DNA of 34,916 nt from Clostridia bacterium (lineage in GTDB: Bacteria; Bacillota; Clostridia; Christensenellales; Aristaeellaceae). The stretch covers positions 1-34,916 of the forward strand of contig JAFQOD010000031.1 in NCBI GenBank assembly GCA_017395685.1, in the 5' to 3' direction. The notes under the pieces were generated by a model. It had not been told where the DNA came from. It saw only the letters and a program-made list of their open reading frames with translations, and did not search any database. The position numbers and the translations under genes are program-made. Below are positions 1 to 34,916 of the stretch, piece after piece. Every line of letters starts with the position of its first letter. Position 1 is the first letter of the stretch.

Positions 1-74
1 CATTTTTTCTGGGGGTGGGGGGCGGGGGGGGTTTTCTTTTTTAAAATAGACAACCCCTCCCGCATAATATCCAC
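1..74. other. G-run tail downstream of ddl
   Basis: Plus strand has long G tracts (about 12-37). On the minus strand GCGGGAGGGGTT past the ddl stop can pair with the AACCCC...CCGC run, forming a weak stem near the window edge; no gene seen. Confidence 0.4.
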
Positions 75-1283
75 TTACAGCTTCAATTTTCCGCCCTTCT
101 TGCCGCCGCCGATGACCGCGCCGGAAAGAATATCGGAGGAGAAAGCAAAGCTGTTGCGTTCCTTTTCCTGATGGGCACGCAGGGCGCATTCCACCATTTC
201 ATCGATCTGTTCCGCATAATTGAGCCCCGTTTCCGCCCACAGATAATAGGCCAGGGAGCCGGGAATGGTATTGATTTCGGTGATGTAATAATGATCGCTG
301 TGCCGATCCAGCATATAATCGATGCGCACCACGCCCTTGCAATCCATGGCATCGAAGATTTCCAGGGAAAGGGCCTGCAGCTTTTCTGTCAGTTCCTCCC
401 CGATGGGGGCGGGCACAATGCGCTTCAGGCTGGCCATGCCCTTGCTGCCGGAGGAGCCGGCCAGATATTTTTCAGAAAAATCCAGGAATCCGGCGCCGGA
501 ATTGGGCATTTCCAGCACAGACGCCTTCCGCTGCCCATCAAAGCCCAGCACGGAGCAATTGACCTCGATGGGCTTATCCAGGCCCTTTTCCACCAGCACC
601 CGCCGGTCATAGGAGAAGGCCAGCTCCAGCGATTCCTTCAGGGACGCCCGGTCATCCGCCCGGCTGACGCCGATGGAAGAGCCCAGGCAGGCAGGCTTCA
701 CAAATACGGGATAGGGCAGCGCCTTTTCGATGGTATCCATCATGTCCTGGGCATCCTTTTCCCAGGCAGAGCGGGTCACCGCGCAATCGGGCAGGATGGG
801 GAAGCCGCAGCCCCGGAAGAATCGCTTCATGGTGATCTTATCCATGCCCACGGCGGAGCCGCCGATGCCGGTGGAGGCATAGGGAATATCCGCCAGCTCC
901 AGCAGGCCCTGGAGGGATCCATCCTCCCCATGCAGGCCGTGCATAACCGGAATCACGCAATCCAGCCGGGCCACGATCTCCTCCTTACCGCCGCCGAAAA
1001 GGCCCTTGGCAGGCACATAATGGATCAGAGCGCCGCTGCCGGCGGTGAGATCCAGATGCACGGGGATAATGCCCTTCATGAAGGGATCAAAGGGGGTATA
1101 GGTTTTGATATCCATCAGGGGATCGCCGGTGAACCATTCCCCCTTCTGGCTGATATACACAGGGATCACATCATATTTTTCCCGGTTCACATGGCGCATC
1201 AATTGCACCGCACTGATAATGGCCACTTCATGCTCGCAGGTGCGGCTGCCGAAGATGACGCCCAATTGCATTTTACTCATCAT
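75..1283 (-). CDS. ddl: D-alanine--D-alanine ligase
   Basis: ATP-grasp ligase that joins two D-alanines for the peptidoglycan stem peptide; cytoplasmic. The 402-residue protein begins with the Ddl-type glycine-rich N-terminus (VIFGSRTCEHEVAIISA), carries the central VMHGLHGEDGSLQGLLE segment and the FVKPACLGSSIGVS ATP-binding strand, and ends its catalytic core with YITEINTIPGS, which contains the metal-binding Glu and Asn. It is slightly longer than typical Ddl, with a Gly/Lys-rich tail. Two consecutive ATGs occur; GGAGG lies 5 nt from the first and 8 nt from the second (1280), so the true start may be the second. It follows the MurF-like gene by 11 nt, and the stop of that gene is next to this ribosome binding site, so the two are almost certainly co-transcribed. 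Family assignment is firm; D-Ala versus another acceptor such as D-lactate cannot be decided by eye. Confidence 0.95.
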   Translation of the reverse strand: MMSKMQLGVIFGSRTCEHEVAIISAVQLMRHVNREKYDVIPVYISQKGEWFTGDPLMDIKTYTPFDPFMKGIIPVHLDLTAGSGALIHYVPAKGLFGGGKEEIVARLDCVIPVMHGLHGEDGSLQGLLELADIPYASTGIGGSAVGMDKITMKRFFRGCGFPILPDCAVTRSAWEKDAQDMMDTIEKALPYPVFVKPACLGSSIGVSRADDRASLKESLELAFSYDRRVLVEKGLDKPIEVNCSVLGFDGQRKASVLEMPNSGAGFLDFSEKYLAGSSGSKGMASLKRIVPAPIGEELTEKLQALSLEIFDAMDCKGVVRIDYMLDRHSDHYYITEINTIPGSLAYYLWAETGLNYAEQIDEMVECALRAHQEKERNSFAFSSDILSGAVIGGGKKGGKLKL

Positions 1284-1294
1284 TCATTCCTCCG

Positions 1295-3019
1295 TCAGTT
1301 CTCACTGTAATTATCCGGCAGGTCATTTTCATACATGACCACATCGCCGGCGCGAAGATTCATCCGGTTAAAGGCGATGGCCTCATCCAGGGACGCCATT
1401 ACATGGATATTTTCCTCCGGGAAGCCCGCTTCCTTCAGGCCCTTCTGGATGGGCAGGGTATGCTTTTTGCCCACCAGCACCGCCAGATCCACGCTCTCCG
1501 CCATGGCCTTCCCGAAATCATAATTAAACTGATCCTCATCAGGCCCCAATTCCACCATGCCGGGGGTGACGATTACCCGCCTTCCGGGGAAGGTGGAAAG
1601 CACCTTCAGCGCTTCCTTGCTGGAACGGGGATTGGTATTGAAAGCGTCATCAATAACGGTGATGCCGCCGGCGGATTTAAGCAGCTGCAGCCGATGCTCC
1701 ACCGGGCGAAGGGTGGCGATGCCCCGGATGATCTGTTCCCGGTTCATCCCCAGATGCTTTGCCACGGCGCAGGCCATGAGAATATTTTTGATATTATGCT
1801 CCCCAAGCAGGGGGGTTACGCAGGGGATGGGCTCCCATCCCTGAATGCACAGGGTGAAATGGCTGCCCTCATGGGATACATGCACATCCCGGGCCCATAC
1901 ATCCCCATTTTCCTTGCCCACCAGCACCTTGGGCTTTTCCGTCTTTTCATAGAGCCGGGTGACAATGGCGTCATCATGCAGGAAAACGGCATAGCCATCC
2001 CCGGGCAGGGCATCGATCAATTCATACTTGGTATTTTCAATGCGCTCAATGGTGCGGAAGGTATCCAGATGCTGGGGGCCCACGGCGGTGAGAATGCCGA
2101 TGGTGGGATGCACCAGCCGGGAAAGCTCCTTGATTTCGCCCACGTGCCGGGCGCCCATCTCCCCGATGAATACCTGATGGGCGGGGGTCAGCCGCTCCCG
2201 GACGATGCGGGTTACCCCCATGGGGGTATTGAAGGAGGCAGGGGTGGCCAGCACATTGAATTTCTGGGAAAGGATGGTGTTCAGAATGAACTTGGTGGAG
2301 GTTTTTCCATAGCTGCCGGTGATGCCGATACGGATCAGCTTGTCATTTTCCAGCAGCTTTTTCTGGGCGTCCCTGAAATAAAGATGGAAGATGAATTTTT
2401 CAATGGGCAGGGCCAGAACAGCGGCCAGGGCCACAAGCAGCGGCAGCAGCAGGGCGAAAATCACATTCCAATAGCCCAGGAAGGAAATCCAGTAATTCTT
2501 GATCTGCATGCAAACCAGCAGGGCGCCCCCCATACAGGCCAGCAGCAAAATAAAGAACACCAGATAGAATCGCTTCAGCCGGGCGGTAAGGGCGAATTTT
2601 TTCTTCTCCGCCTTTTTCATGCCTTGTTTCCTGAAAAACCGGCCGATCCAATACACAGCCAGAAGGAAAAGAGGCACGGAGATAAACATCAGCAGCAGAT
2701 AGATATCATTGGTTGCATAGGGCGCTTCCCCTGCCGTCCATTGCACGAACTGCCGGTAATCCAGATATCCAAGCAGCCAGTTGACGCCCAGAAAAATTCC
2801 GTTCAGCAGGGCATGCATCCCGGAAAGCAGCAGGCAGGACCGAATGGCTTTCTGCCTCTTCAGTGTGCGGAAGTAGCCCTGGAACTGATAGCTTTCCAGC
2901 TGGAAATAATGCACATATTTCCGGGCGGACAGCATGAGGCTGACCGCAGACGCCAGAATCAGCAAAATATTCAGAATCAGCATCAGCGGATCCATATGTT
3001 CATAATCAGCAATAAACAT
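1295..3019 (-). CDS. murF: Membrane-fused MurF-type Mur ligase (UDP-MurNAc-tripeptide--D-Ala-D-Ala ligase)
   Basis: Predicted to add the D-Ala-D-Ala dipeptide made by the downstream Ddl to UDP-MurNAc-tripeptide. The first ~210 residues are not a normal MurF substrate-binding domain but about five hydrophobic segments (roughly 11-30, 60-83, 105-126, 150-171, 182-204). The Mur ligase core follows: P-loop GSYGKTST at 235-242, a GEMGARHVGEI stretch, NTNPRSSKEAL in the C-domain and the closing ENDLPDNY. Start ATG has GGAGG 7 nt upstream. The hydrolase gene ends 15 nt before it and ddl begins 11 nt after it. The missing N-terminal domain means either a membrane-anchored lipid-linked substrate or another way of binding the nucleotide sugar; ddl linkage favours a MurF role. 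I believe similar membrane-fused Mur ligases exist in other Clostridia, but this is recollection. Confidence 0.85.
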   Translation of the reverse strand: MFIADYEHMDPLMLILNILLILASAVSLMLSARKYVHYFQLESYQFQGYFRTLKRQKAIRSCLLLSGMHALLNGIFLGVNWLLGYLDYRQFVQWTAGEAPYATNDIYLLLMFISVPLFLLAVYWIGRFFRKQGMKKAEKKKFALTARLKRFYLVFFILLLACMGGALLVCMQIKNYWISFLGYWNVIFALLLPLLVALAAVLALPIEKFIFHLYFRDAQKKLLENDKLIRIGITGSYGKTSTKFILNTILSQKFNVLATPASFNTPMGVTRIVRERLTPAHQVFIGEMGARHVGEIKELSRLVHPTIGILTAVGPQHLDTFRTIERIENTKYELIDALPGDGYAVFLHDDAIVTRLYEKTEKPKVLVGKENGDVWARDVHVSHEGSHFTLCIQGWEPIPCVTPLLGEHNIKNILMACAVAKHLGMNREQIIRGIATLRPVEHRLQLLKSAGGITVIDDAFNTNPRSSKEALKVLSTFPGRRVIVTPGMVELGPDEDQFNYDFGKAMAESVDLAVLVGKKHTLPIQKGLKEAGFPEENIHVMASLDEAIAFNRMNLRAGDVVMYENDLPDNYSEN

Positions 3020-3034
3020 GCCTTGCCCTCCCCA

Positions 3035-3808
3035 TTATTTCAGAAACGCCCTGATCACCGCCACAAAGCGGGGCCACTGGCGCAGATAGGCATAATGATC
3101 GTCATTTTCAAAGATCACCAGCCCGGCATCCTTGATTTCCTTTTCCATGGCCTGGCCCATCCACAGGGGGGTATCCTGATCCTTTTCCCCCCAGACAAGC
3201 AGGGTGGAGGCATGGATTTTCGGCAGCAGGGGCCTTAAATCTTCCGAAATCACCTTCACAAAGGTCTTGCGCATCTCCGCATCCAGGGCATTATAATCGG
3301 CGGATCCGTATTTCTTTCGCAGGGCCTCCAGGCTCTTTTCCGCAAAGCCGCCGATCAGGGGCAGCTTAGAAAGCCCCTCCAGCTGCTTCTTTTTCTTCTG
3401 GAAGGCGGCGCTGCGCTTTTTCTGCTCTTCGGTGGGCTCCTTTTTCAATCCAGCGCCCCCGGTGATCACCATGCGATTCACCAGATTCGGCTCATTGGCG
3501 GCCAGATACAGGGCCACCCTACCCCCGAAGGAATGGGCGATCAGATCGGCCGGGGCAATCTGCAGCTGCCCCATCAGATCCTTTACACATGCGGCATATT
3601 CCTTTACGCCCCAGGGCTCCGGCGGGCGATCGGACTGGCCATGGGCAGGAAAATCAATCACCGTCACCCGGTAATCCCTGGCCAAATCCTGGGCAATGGG
3701 GGCAAAATGCTTCACCGAACAGCCCCAGCCATGCAAAAGCAGCAGATGAGGGCCGTGATCGCCCATCTGCTCATAATATACTTTGACATTTCCGGCCGTC
3801 AGAAACAT
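3035..3808 (-). CDS. Alpha/beta-fold hydrolase
   Basis: Cytoplasmic alpha/beta hydrolase of 257 residues. Visible family features, in order: LLLHGWGCS (oxyanion-hole HG), the nucleophile elbow AHSFGGR with Ser in GxSxG context, a Lys-rich cap region, the acid strand VWGEKDQDTP and the late catalytic His in NDDHYAYL. The start at 3808 is chosen because GGAGG lies 8 nt upstream; longer in-frame extension would run into the acetyltransferase gene and is out of character. It lies 52 nt downstream of the GNAT gene and 15 nt upstream of the MurF-like gene. Substrate unknown; the neighbourhood suggests but does not prove a link to cell-wall precursors. Confidence 0.88.
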   Translation of the reverse strand: MFLTAGNVKVYYEQMGDHGPHLLLLHGWGCSVKHFAPIAQDLARDYRVTVIDFPAHGQSDRPPEPWGVKEYAACVKDLMGQLQIAPADLIAHSFGGRVALYLAANEPNLVNRMVITGGAGLKKEPTEEQKKRSAAFQKKKKQLEGLSKLPLIGGFAEKSLEALRKKYGSADYNALDAEMRKTFVKVISEDLRPLLPKIHASTLLVWGEKDQDTPLWMGQAMEKEIKDAGLVIFENDDHYAYLRQWPRFVAVIRAFLK

Positions 3809-3860
3809 GGCATGGCCCTCCATTGAATTGCTTTGATAGTATATGGGAAATGATCCTTTA

Positions 3861-4334
3861 TCATGCGCGGGGCGGAATGCGCCAGATATAGCGGCATTTC
3901 CGGGTGGCCCCCATGCAGATCTTCCGGTATTCCCAGGGCACCGGGGCAATCCGCTCCAGGGGGCAGCCCAGGCGCTCACAGGTCCTGCGGGAAGGGGCAT
4001 TTTCCACATTGGTAGTGATCACCACAGAGCGCAGCCCCAATTGCTGGATAAAGGGCAGGATCATCCGGCATGCCCTGCCGGCATAGCCGTGGCCCCGGAA
4101 TTTTTCTTCAATCCGATAGCCGATATGCCCAAGATAATACAGCGCAGGGCTTTCCCCCAGCCGCAGACTGACATAGCCCATATAATTGCGGGTTTTCGCC
4201 TGATAGAGATAAAAGGTGTATCCATCCAGGATGCCGCATTCCTGATCGCTCACATCCTCATTGGACAGCACCAGATCAATCTCCCCATCGGAAAAGAGGG
4301 GCTTACGGGAAAACAGGCGCAGCAGCGCACACAT
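3861..4334 (-). CDS. GNAT family N-acetyltransferase
   Basis: Acetyl-CoA-dependent N-acetyltransferase of the GNAT fold, 157 residues. The acetyl-CoA pyrophosphate loop is IEEKFRGHGYAGRA (R/Q-x-x-G-x-G/A type), preceded by the beta-4 strand YYLGHIGY and followed by helix RMILPFIQ and VITTNVENAPSRRTCERLG, the usual end of the fold in the RimJ/RimL-like subgroup. ATG at 4334 is preferred over an in-frame GTG at 4343 because a GAGGTGAT ribosome binding site lies 8 nt before it and overlaps the GTG. Likely heads the minus-strand unit GNAT-hydrolase-murF-ddl. The acceptor is unknown. Confidence 0.88.
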   Translation of the reverse strand: MCALLRLFSRKPLFSDGEIDLVLSNEDVSDQECGILDGYTFYLYQAKTRNYMGYVSLRLGESPALYYLGHIGYRIEEKFRGHGYAGRACRMILPFIQQLGLRSVVITTNVENAPSRRTCERLGCPLERIAPVPWEYRKICMGATRKCRYIWRIPPRA

Positions 4335-4371
4335 GGGGATCACCTCAGGAAAAAAGATATACTTGTGCCAT

Positions 4372-4465
4372 GGGGAAAAACGCCAGCGAGGATAACACTT
4401 CTTTTTCCCCTATTGGTTTTCGGGAGAGCACGAGAGGGGGCTTTTGCCTCAAAAGCCTCCTCTCG
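4372..4465. repeat. Two stem-loops downstream of ftsY
   Basis: Stem 1 pairs 4431-4446 with 4450-4465: 16 bp with one mismatch around a 3-nt loop. Stem 2 is a perfect 9 bp inverted repeat (GGGGAAAAA at 4372-4380, TTTTTCCCC at 4402-4410) around a 21-nt loop. They lie between the ftsY stop and the acetyltransferase start. Stem 1 probably ends or stabilises the ftsY transcript, although no clean U-tract follows it on either strand. Confidence 0.6.
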
Positions 4466-4485
4466 CGAAAATCTCCGTTCTCGCC

Positions 4486-5382
4486 TCAGAACAGCGCGTT
4501 CACAAATTCCTTGGCGTCGAAGGCCTGCAGATCATCGATTCCCTCGCCCACGCCGATATACCACACGGGAACATTCAGTTCCTTACGGATGGCGATGGCC
4601 ACGCCGCCCTTGGCGGTGCCGTCCAGCTTGGTCAGGATGATGCCGCCGATTTCAGCGGCCTCCTTGAATTGCTTGGCCTGCTGGATGCCGTTCTGGCCGG
4701 TGGTGGCATCCAATACCAGCATGCAGCGCATTTCGGCCTCGGGATATTCCCGGTCGATGATGCGGCGCATCTTTGCAAGCTCATCCATCAGATTCTTTTT
4801 GTTATGGAGGCGGCCGGCGGTATCCACGATCAAAAGATCGGTTTTCCTGGCCTTGGCGGCCTGCACCGCATCATATACCACAGCGGCAGGATCCCCGCCC
4901 TCATGATGGCGGATGAGGGGCACATTGGCCCGCTGGGCCCACACAGCCAGCTGCTCATCGGCGGCGGCACGGAAGGTATCGGCGGCGGCCAGAATGACGC
5001 TGCGGCCAATTTCCTGGAAGCGCAGGGCCAATTTGCCGATGGTGGTGGTTTTTCCCACGCCGTTTACGCCCACCACGAACATGACCATGGGCCACTTCAG
5101 ATGGGGCCGGGGAATATTCATTTCCTCCACCAGGATTTCCTTGAGCATTTCCTTGGCCTTTTCGGCATCCTTGATATTCTGCTGCTTTACCTTTGCCTGC
5201 AGCTTTTCAATGATATCGGTGGTGGCGGATACGCCCACATCCGCCAGGATCAGGATATCCGTCAGCTCATCATAAAAATCATCATCAATCACCCGGGTAT
5301 TCTGAACCAGTTCATCCACCTTTTCGGTCAGCCCGCCCCGGGTTTTGGTCAGGCCCTGCTTGAGCCGCTGAAAAAATCCCAT
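4486..5382 (-). CDS. ftsY: Signal recognition particle receptor FtsY
   Basis: SRP-receptor GTPase that docks ribosome-SRP complexes at the membrane for co-translational insertion. The 298 residues comprise a short amphipathic N-terminus (MGFFQRLKQGLTKTRGGL), the helical N domain (to about residue 95) and the G domain with G1 GVNGVGKTTT, DTFRAAA, G3 DTAGR, and G4/G5 TKLDGTAKGG, then the closing GVGEGIDDLQAFD. There is no long acidic A domain, as in many Gram-positive FtsY proteins. GGAGG sits 7 nt before ATG. It follows smc in the same direction, but the 170-bp gap holds an inverted-repeat element, unlike the tight spacing elsewhere in this cluster. Confidence 0.97.
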   Translation of the reverse strand: MGFFQRLKQGLTKTRGGLTEKVDELVQNTRVIDDDFYDELTDILILADVGVSATTDIIEKLQAKVKQQNIKDAEKAKEMLKEILVEEMNIPRPHLKWPMVMFVVGVNGVGKTTTIGKLALRFQEIGRSVILAAADTFRAAADEQLAVWAQRANVPLIRHHEGGDPAAVVYDAVQAAKARKTDLLIVDTAGRLHNKKNLMDELAKMRRIIDREYPEAEMRCMLVLDATTGQNGIQQAKQFKEAAEIGGIILTKLDGTAKGGVAIAIRKELNVPVWYIGVGEGIDDLQAFDAKEFVNALF

Positions 5383-5395
5383 ATATATGCCTCCA

Positions 5396-5555
5396 TTTCA
5401 ATTCGAAATTCAGAATGCGGAATGCAGAATTCATGGTTCCCCCCGCAGTTCTTCTATTTCAATTTAAAAATCACAAATAATAGCAATCGGTAAATGTATC
5501 GGCCTTTATGTATCCATTCTGTCATTCCAGATTCCGCATTTCGAATTCCGCATTA
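5396..5555. repeat. MITE-like element with GGAAT-heptad inverted termini (smc-ftsY gap)
   Basis: Left arm (about 5400-5434) and right arm (about 5521-5553) are imperfect inverted repeats built from 7-bp words of the type GGAATGC / GGAATTC. The ~90 bp core is AT-rich with no gene. The same word family makes a second element at 32765-32951. The right arm touches the smc stop codon. No transposase is present, so non-autonomous mobility is inference. Confidence 0.65.
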
Positions 5556-8500
5556 TTCGTAATCCTGCAGATTGACCGATACCATTCCTGATACCCCCCG
5601 CTCCTGCATGGCCACGCCGTAGAGGGCGTCGCAATGCTCCATGGTGCCCTTGCGGTGGGTGACCACCACGAACTGGGTGGTCTGGGCGTATTCGGTAAGG
5701 TAATCGGCGAAATAGCCGATGTTGGCCTCATCCAGTGCAGCCTCGATTTCATCCAGGATGCAGAAGGGGGTGGGCTTCAGCTTCAGCATGGCAAAGAGAA
5801 TGGCGATAGCGGTCAGCGCCCTTTCGCCGCCGGAGAGCAGGCTGAGCAGCTGCAGCTTCTTTCCCGGAGGCTGGGCAGTGATCTCAATGCCGCAGTTGAG
5901 GGCGTCACTGGGATCGGTAAGGCGCAGCTCCGCCTGCCCGCCGCCAAAGAGCCGGGTGAAGGTGACCTTGAAATATTCGCCCAGCTTTTCAAATTCCTTG
6001 ACGAACTGCCTTTCCATCTGGGAAAGCAGCCGGGTGATGAGGGACTCAAGATCCGCTTCCGCCTTGGTCAGATCCTCTCTCTGGGCAGAAAGATCATCAA
6101 ACCGTTCCTTGGTGGCGGCATATTCCTCGATGGCGCCCACATTCACATGGCCCATTTCCCGGATGCGGCCCCGGAGGGATGCGGCCTCCCGCTCACTGCC
6201 GGTGAGATCAAAGCGGCCCTCCGCCCGGAATTCCTCCGCCATGGCGTAGGTGAGATCATAGGTATTGAAAATATGATCGCACATCACCTTCAGCTCATTC
6301 TCCGCCCGGTCATGGGAAAGCTCGGTACGGTGCAGCTTCTGGCTGTCCTCATCATAGGTTTTGTGGATTTCTTCACTGATGCGCATGCATTCCCGCTGGC
6401 GGGCGGCCCTATCCTGGCGCTGGGCATCCAATTGATCCACCAGGGCCTGCTTCTTTGCCACATCCGCTTCCAGGGAAAGGCAGATTGCCTGCTGCTGGGA
6501 AAGCATTTCTTCCGCCTGGGCCTGCTGATCCTGCCGGGCCTGCTTTTCCTGACGCAGATTCTTCAGCGTGCCGGCGATGGCCGCCAATTCCTGATCCCGC
6601 CGCGCCTTATCCCGGCACAGGGTATCCAGGGCATGGGAAAGCTCGGCATACTGCAATCTCAGCTTCGTCACCAGGGCACGCTGGCTTTCCGCCTGCTCAC
6701 GGCTTTCCAGCAGTGCTTTCTGCAGCGCTTCGGTCTTGAGATCCATGGCCTCCCGGTCGATGGTCTCATTTTCTGTCTGGGCCTGCACGGCGGCCAGATC
6801 GGCCTCGATTTCGGCAATGCCCTCCTTGAGCTGCAGGGCGGCGGCCCGGGTGCGATCCAATTGCTGGGAAGCGGCGGTCAATTCCGCCTTGGCATTGAAT
6901 ACCCGCTCCTGCTCCCGGGCAACGGCGATTTCTTCCTGATGCACCCTTTCCAGCGCTTCATTGCGCAGGCACTTTAATTCCTCACGCTGCTGCTGCATCT
7001 GGGCCACCTGTTCCCGAAGGGCGGAAAGATCCCGCCGCTGGGTATCCAGGCTCTTTTGCAATTCCTTCATTTCCCGCTCACGGCCCAGCAGGCTTACAGT
7101 GCTCTTTCCTGCGGTACCGCCAGTCATGGAGCCGCCGGAATGCATTACATCCCCGGACAGGGTGACCAGCCGGAAGGCATGGCGGCCCGCCCGCATGATG
7201 GGAATGCCGCTATCCAGATCCGTAGCAATAACGGTGCGGCCCAGCAGATTTTCCATGATGCCCTTGTATTTGGGATCAAAGGAAATCAGTTCGCTGGCCA
7301 CCCCCAGGCAGCCGGGCATGGAAAGCAGCCGCCTTTCTTCAGCATTCAGCACCCGGCCCTTGACGCTGGTCATGGGCAGGAAGGTGGCCCGGCCCAGCTT
7401 ATTCATCCGCAGATAATCGATCATCCGCTTGGCGGATTCTTCATTTTCGGTCACGATATTCTGCAGTGCGCCCCCCAGCACCATATCGATGGCGGTTTCC
7501 AGTTGGGCGGGCACCTGCATCAGCCGTGCCACAACGCCGTGAACGGTGGCGTCATGCTGGGCAAAGGACAGGGCGCGGCGGACGGATTGGCTGTAGCCCT
7601 CCATCCCCTTGCTCATTTCATCCATCAGCTTCAGGCGGCTGATATCCGCCTGATATTTCAGATTCAGGTTCTGGGCCTTTTCCGCCGTTTCCTGGGTCTG
7701 CTGGGTGAGGGCGCGCAGATTGCCCTCACATTCGGCGGCGTCATTTTTCAGGGCGGTCAGCCCCTGATCCACTTCCTTTGCCTGGCTTTCCGCCTGGCGC
7801 AGGGCAGAAACCAGGCAAAGCTGCTTTTCACTTCCGTCCCTGACCGCCTGCTCAATTTCAGCAAGCCGTTTTTTCATCTGGGCGCAGATGGCCTGCTGCC
7901 GGGCCTGCTGATTTTTCGCATCGGAAAGGCGGTTGACGGCGGTGAGGATATCATCCTTATGCCGGTCCAGGGCCTCTTCCTTTTCCTGGGCAAGATCCAG
8001 ATATTCATCCAGCTTCTGCTGTTCCCGGTCCAGCTCCGTCTGGGCCCGGGAAAGGGCATGATCGCTTTCCTGGGCGTCCTGCTCCCCCTTTTCAAACAGG
8101 GATTGCAGATCGCCCTGCTTGCGCAGCGCATCCTGGATTTCCCCGTCGATGCGGGCGATATTCTCTTTTGCAGAATCCATCTGATGGCCGATCCGATCCC
8201 GGGCGGCCTGGCTTTCATAGAAAGCATCATTGGCAGTCAGATGCTGCTGCCGGGCCTGGGCCAGTTCTTCCTCCAGCAGGGCGATGGCCTCATCCAGCTT
8301 TTCCCGCTCCTGGGTATTTTCATTGAGCCGGGCCTCATGCTGCAGCAGGATATCCCGCAGGCCCTCCAGGGTCTGATTGAGGGCGGCAATCCTCTCCTTC
8401 ACCTTATCGTGACGGATCAGGAAGATATTGATTTCCAGGGTGCGCAGCCGCTCCGCCAGTTCCAGATATTCCTTGGCCACGGCGGCCTGCTTTTCCAAAG

Positions 8501-9110
8501 GCTCCACCCGGGCGGCCAATTCATCCAGGATATCGTTCACGCGGCTTAAATTATCCCGGGTGCGGTTCAGCTTCCGTTCCGCTTCTTCCTTGCGGACCCG
8601 GAAGGTCATCACCCCCGCCGCCTCTTCAAATACCTGGCGGCGATCCTCACTGCGGGCGGAAAGAATTTCATCGATCCGGCCCTGACCGATCAGGGAATAG
8701 CCCTCCCTGCCGATGCCCGTATCCCGGAACAGCTCCAGAATATCCCTCAGGCGGCAGGCGGTTTTGTTCAGGTAATATTCGCTGTCGCCGTTGCGGTAAA
8801 CACGGCGGGTGACCATCACCTCAGCAAAATTGGATTTGAGGGCCCCATCCTCATTATCAAACACCAAAGAAACCTCGCAATAGGAGGCCCTTTTCCGCTT
8901 GGCTGTGCCGTTAAAAATAACGTCTTCCATCTTGGCGCCCCGCAGCACCCTGGCGCTCTGTTCCCCCAGCACCCAGCGCACTGCATCGCCGATATTGCTC
9001 TTGCCCGATCCATTGGGCCCCACGATACCCGTGATGCCCTGATTGAATACAATCTCTGTGCGGTCGGCAAAGGATTTGAATCCGTGAATTTCCAGTTTTT
9101 TGAGCCGCAT
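5553..9110 (-). CDS. smc: Chromosome segregation protein SMC
   Basis: Condensin ATPase that compacts and helps segregate the chromosome with ScpA/ScpB. At 1185 residues it is full length. Order: N-terminal ATPase half with Walker A GPNGSGKSN near residue 32 and the following DAVRWVLGEQSA; long coiled coil (about 165-500); hinge (about 510-660, including GYSQSVRRAL and VVARLMQVP); returning coiled coil; C-terminal half with signature LLSGGERALTAIA and Walker B FCILDEIEAALD. ATG at 9110 is only 6 nt from the rnc stop, with GGGAG immediately upstream, so it is translated from the rnc transcript. The order plsX-acpP-rnc-smc-ftsY is the classic Firmicutes arrangement. Confidence 0.98.
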   Translation of the reverse strand: MRLKKLEIHGFKSFADRTEIVFNQGITGIVGPNGSGKSNIGDAVRWVLGEQSARVLRGAKMEDVIFNGTAKRKRASYCEVSLVFDNEDGALKSNFAEVMVTRRVYRNGDSEYYLNKTACRLRDILELFRDTGIGREGYSLIGQGRIDEILSARSEDRRQVFEEAAGVMTFRVRKEEAERKLNRTRDNLSRVNDILDELAARVEPLEKQAAVAKEYLELAERLRTLEINIFLIRHDKVKERIAALNQTLEGLRDILLQHEARLNENTQEREKLDEAIALLEEELAQARQQHLTANDAFYESQAARDRIGHQMDSAKENIARIDGEIQDALRKQGDLQSLFEKGEQDAQESDHALSRAQTELDREQQKLDEYLDLAQEKEEALDRHKDDILTAVNRLSDAKNQQARQQAICAQMKKRLAEIEQAVRDGSEKQLCLVSALRQAESQAKEVDQGLTALKNDAAECEGNLRALTQQTQETAEKAQNLNLKYQADISRLKLMDEMSKGMEGYSQSVRRALSFAQHDATVHGVVARLMQVPAQLETAIDMVLGGALQNIVTENEESAKRMIDYLRMNKLGRATFLPMTSVKGRVLNAEERRLLSMPGCLGVASELISFDPKYKGIMENLLGRTVIATDLDSGIPIMRAGRHAFRLVTLSGDVMHSGGSMTGGTAGKSTVSLLGREREMKELQKSLDTQRRDLSALREQVAQMQQQREELKCLRNEALERVHQEEIAVAREQERVFNAKAELTAASQQLDRTRAAALQLKEGIAEIEADLAAVQAQTENETIDREAMDLKTEALQKALLESREQAESQRALVTKLRLQYAELSHALDTLCRDKARRDQELAAIAGTLKNLRQEKQARQDQQAQAEEMLSQQQAICLSLEADVAKKQALVDQLDAQRQDRAARQRECMRISEEIHKTYDEDSQKLHRTELSHDRAENELKVMCDHIFNTYDLTYAMAEEFRAEGRFDLTGSEREAASLRGRIREMGHVNVGAIEEYAATKERFDDLSAQREDLTKAEADLESLITRLLSQMERQFVKEFEKLGEYFKVTFTRLFGGGQAELRLTDPSDALNCGIEITAQPPGKKLQLLSLLSGGERALTAIAILFAMLKLKPTPFCILDEIEAALDEANIGYFADYLTEYAQTTQFVVVTHRKGTMEHCDALYGVAMQERGVSGMVSVNLQDYE

Positions 9111-9116
9111 GCTCCC

Positions 9117-9779
9117 TTATTCCCCCGAACCTAACATCATCTTCAGCGCCGCCCGGGCAGCCTCCTGCTCGGCGCGCTTTTTGCTGGTGCCCGTTCCCCG
9201 GGCGGCCTCCCGGCCCTGGATCAGCACCGCTGCGGTGAAGATCCGGCTGTGGGGCGGGCCTTCCTCCCCCACCGTCTGATAGGCGGGCATGGGCCTACCC
9301 CTTCCCTGCAGATATTCCTGCAGGGCGGATTTGGCGTCGTTTTCCCCCGTTTCGGAGCAATCGCCGATCAGCTTTTCCACCATGGCCCGGGCGGCATCCA
9401 GCCCCCCATCCAGGTAAATGGCGGCCAGCACCGCCTCAAAAGCATCGCACAGGACGCTGGGATTATGCCTGCCCCCGTTATTCTGGCAGCTTTTATCCAT
9501 CAGCAGATAGTCCCCAAGGCCAATGCCCTGGGCAGCCTGGGCCAGCTTTTCTTCCCGCACCAGTTTTTGCCTCAGCTGGGTCATGGCCCCCTCCTGCATT
9601 TCGGGATGCTTTTCGAAAATCTTTTCACTGATGCACAATTCCAGCACCGCATCCCCCAGGAATTCCAGCCGCTGATTGTGATTCTGGCCCATGGAAGGAT
9701 GGGTCAGCGCCTGTTTCAGCAGCGCTTTTTTGCAGAAAAAATATCCGATGGATTGCTGCAGAAGATTCAGATCCGCCAT
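9117..9779 (-). CDS. rnc: Ribonuclease III
   Basis: Double-strand-specific endoribonuclease for rRNA and mRNA processing. The 220-residue protein has the signature RLEFLGDAVLEL, the second metal-site segment DAFEAVLAAIYLDGG, and a C-terminal double-stranded RNA-binding domain (DAKSALQEYLQGRGRPMPAY ... GTGTSKKRAEQEAARAAL). The start at 9779 (MADLNLL) is chosen because an AAGGG motif lies 7 nt upstream and the family N-terminus begins here; an in-frame extension to 9839 has no ribosome binding site and runs through a hairpin. Gap to acpP is 95 nt, to smc 6 nt. Confidence 0.96.
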   Translation of the reverse strand: MADLNLLQQSIGYFFCKKALLKQALTHPSMGQNHNQRLEFLGDAVLELCISEKIFEKHPEMQEGAMTQLRQKLVREEKLAQAAQGIGLGDYLLMDKSCQNNGGRHNPSVLCDAFEAVLAAIYLDGGLDAARAMVEKLIGDCSETGENDAKSALQEYLQGRGRPMPAYQTVGEEGPPHSRIFTAAVLIQGREAARGTGTSKKRAEQEAARAALKMMLGSGE

Positions 9780-9828
9780 GCTTTTGCCCTTTCCCAGATG
9801 ATTTTTGATGCCCGCCATAGACCAGCGA

Positions 9829-9853
9829 AGCGCGCCCACCCGGTGAGCGCGCT
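9829..9853 (-). promoter_or_regulatory. Hairpin in the acpP-rnc intergenic leader
   Basis: A perfect 7 bp inverted repeat AGCGCGC (9829-9835) / GCGCGCT (9847-9853), extendable by inner CACC/GGTG pairing on the minus-strand RNA. It lies 21 nt past the acpP stop and 49 nt before the rnc start. No U-tract follows, so it is more likely a processing or stability element than a terminator. Confidence 0.6.
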
Positions 9854-9874
9854 AAGCAGAGCCTATGCTGATTG

Positions 9875-10102
9875 TTACTGATGGGCTTCGATATATTTCA
9901 CCACGTCGCCCACGGTCTTGAGATTGTTGATGGCAGTATCATCCACCATGATGTTGAACTGATCTTCCAGATCCATGATCATAACCATGACGTTTGCACT
10001 ATCGGCCTTCAGATCCTCCACCAGACGGCTATCGGGGGTGATGGTGGCCACATCCACCTTCAGCTGCTTGGCGATCTGGCCGGCTACCATATCAAATACC
10101 AT
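9875..10102 (-). CDS. acpP: Acyl carrier protein
   Basis: Small acidic carrier for fatty-acid and phospholipid synthesis, 75 residues. The 4'-phosphopantetheine attachment serine is in LKADSANVM (about residue 40); the usual DSL is DSA here and the following Asp is Asn, but the rest of helix II (VMIMDLEDQFNI) and the tail TVGDVVKYIE are typical. A near-perfect AAAGGAGG lies 8 nt before ATG. It starts 14 nt after the plsX stop, so it belongs to the plsX operon. The altered residue after the modified Ser is unusual, yet the Ser itself is kept and the protein should be functional. Confidence 0.95.
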   Translation of the reverse strand: MVFDMVAGQIAKQLKVDVATITPDSRLVEDLKADSANVMVMIMDLEDQFNIMVDDTAINNLKTVGDVVKYIEAHQ

Positions 10103-10116
10103 GTTTTTTTCCTCCT

Positions 10117-11121
10117 TTAATCTTTGAGCTGCTTGGAAATTTCGTTTTCTATGGCATCAACCAGGCCTTTGCGCGCCATAAGCGCGGCCTGCTTAATGGC
10201 AGAGGCGATGGCGTGGCCGTTGCTGGAGCCGTGGGCCTTGATCACAACACCCTTTACCCCCAGCAGCGGCGCGCCGCCCACTTCCGTATAATCCATGGTC
10301 TTTTTGACCCTGCGGAATGCGGGCTTGGCAATCAGGCCGCCGATCTTGCCCCGGGCATCGGCATACATTTCCTTCTTGATGATGCCCATCAGCGTTTCGG
10401 CTACGCCTTCCATAAATTTCATGATCAGGTTTCCGGAAAAGCCATCGCATACGATGACATCCGCCTGATCGGCGGTGATATCCCGGCCCTCAATATTGCC
10501 CACAAAGTGGAAGGGAGCCTTTTCCATCAGCGGATAGGCGGCCTTGACCAGGGCATTGCCCTTTTCCGCCTCAGCGCCGATATTGACCAGGCCCACCCGG
10601 GGCTTTTCCACTCCCTGGACGCAGCGCATATACGCTTCGCCCATCACCCCAAACTGGGGCAGATACTGGGGCAGGCAATCCACATTGGCGCCGCAGTCGA
10701 TCAGGCAGAAAAATCCCTTGCCGTTGGGCAGCAGCGGGGCCAGGGCAGGCCGCTCCACCCCGTCAATCCGGCCCAGGCGGAACATGCCGCCCGCCAGGGT
10801 GGCGCCGGTGGAGCCGGCGGAAACAAAGGCGTCCGCCGTCTTTTCCTTCACCATCAGCATGCCCCGAACCTGGGCAGAATTTTTCTTCTGCCGGATGGCC
10901 ATAACAGGGGCGTCATGATTGGTGATGATTTCCGGGGCGTCATCCAGTGCTATCCGCGCCCTCAGATCACCCGCATCCTGCAATAAAGGCTCAATTTCCC
11001 CGATGGGGCCGCCCAGAGTAATCTTTAATTCCTTGTCATTTTTCAGCGCTTCCAGGGCGCCGGCCACGGTGCACTGGGGGGCGTTATCCCCGCCCATGGC
11101 ATCCAGATATACGTGAATCAT
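10117..11121 (-). CDS. plsX: Phosphate acyltransferase PlsX
   Basis: Makes acyl-phosphate from acyl-ACP, the first step of phospholipid synthesis in the PlsX/PlsY pathway; peripheral membrane enzyme. At 334 residues it is the normal length. Family features are the N-terminal VYLDAMGGDNAP, VSAGSTGATLAGG, the FCLIDCGANVDCLP stretch, VNIGAEAEKGN, and VCDGFSGNLIMKFMEG. GGAG lies 9 nt before ATG. It is first in the plsX-acpP-rnc-smc-ftsY unit, with a strong promoter 40-68 nt upstream. rpmF and the fapR gene often found beside plsX are absent; instead the divergent neighbour is darA. Confidence 0.97.
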   Translation of the reverse strand: MIHVYLDAMGGDNAPQCTVAGALEALKNDKELKITLGGPIGEIEPLLQDAGDLRARIALDDAPEIITNHDAPVMAIRQKKNSAQVRGMLMVKEKTADAFVSAGSTGATLAGGMFRLGRIDGVERPALAPLLPNGKGFFCLIDCGANVDCLPQYLPQFGVMGEAYMRCVQGVEKPRVGLVNIGAEAEKGNALVKAAYPLMEKAPFHFVGNIEGRDITADQADVIVCDGFSGNLIMKFMEGVAETLMGIIKKEMYADARGKIGGLIAKPAFRRVKKTMDYTEVGGAPLLGVKGVVIKAHGSSNGHAIASAIKQAALMARKGLVDAIENEISKQLKD

Positions 11122-11160
11122 TTGCTTTCACTCCTTCAAAGGGCCATTAAAAGCCAATAT

Positions 11161-11189
11161 ATTTTACCACATTCAGATAAAATTGACAA
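11161..11189 (-). promoter_or_regulatory. Sigma-A-type promoter for plsX operon
   Basis: On the minus strand TTGTCA (11189-11184), 17-nt spacer, TAAAAT (11166-11161). It reads into plsX and is back-to-back with the darA promoter, whose -35 begins 19 bp away. Confidence 0.8.
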
Positions 11190-11207
11190 GTATCGCAGAA
11201 GGATAGG

Positions 11208-11236
11208 TTGATATTTGGGCCAAAATGCTGTATAAT
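11208..11236 (+). promoter_or_regulatory. Sigma-A-type promoter for darA operon
   Basis: TTGATA (11208-11213), 17-nt spacer, TATAAT (11231-11236), 56 nt upstream of the darA ATG. Confidence 0.88.
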
Positions 11237-11292
11237 TAAGATAGGAAATGATTTTCTACCCGCCTTTTCGCGGACAGAAAGGAGTATACCAT

Positions 11293-11622
11293 ATGAAAAT
11301 GATCATTGCCATCGTGCAGGATGAGGATTCTTCCCGCCTGATCAGCAATCTGATGAATGAGGGCTATGGGGTTACCAAGCTGGCCACTACCGGCGGCTTC
11401 CTCAAATCCGGCAATACCACCCTGCTTATGGGCGTGGATGATAATCGCTTTGACGGCTGCATGGCCATCATCGAAAAGGTATGCAAGAGCCGCAAGCAGA
11501 TCTCCTCTTCCCCCGTTACCATGGGCGGCTCCGCCGGCATGTATGCCCCCTATCCCATTGAGGTAACCGTGGGCGGCGCTACCGTATTCGTAATGACGGT
11601 GGATCAGTTTGTCAAGTTCTGA
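11293..11622 (+). CDS. darA: Cyclic di-AMP receptor, PII-like (DarA/PstA)
   Basis: PII-like trimeric receptor that binds the second messenger c-di-AMP (Bacillus YaaQ/DarA). The 109 residues show the family start MKMIIAIVQDEDSSRLISNL, the TKLATTGGFLKSGNTTLLMG loop and the closing EVTVGGATVFVMTVDQF. Start at 11293 is fixed by GGAG 8 nt upstream; in-frame upstream codons lack a ribosome binding site. Ten nt downstream begins holB, then ricT, matching the Bacillus yaaQ-yaaR-holB-yaaT neighbourhood but without yaaR and tmk. Effector partner is not established in most species. Confidence 0.95.
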   Translation: MKMIIAIVQDEDSSRLISNLMNEGYGVTKLATTGGFLKSGNTTLLMGVDDNRFDGCMAIIEKVCKSRKQISSSPVTMGGSAGMYAPYPIEVTVGGATVFVMTVDQFVKF

Positions 11623-11632
11623 TCCGGGCAAT

Positions 11633-12613
11633 ATGGGCCTGACCATTCGGGAATGCGCGGCGGGGAGCGATTCGCTCCTCGCCCTTTGCCATGATTTTTT
11701 CTCCGGCCGGATGGCCCATGCCACCCTGCTTTCCGGGGAAAAAGGCATCGGCAAGCGCACCATGGCGCGGCTGCTGGCCCAGGGGCTTGTATGCCGTGGC
11801 CAGGGAGAAAAGCCCTGCGGCCAATGCCGGGACTGCAAGCGGTTTTTATCCCGCACCCATCCGGACGCCCTCTTTCCCGCCCCCAAGCCCCGGGAAAATT
11901 CCATCAAAATTGAGGCCCTGCGGGAAATGATCAATGCCCTTTCCCGCCATTCCCTGGAGGGGGGAAAACGGGTCATCCTGATCGAAGAAGCGGAAAGGAT
12001 GACGCCCCAGGCCCAGAACTGCCTGCTGAAAACCCTGGAAGAGGCTGATGAGGGCACCTATTTCATCCTGACTACCCATGCAGAATCGGCGCTGCTGCCC
12101 ACCATCCGCTCCCGGTGCCGCATCGTGCGGATGCAGCCCTGGACAAGCGCGCGCATTGAAAAAACGCTGCTGGCACAAAATATCCCTGCCGACCGGGCCA
12201 GGGCCCTTTCCCGCTATTGCGAGGGCAGCCTGGGCCGTGCCCTTTCCATGCAGGAGGATGAGCATTACTGGCAGTCCCGGGATCTGATCCGGCGCAGCTT
12301 CCTTTCCATCCGGCGCAGTGCGGATATCCCCGCTGCCGCCGCCCTGCTGAAGGATCAGAAGGATAACTGCGATCAGCTTCTGGATATTCTGGAGCAGCAG
12401 ATCCGCGGCCTGATCCATCAAAAGATAACAGGCGATGAAGCGGCAGATGATGTGCCCGACACCTTCCTTCAGGCCAGCCCCGGCAGCCTGAGAAAAATTC
12501 TGGAGGCCATCCTGCAGGCACGCCGCCATAAAAACGCCAATGTGGGCTGGGCCGCCCTGGCAGAAGGCCTGATGCAAACAATATCGGAGGAATCATCAAC
12601 ATGGCAAGCGTAA
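11633..12613 (+). CDS. holB: DNA polymerase III delta' subunit
   Basis: Clamp-loader subunit that helps place the sliding clamp on DNA. The 326 residues have a Walker A-like GEKGIGKRT, a four-cysteine zinc module (CRGQGEKPCGQCRDC), the Walker B-region VILIEEAERMTPQAQNCLLKTLEE and the arginine-finger motif SRCR. The ATG at 11633 is preferred over an in-frame TTG at 11609, which overlaps the darA end; neither has a strong ribosome binding site, so translation may be coupled to darA. Its last 13 bp overlap the start of ricT, whose GGAGG lies inside holB. Confidence 0.93.
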   Translation: MGLTIRECAAGSDSLLALCHDFFSGRMAHATLLSGEKGIGKRTMARLLAQGLVCRGQGEKPCGQCRDCKRFLSRTHPDALFPAPKPRENSIKIEALREMINALSRHSLEGGKRVILIEEAERMTPQAQNCLLKTLEEADEGTYFILTTHAESALLPTIRSRCRIVRMQPWTSARIEKTLLAQNIPADRARALSRYCEGSLGRALSMQEDEHYWQSRDLIRRSFLSIRRSADIPAAAALLKDQKDNCDQLLDILEQQIRGLIHQKITGDEAADDVPDTFLQASPGSLRKILEAILQARRHKNANVGWAALAEGLMQTISEESSTWQA

Positions 12614-13593
12614 TCGGCGTTCGATTCAAGAACGCAGGAAAGTTATATTATTTCGATCCCGGTTCCCTCTGGCCTACCGCCGGGGATGCCGTCATCGTGG
12701 AAACGGTCCGGGGGATGGAATACGGCGAAGTGGTCACCGGCGTGCGGGAGGTCAGCGATGATCTGATCACCCCGCCCCTCAAGCCCGTCATCCGCATCGC
12801 CACCCCGGAAGACGCCCTGCACCAGCAGGAAAACCAGGCCAAGGAAAAGGATGCCCTGGCCATCTGCCAGAAAAAGGTGGATGAGCATAAGCTGCAGATG
12901 AAGCTGGTGGGCTGCGAATATACCTTTGACAATTCCAAGATTCTTTTCTATTTCACCTCGGATAAGCGGGTGGATTTCAGGGTGCTGGTGAAGGATCTGG
13001 CCTCTATTTTCCGTACCCGGATAGAGCTTAGGCAAATCGGCGTCCGGGATGAGGCCAAGATGATGGGCGGCCTGGGCCTGTGCGGCCGCACGGTATGCTG
13101 CGCCGCCTTCCTGGGGGATTTCCAGCCCGTATCCATCAAGATGGCCAAGGAGCAGAATCTTTCCCTCAACCCCACCAAGATTTCCGGGGTATGCGGAAGG
13201 CTGATGTGCTGCCTGAAATATGAAGAAGATCATTACGAGGCCACCCGGAAGCGGATGCCCAAGGTGGGCAAGGAAGTGATCACCCCCGACGGCAACGGCA
13301 CCGTGATGGATCTGAATATCCTCAAGGAAACGGTGCGGGTGCGCATTCCCAAGGGGGACAGCTTTGAGCAGAAGGATTATCCCGTAGCCGATGTGCAGCG
13401 GATCCAGCCCCCGCCCCGTCCTCCCAAGGAAGAACGCAAGCCCAAGGCCAAGCCGGAAGCCGCCCCTGCCGAGCAGGAAGAAAAGCAGCTGCCCCTGCCC
13501 GATGACCGGTTCGAAGATGAAAGCGAAGCTGCTGCCGATTTCATCCCTGAAGAAGAAATCCAGCAGGAAGATGCGCCTGAAACGGAAGAATAA
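12601..13593 (+). CDS. ricT: PSP1-domain regulatory iron-sulfur protein RicT (YaaT)
   Basis: RicT is one partner of the Bacillus RicA/RicF/RicT complex that carries Fe-S clusters and affects RNase Y-dependent mRNA maturation, competence and sporulation; that is family knowledge. Here 330 residues: PSP1 domain (about 60-170, including GCEYTFDNSKILFYFTS), two C-x4-CC clusters (LCGRTVCC and VCGRLMCC), then a KOW-like segment (TPDGNGTVMDLN) and a long Pro/Glu/Lys-rich, probably disordered tail. GGAGG is 10 nt from ATG, and translation overlaps holB by 13 bp. A terminator hairpin follows directly. RicA and RicF are not in the window. Confidence 0.93.
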   Translation: MASVIGVRFKNAGKLYYFDPGSLWPTAGDAVIVETVRGMEYGEVVTGVREVSDDLITPPLKPVIRIATPEDALHQQENQAKEKDALAICQKKVDEHKLQMKLVGCEYTFDNSKILFYFTSDKRVDFRVLVKDLASIFRTRIELRQIGVRDEAKMMGGLGLCGRTVCCAAFLGDFQPVSIKMAKEQNLSLNPTKISGVCGRLMCCLKYEEDHYEATRKRMPKVGKEVITPDGNGTVMDLNILKETVRVRIPKGDSFEQKDYPVADVQRIQPPPRPPKEERKPKAKPEAAPAEQEEKQLPLPDDRFEDESEAAADFIPEEEIQQEDAPETEE

Positions 13594-13600
13594 AATCATA

Positions 13601-13630
13601 AAGCCAGCCTTTTTCAGGCTGGCCTTTTTT
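13601..13630 (+). terminator. Intrinsic terminator after ricT
   Basis: GCCAGCC (13603-13609) / GGCTGGC (13617-13623) with a 7-nt loop, then C and six T. The next gene's GGAGG starts only 3 nt later, so the NUDIX gene must rely on read-through or an internal promoter. Confidence 0.9.
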
Positions 13631-13643
13631 ACGGAGGCACTAT

Positions 13644-14132
13644 ATGCAAGCGAAAATGCCAACCCATATCGTGGCAGTAGCGGGTGTGGTAGAGGATGAA
13701 AAAGGAAATATTCTGATGGTAAAAACCCATAATGCGGGCTGGGTATTCCCCGGCGGCCAGGTAGAAGAAGGTGAGGATCTGATCTCTGCTTTAAAGCGCG
13801 AGATTCAGGAAGAATCCGGAATTGAGATAGAAGCTGGCCCAATATTCTGCATTTCATCCAACACAAAAAAGAATCCCGGCTACAACGGAATCAGCGAAAT
13901 TCCCACGAAAGTGATGCTGGATTTCATCTGTACCCCGGTTGGGGGCAGCCTGCGCGGATCGGATGAAACAGAAGAGGCCCGCTGGATCCCCAAAGGGGAA
14001 GCCTCTGCCATGATGCACACCCCGGTCTATATCCGCAGATTTCAAGCCTATCTCAATTATCAGGGCAGGCCTCAATATCTTTCTTACGTTACCAAGCCGG
14101 AATTCAAATTGAACATGGAAACAGAAGTCTGA
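13644..14132 (+). CDS. NUDIX hydrolase
   Basis: Hydrolase for nucleoside-diphosphate-linked substrates, 162 residues. The Nudix box is complete: GGQVEEGEDLISALKREIQE followed by ESGI (G-x5-E-x7-REUxEExGU). The family N-terminal strand HIVAVAGVVEDEKGNILMV is followed by GWVFPGGQ. GGAGG lies 6 nt before ATG. It sits behind the ricT terminator and in front of another terminator, so it is either a read-through gene or independently transcribed. Substrate cannot be predicted from the motif. Confidence 0.93.
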   Translation: MQAKMPTHIVAVAGVVEDEKGNILMVKTHNAGWVFPGGQVEEGEDLISALKREIQEESGIEIEAGPIFCISSNTKKNPGYNGISEIPTKVMLDFICTPVGGSLRGSDETEEARWIPKGEASAMMHTPVYIRRFQAYLNYQGRPQYLSYVTKPEFKLNMETEV

Positions 14133-14173
14133 ACGCTTCCTCCTTCAGCAATCTCTCGGGCCCTTTGGCCGGC

Positions 14174-14199
14174 GCTCCCTGCACATGGGAGCTTTTTTT
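14174..14199 (+). terminator. Intrinsic terminator after NUDIX gene
   Basis: GCTCCC (14174-14179), 7-nt loop, GGGAGC (14187-14192), then seven T. It lies in the gap to the convergent HExxH gene; on the opposite strand the stem is not followed by T. Confidence 0.9.
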
Positions 14200-14218
14200 A
14201 TCGCCGTGATTGTACCGA

Positions 14219-14638
14219 TCAGTTCCAGATGGCCTTTTCCCCCGTGGCCCATTCCCCCCATTTGCTGGCCCAGGCTTCCACAAAGCAGGCGGTATAGGGA
14301 ATGTGCTTTTCCTTCCGCAGCCTTCTGAAATACGGCACATTGGCCCAGCTGACGGAAATGACCCCCACGAAAAACATCAGCGGCCCCAGCACAAGGGATT
14401 GCACCGCATGGCCGAATTCATGCACCCGGATGGGCTGGGCCTTGGGATGATCCTCCCTGGGGGTAAAGATAAACAGCCCCAGGCTCAGCCCGCCCCCGTG
14501 ATTCCATTTGGTATCAATGCAGCCCCGATACATCCCATGGCTGCATTTTTTCCGCAGGGCCAGGAAAAAAACCAGGCCAATCAGCGTCTGCCCCAAGCCC
14601 CAGGTGCATTGCCAGATCATAAATAATACTTTTTTCAT
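14219..14638 (-). CDS. Small membrane protein with HExxH zinc-protease motif
   Basis: 139 residues, predicted membrane protein with hydrophobic segments at about 5-28 and 82-98. Residues 73-77 are HEFGH, embedded in RVHEFGHAVQSLVLGP, the pattern of a zincin active site at the edge of a membrane helix. I recall related short HExGH proteins in Firmicutes and Bacteroidetes, with no assigned function. Its ATG overlaps the PfkB stop as ATGA, so translation is coupled. No third metal ligand can be assigned confidently, so protease activity is inference. Confidence 0.8.
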   Translation of the reverse strand: MKKVLFMIWQCTWGLGQTLIGLVFFLALRKKCSHGMYRGCIDTKWNHGGGLSLGLFIFTPREDHPKAQPIRVHEFGHAVQSLVLGPLMFFVGVISVSWANVPYFRRLRKEKHIPYTACFVEAWASKWGEWATGEKAIWN

Positions 14639-15561
14639 TCTTCAGCATTCTCCGCAGCAAAATGATTTTCCCCGGTCATAAGCGCCTTCACCTCATCCAG
14701 CGTGGGCGGATGCAACGGCAGCGGGAAGCGGGAAATGGCAATGCCGGAGCAAGCGCTGGCAAAGCGCACCAGTTCCTCATCCTCCATTCCCTGCAGCAGG
14801 GCATATACGCAGCCGGCCTTATAGGTATCCCCCGCCCCCAGGGTGCTTTTCACTTCCACTGGGAAGGGCTTCATCCGCCTGATTGCCTGCCCCCGCCGGC
14901 CATAAAGCATTTCCCCTCCGCCGGAGGTAATGATCACCAACCCCTCCGCCGTTTCCTGCAAAAGCGCCATCACATTTTCCTTTTCCATGCCCTGATAATG
15001 ATTATGCAGGCATTCACCGGATACCACATTCACCGCAGCATGCTTGTGCAAAAAAGAATCATGGGGGCTATCGATCGTCACATAGGGCACGCCCAGCTTC
15101 AGACAGATTTTCGCCGTCAGATCAGATTCCTCCCGGAAGAAGGGATCCACTGCCGCCGCACGGCAGCCCCGTATATCTTCTTCCTTCGGCACATTCCACC
15201 AGCGGGTATCATCGCCAAAAAGCGTCTGAAACCGGCCCATGGGAGAGCGTGCCAGCCCGGCAATCACCACATAATCCATCACCCCATCATCCTCCGTATA
15301 ATGAAGGGGCGACAGATCCACTGATTTATCCTGATAAAATTCCTGCAGCATCGGGGCCACTTTTTTGCCGATGTGGGTACCGGCCATTCGTACATGAACC
15401 CCCAGAGAAGCCAGCACCGTACAGGCGGTGCCCGTTTCACCGCCGGGCAGAAAATACTGGGCATCGATTTCGGAATACATATCCGGCTGCAGAAATCCGC
15501 CCCGCAGCAGGAAGGAATGGGTGCCCAGAATCTGACCGAAAAGATAGGCGTCCGCTTTCAT
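14635..15561 (-). CDS. PfkB-family carbohydrate/nucleoside kinase
   Basis: Ribokinase-like sugar or nucleoside kinase, 308 residues. The C-terminal PfkB signature STLGAGDTYKAGCVYALLQG supplies the catalytic Asp and anion hole, and FLPGGETGTACTVLASLG matches the N-terminal glycine-rich signature. The central region contains WWNVPKEEDI and FFREESDL. GAGGAGG lies 8 nt before ATG. It starts 16 nt after the nucleotidyltransferase and overlaps the HExxH gene by 4 nt, forming a tight three-gene unit. The substrate is unknown. Confidence 0.9.
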   Translation of the reverse strand: MKADAYLFGQILGTHSFLLRGGFLQPDMYSEIDAQYFLPGGETGTACTVLASLGVHVRMAGTHIGKKVAPMLQEFYQDKSVDLSPLHYTEDDGVMDYVVIAGLARSPMGRFQTLFGDDTRWWNVPKEEDIRGCRAAAVDPFFREESDLTAKICLKLGVPYVTIDSPHDSFLHKHAAVNVVSGECLHNHYQGMEKENVMALLQETAEGLVIITSGGGEMLYGRRGQAIRRMKPFPVEVKSTLGAGDTYKAGCVYALLQGMEDEELVRFASACSGIAISRFPLPLHPPTLDEVKALMTGENHFAAENAEE

Positions 15562-15577
15562 GAAGAATTCCTCCTCT

Positions 15578-16243
15578 TTATACGCTGATCATGGTTTCCT
15601 TGCACCATGAAAGCAGCAGGGAAAAGGCCTGATCAAAATCCGGCCGATCCCCCCGGGCATAGGCCATGGCCGTTTCCAGCACCTGCCGGTCCCGGCCCGT
15701 CAATGCCCCAAGCAATTCCTTTTTTGTGGCGATGAATTTTCCGCTTTCCAGATAATGCAGATTCTGCAGAATAAAGAATACCCCTTTATAGGTGAATGGC
15801 AGGGCCTCCCGGCTTCTTTCCTCCGGCCTGTGAATCAGCCGGTGGCAGATCTCATGATACAGATTGCCCAGGCTCATTTTCACAAAGGATCGCACATCGT
15901 AATCCGAGTAGGCCGGCACCAGTGCCTTCAGTTCCCCGTAATAATCCCGGGTGGTGTGCACAAGATGGCAGATTTCCAGGGGATTCCAATGCCTCATCTC
16001 TTCTTCGCCGCAGATGAACCCGCAGGAAAGATCATAGCCCGCCAGCGATTGGATGGCCTTCCGATATTGAAGCAAATCCTCCCGCTCCAAATTCCGGATG
16101 ACTACCATGATATCAATATCGCTGCTTTCCGTGGCTTCCCCCCGCAGGTAGCTTCCCTGAAGGCCCACATACAAAAGCTGGTCCTCAAAGGCCTGCTTCA
16201 GCAGCGCCGTAAGGGAAGAAAGATATTGCTCCGCCTGAAACAT
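15578..16243 (-). CDS. Nucleotidyltransferase-domain protein
   Basis: Pol-beta-fold nucleotidyltransferase, 221 residues. The active-site motif GSYLRGEATESSDIDIMV (G30-S31 ... D42, D44) is complete, and a helical C-terminal part (residues ~110-215) resembles that of streptomycin/aminoglycoside adenylyltransferase-like and DUF4111-type proteins. Start at 16243 is chosen for AAAGGAG 5 nt upstream; an in-frame longer start lacks one. Promoter at 16300-16328. Operon partner of the PfkB kinase. It could nucleotidylate a small molecule or a protein; no toxin-antitoxin partner is visible. Confidence 0.85.
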   Translation of the reverse strand: MFQAEQYLSSLTALLKQAFEDQLLYVGLQGSYLRGEATESSDIDIMVVIRNLEREDLLQYRKAIQSLAGYDLSCGFICGEEEMRHWNPLEICHLVHTTRDYYGELKALVPAYSDYDVRSFVKMSLGNLYHEICHRLIHRPEERSREALPFTYKGVFFILQNLHYLESGKFIATKKELLGALTGRDRQVLETAMAYARGDRPDFDQAFSLLLSWCKETMISV

Positions 16244-16299
16244 GATTTCTCCTTTCTGCAAAAAACAAATGAACAATTTTTTCCATCTTCTCTGTTTCT

Positions 16300-16328
16300 A
16301 TTATGGAGAAACAGGGCGGGGCTGTCAA
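16300..16328 (-). promoter_or_regulatory. Sigma-A-type promoter for nucleotidyltransferase-pfkB-HExxH unit
   Basis: Minus strand TTGACA (16328-16323), 17-nt spacer, CATAAT (16305-16300), 56 nt before the start codon. Confidence 0.82.
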
Positions 16329-16354
16329 GGGATTTTCCTGATTCTCCCTCCGCA

Positions 16355-16385
16355 ATAAAAACGGAGCGCTGTATACCAGCGCCCC
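16355..16385 (-). terminator. Intrinsic terminator after degV
   Basis: On the minus strand GGGGCGCTG pairs with CAGCGCTCC (9 bp with one G-T pair, 5-nt loop), then CG and five T. It separates degV from the nucleotidyltransferase promoter. Confidence 0.85.
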
Positions 16386-16407
16386 GCCATAATCCAAAGC
16401 AAATGTT

Positions 16408-17241
16408 TTATGCCCCTTCAAAGCCCACCAGCACGCCGCCCGTTTCGGCATAATAGCTGCACAGGCCCAGGGTGCGGCCCATTTTGATATCCGCATTGGG
16501 GAACAGGGAAAGAATGGCATCCCGCAGCGTATTGGCAAATACCTCATTGCAGCAATGGTGAATGCGCACCAGGCCGCCCCTGAAGCCCATTTCCTTCAGA
16601 TTGGAAAGAATGGATTGCAGCGCCTTTTTATCTCCCCGGCATTTGGCCATGGGCTGCAGCGTGCCCTCTTCACTGGCACGGCCCACAATGCGGATGCCCA
16701 GCAGCCCCACCAATGCGCCCACCGCCGGGCTGATGCGGCCGTTGATGACGAAATTATGCAGGGACTGAAGGGAGAAAAGCAGATAGGTGCATTTGCGGTA
16801 AGTATCGATCCGCTTGATAACATCCTCAAATTCCATGCCGCTGCGGATCAGTCTGGCCGCCTTTTCAATCAGCAGCTCCATTTCGGGGCCGGTGGTCAGG
16901 GTATCCACCACATGCACCTTCTTGCCCGGATTCTTTTCTTCAAATTCACGGGCGGCGATGCTGGCGGCGTTATACGTGCCGGAAAGGCCGCTGGTGATGG
17001 TGAAGCACAGCACCCGATCCGCATCCCCGAAGGCGGAAAGCCACCGCTGGGTGCCGGGGCAAGCGGTGGAGGTTTTTTCCTTACAAGCGGCAAGCCGGGA
17101 AAGCATATCCTTCACATCCAGCGTTTCATCATCCACATAATCCTTGCCGGCGATGGAAATGGTAAGGGGCACAGAGGCATAATCCACCCCCTCCAGGGAT
17201 AACACATCAGCAGAGGAATCGGCAACAATTTTAATTTTCAT
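16408..17241 (-). CDS. DegV family fatty-acid-binding protein
   Basis: DegV/FakB-type protein that binds a fatty acid; some members present it to the FakA kinase for phosphorylation. 277 residues with the family start MKIKIVADSSADV, the ligand-binding TSTACP and SGLSGTY motifs, then TLTTGPE, NGRISPAVGALVGLLGIR and the closing YYAETGGVLVGF. The second of two adjacent ATGs (17241) is preferred, 7 nt after GAGG. No fakA homologue is in the window. Divergently transcribed from the DUF1836 gene over a shared palindrome, so the two may be co-regulated. Confidence 0.93.
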   Translation of the reverse strand: MKIKIVADSSADVLSLEGVDYASVPLTISIAGKDYVDDETLDVKDMLSRLAACKEKTSTACPGTQRWLSAFGDADRVLCFTITSGLSGTYNAASIAAREFEEKNPGKKVHVVDTLTTGPEMELLIEKAARLIRSGMEFEDVIKRIDTYRKCTYLLFSLQSLHNFVINGRISPAVGALVGLLGIRIVGRASEEGTLQPMAKCRGDKKALQSILSNLKEMGFRGGLVRIHHCCNEVFANTLRDAILSLFPNADIKMGRTLGLCSYYAETGGVLVGFEGA

Positions 17242-17302
17242 CATGAATCCTCACAAGAAATCAATATCAGCGGGCATAAAGGCCCAATCGGGCACATTAC
17301 GC

Positions 17303-17331
17303 ATCATATCAGTTTTCTTTCTTCCTGTCAA
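17303..17331 (-). promoter_or_regulatory. Sigma-A-type promoter for degV
   Basis: Minus strand TTGACA (17331-17326), 17-nt spacer, TATGAT (17308-17303). The -35 is in one arm of the palindrome shared with the opposing promoter. Confidence 0.82.
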
Positions 17332-17355
17332 GCGGTTTTTAAAAACCTGCTTGAC
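17327..17355. promoter_or_regulatory. Palindrome spanning both divergent -35 boxes (candidate operator)
   Basis: GTCAAGC-GGTTTTT (17327-17340) faces AAAAACC-T-GCTTGAC (17341-17355): 14 bp per arm with a single bulged T. Each arm contributes the -35 box of one promoter, so a dimer bound here would block both. Operator function is inference. Confidence 0.65.
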
Positions 17356-17379
17356 GGTTTTTAATTCCTTTTGTATAAT
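17351..17379 (+). promoter_or_regulatory. Sigma-A-type promoter for DUF1836 gene
   Basis: TTGACG (17351-17356), 17-nt spacer, TATAAT (17374-17379), 23 nt before the ATG. Confidence 0.87.
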
Positions 17380-17402
17380 GGAAGGCGAGGGGGAGAAACA
17401 AC

Positions 17403-17897
17403 ATGCCAATGGATATCCAGTCCATCCATCTGCCCAGATATCACGAAATCCCCGATGTGGGATTGTATCTGGATCAGACGGTGAAATATATCAATCGCTA
17501 CATGGCGCAGCTGCACTGCCCGGAGATCACCGCATCCATGGTGAGCAATTATGTGAAAAAGGATTACATCCGCAATCCGGAAAAAAAGCAATACAGCGCA
17601 GAGCAAATTGCCTATCTGCTCTTTATTTCCATTGCCAAAATCGTGCTGCCCATGGAAAATATCTCCCGGCTGTTCGATATGCAGCAGCAGACCTACAGCG
17701 CCCAGGTGGCCTATGATTATTTCTGCCTGGAATTCGAAAATGTGCTGCATTATGTATTCCATTTAAAGCCTGAAATGGAGCATATCGGCACCACCCATTC
17801 CCAGGCGAAGGCCATGCTGCGCTCCACCATCATTGCCGTTGCCAATATCATTTTCCTCAACAGCCAGTTTGAGGCCCTGCCGGAGGAAAGCCATTAA
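17403..17897 (+). CDS. DUF1836 family putative transcription regulator
   Basis: 164 residues of the DUF1836 family, recognised by LPRYHEIPDVGLYLDQTVKY, then ITASMVSNYVKKDYI and KKQYSAEQIAYLLFI. That middle part resembles a MerR-type winged-helix DNA-binding segment, so a regulator is likely; the family's role is not established to my knowledge. A purine-rich GGGGGAG lies ~8 nt upstream. It faces degV over a shared palindromic promoter region, suggesting autoregulation. A terminator-like hairpin follows at 17930. Confidence 0.88.
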   Translation: MPMDIQSIHLPRYHEIPDVGLYLDQTVKYINRYMAQLHCPEITASMVSNYVKKDYIRNPEKKQYSAEQIAYLLFISIAKIVLPMENISRLFDMQQQTYSAQVAYDYFCLEFENVLHYVFHLKPEMEHIGTTHSQAKAMLRSTIIAVANIIFLNSQFEALPEESH

Positions 17898-17929
17898 TCA
17901 GATCCCCATCGGATATCCGATACACGCCG

Positions 17930-17947
17930 CCGCCCGGGCGGTTTTTT
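17930..17947 (+). terminator. Terminator-like hairpin after DUF1836 gene
   Basis: CCGCCCGGGCGG (tight stem) followed by six T, located 33 nt past the stop. Confidence 0.7.
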
Positions 17948-17993
17948 GATGCGTTTTTTTCATCACTGCCCGGCCCCGAATTTTTCATGCGCA

Positions 17994-18022
17994 TTTACAG
18001 CGAATGCATTTTGGGGTATAAT
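17994..18022 (+). promoter_or_regulatory. Sigma-A-type promoter for dnaE operon
   Basis: TTTACA (17994-17999), 17-nt spacer, TATAAT (18017-18022), 36 nt before the dnaE ATG. Confidence 0.85.
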
Positions 18023-18058
18023 AATAAAGATGACATTGTGAAAAAGGAGGGATCGGGG

Positions 18059-21000
18059 ATGGCCTTTACCCATTTACATCTGCATACGGAATACAGCCTG
18101 CTGGATGGCGCCTGCAGGATCCGGCATCTGGTGAAGCGGCTGAAGGAGCTGGGAATGGATAGCTGCGCCATCACCGATCATGGGGTGCTCTACGGGGCGG
18201 TGGATTTCTATACCGCCTGCAAGGATGGAGGCATCCATCCCGTCATCGGCTGCGAGGTATACGTCTGTCCCGATATGGAGGATAAGCGGGCCTTCTCCCG
18301 GGAATACAGCCATCTGATTCTGCTGTGCGAAAATGAAGAGGGCTACCGGAACCTGATGTACATGGTCAGCGAAAGCTTCACCCGAGGCTTTTATTATAAG
18401 CCCCGGATCGATTATGCTTTCCTGAAGGATCATCATCAGGGGCTGATCGGCATGTCCGCCTGCCTGTCCGGTGATCTGCCCAAGCTGCTTCTGGAAGGCA
18501 GGGAGCAGGATGCGGAAAAATATGTGCAGGCCATGGTCAATCTTTTCGGGGAGAACAATTTCTTCATCGAAATCATGGATCACGGCCTGACGGAGGAAAA
18601 GCAGGTGCTGCCCCGGCTGGTCAATCTCAGCCGGAAAACCGGGGTGCCCCTGGTGGCCACCAATGACTGCCATTACGAACGCAGGGAGGATGCCGACGCC
18701 CAGGAAGTGCTCATGTGCATCCAGACGGGCAAAACCTTGGAGGATGCCACCCGCATGCGGATGGAAAGCCGGGAATTATATGTAAAATCCGAAGCGGAAA
18801 TGCGCGCCCTCTTCCCCGATTTGCCGGACGCCATTGACCGATCCCACGAAATCGCCCATCGCTGCCATGTAGATTTTGATTTTTCCACCGTCCATCTGCC
18901 CCGGTATGATGTGCCCCAGGGGGAAACATCCCTTTCCATGCTGCGGAAATTATGCGAGGAGGGGCTTGCCCAGCGCTATGCTCCCGATGATCAGGTGGCA
19001 AGGGATCGCCTGGAATACGAGCTTTCCGTCATCTCGAAAATGGGGTATGTGGATTATTTCCTGATCGTATGGGATTTTATCAAATACGCCAAGGATCACG
19101 GCATCATGGTGGGCCCGGGCCGTGGCAGCGGCGCCGGCAGCATCGTGGCCTATTGCCTCAATATCACCATGCTGGATCCCCTGAAATATAATCTGCTCTT
19201 TGAACGCTTTTTAAACCCCGAGCGGGTATCCATGCCGGATATTGACGTGGATTTCTGCTATGAACGGCGGCAGGAAGTGATCGATTACGTTGCCCGGAAA
19301 TACGGATCCGATCACGTATGCCAGATCATCACCTTCGGCACCATGGCCGCCCGGGGCGTGCTCCGGGATGTGGGCCGGGTGCTGGGATATCCTTATGCCG
19401 AAGTGGATCAGGTGGCCAAGGCCGTGCCCATGGCCCTGGATATGACCCTGGAAAAGGCCATGGGGCAGAATAAAGAGCTCCGGGACATGTATGAAAATGA
19501 TGAGCGGGTGCGCCGGCTCATCGATACCGCCAAAACCCTGGAGGGCATGCCCCGCCACGCCTCCACCCATGCGGCGGGCGTGCTGATCACCCGGGAGCCT
19601 GCCACCCATTATGTGCCCCTTCAGAAAAATGATGAAGTGATCACCACCCAGTATCCCATGGGCGTGATTGAAAAGCTGGGGCTGCTTAAAATGGATTTCC
19701 TGGGCCTGCGCAATCTGACCGTCATCCGGGATACCCTGGATATGCTGAAAATGCGGGGCGTCGATATGCGCCCGGAGGATATCCCCATGGATGATCCCGC
19801 CGTATTTGATATGATCGGCCAGGGGGATACGGATGGGGTATTCCAGCTGGAAGGGGGCGGCATGCGTTCTTTTCTCACCAATATGCGCCCCCGGGATTTT
19901 GAGGATATCATCGCCGCCATTTCCCTTTACCGCCCCGGCCCCATGGAATCCATTCCCCGGTACATCCGGGGCAAGCAGCATCCGGAAACGGTGCAGTATA
20001 AAACGCCGCTGCTGGGCCCCATCCTGGATGTCACCTACGGCTGCATGGTGTATCAGGAGCAGGTGATGCAGATCGTGCGGGATCTGGCGGGCTATTCCTA
20101 CGGCCGCAGCGATCTGGTGCGGCGGGCCATGGCCAAAAAGAAAAAGGATGTCATGGCCAAGGAACGGCAGAAATTCGTCTACGGTTCCCAAGAGGAGGGC
20201 ATCCCCGGCGCAGTAGCCAAGGGCATCTCTCCCCAGGTAGCGGAAGAAATCTTTGATGAAATGACCGCCTTCGCTTCCTATGCCTTCAATAAGCCCCATG
20301 CCGCCTGCTATGCCATGGTATCCTTGCAGACCGGCTATCTCAAATGCCATTACCCGGCGGAATTCATGGCGTCGCAGATGAATTCCTTCACCGGCAATGC
20401 CGGAAAAATCGCCGGTTACATCTATTATTGCCGCCAGAAGGGCATCCCCATTCTGCCCCCCCGAATCAATTCCTCCATGCAGAAATTCACCGTGGACCGC
20501 ACAGCGGACGGCCGCCTGGGCATCCGGTTCGGCATGGGCGGGGTGAAAAATGTAGGGGAAAAGGCGGTGGACGCCATCGTCCGGGAACGGCAGGCCCACG
20601 GCCCCTACCGGGATATCTTCGATTTCTGCCGCAGGATCGGCGGCGAGGATGTGAATAAGCGGGCAGTGGAAAGCCTGATCAAGGCGGGCTGCTTTGATGA
20701 GCTGGGGGCCAAGCGGGTGCAGTGCATGGCGGTATACGAAAGCGCCATGGATGCCCAGCAGAATCAGCGCAAGCAGAATGTGCTGGGCCAGGTATCCTTC
20801 TTCGATTTCGGCCAGAGCGGCGAAGATATGCGGATGGAGGAAACCTACCCGCCCCTCAATGAATATCCCCTCCGGGAGCTGCTGGCCCAGGAAAAGGAAA
20901 TGACCGGGGTTTACTGCTCCGCCCATCCCCTGGATGAATATGCCCAGTATCTGAAAAATCTGCCCATGAATACCCAGTATCTGGCGGAGCTTTCCGATCA

Positions 21001-21547
21001 GGAGGATCATGGCATCGATCAGGATGGGGCCCGGGCGGTGATGGGCGGCATCATTGCCGAGGCCCACAGCAAGGCCACCAGGAAAGGAGCCATGATGGGC
21101 TTTATCACCCTGGAGGATCAGACCGGCCAGGTGGAATGCCTGCTTTTCCCCCGGATTTATGAGCGCTACAGCCGGGAAATCGCCGTGGATCAGCCGGTGC
21201 TGGTCACCGGCCGGCTTTCCATCCGGGAGGATGAGGAGCCCAAGCTGATCGTGGATGTGATCGAGCCCCTGGTGGCCCCCAAGGTCCCCGATACCCGCAC
21301 CGACGCCCAAAGGGCCAAGGATGCCAAAACCAAATTATATCTGCGCATCCGCCGGGAACAATTGGCCCGCATCCAGGAAATGTTGATGCGCATGCAGGGG
21401 GATATCCCCGTCTATATCAATATCCCGGCGGAAAAGCTGACGCTGCTTGCCCCCCGGGAAATGTGGGTGGATGATGCCTGGGATGCCCGGGCCACCCTGA
21501 TGAGTGAATTACCCGATCAAGATATGAAAGTGGTGGAAAAAGAATGA
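18059..21547 (+). CDS. dnaE: DNA polymerase III alpha subunit DnaE
   Basis: C-family replicative DNA polymerase, 1162 residues. Order: N-terminal PHP domain (HLHLHTEYSLLDG at about 5-17, AITDHGVLYG), palm with GPGRGSGAGSIVAYC (about 350) and catalytic PDIDVDFCYERR (about 392), fingers, helix-hairpin-helix region and a C-terminal OB-fold (GFITLEDQTGQVECLLFP). This is the DnaE1 layout, not PolC. AAGGAGG lies 8 nt before ATG at 18059; an upstream in-frame codon at 17987 would overlap the promoter. Its stop overlaps the next start (ATGA), tying replication polymerase expression to a signalling cassette, which is unusual. Confidence 0.97.
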   Translation: MAFTHLHLHTEYSLLDGACRIRHLVKRLKELGMDSCAITDHGVLYGAVDFYTACKDGGIHPVIGCEVYVCPDMEDKRAFSREYSHLILLCENEEGYRNLMYMVSESFTRGFYYKPRIDYAFLKDHHQGLIGMSACLSGDLPKLLLEGREQDAEKYVQAMVNLFGENNFFIEIMDHGLTEEKQVLPRLVNLSRKTGVPLVATNDCHYERREDADAQEVLMCIQTGKTLEDATRMRMESRELYVKSEAEMRALFPDLPDAIDRSHEIAHRCHVDFDFSTVHLPRYDVPQGETSLSMLRKLCEEGLAQRYAPDDQVARDRLEYELSVISKMGYVDYFLIVWDFIKYAKDHGIMVGPGRGSGAGSIVAYCLNITMLDPLKYNLLFERFLNPERVSMPDIDVDFCYERRQEVIDYVARKYGSDHVCQIITFGTMAARGVLRDVGRVLGYPYAEVDQVAKAVPMALDMTLEKAMGQNKELRDMYENDERVRRLIDTAKTLEGMPRHASTHAAGVLITREPATHYVPLQKNDEVITTQYPMGVIEKLGLLKMDFLGLRNLTVIRDTLDMLKMRGVDMRPEDIPMDDPAVFDMIGQGDTDGVFQLEGGGMRSFLTNMRPRDFEDIIAAISLYRPGPMESIPRYIRGKQHPETVQYKTPLLGPILDVTYGCMVYQEQVMQIVRDLAGYSYGRSDLVRRAMAKKKKDVMAKERQKFVYGSQEEGIPGAVAKGISPQVAEEIFDEMTAFASYAFNKPHAACYAMVSLQTGYLKCHYPAEFMASQMNSFTGNAGKIAGYIYYCRQKGIPILPPRINSSMQKFTVDRTADGRLGIRFGMGGVKNVGEKAVDAIVRERQAHGPYRDIFDFCRRIGGEDVNKRAVESLIKAGCFDELGAKRVQCMAVYESAMDAQQNQRKQNVLGQVSFFDFGQSGEDMRMEETYPPLNEYPLRELLAQEKEMTGVYCSAHPLDEYAQYLKNLPMNTQYLAELSDQEDHGIDQDGARAVMGGIIAEAHSKATRKGAMMGFITLEDQTGQVECLLFPRIYERYSREIAVDQPVLVTGRLSIREDEEPKLIVDVIEPLVAPKVPDTRTDAQRAKDAKTKLYLRIRREQLARIQEMLMRMQGDIPVYINIPAEKLTLLAPREMWVDDAWDARATLMSELPDQDMKVVEKE

Positions 21548-21921
21548 AATGTATGACGCTGACCGTTCCAGCAAAAAAGGAATGCATTCTGGTCATGCGC
21601 ATGACTGCTGCCGGCGTATGCGCGCTGCATGATCTGCCGGTGGATGTGATGGAGGATCTGCGCACCGCCATCGATGAAAGCTGCGAACTGCTGCTGCATC
21701 AGGATTATGTGGCGGAATCCCTGACATTGTGCTGCGAGGCGAAAAAGGATGGGTTGTATGTCACCATCACCGCCCAGAAGCGCACCTGCCAGCAATGCGA
21801 TGATGCGGCGGACGCGGATATCGCCAAATTGATCATCGGCACCCTGGTGAAAGAAGTTACCCTTCAGCAGGATGAGAGCGGGGTCCACGGCGTGGTTATG
21901 GCGCTGCCCGCCAAGGCATAA
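21544..21921 (+). CDS. Anti-sigma-factor-like protein (degenerate RsbW/SpoIIAB-type fold)
   Basis: 125 residues. The pattern VDVMEDLRTAIDESCELLLHQ resembles the helix of RsbW/SpoIIAB-type GHKL proteins that carries the N-box (normally EACTNAIEH), and the tail TLVKEVTLQQDESGVHGVVMAL looks like the last strands. The conserved Asn is not in place, no DxGxG G1 motif is present, and no glycine-rich lid is seen, so ATP binding or kinase activity is doubtful. Overlaps dnaE by ATGA; its stop shares one base with the sigma-factor start (TAATG). The position directly before a SigB/F-type sigma supports an anti-sigma role; this remains inference. Confidence 0.7.
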   Translation: MKCMTLTVPAKKECILVMRMTAAGVCALHDLPVDVMEDLRTAIDESCELLLHQDYVAESLTLCCEAKKDGLYVTITAQKRTCQQCDDAADADIAKLIIGTLVKEVTLQQDESGVHGVVMALPAKA

Positions 21922-22652
21922 TGGACGCCGCAAGAATGCACGCGACGGCGTGCGCATATTATCAGTCGCCCACGGAGGAAAATCTCAATTCCGCCCTCCA
22001 GGAGGCGCTGCCTTTGTGCGCCCTGATCGCCCGGCGCTTTGCCGGCCGGGGCGTGGAATATGAGGATTTGTATCAGGTGGCGGCCATGGCCTGCGTAACT
22101 GCCCTGAAAAAATTCGATGGGGAGCGGGGCCTGAAATTCACCACCTTCGTAACCCCCACCATTACCGGCACCCTGCGCAATTATCTGCGGGATAAAGCAG
22201 GCCTGCTCCATACCCCCCGGGGCCTGAGAGAGCAGGGCGCGCAGCTGGCCCAGGCCAGGGAAGCCTTCTTGCAACAGCATCATCACGAAGCATCCCCCCG
22301 GGAGCTGGCTGAAATGCTGGGCTGGGAAGTTTCCCAGGTGCTGATGGTGCTCTCTGCTCAGGAGGCAGGCAACGTATCCTCTCTGGATCAGACCGATGAG
22401 GAGGGCCTCACCACCGGAGAGCGTATTCCCTTTATTGAGCAGGGATTTGAAAAATCGGAGCGGCGTCAGGATCTGCTCAAGGCACTGGCCGTCCTGTCCC
22501 ATCAGGAAAAGCTGCTCATCGCCCTGCGCTTTCAGCAGCGCATGAGCCAGCGGGAAGCCGCAAAGGAAATGGGCCTTTCCCAGATGCAGGTATCCCGGAT
22601 GGAGCGGCGTGCGCTGCAGCTGCTGCGTAAAGAAATGGAAGGCAATCTATGA
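21921..22652 (+). CDS. RNA polymerase sigma factor, SigB/SigF/SigG type
   Basis: Alternative sigma-70 factor of 243 residues. Region 2 is ARRFAGRGVEYEDLYQVAAM and FDGERGLKFTTFVTPTITG, with TLRNYLRDK closing 2.4; region 3 contains TPRGLREQGAQLA and SPRELAEMLGWEVSQVL; region 4 is LSHQEKLLIALRFQQRMSQR and GLSQMQVSRMERRALQLL. The latter pattern, SQMQVSR, is typical of the SigB/F/G group controlled by partner-switching anti-sigma factors. Joined to its neighbours by TAATG upstream and ATGA downstream. No anti-anti-sigma gene is seen. Sporulation versus stress role is open. Confidence 0.9.
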   Translation: MDAARMHATACAYYQSPTEENLNSALQEALPLCALIARRFAGRGVEYEDLYQVAAMACVTALKKFDGERGLKFTTFVTPTITGTLRNYLRDKAGLLHTPRGLREQGAQLAQAREAFLQQHHHEASPRELAEMLGWEVSQVLMVLSAQEAGNVSSLDQTDEEGLTTGERIPFIEQGFEKSERRQDLLKALAVLSHQEKLLIALRFQQRMSQREAAKEMGLSQMQVSRMERRALQLLRKEMEGNL

Positions 22653-23527
22653 AAATCCGTCCCCGGCAATTCAATATCCGCAAGGCCGCCGTGTATGCCA
22701 TCATCATCAATGTACTGCAGATGCTGGCCATGGGGGCTTTGGCCGTTTATATCCTTATCGATGGCGTGAATGAGGCGCTTCACGGGCTGATGGGCGATCT
22801 GATCGTGATCACCCTGGTGGTTATCGTCTCCTGGGGCGCCATCGTGGATATCCGGGAGGCCGTGCACGCCGTCAGAATGCAGGTGAAGCTGCACGGGCTG
22901 GATGAAACGGTGCATCAGATGACCGATCTCAATCATGCCCTGCGCTCCCAGCGCCATGATTTCCTCAATCATCTGCAGGTGGTCTATTCCCTCATCGAAA
23001 TGGAAGAATATGAGGAGGCCAATCGCTATATCCAGCAGGTGTACGGCGATATCCAGAGCGTGAGCCGCACCCTGAAAACCGCCTGCGCACCGGTGAATGC
23101 CCTGCTCAGGGCCAAGATTGCCGAAGCGGAACAGCGAAAAATTCAGGTGGATTTATCCGTGCAGGCGGCCTGGAAGGCCCTGCCACTGCCCGCCTGGGAA
23201 ATGTGCCGGGTGCTTTCCAATCTGATCGATAACGCCATGGACGCTCTTGAAAATCAGAAAAGCCCCCGGCTTGCCATCCATCTTTCCGAGGATGTGAAGG
23301 GATTTTCCTTCCAGGTGCGCAATAACGGGCCCATGATCCCTGAGGATATCCAATCCAGCATTTTTGAGCCCGGCTTTTCCGGCAAGGGCGAAGGCCGGGG
23401 CATGGGGCTGCATATCGCCCGGGAAACCCTGCGCAGCGCCGGCGGCGATCTGACGGTGGCAAGCGATGATGCCTTCACCGTCTTTTCCGGCCATGTGCCC
23501 AGGAAATTGCCAGGAAGCGAAGGCTGA
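22649..23527 (+). CDS. Membrane sensor histidine kinase (SpoOB-type H-box, GHKL ATPase)
   Basis: 292 residues with two N-terminal membrane helices (about 15-37 and 48-66) and almost no extracellular part. H-box LRSQRHDFLNHLQVV puts the phosphoacceptor at His103, in the CitA/DcuS/AgrC-like SPOB class. The ATPase has N-box LSNLIDNAMDAL, a G1 variant VRNNGPMIP, F-box IFEPGFSGKGEGRGMGLHI. Its start overlaps the sigma gene by ATGA. The likely partner, a LytTR regulator, is encoded convergently 664 bp away, not adjacent in the same operon. A repeat unit begins on the base after its stop. Confidence 0.92.
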   Translation: MKIRPRQFNIRKAAVYAIIINVLQMLAMGALAVYILIDGVNEALHGLMGDLIVITLVVIVSWGAIVDIREAVHAVRMQVKLHGLDETVHQMTDLNHALRSQRHDFLNHLQVVYSLIEMEEYEEANRYIQQVYGDIQSVSRTLKTACAPVNALLRAKIAEAEQRKIQVDLSVQAAWKALPLPAWEMCRVLSNLIDNAMDALENQKSPRLAIHLSEDVKGFSFQVRNNGPMIPEDIQSSIFEPGFSGKGEGRGMGLHIARETLRSAGGDLTVASDDAFTVFSGHVPRKLPGSEG

Positions 23528-23908
23528 GGAACGAAACGAAGCAAGGGGCTCTGCGCCCCCTGTACCCCGCACCAGAGGATTTCATCCTCTGGACTCCACC
23601 CTGCGAAGAAACGCCTTTTTTCAATCGTTGCTCTTTTCCTCACTAAACGTAAGGAAACGATACGAAGCAGGGGGGCTCTGCACCCCCCTGTACCCCGCAC
23701 CAGAGGATTCCATCCTCTGGACTCCATCCTGCGAAGAAACACCTTTATTCAACCGTTTCTCTTTTCCGCACGAAGCGTAAGGAAACGATACGAAGCAGGG
23801 GGGCTCTGCGCCCCCCTGTACCCCGCACCAGAGGATTTCATCCTCTGGACTCCATCCTGCGAAGAAGCGTCTTTATTCAATCGTTGCTCTTTTCCGCACG
23901 AAACATGA
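23528..23908 (+). repeat. Three tandem 125-128 bp units, each with two hairpins
   Basis: Units at 23528-23652, 23653-23780 and 23781-23908 are nearly identical. Each holds a G-run/C-run hairpin around CTCTGC and a perfect 9 bp hairpin CCAGAGGAT / ATCCTCTGG (23572-23592, 23700-23720, 23828-23848) with a 3-nt loop. Open frames across them are frame shadows of the repeat, not genes. The array starts immediately after the histidine kinase stop. Confidence 0.92.
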
Positions 23909-23939
23909 GGAACGCAACTTATTTTTCCACGGGCTAAGC

Positions 23940-24000
23940 GAAAACACAAGAAAAGGCGGAGGAGAAAGTTTACTTTCTCTCCGCCATTTTTTGTGTTTTC
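23940..24000. terminator. Long bidirectional terminator-like hairpin
   Basis: About 28 bp stem: GAAAACACAA pairs with TTGTGTTTTC at the base, then AAAA/TTTT, GGCGGA/TCCGCC, a bulge and AGAAAGT/ACTTTCT at the tip. T-rich flanks exist on both strands. It is placed between the converging histidine kinase and response regulator and would stop both transcripts. Confidence 0.8.
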
Positions 24001-24066
24001 CCGGATGCTTTGCATCCGGCAGGCGGCAGATATGCCGCCCTGCCCGTGGAAGACAACGGTCTTCCA
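24001..24066. repeat. Three consecutive perfect hairpins
   Basis: 24001-24019: CCGGATGC, loop TTT, GCATCCGG. 24022-24039: GGCGGCA, loop GATA, TGCCGCC. 24047-24066: TGGAAGAC, loop AACG, GTCTTCCA. All have 7-8 bp perfect stems and 3-4 nt loops, with only 2-7 nt between them. Confidence 0.8.
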
Positions 24067-24120
24067 TCGCCTCACCGGAAAATTGTTTGCAGAAATATCA
24101 CCGAAACATCCGGAATATGG

Positions 24121-24179
24121 GTCCAGGGGCCATGCCCCTGGTGCAGGGGTACGTCTGTCCGCAGAGGCCCCTGCCTCGT
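24121..24179 (-). repeat. Inverted, diverged partial fourth copy of the tandem unit
   Basis: Read on the minus strand, this stretch follows the start of the tandem unit: ACGAGGCAGGGG, CTCTGCG, GTACCCC, GCACCAGGGG, CTGGAC. Its second hairpin is CCAGGGGC / GCCCCTGG (24123-24141), where an A-T pair of the other copies is G-C. It begins 13 nt past the response-regulator stop, mirroring the arrangement behind the kinase gene. Confidence 0.7.
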
Positions 24180-24191
24180 CAACTCCCCGCA

Positions 24192-24953
24192 TCAGCCGAA
24201 TCGCTTTTCCAGTTCCTCATATTTTTCATGGGTGATCAGGGCGTCATGATCGGTGCCATCCAATTGCACAATATAGGTCCATCGCCCGTAGGGGGTGATA
24301 TGGCGGATATGGCGCAGATTGATGATATAGCTTTTATGACAGCGGAAGAAAAGATCGGGATCCAGCCGTGCCTCCGTTTCCGACAGCGTTTCGGGCAGCA
24401 CGAAGCGGCCCTCCCCCCGGGTATAGAGCACGGTGGCGCGATCCTCCCGCTGCACCAGCAGGATATCCTCCGCATCGATAAAGGTGACCCCTTCCCGATG
24501 CTTGAGCATCATCCGGCCGGTATGGGGCCTTGGGGGATCCATCTTGGGGGCCGGGATTTCCGGGGCCGGGGATTTGATCATGCGGCTGCGGATGCGATCC
24601 AGGGTTTTTTCCAGACGATCCAGCCGGAAGGGCTTCACCAGATAATCAAAGGCATATACCTGGAAAGCCTCTTTCATATATTCCTCATGCCCGGTGGCAA
24701 AGATGAGGATGCAGGCAGGATTCTGATCCTGGATCAGCCGGGCGCATTCCACGCCGGTTTTGCCCGGCATATCCACATCCAGAAACACCACCTGCGGCCT
24801 GCACAGGTCAAACAGCGCCATCGCCTCATCCCCGGTGCAGGCCTCCCCTGCGATCTGAAACCCATCCGTTTTCTGGATTTTTTTCCGCAGGATCAGCCGC
24901 ATCCCCGGATCATCATCGGCAATCAGCACGGAAATGGGGGGGATTTCGCTCAT
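24192..24953 (-). CDS. LytTR-family response regulator
   Basis: 253 residues. Receiver domain (about 5-120) with acidic pocket D13-D15, phosphoacceptor D59 in VVFLDVDMPGKTG, and the Lys of LVKPFRLDRL. A Pro-rich linker leads to a LytTR DNA-binding domain (about 148-250; VTFIDAEDILLVQRED ... RCHKSYIINLRHI). Its ATG overlaps the preceding small membrane-protein gene as ATGA, so it is translated as the last gene of an nfeD-floA operon. The probable kinase partner is the convergent one at 22649-23527, because SPOB-type kinases commonly pair with LytTR or CheY-HTH regulators. Confidence 0.93.
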   Translation of the reverse strand: MSEIPPISVLIADDDPGMRLILRKKIQKTDGFQIAGEACTGDEAMALFDLCRPQVVFLDVDMPGKTGVECARLIQDQNPACILIFATGHEEYMKEAFQVYAFDYLVKPFRLDRLEKTLDRIRSRMIKSPAPEIPAPKMDPPRPHTGRMMLKHREGVTFIDAEDILLVQREDRATVLYTRGEGRFVLPETLSETEARLDPDLFFRCHKSYIINLRHIRHITPYGRWTYIVQLDGTDHDALITHEKYEELEKRFG

Positions 24954-25336
24954 GCCCGTCTCCTTCCATAGCCCGGCCGGGGCCGATTGAGAATTTCGCT
25001 GATGATCACGCCCCGGACCAGCTCCCGGGCCGCCTGCTGCTTTTCTTCCTCGGTTTTTTCATCGGCCGCAGCGGCGGGGGCGGCATCATCCAGCATGTAG
25101 GCATGGCAGTCATCCCGCCCTTCCCCGTTCATCCGGGCAGGGGCAGCCGGCCAGGCCCTGATTTCCTCCCGGGGCTTTGCGGCCTGCTGCGCCTCTTCCA
25201 TTTTCAATTGCTGCTCCCAGCGTACCCTGGCCTGGCTGATTTCCTTGGCGGAGCGGGCCGCTTTCATCTTCGTTTTCACCAGCGCACTGACCCCAATGAG
25301 GAGCAATACCCCGACGGTCGCAATAAAATCTTCCAT
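24950..25336 (-). CDS. Small single-pass membrane protein, function unknown
   Basis: 128 residues, not recognised. An N-terminal hydrophobic helix (about 6-20, FIATVGVLLLIGVSALV) is followed by a basic stretch, a likely coiled coil (ISQARVRWEQQLKMEEAQQA) and an Ala/Glu-rich linker; the end is VRGVIISEILNRPRPGYGRRRA, with a strongly basic tail. GGAGG is 8 nt before ATG. It sits between floA (37 nt upstream) and the LytTR regulator (4 nt overlap). It could be a membrane adaptor for FloA or the regulator; that is only an inference from order. Confidence 0.78.
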   Translation of the reverse strand: MEDFIATVGVLLLIGVSALVKTKMKAARSAKEISQARVRWEQQLKMEEAQQAAKPREEIRAWPAAPARMNGEGRDDCHAYMLDDAAPAAAADEKTEEEKQQAARELVRGVIISEILNRPRPGYGRRRA

Positions 25337-25373
25337 TGGCCCAGCCTCCTTTCACCGAAAATTCAAATGTTTC

Positions 25374-26393
25374 TTACTTTTTTCCATCCAGGGGCTTGGT
25401 CACATCCGCATTGGGCACGGTGGCCTTGGCAATGCCGGTGCGCATATCGGTATCGGCGATGGTATTCTGCATCTGATAATAATCCATCACGCCCAGCTTG
25501 CCGGAGCGCAGGGCCTCCGCCATGGCCAGGGGCACCTGGGCCTCCGCCTCGACTACCTTGGCCCGCATTTCCTGCACGGCGGCCTTCATTTCCTGCTCGT
25601 GGGCCACAGCCATGGCCCGGCGTTCTTCCGCCTTGGCCTGGGCGATGCGGCGATCGGCCTCCGCCTGATCCATCTGCAGCTGGGCGCCGATATTGCGGCC
25701 CACATCTACGTCAGCAATATCAATGGAGAGAATTTCGTAAGCGGTGCCCTTATCCAGGCCCTTGTTCAGCACGGTCTGGCTGATCAGATCGGGATTTTCC
25801 AGCACGGCCTTATGGGAGGCAGAGGAGCCGATGGTGGTAACGATGCCCTCGCCTACGCGGGCCACAATGGTTTCTTCCCCGGCGCCGCCCACCAGCCGCT
25901 CAATATTGGTGCGCACAGTGATGCGGGCCTTGGCACGCAGCTCGATACCATCCTGGGCGATAGCGGCCACAGGGGGCGTTTCGATCACCTTGGGCAGCAC
26001 GCTCATCTGCACCGCCTGCAGCACATCACGGCCCGCCAGATCGATGGCGCAGGCAGTGGTGAAGGAAAGATTGATGCTGGCCTGCTTGGCGGAGATCAGG
26101 GCATTGATCACCCGTTCCACATTGCCGCCGGCCAGGTAATGGGTTTCCAGCATATCGGTGGTCACATCCAGGCCGGCCTTCCGGGCCTTGATATAAGCAT
26201 TTACGATCTTCTGGGGCGAAATGCGGCGGAAGCGCATCCCGATCAGGGAGATAATGCGCACCTTGGCGCCGGAGGCCCGGGCATTGATCCACAGCCCCAG
26301 GGGCACATAGCGGAAGAATACCGCCGCCAGCACGATGACCACGGCGATCAGCACCACCCAGAGAATCACAAATTCATTTCCAGTATTCGGCAT
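25374..26393 (-). CDS. floA: Flotillin-like protein FloA
   Basis: Membrane-microdomain scaffold (Bacillus YqfA/FloA), 339 residues. A hydrophobic N-terminal hairpin segment (about 9-32) precedes the FloA-specific SPFH region ([20 protein letters not shown], then [21 protein letters not shown]). The C-terminal part has the repeated Glu/Ala coiled coil ([20 protein letters not shown] ... [20 protein letters not shown]). AGGAGG lies 9 nt before ATG. It follows nfeD by 33 nt, as expected for the NfeD-flotillin pair. Confidence 0.96.
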
Positions 26394-26426
26394 AATTTTT
26401 CCCCTCCTGTATGATTTTCAGGGCCC

Positions 26427-26927
26427 TCAGCCCTTGATTTCCCGAACCACAATGCGGCTTCCCTCCACCAGCAGCACCCGGACCTTCGTTCCCTTTTCCA
26501 GATAGCTGCCTTCGGATACCACATTCAGCCGCACGCCGTCAAATTCTGCCACGCCCACGGGGCTAAGCACGGTAAGGGCCTCCCCTTCCTTGCCCACCAG
26601 GGCGTTCATTTCTTCCTTTTCCTCCGGCTCGATCACATCATTGAGCACCAGGGCGGATTTGGATAATTTGCCGGAAGAAGCGGATTTGATGGAAACGGAT
26701 ATGGAGATGCCCGCCACCGCCAGGGAAAGCAGCGTCACCGTCAGCCCGGCCATCATGCCGTATTGCCGCCAGGTCATAAAGACCCCTGCGGATACCAGGA
26801 TTAAGCCGGAAATGCCCGGCAGCCCGAACCCGGGCACAAATACCTCCAATACCAATAGCGCCACGCCCACTGCCAGACACAAAATCAGGGGCAGATTGAG
26901 GGCGATAAATTCCATGATCGCTTCCAT
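26427..26927 (-). CDS. NfeD-like membrane protein
   Basis: Partner protein of flotillins (YqeZ/YuaF-like). 166 residues: membrane helices at about 6-30, 33-49 and 52-75, then a small cytosolic OB-fold domain (EALTVLSPVGVAEFDGVRLN ... KVRVLLVEGSRIVVREI). This is the short form, without the ClpP-like protease domain of long NfeD proteins. The start at 26927 (MEAIMEF) is chosen because AAAGGAG lies 7 nt upstream; a longer in-frame start would include the promoter. First gene of nfeD-floA-small membrane protein-LytTR. Confidence 0.92.
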   Translation of the reverse strand: MEAIMEFIALNLPLILCLAVGVALLVLEVFVPGFGLPGISGLILVSAGVFMTWRQYGMMAGLTVTLLSLAVAGISISVSIKSASSGKLSKSALVLNDVIEPEEKEEMNALVGKEGEALTVLSPVGVAEFDGVRLNVVSEGSYLEKGTKVRVLLVEGSRIVVREIKG

Positions 26928-26964
26928 GCTGCTTCTCCTTTCCATGGGTTCCTTGCTTGATTGT

Positions 26965-26993
26965 ATCATACCACGGAAGAAAGGCCGTGAAAA
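26965..26993 (-). promoter_or_regulatory. Probable promoter of the nfeD-floA operon
   Basis: Minus strand TTTTCA (26993-26988), 17-nt spacer, TATGAT (26970-26965), 37 nt before ATG. The -35 is weak (4 of 6). Confidence 0.6.
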
Positions 26994-27070
26994 GGGATTT
27001 TGCACGAAAACAGCATTTTGCCGCCCCAATTGTCAGGATGAACGGAAAATGAAAATTTTATCAGCATATC

Positions 27071-27100
27071 AAAATGCGCCCGCAATCCAGGCAGGCGCAT
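27071..27100 (-). terminator. Terminator-like hairpin after flavin-reductase-like gene
   Basis: On the minus strand ATGCGCC pairs with GGCGCAT around a 13-nt loop and runs into TTTTGAT. It lies 10 nt past the stop and would end the ABC-recO-flavoprotein transcript. Confidence 0.7.
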
Positions 27101-27110
27101 GCAATCAAAG

Positions 27111-27995
27111 TTATTTCCCCACCGCTTTTTTCAGCAGCCTTGTCAATTCTTCCTTCACGGCGGCATTGGAAAGGGGATCCCGGTTCTGTTCCCACAGCTT
27201 TTTCAGCTCCAGGGCCCGCTGCTCCTCCGCCTGGGTAATATGGCCGTGGCCCACCTCATCATGGATCCAGCCCTCAAAGGTGCCGATCCAATCGGCGTCA
27301 TAGCCGATATCCTCGGGGCAGCGCTCGATCTTGGAAAGATCCAGCCGGTCATAATACAGCCGGTAATTTTTTGTATCCTCCGTATCGCCGCTGGCGATCT
27401 TTACCTCAAAGATGGGATCAATGGCCAGCAGCCCATAGCCTGCCAGGGGGCCTTCCGTATTTTTATCCACCAATTCCTGATGCACAGAGGCGGCCACGAT
27501 TTCGCAGATGAAATGGGTCCAGCGGGCGCCCAGCTTATGCATATGCAGCACCCTTGCCTCCAGATTGATGGGGCATTCCAGGATGCCGGCAGGGCGCACC
27601 CTCTGGGAGGGCAGCTCCGTCAGCCCCATCACCCCGATTTCGCTGATGCCCTTGGGCACCGGGCAGCCAGCGATCCAGCTTTCCTTCAGCAGATCATGGC
27701 CGTAATAGCTGATCACGCATTCGGGCACCTCCCGCAGATTGGCATAGCCCTGCTTGATGCCATCCTTCCAGCCATTCTGATCCAGATCCCATTCATTGGC
27801 GTCCGCATGCAGATTGGAAAGGGTGAAGGAGAAGAAATTATGGCCGATGCAGGTGCCCATGGTAACCGGGGTGGTATTCAGATTGCCCTGCTTATCGCAG
27901 GTGGTGACGAAATAGCCGATCTGGGGCGGCTGGATGAACCGGTGATGCAATCCGTTCAGCCATCCGTTTTCCAGGGTGTAACGAACCAGTTCCAT
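27111..27995 (-). CDS. Flavin reductase-like (FMN-binding) domain protein
   Basis: 294 residues. The N-terminal part matches flavin-reductase/flavoredoxin split-barrel proteins: VTTCDKQGNLNTTPVTMGTC, then a mid-region SEIGVMGLTELPSQRVRPAG and LECPINLEARVLHM, with HFICEIVAASVHQELVDKN closing the barrel. The remaining ~90 residues are a C-terminal helical tail rich in Glu and aromatic residues that I do not recognise. ATG at 27995 lies 7 nt after GGAGG. It follows recO by 32 nt. Probable FMN-dependent oxidoreductase of unknown substrate. Confidence 0.83.
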   Translation of the reverse strand: MELVRYTLENGWLNGLHHRFIQPPQIGYFVTTCDKQGNLNTTPVTMGTCIGHNFFSFTLSNLHADANEWDLDQNGWKDGIKQGYANLREVPECVISYYGHDLLKESWIAGCPVPKGISEIGVMGLTELPSQRVRPAGILECPINLEARVLHMHKLGARWTHFICEIVAASVHQELVDKNTEGPLAGYGLLAIDPIFEVKIASGDTEDTKNYRLYYDRLDLSKIERCPEDIGYDADWIGTFEGWIHDEVGHGHITQAEEQRALELKKLWEQNRDPLSNAAVKEELTRLLKKAVGK

Positions 27996-28027
27996 AAGCA
28001 ATCCTCCCCTTCATGCTCCATCATGGA

Positions 28028-28750
28028 TCAGAATAATCCCTTGTGCCGGATACTTTTTTCCATCCGGCTTTCCACATAATCCGCCAGCAGCAGCCCGGGG
28101 GCGGCGATATCCGGCTGATCCGTTTTATCGATGCCCTGCTCCAGCACGCTGCGCATCCAGTGCACATTCTGCGCCGTGAGGGGCTTCACCGGGGTGAGGG
28201 GGGCATAGCAGCCCTGGCAGATCAGGCCGCCCTCCTCAATATCCATCAGGCGGATTTCCTCATCCCCCATCCGCTTTCCGCATTTCACACAGTGGGAAAG
28301 CCGGGGCCGATAGCCGCTGATGGCGGCGAAATGCAAAAGAAAGGCCGCAGAAACCGCTTTTACATCCCTTTCTCCGTAGCACAGGCGCATCAGGGTGCGG
28401 ATCAGCAGGGTGAATAATTCCACCGCCCTCTCCCCCGGCTGGGCCGCCGCCTCCGCCAGGGAAAGCAAATAGGCGGCATACTGCAGCCGGTCATAATCCT
28501 GGCGCAGGGGATAGAAGGATTCGGTCAGATTGCAGGAGGTGACCGTCATCCGGCCCTTGCCGGTATAGAGCACATATTCCCCGAAGGAAAAATATTCGCT
28601 GCAGGCAAGCAAGGGGCTCTGGGGCCGCTTGCAGCCCCGGCACAGCGCCTCCACCCGCCCATACTGGGGGGAAAGCAGGGTGAGCATCCGGTCATGATCC
28701 CGGTAATCCGCATGGCGCAGCACAATCCCCTGGGTGACAATGGCGGGCAT
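28028..28750 (-). CDS. recO: DNA repair protein RecO
   Basis: Recombination mediator that helps RecA load on SSB-covered DNA with RecR. 240 residues: N-terminal OB-fold (TQGIVLRHADYRDHDRMLTL, LLACSEYFSFGEYVLY) and a helical C-terminal part with a four-cysteine zinc site (HCVKCGKRM ... LICQGCYAP). It starts 4 nt after the second permease stop, with GGGGAG 8 nt before ATG, so it is translated from the ABC transporter transcript. Confidence 0.95.
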   Translation of the reverse strand: MPAIVTQGIVLRHADYRDHDRMLTLLSPQYGRVEALCRGCKRPQSPLLACSEYFSFGEYVLYTGKGRMTVTSCNLTESFYPLRQDYDRLQYAAYLLSLAEAAAQPGERAVELFTLLIRTLMRLCYGERDVKAVSAAFLLHFAAISGYRPRLSHCVKCGKRMGDEEIRLMDIEEGGLICQGCYAPLTPVKPLTAQNVHWMRSVLEQGIDKTDQPDIAAPGLLLADYVESRMEKSIRHKGLF

Positions 28751-28754
28751 GAAA

Positions 28755-29555
28755 TCAACTCCCCGTGGATCGGTAATAGGTCATGGCCTTTCTGAACAGG
28801 CCGTACATCAGCAGGAAAAATGCCGCCCCCGCCGCCGGGCACAAAAAGGCCGCAAAGCCAGGCAGGCTGTAAATAGGCTTATCCAGAATGAAGGCGGAGG
28901 GCACATGCAGCACCAGGGCAAAGGGCGCCACGGCAGTAAAAAGAATGCGCAGGGGCCGGGGATAAATATCGATGGGATACTGGCAGGCGCTGCGGCCCCC
29001 GTAGGTGAGGGCATTCACCACCTCAATGGATTTGACGGAATGGATGCAGAAGATGGCCTCGATCAGAAACAGGCCCAGGATCAGCATGCTGCCAAAGAGG
29101 ATGGATTCCAGAAACAGAAGGGCCTTGCCCGCCGTCCAGATGACGGCCGATTGCCGGGAGCCCAGGATCAGGGAAATCACCCCCACCCCGATGCAGCCGA
29201 TGCGCCGGGGATCAATGGCATGGCACAGCACCTGGGTGAGCACCCCCCGGGGGCGCAGAAGGAAGGTATCCAAGTGCCCGGAACGCACAAGAGAGGGGAA
29301 GGCGCCGGTAACGCCCCGGCCGAAGCATTCGGTAAGATAGAAGGTAACGCTCATCATCCCGAAGAAGAAGAGCAGATTGCCCCCCGTCCACTGATGAAGG
29401 GTATCAAAGCGATCAATGATCAGCAGCACCGCCATCATTTCGCCCCCCTCCATCACGATCTGGGCGATGGTCTGCATAATAAAGGAGGCGGGATACTGCA
29501 TCTGGCTGCGCAGCAGCATTTTCATGGATTTTAAGTATAATTTGACGGTATCCAT
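28755..29555 (-). CDS. ABC-2 type transporter permease (second)
   Basis: Integral membrane subunit of an exporter, 266 residues with about six hydrophobic segments. The N-terminus (KLYLKSMKMLLRSQMQYPAS), FGRGVTGAFPSLVRSGHLDT, and LLRPRGVLTQVL resemble the DUF990/ABC-2_3 family, usually encoded as an ATPase plus two half-permeases. It starts 3 nt after the first permease gene. Substrate unknown. The C-terminus ends 4 nt before recO. Confidence 0.88.
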   Translation of the reverse strand: MDTVKLYLKSMKMLLRSQMQYPASFIMQTIAQIVMEGGEMMAVLLIIDRFDTLHQWTGGNLLFFFGMMSVTFYLTECFGRGVTGAFPSLVRSGHLDTFLLRPRGVLTQVLCHAIDPRRIGCIGVGVISLILGSRQSAVIWTAGKALLFLESILFGSMLILGLFLIEAIFCIHSVKSIEVVNALTYGGRSACQYPIDIYPRPLRILFTAVAPFALVLHVPSAFILDKPIYSLPGFAAFLCPAAGAAFFLLMYGLFRKAMTYYRSTGS

Positions 29556-29558
29556 CCT

Positions 29559-30350
29559 TTATCCTCCCTGCAGCACGATGCGTTTTTGATTTTGCCGCCA
29601 GAAATACAGCCCCAGGGCCACAAGGAACACAATCCACGCCCCCTGGATGCAAAGCACCCTCGGGAACTGGCTGAGGGCCCATTCCCCGGTATACAGGCGG
29701 ATGGGGGCATCCAGCAGCTGGGCATAGGGCAGCAGTGTGATCACCTTCTGCCAGGAATCGGGAAACAGGGTGAGGGGCAGGATATTGCCGGAGAGAATCA
29801 TCATCAGCAGATTCAGCATGGCCTGCATGCCCCGGGAATCCAATGTACGCATGGTGATGGCCATGGTGATATTCTCCAGGGCGCATACGCAAAGCAGCCC
29901 CAGCAGTAACCCAAACAGCCCTGCCAGCAGATGGGGCAGGGATTGGGGGGCGGCGATGCCCCAGCCATCCGGGAGCAAAATGGCAAGCACCAGCATGGGG
30001 ATGGCCCGGAGCAAACTGCCCATCAGCTTCATGGCCATGGCCCTGAGATAATAATACCCGTACAGATTCAGCGGCCGGCACAGATCATAGGCGATGGCCC
30101 CGGTGCGGATTTTATCCGCCAGATCCCCGTCGGAGGAGAGCACCATCCGGAAAAAGGCCTGCTGCAGCCATACATAGGTAATCACCGAGGAAAGGGGCAG
30201 CGCCTGGGGCCTGCCGGCATACAGCGCCCGGTAGAGGGCCACCAGGATCAGCCCGAAAAACATCTGGCAGAATACGCCCCCGATCACCGCGCCCCGGTAC
30301 TGGGTTTCCATTTTCAGCCGCATACGGAAGATGGCAAGATAGGCCTTCAT
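29559..30350 (-). CDS. ABC-2 type transporter permease (first)
   Basis: 263 residues, about six membrane segments. Start MKAYLAIFRMRLKMETQYRG, the cytoplasmic IRTGAIAYDLCRPLNLYGYY (the same L-x-RP-motif region as in the second permease) and LMMILSGNILPLTLFPDSW are typical of this half-permease family. Its ATG overlaps the ATPase stop (ATGA). It and the following gene likely form a heterodimeric channel. Confidence 0.88.
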   Translation of the reverse strand: MKAYLAIFRMRLKMETQYRGAVIGGVFCQMFFGLILVALYRALYAGRPQALPLSSVITYVWLQQAFFRMVLSSDGDLADKIRTGAIAYDLCRPLNLYGYYYLRAMAMKLMGSLLRAIPMLVLAILLPDGWGIAAPQSLPHLLAGLFGLLLGLLCVCALENITMAITMRTLDSRGMQAMLNLLMMILSGNILPLTLFPDSWQKVITLLPYAQLLDAPIRLYTGEWALSQFPRVLCIQGAWIVFLVALGLYFWRQNQKRIVLQGG

Positions 30351-31309
30351 AGATCCATCTCCTTATACATGGCGGCGATCATATGATCGATATTCTGGGG
30401 CTGGGCGGTCAGTTCCCGGATTTCCCCCGCTCCCTGGAGCAGGGAAAGCAATTGGGCGGTGGGCATTTTTTCCGGTTCATAGGTGATCCTGTAATTTTCT
30501 CCGTTCCTTTCCATCCGGCAGCAATCCGGCAGGGGCGGCAGGATGCCGCTGCCATAGCGCACCTCAATCACCCGCACCGTATCATACCGGGAAAGCAGAT
30601 GGGAAAGCTGGCCGTCAAAGAGCTTCTTTCCGTGGCCCAGCACCATCACCCGGCTGCACAGGGCGGCAATATCCTCCATATCGTGGGTGGTAAGCAGAAT
30701 GGTGGTGCCTTTTTTCTCATTCTCTTCCTTGAGAAAATCCCGCAGCGCCAGCTTGCTCACCGCATCCAGGCCGATGGTGGGCTCATCCAGAAAGAGCAGC
30801 CCCGGCCCGTGGAGCAGCGATCCGCACAGTTCCGCCCGCATTTTCTGCCCCAGGCTCAATTGCCTCAGGGGCGTTTTCATGATGGCCCCCAGATCCAGCG
30901 CATCCGTCAGATTGGAAAGCCGCTTTTTATACTGATCCTCCGGTACCCGGTAAATATCCCGCAGCAGCTGAAAACTGTCCATGATGGGCACATCCCACCA
31001 AAGCTGGCTGCGCTGGCCAAAGACCACGCCGATGCGCTGCACATGCCTTTTCCGCTCCTTCCAGGGGATCAATCCCCCCACCCGGGCCGATCCGCCGTCC
31101 GGGGTGAGGATGCCGGAAAGGATCTTCACCGTGGTGGATTTTCCGGCCCCGTTTGGGCCAATGTATCCCACCAGCTCCCCTTCCCCGATGGAGAAGGAAA
31201 TTTCCTTCAGCGCCTGGATTTCCGTTTTTTCCCGCAGCAATTTCCCCTTCTCCCTTTTTTTCCGCAGGGTGAAGGATTTGCTCAAATTCTGCACGTCAAT
31301 ATAGCTCAT
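30347..31309 (-). CDS. ABC transporter ATP-binding protein
   Basis: 320 residues. Walker A GPNGAGKST, Q-loop region GVVFGQRSQLWWD, signature LSLGQKMRAEL, Walker B LLFLDEPTIGLD and H-loop TTHDMED are all present, followed by a ~90-residue C-terminal extension as in other ABC-2 ATPases. An insertion of basic residues (LRKKREKGKLLREK) precedes the core, as is common in the DUF990-linked subgroup. ATG at 31309 has GGAGG 5 nt upstream. Leads the five-gene unit ATPase-permease-permease-recO-flavoprotein. Export of a lipid, drug or peptide is possible. Confidence 0.93.
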   Translation of the reverse strand: MSYIDVQNLSKSFTLRKKREKGKLLREKTEIQALKEISFSIGEGELVGYIGPNGAGKSTTVKILSGILTPDGGSARVGGLIPWKERKRHVQRIGVVFGQRSQLWWDVPIMDSFQLLRDIYRVPEDQYKKRLSNLTDALDLGAIMKTPLRQLSLGQKMRAELCGSLLHGPGLLFLDEPTIGLDAVSKLALRDFLKEENEKKGTTILLTTHDMEDIAALCSRVMVLGHGKKLFDGQLSHLLSRYDTVRVIEVRYGSGILPPLPDCCRMERNGENYRITYEPEKMPTAQLLSLLQGAGEIRELTAQPQNIDHMIAAMYKEMDL

Positions 31310-31379
31310 GCTGTCCTCCGGCATAAGATCGGTTCTGCTTGCTCAAAAAGAAAAAGAGGTAAATTGTCGTGAGGAGGCA

Positions 31380-31408
31380 ATTTTAGCATTTTTTTGATCC
31401 TTTGTCAA
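31380..31408 (-). promoter_or_regulatory. Sigma-A-type promoter for ABC-recO unit
   Basis: Minus strand TTGACA (31408-31403), 17-nt spacer, TAAAAT (31385-31380), 70 nt before the ATPase start. Confidence 0.85.
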
Positions 31409-31474
31409 CGAAAAAACGGCCTGCGCCGTCCATTTATCCCCCCTTTCTCCTGCATTTCGCCCCTTCCCCGGCCC

Positions 31475-31503
31475 TTTACAGCGCCATTTTCATCTGGTAA
31501 AAT
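31475..31503 (+). promoter_or_regulatory. Sigma-A-type promoter for the orphan dehydrogenase C-domain gene
   Basis: TTTACA (31475-31480), 17-nt spacer, TAAAAT (31498-31503), 30 nt before ATG. The matching AAGGAGG follows. Confidence 0.82.
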
Positions 31504-31533
31504 AAAGGCAGCATGAAAAGGAGGCCATGAGCC

Positions 31534-32190
31534 ATGGAAAAGCATGAAGCCCGGAGAATGATGGAGGGCTGCCTGAAGGCGCTGATCGCCCAGAGCGGAT
31601 ATCTGGCAGGGCTGGATACAGTGCAGGATTGCATGAAGGATCAGGATGTGCGCGCCTTCCTGGGCCATGGGCTACTGGATGAAATTATGCCGGTGATGGA
31701 TCTGCCCAGGGAAGAGGTGAACGCCCTGGCCATGGAAATCTGCGGTGAGATGGAAAAGCCGAATGTGGATATCCCCCTGCTCACCCTGTGCCAGAACGGG
31801 GCCCGGGCATGGGAGAAGAATGTGCTGCCGGTGATGGAAAAATATCTGAACAGGGAGGGGACGATTCCCTCCTGCCTTTCCTTCTCCCTTTCCTGCCTGA
31901 TGATGTATTTTTCCGGGGCCAGAAAAAATGCCCAGGGCGCCTTTGAGGGCCTGCGGGCAGGGGAGCCCTATATCGCCAGCGAGGATGAAGCGGTGCTTTC
32001 CGCCTTTGCCCGGCTTTCCCCCGATATGCCCCCGGAAACGCTGGCCTATGCGGTGCTTTCCGACCGGGATATCTGGGAAAGGGATCTGCGGGAAATGGAA
32101 GGGCTGGCCGATAAAATCGCCGATCAGCTTCGGGATCTGCAGATCCTGGGGCTGAAGGAAGCCATGAAACGGAGCTATGAAAAAAATTAA
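31534..32190 (+). CDS. Stand-alone C-terminal-domain relative of tagaturonate reductase/mannitol dehydrogenase
   Basis: 218 residues that align, from memory, to the C-terminal domain of the polyol/altronate dehydrogenase family. SGYLAGLDTVQDCMKDQDVR, LLDEIMPVMDLPREEV and VLPVMEKYLNREGTIPSCLS, plus SFSLSCLMMYFSG, match that domain in order. The N-terminal NAD-binding Rossmann domain is missing, and no upstream remnant of it is visible. The family stretch N-S-V-x-K-F-x-V-R-V-L-P is NGARAWEKNVLP (88-99), so the catalytic Lys position appears to be Ala. It has a good promoter and AAGGAGG, so it is expressed, not an obvious ruin. Function unknown; a binding or regulatory role is possible. Homology confidence is moderate. 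Confidence 0.68.
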   Translation: MEKHEARRMMEGCLKALIAQSGYLAGLDTVQDCMKDQDVRAFLGHGLLDEIMPVMDLPREEVNALAMEICGEMEKPNVDIPLLTLCQNGARAWEKNVLPVMEKYLNREGTIPSCLSFSLSCLMMYFSGARKNAQGAFEGLRAGEPYIASEDEAVLSAFARLSPDMPPETLAYAVLSDRDIWERDLREMEGLADKIADQLRDLQILGLKEAMKRSYEKN

Positions 32191-32250
32191 GAATTCGGAA
32201 TTTCCCCAAGTTCCCCATTCCAAAATGACTTATTGTGGAAGGATATAGCT

Positions 32251-32766
32251 ATGCACGTCGTTTTATATGCGCCGGAGATTCCCCAGAATACCGGCAATAT
32301 CGCCCGCACCTGCGCCGCCACCCGCACAAATCTGATCCTGATTGAGCCTTTGGGCTTTTCCCTTTCCGATAAATATATGAAGCGGGCAGGGCTGGATTAT
32401 TTCTCCATGGTGGATATGCAGGTGCTGCCCAGTTTTGAAGCACTGATGGAAAAATATCCGGATGCGCGCTTCCATTTTGCCAGCACCAAGGCTCCCCGGG
32501 CCTATACCGAGGCCCAGTACGGCCAGGATGATTTCCTGGTATTCGGCTGCGAAACCAAGGGCCTGCCCGAATCCCTGCTTTCCAGGGTATACGACCGGTG
32601 CGTGCGCATTCCCATGAGGGAGGACGCCCGATCCCTGAATCTTGCCAATTCCGTGGCCATCATGGTCTATGAGGCGCTGCGGCAGCAGGGCTTCCCCGGC
32701 CTTTCCGCAGAAGGGGCATTGACCGGGCGGCAGGATGAAAGCGCCCCGTGGATGGACTATGTGTAA
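32251..32766 (+). CDS. trmL: tRNA (cytidine(34)-2'-O)-methyltransferase TrmL
   Basis: SPOUT-fold methyltransferase that 2'-O-methylates the wobble base of leucine tRNAs. 171 residues with MHVVLYAPEIPQNTGNIART at the start, the trefoil-knot segment FLVFGCETKGLPESLL and the SAM-site IPMREDARSLNLANSVAI. ATG at 32251 has a purine-rich AAGGA upstream; a longer in-frame start at 32233 would lack the family start. The stop adjoins a GGAAT-heptad element. Confidence 0.95.
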   Translation: MHVVLYAPEIPQNTGNIARTCAATRTNLILIEPLGFSLSDKYMKRAGLDYFSMVDMQVLPSFEALMEKYPDARFHFASTKAPRAYTEAQYGQDDFLVFGCETKGLPESLLSRVYDRCVRIPMREDARSLNLANSVAIMVYEALRQQGFPGLSAEGALTGRQDESAPWMDYV

Positions 32767-32951
32767 TTCGGAATTCGGAATGCGGAATGCGGAATTGTGA
32801 TTTGGTGAATGATTGATTGTAATGAATCACTTGATTGATATCATGGATTCTTTCTATGGCAAGAAGCAAAATATCAAGCATCATTCTGCATCGGAATATG
32901 GATGGCATTCTATCATTCCGCATTCCGAATTCCGCATTCCGCATTCCGCAT
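32765..32951. repeat. MITE-like element with GGAAT-heptad inverted termini (trmL downstream)
   Basis: Left arm from 32765 (GGAATTC, GGAATGC, GGAATGC, GGAATT) and right arm to 32951 (ATTCCGC words in inverse order) are inverted repeats of 7-bp words around a ~115 bp AT-rich core. The left arm overlaps the trmL stop codon. It is the sister of the element at 5396-5555. A single arm remnant lies at 32190-32215 after the orphan C-domain gene. Confidence 0.7.
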
Positions 32952-33005
32952 TTTTCCCCCTCTCAAGCATTGATCGAAAATGAAAATCCGTTAGGAGGTA
33001 TTGCC

Positions 33006-33224
33006 GTGCAGCCTGATCATCATGATTATTTCCAGCGCAAGGAATGGGAGCGCCGGGAAAAGCAGGATCATTTCAAGGTAGCCGCTGGGGTGATGAATTT
33101 CCTGGGGGTGGTGCTGGGGGTGGTCAGCATTCTGGTGCTGGCTGCGCTGCTGATCAGTCTGCTTTCCTGGCTGGGCCAGGATATCGCCAGCAATTTCACC
33201 ATCCTGCGCACCCGGTTCCAGTGA
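33006..33224 (+). CDS. Small single-pass membrane protein
   Basis: 72 residues, starting with GTG at 33006, which AGGAGG precedes by 7 nt. A charged N-terminus (HHDYFQRKEWERREKQDHF) precedes one long hydrophobic helix (about 27-52, VMNFLGVVLGVVSILVLAAL). The longer reading frame extends back through the repeat element and is not coding. Not recognised as a family. It lies just before two uracil-glycosylase genes, but 86 nt with a small hairpin separate them. Confidence 0.72.
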   Translation: MQPDHHDYFQRKEWERREKQDHFKVAAGVMNFLGVVLGVVSILVLAALLISLLSWLGQDIASNFTILRTRFQ

Positions 33225-33310
33225 TTGCTGCCGGGGCAAAATCCTCCGGCAATGCATTTTATCTGAAAAAATTCCATTCTTTCCGGGCATACTGAAGAGG
33301 AGGCGCGCCC

Positions 33311-33865
33311 ATGGAAATTTCCTGGGATCTTTTGCATCAGCAAATCGCCCAATGCGAAAAATGCGGCCTGTGCCGGGGAATCCATCATAAGGTGCCCGGG
33401 CAGGGCAACAGCAATGCCGATTTGATGTTCATCGGGGAAGGCCCCGGGGCGGATGAGGATCTGCAGGGCCTGGCCTTTGTGGGGGCGGCAGGGCAATTGC
33501 TCACCAAAATGATCGCCGCCATGGGCTATACCCGGGAACAGGTATACATCTGCAATATCGTCAAATGCCGCCCGCCCCGGAACCGGGAGCCGCTTCCCGA
33601 TGAGGCGGCCGCCTGCATGCCCTATCTCAGGGCCCAGTTTTCCCTGGTGCGCCCTAAGGTCATTGTGCTGCTGGGGGCCACTGCAGCGAAAAATATCCTG
33701 GGGGATCATATCCGCATCACCCGGGATCGGGGCAAATGGGTGGAAAAAAAGGGCGTGTGGTTCATGCCCACCTATCATCCCGCCGCCTTGCTCCGGGATG
33801 AAAGCAAAAAAAGAGATGCCTGGCAGGATCTGAAGGCGGTAAAGGCGAAGCTGGAGGAAGAATAA
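33311..33865 (+). CDS. Uracil-DNA glycosylase, family 4 (Fe-S type)
   Basis: Removes uracil from DNA in base-excision repair. 184 residues. Motif A is GEGPGADED (42-50), with FVGAAGQLL; motif B region is the late YHPAALLR. The four expected [4Fe-4S] cysteines are present at C15, C18, C86 (NIVKCRPP) and C102. GAGGAGG lies before ATG. A structured element and then a paralogue follow. Confidence 0.95.
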   Translation: MEISWDLLHQQIAQCEKCGLCRGIHHKVPGQGNSNADLMFIGEGPGADEDLQGLAFVGAAGQLLTKMIAAMGYTREQVYICNIVKCRPPRNREPLPDEAAACMPYLRAQFSLVRPKVIVLLGATAAKNILGDHIRITRDRGKWVEKKGVWFMPTYHPAALLRDESKKRDAWQDLKAVKAKLEEE

Positions 33866-33866
33866 G

Positions 33867-33998
33867 GCGGGAGGGGGATTCCAGGAACAAACCCCTTGTG
33901 GGTTTGTGACGCGGTACACGTCAACATCGCTGATTCAGAGAGCATACGCAAGCGCAGCGCAGGGTATGCGATGCAACGGAAAAGAATCCCCCTCCCGC
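33867..33998. repeat. 132-bp element closed by a perfect 15 bp inverted repeat, with internal hairpins
   Basis: GCGGGAGGGGGATTC at 33867-33881 is the exact reverse complement of 33984-33998. Inside are hairpins ACAAACCC / GGGTTTGT (33887-33907), TGACG / CGTCA (33907-33922) and GCATAC / GTATGC (33942-33969, extendable by CATCGC / GCGATG). The layout is that of a multi-branched RNA or a small non-autonomous repeat. It begins 1 nt past the glycosylase stop. Confidence 0.8.
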
Positions 33999-34082
33999 AC
34001 CCACCCCAAAAAACCTTCCCTGGGATTTTTCCGGTCGCCATCCTATCAGCCTGATTCCCCAAGATTATTTAAATAGAAAAAC

Positions 34083-34090
34083 TGACGTCA
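34083..34090. promoter_or_regulatory. TGACGTCA palindrome upstream of second UDG-like gene
   Basis: A perfect 8 bp palindrome in the AT-rich 34040-34139 leader of the second glycosylase gene, 49 nt before ATG. No good -35/-10 pair can be assigned; the palindrome may be a regulator site but could be chance. Confidence 0.35.
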
Positions 34091-34139
34091 CGATAAATTT
34101 TTCATTACCCGATATTTTTTCATTTTTCGGAGGTACGAT

Positions 34140-34733
34140 ATGTCCGATCTATCCGCCGTTTACCAGGAAATGCTTGCATTTTTCAAGCCCCTCTGGCCGG
34201 GGGAGGATAAGCCCCTGGTGCTGGGAGAGGGAAAGGCCGATTCCCCCATCCTGATGCTCATCGGGGAGGCCCCGGGAGAGACGGAAGTGATCAAGGGCCG
34301 GCCTTTTGTGGGCAAGGCGGGAAAAAACCTGGATGAATTTCTGCAGCTGGCCGGGCTGAAAAGGGAAGAAATTTTCGTATCCAATGTGGTGAAAATCCGG
34401 CCCACGGAAAAGGGCCCCACCGGCCGCACCCGGAACCGGGCCCCCAACAAGGAAGAATTATCCCTGTTCACCCCCTTCCTGCTCAAGGAAATTGAGGCCG
34501 TGGCCCCCCGTGCCCTGGTCACCCTGGGCAATGTGCCCTTAAAGGCGCTGACGGAGGGGAAAATCACCGTGGGCGATTGCCACGGCGCCTGGATGAACAG
34601 CCGGGCAGGCATCCCCCTCTTTTCCCTGTATCATCCTGCCTCCATCATTTATCGCCGGGCCCTGGCCCCGGTATATGAAAATGACGTGATGGAACTGGCC
34701 CGCTGCCTGAAGGAGCAGGCCATTCCCGGATAA
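34140..34733 (+). CDS. Uracil-DNA glycosylase superfamily protein lacking Fe-S cysteines
   Basis: 197 residues, paralogous to the gene 274 nt upstream. GEAPGETEVIKGRPFVGKAG (43-62), FVSNVVKIRP (79-88), and LYHPASIIY (163-171) keep the UDG superfamily motifs. The cluster ligands are gone: no N-terminal CxxC, and the KCRP cysteine is Ile86; only C147 and C189 remain. A linker EKGPTGRTRNRAPNK sits where family 4 has PPRNREPLPDE. CGGAGG lies 7 nt upstream of ATG. Catalysis may be kept, since the motifs of the active site persist, but the fold must do without the cluster. Confidence 0.85.
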   Translation: MSDLSAVYQEMLAFFKPLWPGEDKPLVLGEGKADSPILMLIGEAPGETEVIKGRPFVGKAGKNLDEFLQLAGLKREEIFVSNVVKIRPTEKGPTGRTRNRAPNKEELSLFTPFLLKEIEAVAPRALVTLGNVPLKALTEGKITVGDCHGAWMNSRAGIPLFSLYHPASIIYRRALAPVYENDVMELARCLKEQAIPG

Positions 34734-34755
34734 TCCGGCAATCAGGAGCAATCAA

Positions 34756-34911
34756 AAACCGCTGCGTGTGCAGCGGTTTCAGGTTGTCAAAAAAGTATTT
34801 TTGACAACCTGCGAATGAAAATCTGCTGAAGCAGTTTTTCATTCGATCCATCACATTTACTGTAAAAATGGTTTTTCAGCCCCAGATTGGAGCTGAAAAA
34901 CCTATTTTTAC
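34756..34911. repeat. Four consecutive long hairpins at the window end
   Basis: H1 34756-34779: AAACCGCTGC, GTGT loop, GCAGCGGTTT. H2 34781-34810: 13 bp perfect AGGTTGTCAAAAA stem, AGTA loop. H3 34812-34845: CGAATGAAAA / TTTTCATTCG plus inner CTGC / GCAG. H4 34862-34911: GTAAAAAT and GGTTTTTCAGC arms, one bulged T. H1-H3 are separated by single bases. No gene was found in 34734-34916. Confidence 0.85.
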
Positions 34912-34916
34912 GGTCG

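Follow-up and report, generated by a model that had tools for sequence, protein, structure and literature searches.

The window, by which we mean the whole stretch of 34,916 nt analysed here (contig JAFQOD010000031.1 of a Clostridia bacterium), carries a series of four overlapping genes headed by dnaE, whose positions and neighbouring features are as follows.

17994..18022, forward strand: sigma-A-type promoter-like site ahead of the operon, TTTACA-17-TATAAT (11/12 consensus bases)
18059..21547, forward strand: dnaE, DNA polymerase III alpha subunit, 1162 aa (Pfam, NCBIfam)
21544..21921, forward strand: RsbW-like 125-aa protein, candidate kinase-dead anti-sigma factor; start overlaps the dnaE stop (ATGA)
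21921..22652, forward strand: SigB/F/G-type sigma factor, 243 aa; start overlaps the stop of the 125-aa gene (TAATG)
22649..23527, forward strand: histidine kinase with a Spo0B-type domain (SPOB_a and HATPase_c); start overlaps the sigma stop (ATGA)
24192..24953, convergent to the block: LytTR regulator

All three overlaps, as read in the initial annotation, were confirmed from the open reading frames and junctions. Among relatives, a 4-base start/stop overlap was available at the dnaE/125-aa junction in 39 of 45 distinct loci (61 were entered, and those omitted repeated a sigma sequence or missed a needed match) and at the sigma/kinase junction in 21 of the 23 same-genus loci having the kinase, both counts being made by eye from putative starts. 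The dnaE product matched NCBIfam PRK06826 with 1666 bits (cut-off 1260), and PolC is also encoded elsewhere in the genome (1523 bits); DnaE is therefore not the sole replicative-type polymerase. The window had no Rfam match at gathering scores.

The sole strong promoter-like site of our consensus scan lies upstream of dnaE, and a site of this type recurs at dnaE throughout the genus, TTTWCA standing at the identical 17-nt spacing in 12 of 13 listed loci from the genus. Counted overall, promoter-like sites were about as frequent as chance predicts (4 vs 4.3 expected), and terminators likewise occurred in chance numbers. The consensus scan gave no support for an internal promoter, and a comparison of 13 dnaE genes yielded no conserved synonymous block within dnaE (the top window, at 0.131, stayed under the 95% permutation level, 0.157). 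A single transcript would start at the dnaE promoter. Of the earlier proposal, under which the polymerase would be expressed in fixed ratio with a signalling module, the part on one conserved, overlapping gene block is supported, with a strong site ahead of dnaE and no conserved internal promoter found; the part on a single module is not supported, since the kinase and the sigma pair are separable.

The sigma factor and its predicted kinase-dead partner

The sigma factor exceeds the Pfam cut-offs for Sigma-70 regions 2, 3, and 4, and its best NCBIfam match is SigB/SigF/SigG at 179.1 bits, which is under the curated cut-off of 234.35. The 125-aa protein matched nothing in Pfam at E ≤ 1 and had weak RsbW matches in NCBIfam (best 3.6e-8, 33 bits, cut-off 145). 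A profile built from 18 homologues reached the RsbW chain 6m36_A with an E value of 1.3e-15 and also matched 8jzt and 8ih8, chains named anti-sigma-F factor RsbW that we take to be mycobacterial. The AlphaFold2 model had a mean pLDDT of 93.8 and the element order E-H-H-E-E-H-E-E, and the profile match together with this confident model identifies the protein as a homologous GHKL fold of RsbW/SpoIIAB. The relative in locus L042 passes Pfam HATPase_c_2, at 29.7 against a cut-off of 27.4.

Four residues of the 125-aa protein are invariant among the 18 rows, including Arg19, Asp38, and Glu45, which align with the RsbW residues numbered here Arg23, Asp42, and Glu49, described in PMC7340262 as making contact with RsbV. 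Across 56 homologues (the loci yielding an anti-sigma-like ORF out of 88 entered), and with gaps counted in, these docking positions hold Arg in 47, Asp in 54, and Glu in 52. The N-box column holds Asn in 0/56 homologues (2 gaps; 3 with Asn one column earlier), the G1 motif D.G.G occurs in 0/56, and a G2-like motif in 6/56. The Asn of our ATPase comparison set is there by construction because the motif that selected the set requires it; the second glycine motif (35/36) was not part of the selection. With neither a catalytic Asn nor a G1 motif, the 125-aa protein is predicted to be kinase-dead. The presence and absence of its gene together with the sigma gene, described below, is the evidence on which it most likely binds and holds the sigma factor.

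The histidine kinase

The kinase exceeds the Pfam cut-offs for SPOB_a and HATPase_c, and its best NCBIfam match is DcuS/MalK at 127 bits, under the cut-off of 520. An invariant His103 in QRHDFLNHLQ, an N-box, and GRGMGL are present in all 13 aligned rows. Its N-terminus has two hydrophobic stretches and no recognised sensor domain, and the kinase profile found only weak partial matches in the rest of the genome. The block contains no response regulator. The convergent LytTR regulator was considered as a partner; it is not conserved beside the block in nine same-genus relatives, one 30% receiver-domain match aside.

Conservation and evolution of the linkage

The expectation that the gene order would be conserved across relatives held within the genus, where the four-gene block occurs in 23 of 29 genomes, but outside one clade the cassette is unlinked from dnaE. 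A sigma match at E ≤ 1e-32 was present in 77 genomes of the family; the gene adjoins dnaE in 24 of them and lies on a contig other than that of dnaE in 50, with 3 not judgeable (by eye); part of these 50 unlinked matches may be paralogues. In a set of named relatives that shares members with the other genome set, the sigma gene has neighbours other than dnaE at 59 of 80 loci, two of which (L092 and L104) have less than 1 kb upstream. In one of the nine same-genus relatives, the sigma query picked up a further sigma gene of 26% identity as well.

The block stands amid changed flanks. In nine same-genus relatives (eight of the 23 and the kinase-less G022; 0.2–6.4 kb upstream and 2.9–9.9 kb downstream), the other ORFs of the window (30 queries) were unmatched at E ≤ 1e-8, bar the receiver-domain match already mentioned.

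The components of the block vary independently. The kinase follows dnaE without the pair in 3 of the 29 same-genus genomes and in 6 genomes from two other genera, while the order dnaE-anti-sigma-sigma without the kinase is found in one same-genus genome (G022) and in sister genera. Behind the pair, sister genera carry genes for a DnaB_2-domain protein and for a DnaC-like ATPase (Pfam, L066), and ORFs resembling the former were seen by eye in seven further loci. Of the 24 genomes in the genus that possess the sigma, 23 have the kinase too, so that a functional kinase-sigma tie may exist there.

Trees were quick builds with SH-aLRT support only. On the sigma tree, for which a long-branch warning was raised, linkage to dnaE required one change, and the linked rows formed a clade of 26 (SH-aLRT 98). 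Parsimony on the DnaE tree (55 rows; the outgroup picked for rooting did not form one side of a branch, and the counts leave out L173 and L233) gave three changes for the kinase and six for the sigma pair. By this reconstruction, the 125-aa gene and the sigma gene would have been lost jointly at least four times with the dnaE-kinase adjacency retained, the losses being read in genus g34, in part of genus g36, in genomes G008 and G026, and in genome G018. Genus g7 has neither pair nor kinase, and its position differs between two of the tree builds.

STAS partners

No STAS antagonist gene was found at the locus. The single STAS match of the window genome is SpoIIAA, part of a spoIIAA-spoIIAB-sigF set elsewhere in the genome (G000:C5), and SigG, SigH, and SpoIIAB exceed their cut-offs. 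SpoIIAB alone passes the HATPase_c_2 cut-off; a free-standing open frame of 143 aa (G000:C48) scored 23.7 bits, under the cut-off of 27.4, and thus may represent a second RsbW-type ATPase in this genome. In the sister genera g44, g47, g54, and g59, in which the pair is present, a STAS match was absent from 13 of 15 genomes, 11 of these 13 being ≥ 90% complete and ≤ 5% contaminated. All 17 genomes entered from the kinase-bearing clade have at least one STAS match, and nine of them have two to six. Most genomes are incomplete assemblies, and absences may for this reason be gaps. The pair has other settings among relatives: in some, a STAS antagonist gene precedes it and a separate RsbW-type ATPase often comes after the sigma, and in others it stands ahead of HlyD-YggS-SepF-DivIVA genes.

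Discussion

The textbook control of SigB-type factors by partner switching depends on two working parts, an antagonist and a kinase. The reading we favour, at somewhat better than even confidence, is that the locus holds a kinase-dead anti-sigma/sigma pair, co-made with dnaE and having no RsbV-type release partner at the locus, together with an independent kinase. Two independent regulatory units would have been added to an operon headed by dnaE. The first would be a SigB/F-type sigma factor held by a kinase-dead RsbW-like protein, set behind dnaE by one move in the ancestor of the clade without a STAS gene or ATPase. It would be expressed through the dnaE promoter and translational overlap, by which the anti-sigma and sigma factors would be made together with DnaE. 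As the pair has no RsbV-type antagonist of its own, release of the sigma probably takes another route, such as unequal amounts of anti-sigma and sigma, proteolysis, or a ligand that binds the anti-sigma factor. The second unit, the histidine kinase, would have joined the dnaE operon separately and would go on acting independently of the sigma, through a response regulator encoded away from the block. Against this reading, the conserved RsbV-contacting residues also fit a live antagonist, for instance SpoIIAA in the genus of the window.

A compatible account, to which we give serious weight though short of even, is that its place behind dnaE simply gives the pair constant housekeeping expression, with no functional tie to replication, and that the linkage is operon inertia. 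The single origin of the linkage, the repeated loss of the pair with the dnaE-kinase linkage intact, and the differing neighbours of the sigma gene among named relatives are what such inertia predicts; the stability of the block amid changed flanks and the common overlapping starts suggest instead selection on joint expression.

The initial annotation had proposed a single replication-linked signalling module of all four genes, in which the kinase or the state of replication governs sigma release. The co-occurrence of the four in most genomes of the genus and the further replication genes after the pair in sister genera speak for it. We did not adopt the proposal as our main reading, since gains and losses of the kinase are separate from those of the sigma pair: the kinase is retained without sigma in 9 genomes, and sister genera have sigma without the kinase. 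The block is also without a response regulator, and sigma and dnaE are on different contigs in the majority of the family genomes with a sigma match; we consider the module unlikely. A further reading, in which the pair senses replication directly and the anti-sigma factor, made by translational overlap with DnaE, is freed not by a STAS antagonist but by a replication-linked ligand or by altered DnaE synthesis, seems to us improbable, though if true the cell would tie a second programme of transcription to its supply of polymerase.

It is likewise doubtful that SpoIIAA also frees this sigma and thereby ties it to sporulation. The window genome offers SpoIIAA as its sole STAS match, with SigG, SigH, and SpoIIAB above cut-offs, and the 125-aa protein keeps its docking residues, yet the pair persists in sister-genus genomes that mostly have no STAS match.

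Least probable, and in our view very unlikely, is that the sigma drives its own operon, with dnaE of this genus under a SigB-like promoter. The pattern GTTT-N17/18-[GT][GT]TA[TC], chosen after the sequences had been read, lies upstream of the STAS-anti-sigma-sigma operon of a related clade at 27 of 35 loci (61 were entered; L104, L134, L137, and loci without a STAS match were dropped beforehand), where 200 base shuffles gave at most 3, and the dnaE promoter of the genus has, beside its TTTWCA (12/13 loci), a GG before TATA at 11 of 13 loci that recurs in 3 of 52 TTGACA-17-TATAAT sites of its own genome (by eye). However, sigma-less dnaE-kinase genomes of the same genus retain TTTACA (3/3) and GG before TATA (2/3), which disfavours self-regulation; sigma-bearing sister genera have plain sigma-A-like sites, the pattern occurs genome-wide 10 times vs 4 for the reversed control, and stricter earlier patterns were found in 6 and 10 of 64 upstream regions.

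Several known systems resemble parts of the locus. One is RsbW1 of M. smegmatis, which PMC7693655 describes as a kinase-less anti-sigma factor, homologous to RsbW and co-transcribed with a SigB/F-type sigma. As in RsbW1-SigF, or UsfX-SigF in its relative, an RsbW homologue here predicted to have no kinase activity is paired with a SigB/F-type sigma; in M. smegmatis, however, the STAS antagonists RsfA and RsfB free the sigma, whereas there is none at this locus, and the pair here sits in a dnaE operon. RsbV-RsbW-SigB of B. subtilis shares the sigma class, the anti-sigma homology, and the Arg/Asp/Glu docking residues but not the losses seen here of the catalytic Asn, the G1 motif, and the locus RsbV. 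SpoIIAA-SpoIIAB-SigF has homologous proteins in the order anti-sigma then sigma, yet the window genome has a separate spoIIAA-spoIIAB-sigF set. The Spo0B-type domain of DcuS/MalK-like kinases is found in the block kinase, which differs in having neither a recognised sensor domain nor an adjacent conserved response regulator. A precedent for a sigma factor that shares its operon with a replication gene is dnaG-sigA (PMC2824700), the macromolecular synthesis operon, which joins primase and the primary sigma rather than a DNA polymerase and an alternative sigma/anti-sigma pair. Searches of the openly licensed literature brought up no account that we recognised of dnaE next to this anti-sigma-sigma pair, nor of the pair adjoining sepF.

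Among these uncultured bacteria, then, a switch made of a sigma factor and its probable inhibitor has moved beside a DNA polymerase gene and stayed there without its usual release partner adjacent. Its stable site behind dnaE adds to dnaG-sigA a second case in which a sigma factor and a replication gene are linked. The anti-sigma and sigma genes persist adjacent and vanish together although the antagonist and the kinase of partner switching are absent from the locus, which raises the question of how the sigma turns on and offers a testable case of how an anti-sigma/sigma pair works without its switch.

The dnaE block and its conservation

The initial annotation placed four open reading frames in overlapping series at 18059-23527 of the window, namely dnaE, a 125-residue anti-sigma-like gene, a SigB/F-type sigma gene, and a histidine kinase gene joined at ATGA, TAATG, and ATGA, and the ORFs of the window bear out these positions and junctions. 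The dnaE product is a DnaE-type alpha subunit (Pfam, NCBIfam) and, since PolC is likewise encoded in the window genome, one of two such polymerases. The 125-residue ORF had no Pfam match and weak NCBIfam matches to RsbW; the sigma ORF contains sigma-70 regions 2, 3, and 4 (Pfam), its nearest NCBIfam family being SigB/SigF/SigG with a score under that family's cut-off; and the kinase ORF contains a Spo0B-type domain and HATPase (Pfam), its His, N, and G motifs being invariant in a 13-row alignment.

Among 60 genomes including the window's, the loci holding the best sigma matches were set side by side, and dnaE was searched for separately in the five genomes of the genus that had no close sigma match. 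In the combined tally of 29 genomes of the genus (window counted), the four-gene order, whose conservation the initial annotation had proposed checking, was found in 23. One genome has dnaE, anti-sigma, and sigma without the kinase (G022), three have dnaE and the kinase without the anti-sigma/sigma pair (G018, G008, G026), one has dnaE with neither found on a contig that stops 118 bases past it (G023), and one gave no match in the dnaE search (G028). The 4-base overlap of dnaE and the 125-residue gene is available in 39 of the 45 distinct loci printed (61 given). The four-gene observation is real and conserved.

Flanks were compared in nine relatives, over 0.2-6.4 kb upstream and 2.9-9.9 kb downstream of the block; no other window gene near the block was common to them, bar one weak receiver-domain match, and one of the nine loci has a second, distant sigma gene. 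The regulator beside the block was not conserved in these relatives. The features downstream of the block are:

23530-23912: 128-bp unit in three tandem copies (90% matches), separating the kinase from the LytTR regulator
24192-24953, reverse strand: LytTR response regulator (Pfam), convergent with the kinase

The exact 28-base core of the repeat occurred only in L009 and L187 among 269 loci, both being the window-genome repeat site.

Separability of the pair and the kinase

The proposal of a single dnaE-signalling cassette did not hold across genera. The kinase follows dnaE, with the pair absent, in three genomes of genus g34 (G061, G132, G106) and in three of five of g36 (G107, G133, G063), a fourth g36 genome ending too soon after dnaE to judge; both pair and kinase follow dnaE in g40 (G067, G110) and in G190 of g36; and the pair without the kinase follows dnaE in 12 genomes of g44, g54, and g59. 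No dnaE-linked sigma lacking the 125-residue gene was found among the named relatives' loci and other-genus genomes compared, and thus anti-sigma and sigma behave as one unit, the kinase as an independent passenger. The 55-row DnaE tree required three changes for the kinase and six for the pair, and a smaller DnaE tree two and three. In sister genera further genes stand behind the pair: at L066:8732-11967, which has similar counterparts in other loci, they encode an FtsJ/S4 protein, a DnaB_2 replication protein, and a DnaC-like ATPase, and L071 also has a VTT protein.

Origin of the dnaE linkage

Neighbouring genes were examined for the 80 best named sigma relatives; the nearest of these come from assemblies titled Clostridiales, Clostridia, Eubacteriales, Bacillota, or Christensenella-type, with rumen, caecum, or rectum as the source of several. 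dnaE lies directly upstream in 21, all with the 125-residue gene and nine with the kinase. Among the 59 without dnaE upstream, sigma lies downstream of a STAS (RsbV/SpoIIAA-type antagonist) gene in 37 and is followed by HlyD and YggS genes in 18 (SepF matched too in 17), with one relative in both groups and five in neither; family assignments for HlyD, YggS-like, SepF, and DivIVA were confirmed by a check of locus L042. One locus, L134:373-5754, holds the full set of STAS, anti-sigma-like, sigma, ATPase, HlyD, YggS, SepF, and DivIVA genes, and its order is perhaps close to ancestral. On the sigma tree one change suffices for dnaE linkage, the linked rows forming a single clade of 26 (SH-aLRT 98). 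Of 150 genomes sampled from the family of the window, 77 had a sigma match at E<=1e-32; by-eye comparison of coordinates showed it adjoining dnaE in 24 and on another contig in 50, with three that cannot be judged (G181, G073, G139), and some of those on another contig could be paralogues.

The 125-residue protein

The AlphaFold2 model is confident (mean pLDDT 93.8), and a profile of 18 homologues matched RsbW, anti-sigma-F RsbW, and SpoIIAB-type chains. Arg19, Asp38, and Glu45, all invariant, fall opposite residues 19, 38, and 45 of an RsbW chain (6m36); we take 6m36 to be the B. subtilis RsbW structure of the RsbV-contact study. In that study the RsbW construct starts at residue 5 and Arg23, Asp42, and Glu49 contact RsbV (PMC7340262), a start that would equate chain residues 19, 38, and 45 with these three. 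Four residues after the Glu, Leu stands where Asn is expected, and none of 56 homologues has Asn in the catalytic column (two gaps; three with Asn one column earlier). A second ATPase-like ORF follows sigma in 36 of 88 loci, mostly STAS-linked; these were picked by a Glu-Asn motif, so that their Asn is by choice, and 35 have the glycine motif. Together, the missing Asn and the second ORF suggest that binding and phosphorylation were split between two proteins. The likeness is to M. smegmatis, in which RsbW2 alone among the three RsbW homologues phosphorylated RsfB (PMC7693655).

Release partners and promoters

No STAS antagonist was found at the dnaE-pair locus. The one STAS match of the window genome lies inside a spoIIAA-spoIIAB-sigF set, scoring 105.7 against the SpoIIAA cut-off of 114.75 and passing the general antagonist model. 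The SigF beside SpoIIAB (L181:2686-3339, contig G000:C5) diverges strongly from its family, with 100.7 bits where the cut-off is 321, and SpoIIAB and SigG score over their cut-offs. Among 32 dnaE-linked genomes surveyed, all 17 of the kinase-bearing clade (g1, g40, g36; including G022, which lacks the kinase) have at least one STAS match and nine have two to six; no match was found in 13 of 15 genomes of g44, g47, g54, and g59, and 11 of those 13 are >=90% complete and <=5% contaminated. Kinase absence was looked at in 12 of the 15. The window genome may encode another switch kinase, given a stand-alone ATPase-like frame on contig G000:C48 (L141:1489-1914; HATPase_c_2, 23.7 bits, under cut-off), which by eye adjoins a ferredoxin-like ORF.

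The promoter scan gave one site close to the sigma-A consensus upstream of dnaE, the total number of sites being at chance level. TTTWCA-17-TATAAT or a near variant occurs in 12 of 13 same-genus loci, and sister genera have other sigma-A-like sites ahead of dnaE. Upstream of the STAS gene, GTTT-N17/18-[GT][GT]TA[TC] occurs in 27 of 35 STAS-linked loci (between L048 and L138), against only five instances at any other spacing from 10 to 25, and is a likely SigB-like promoter of that operon. The genus dnaE promoter has some features in common with this site; self-regulation of the dnaE operon by the sigma factor is not claimed because three sigma-less same-genus genomes all keep TTTACA and two keep GG before TATA.

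Discussion

The best reading is that a putative kinase-dead anti-sigma and its sigma factor entered the dnaE operon in a single move and persist behind dnaE without a classical release partner at the locus, an independent kinase having been added to the operon. A replication-linked switch is offered as a hypothesis, and it is one that can be tested.
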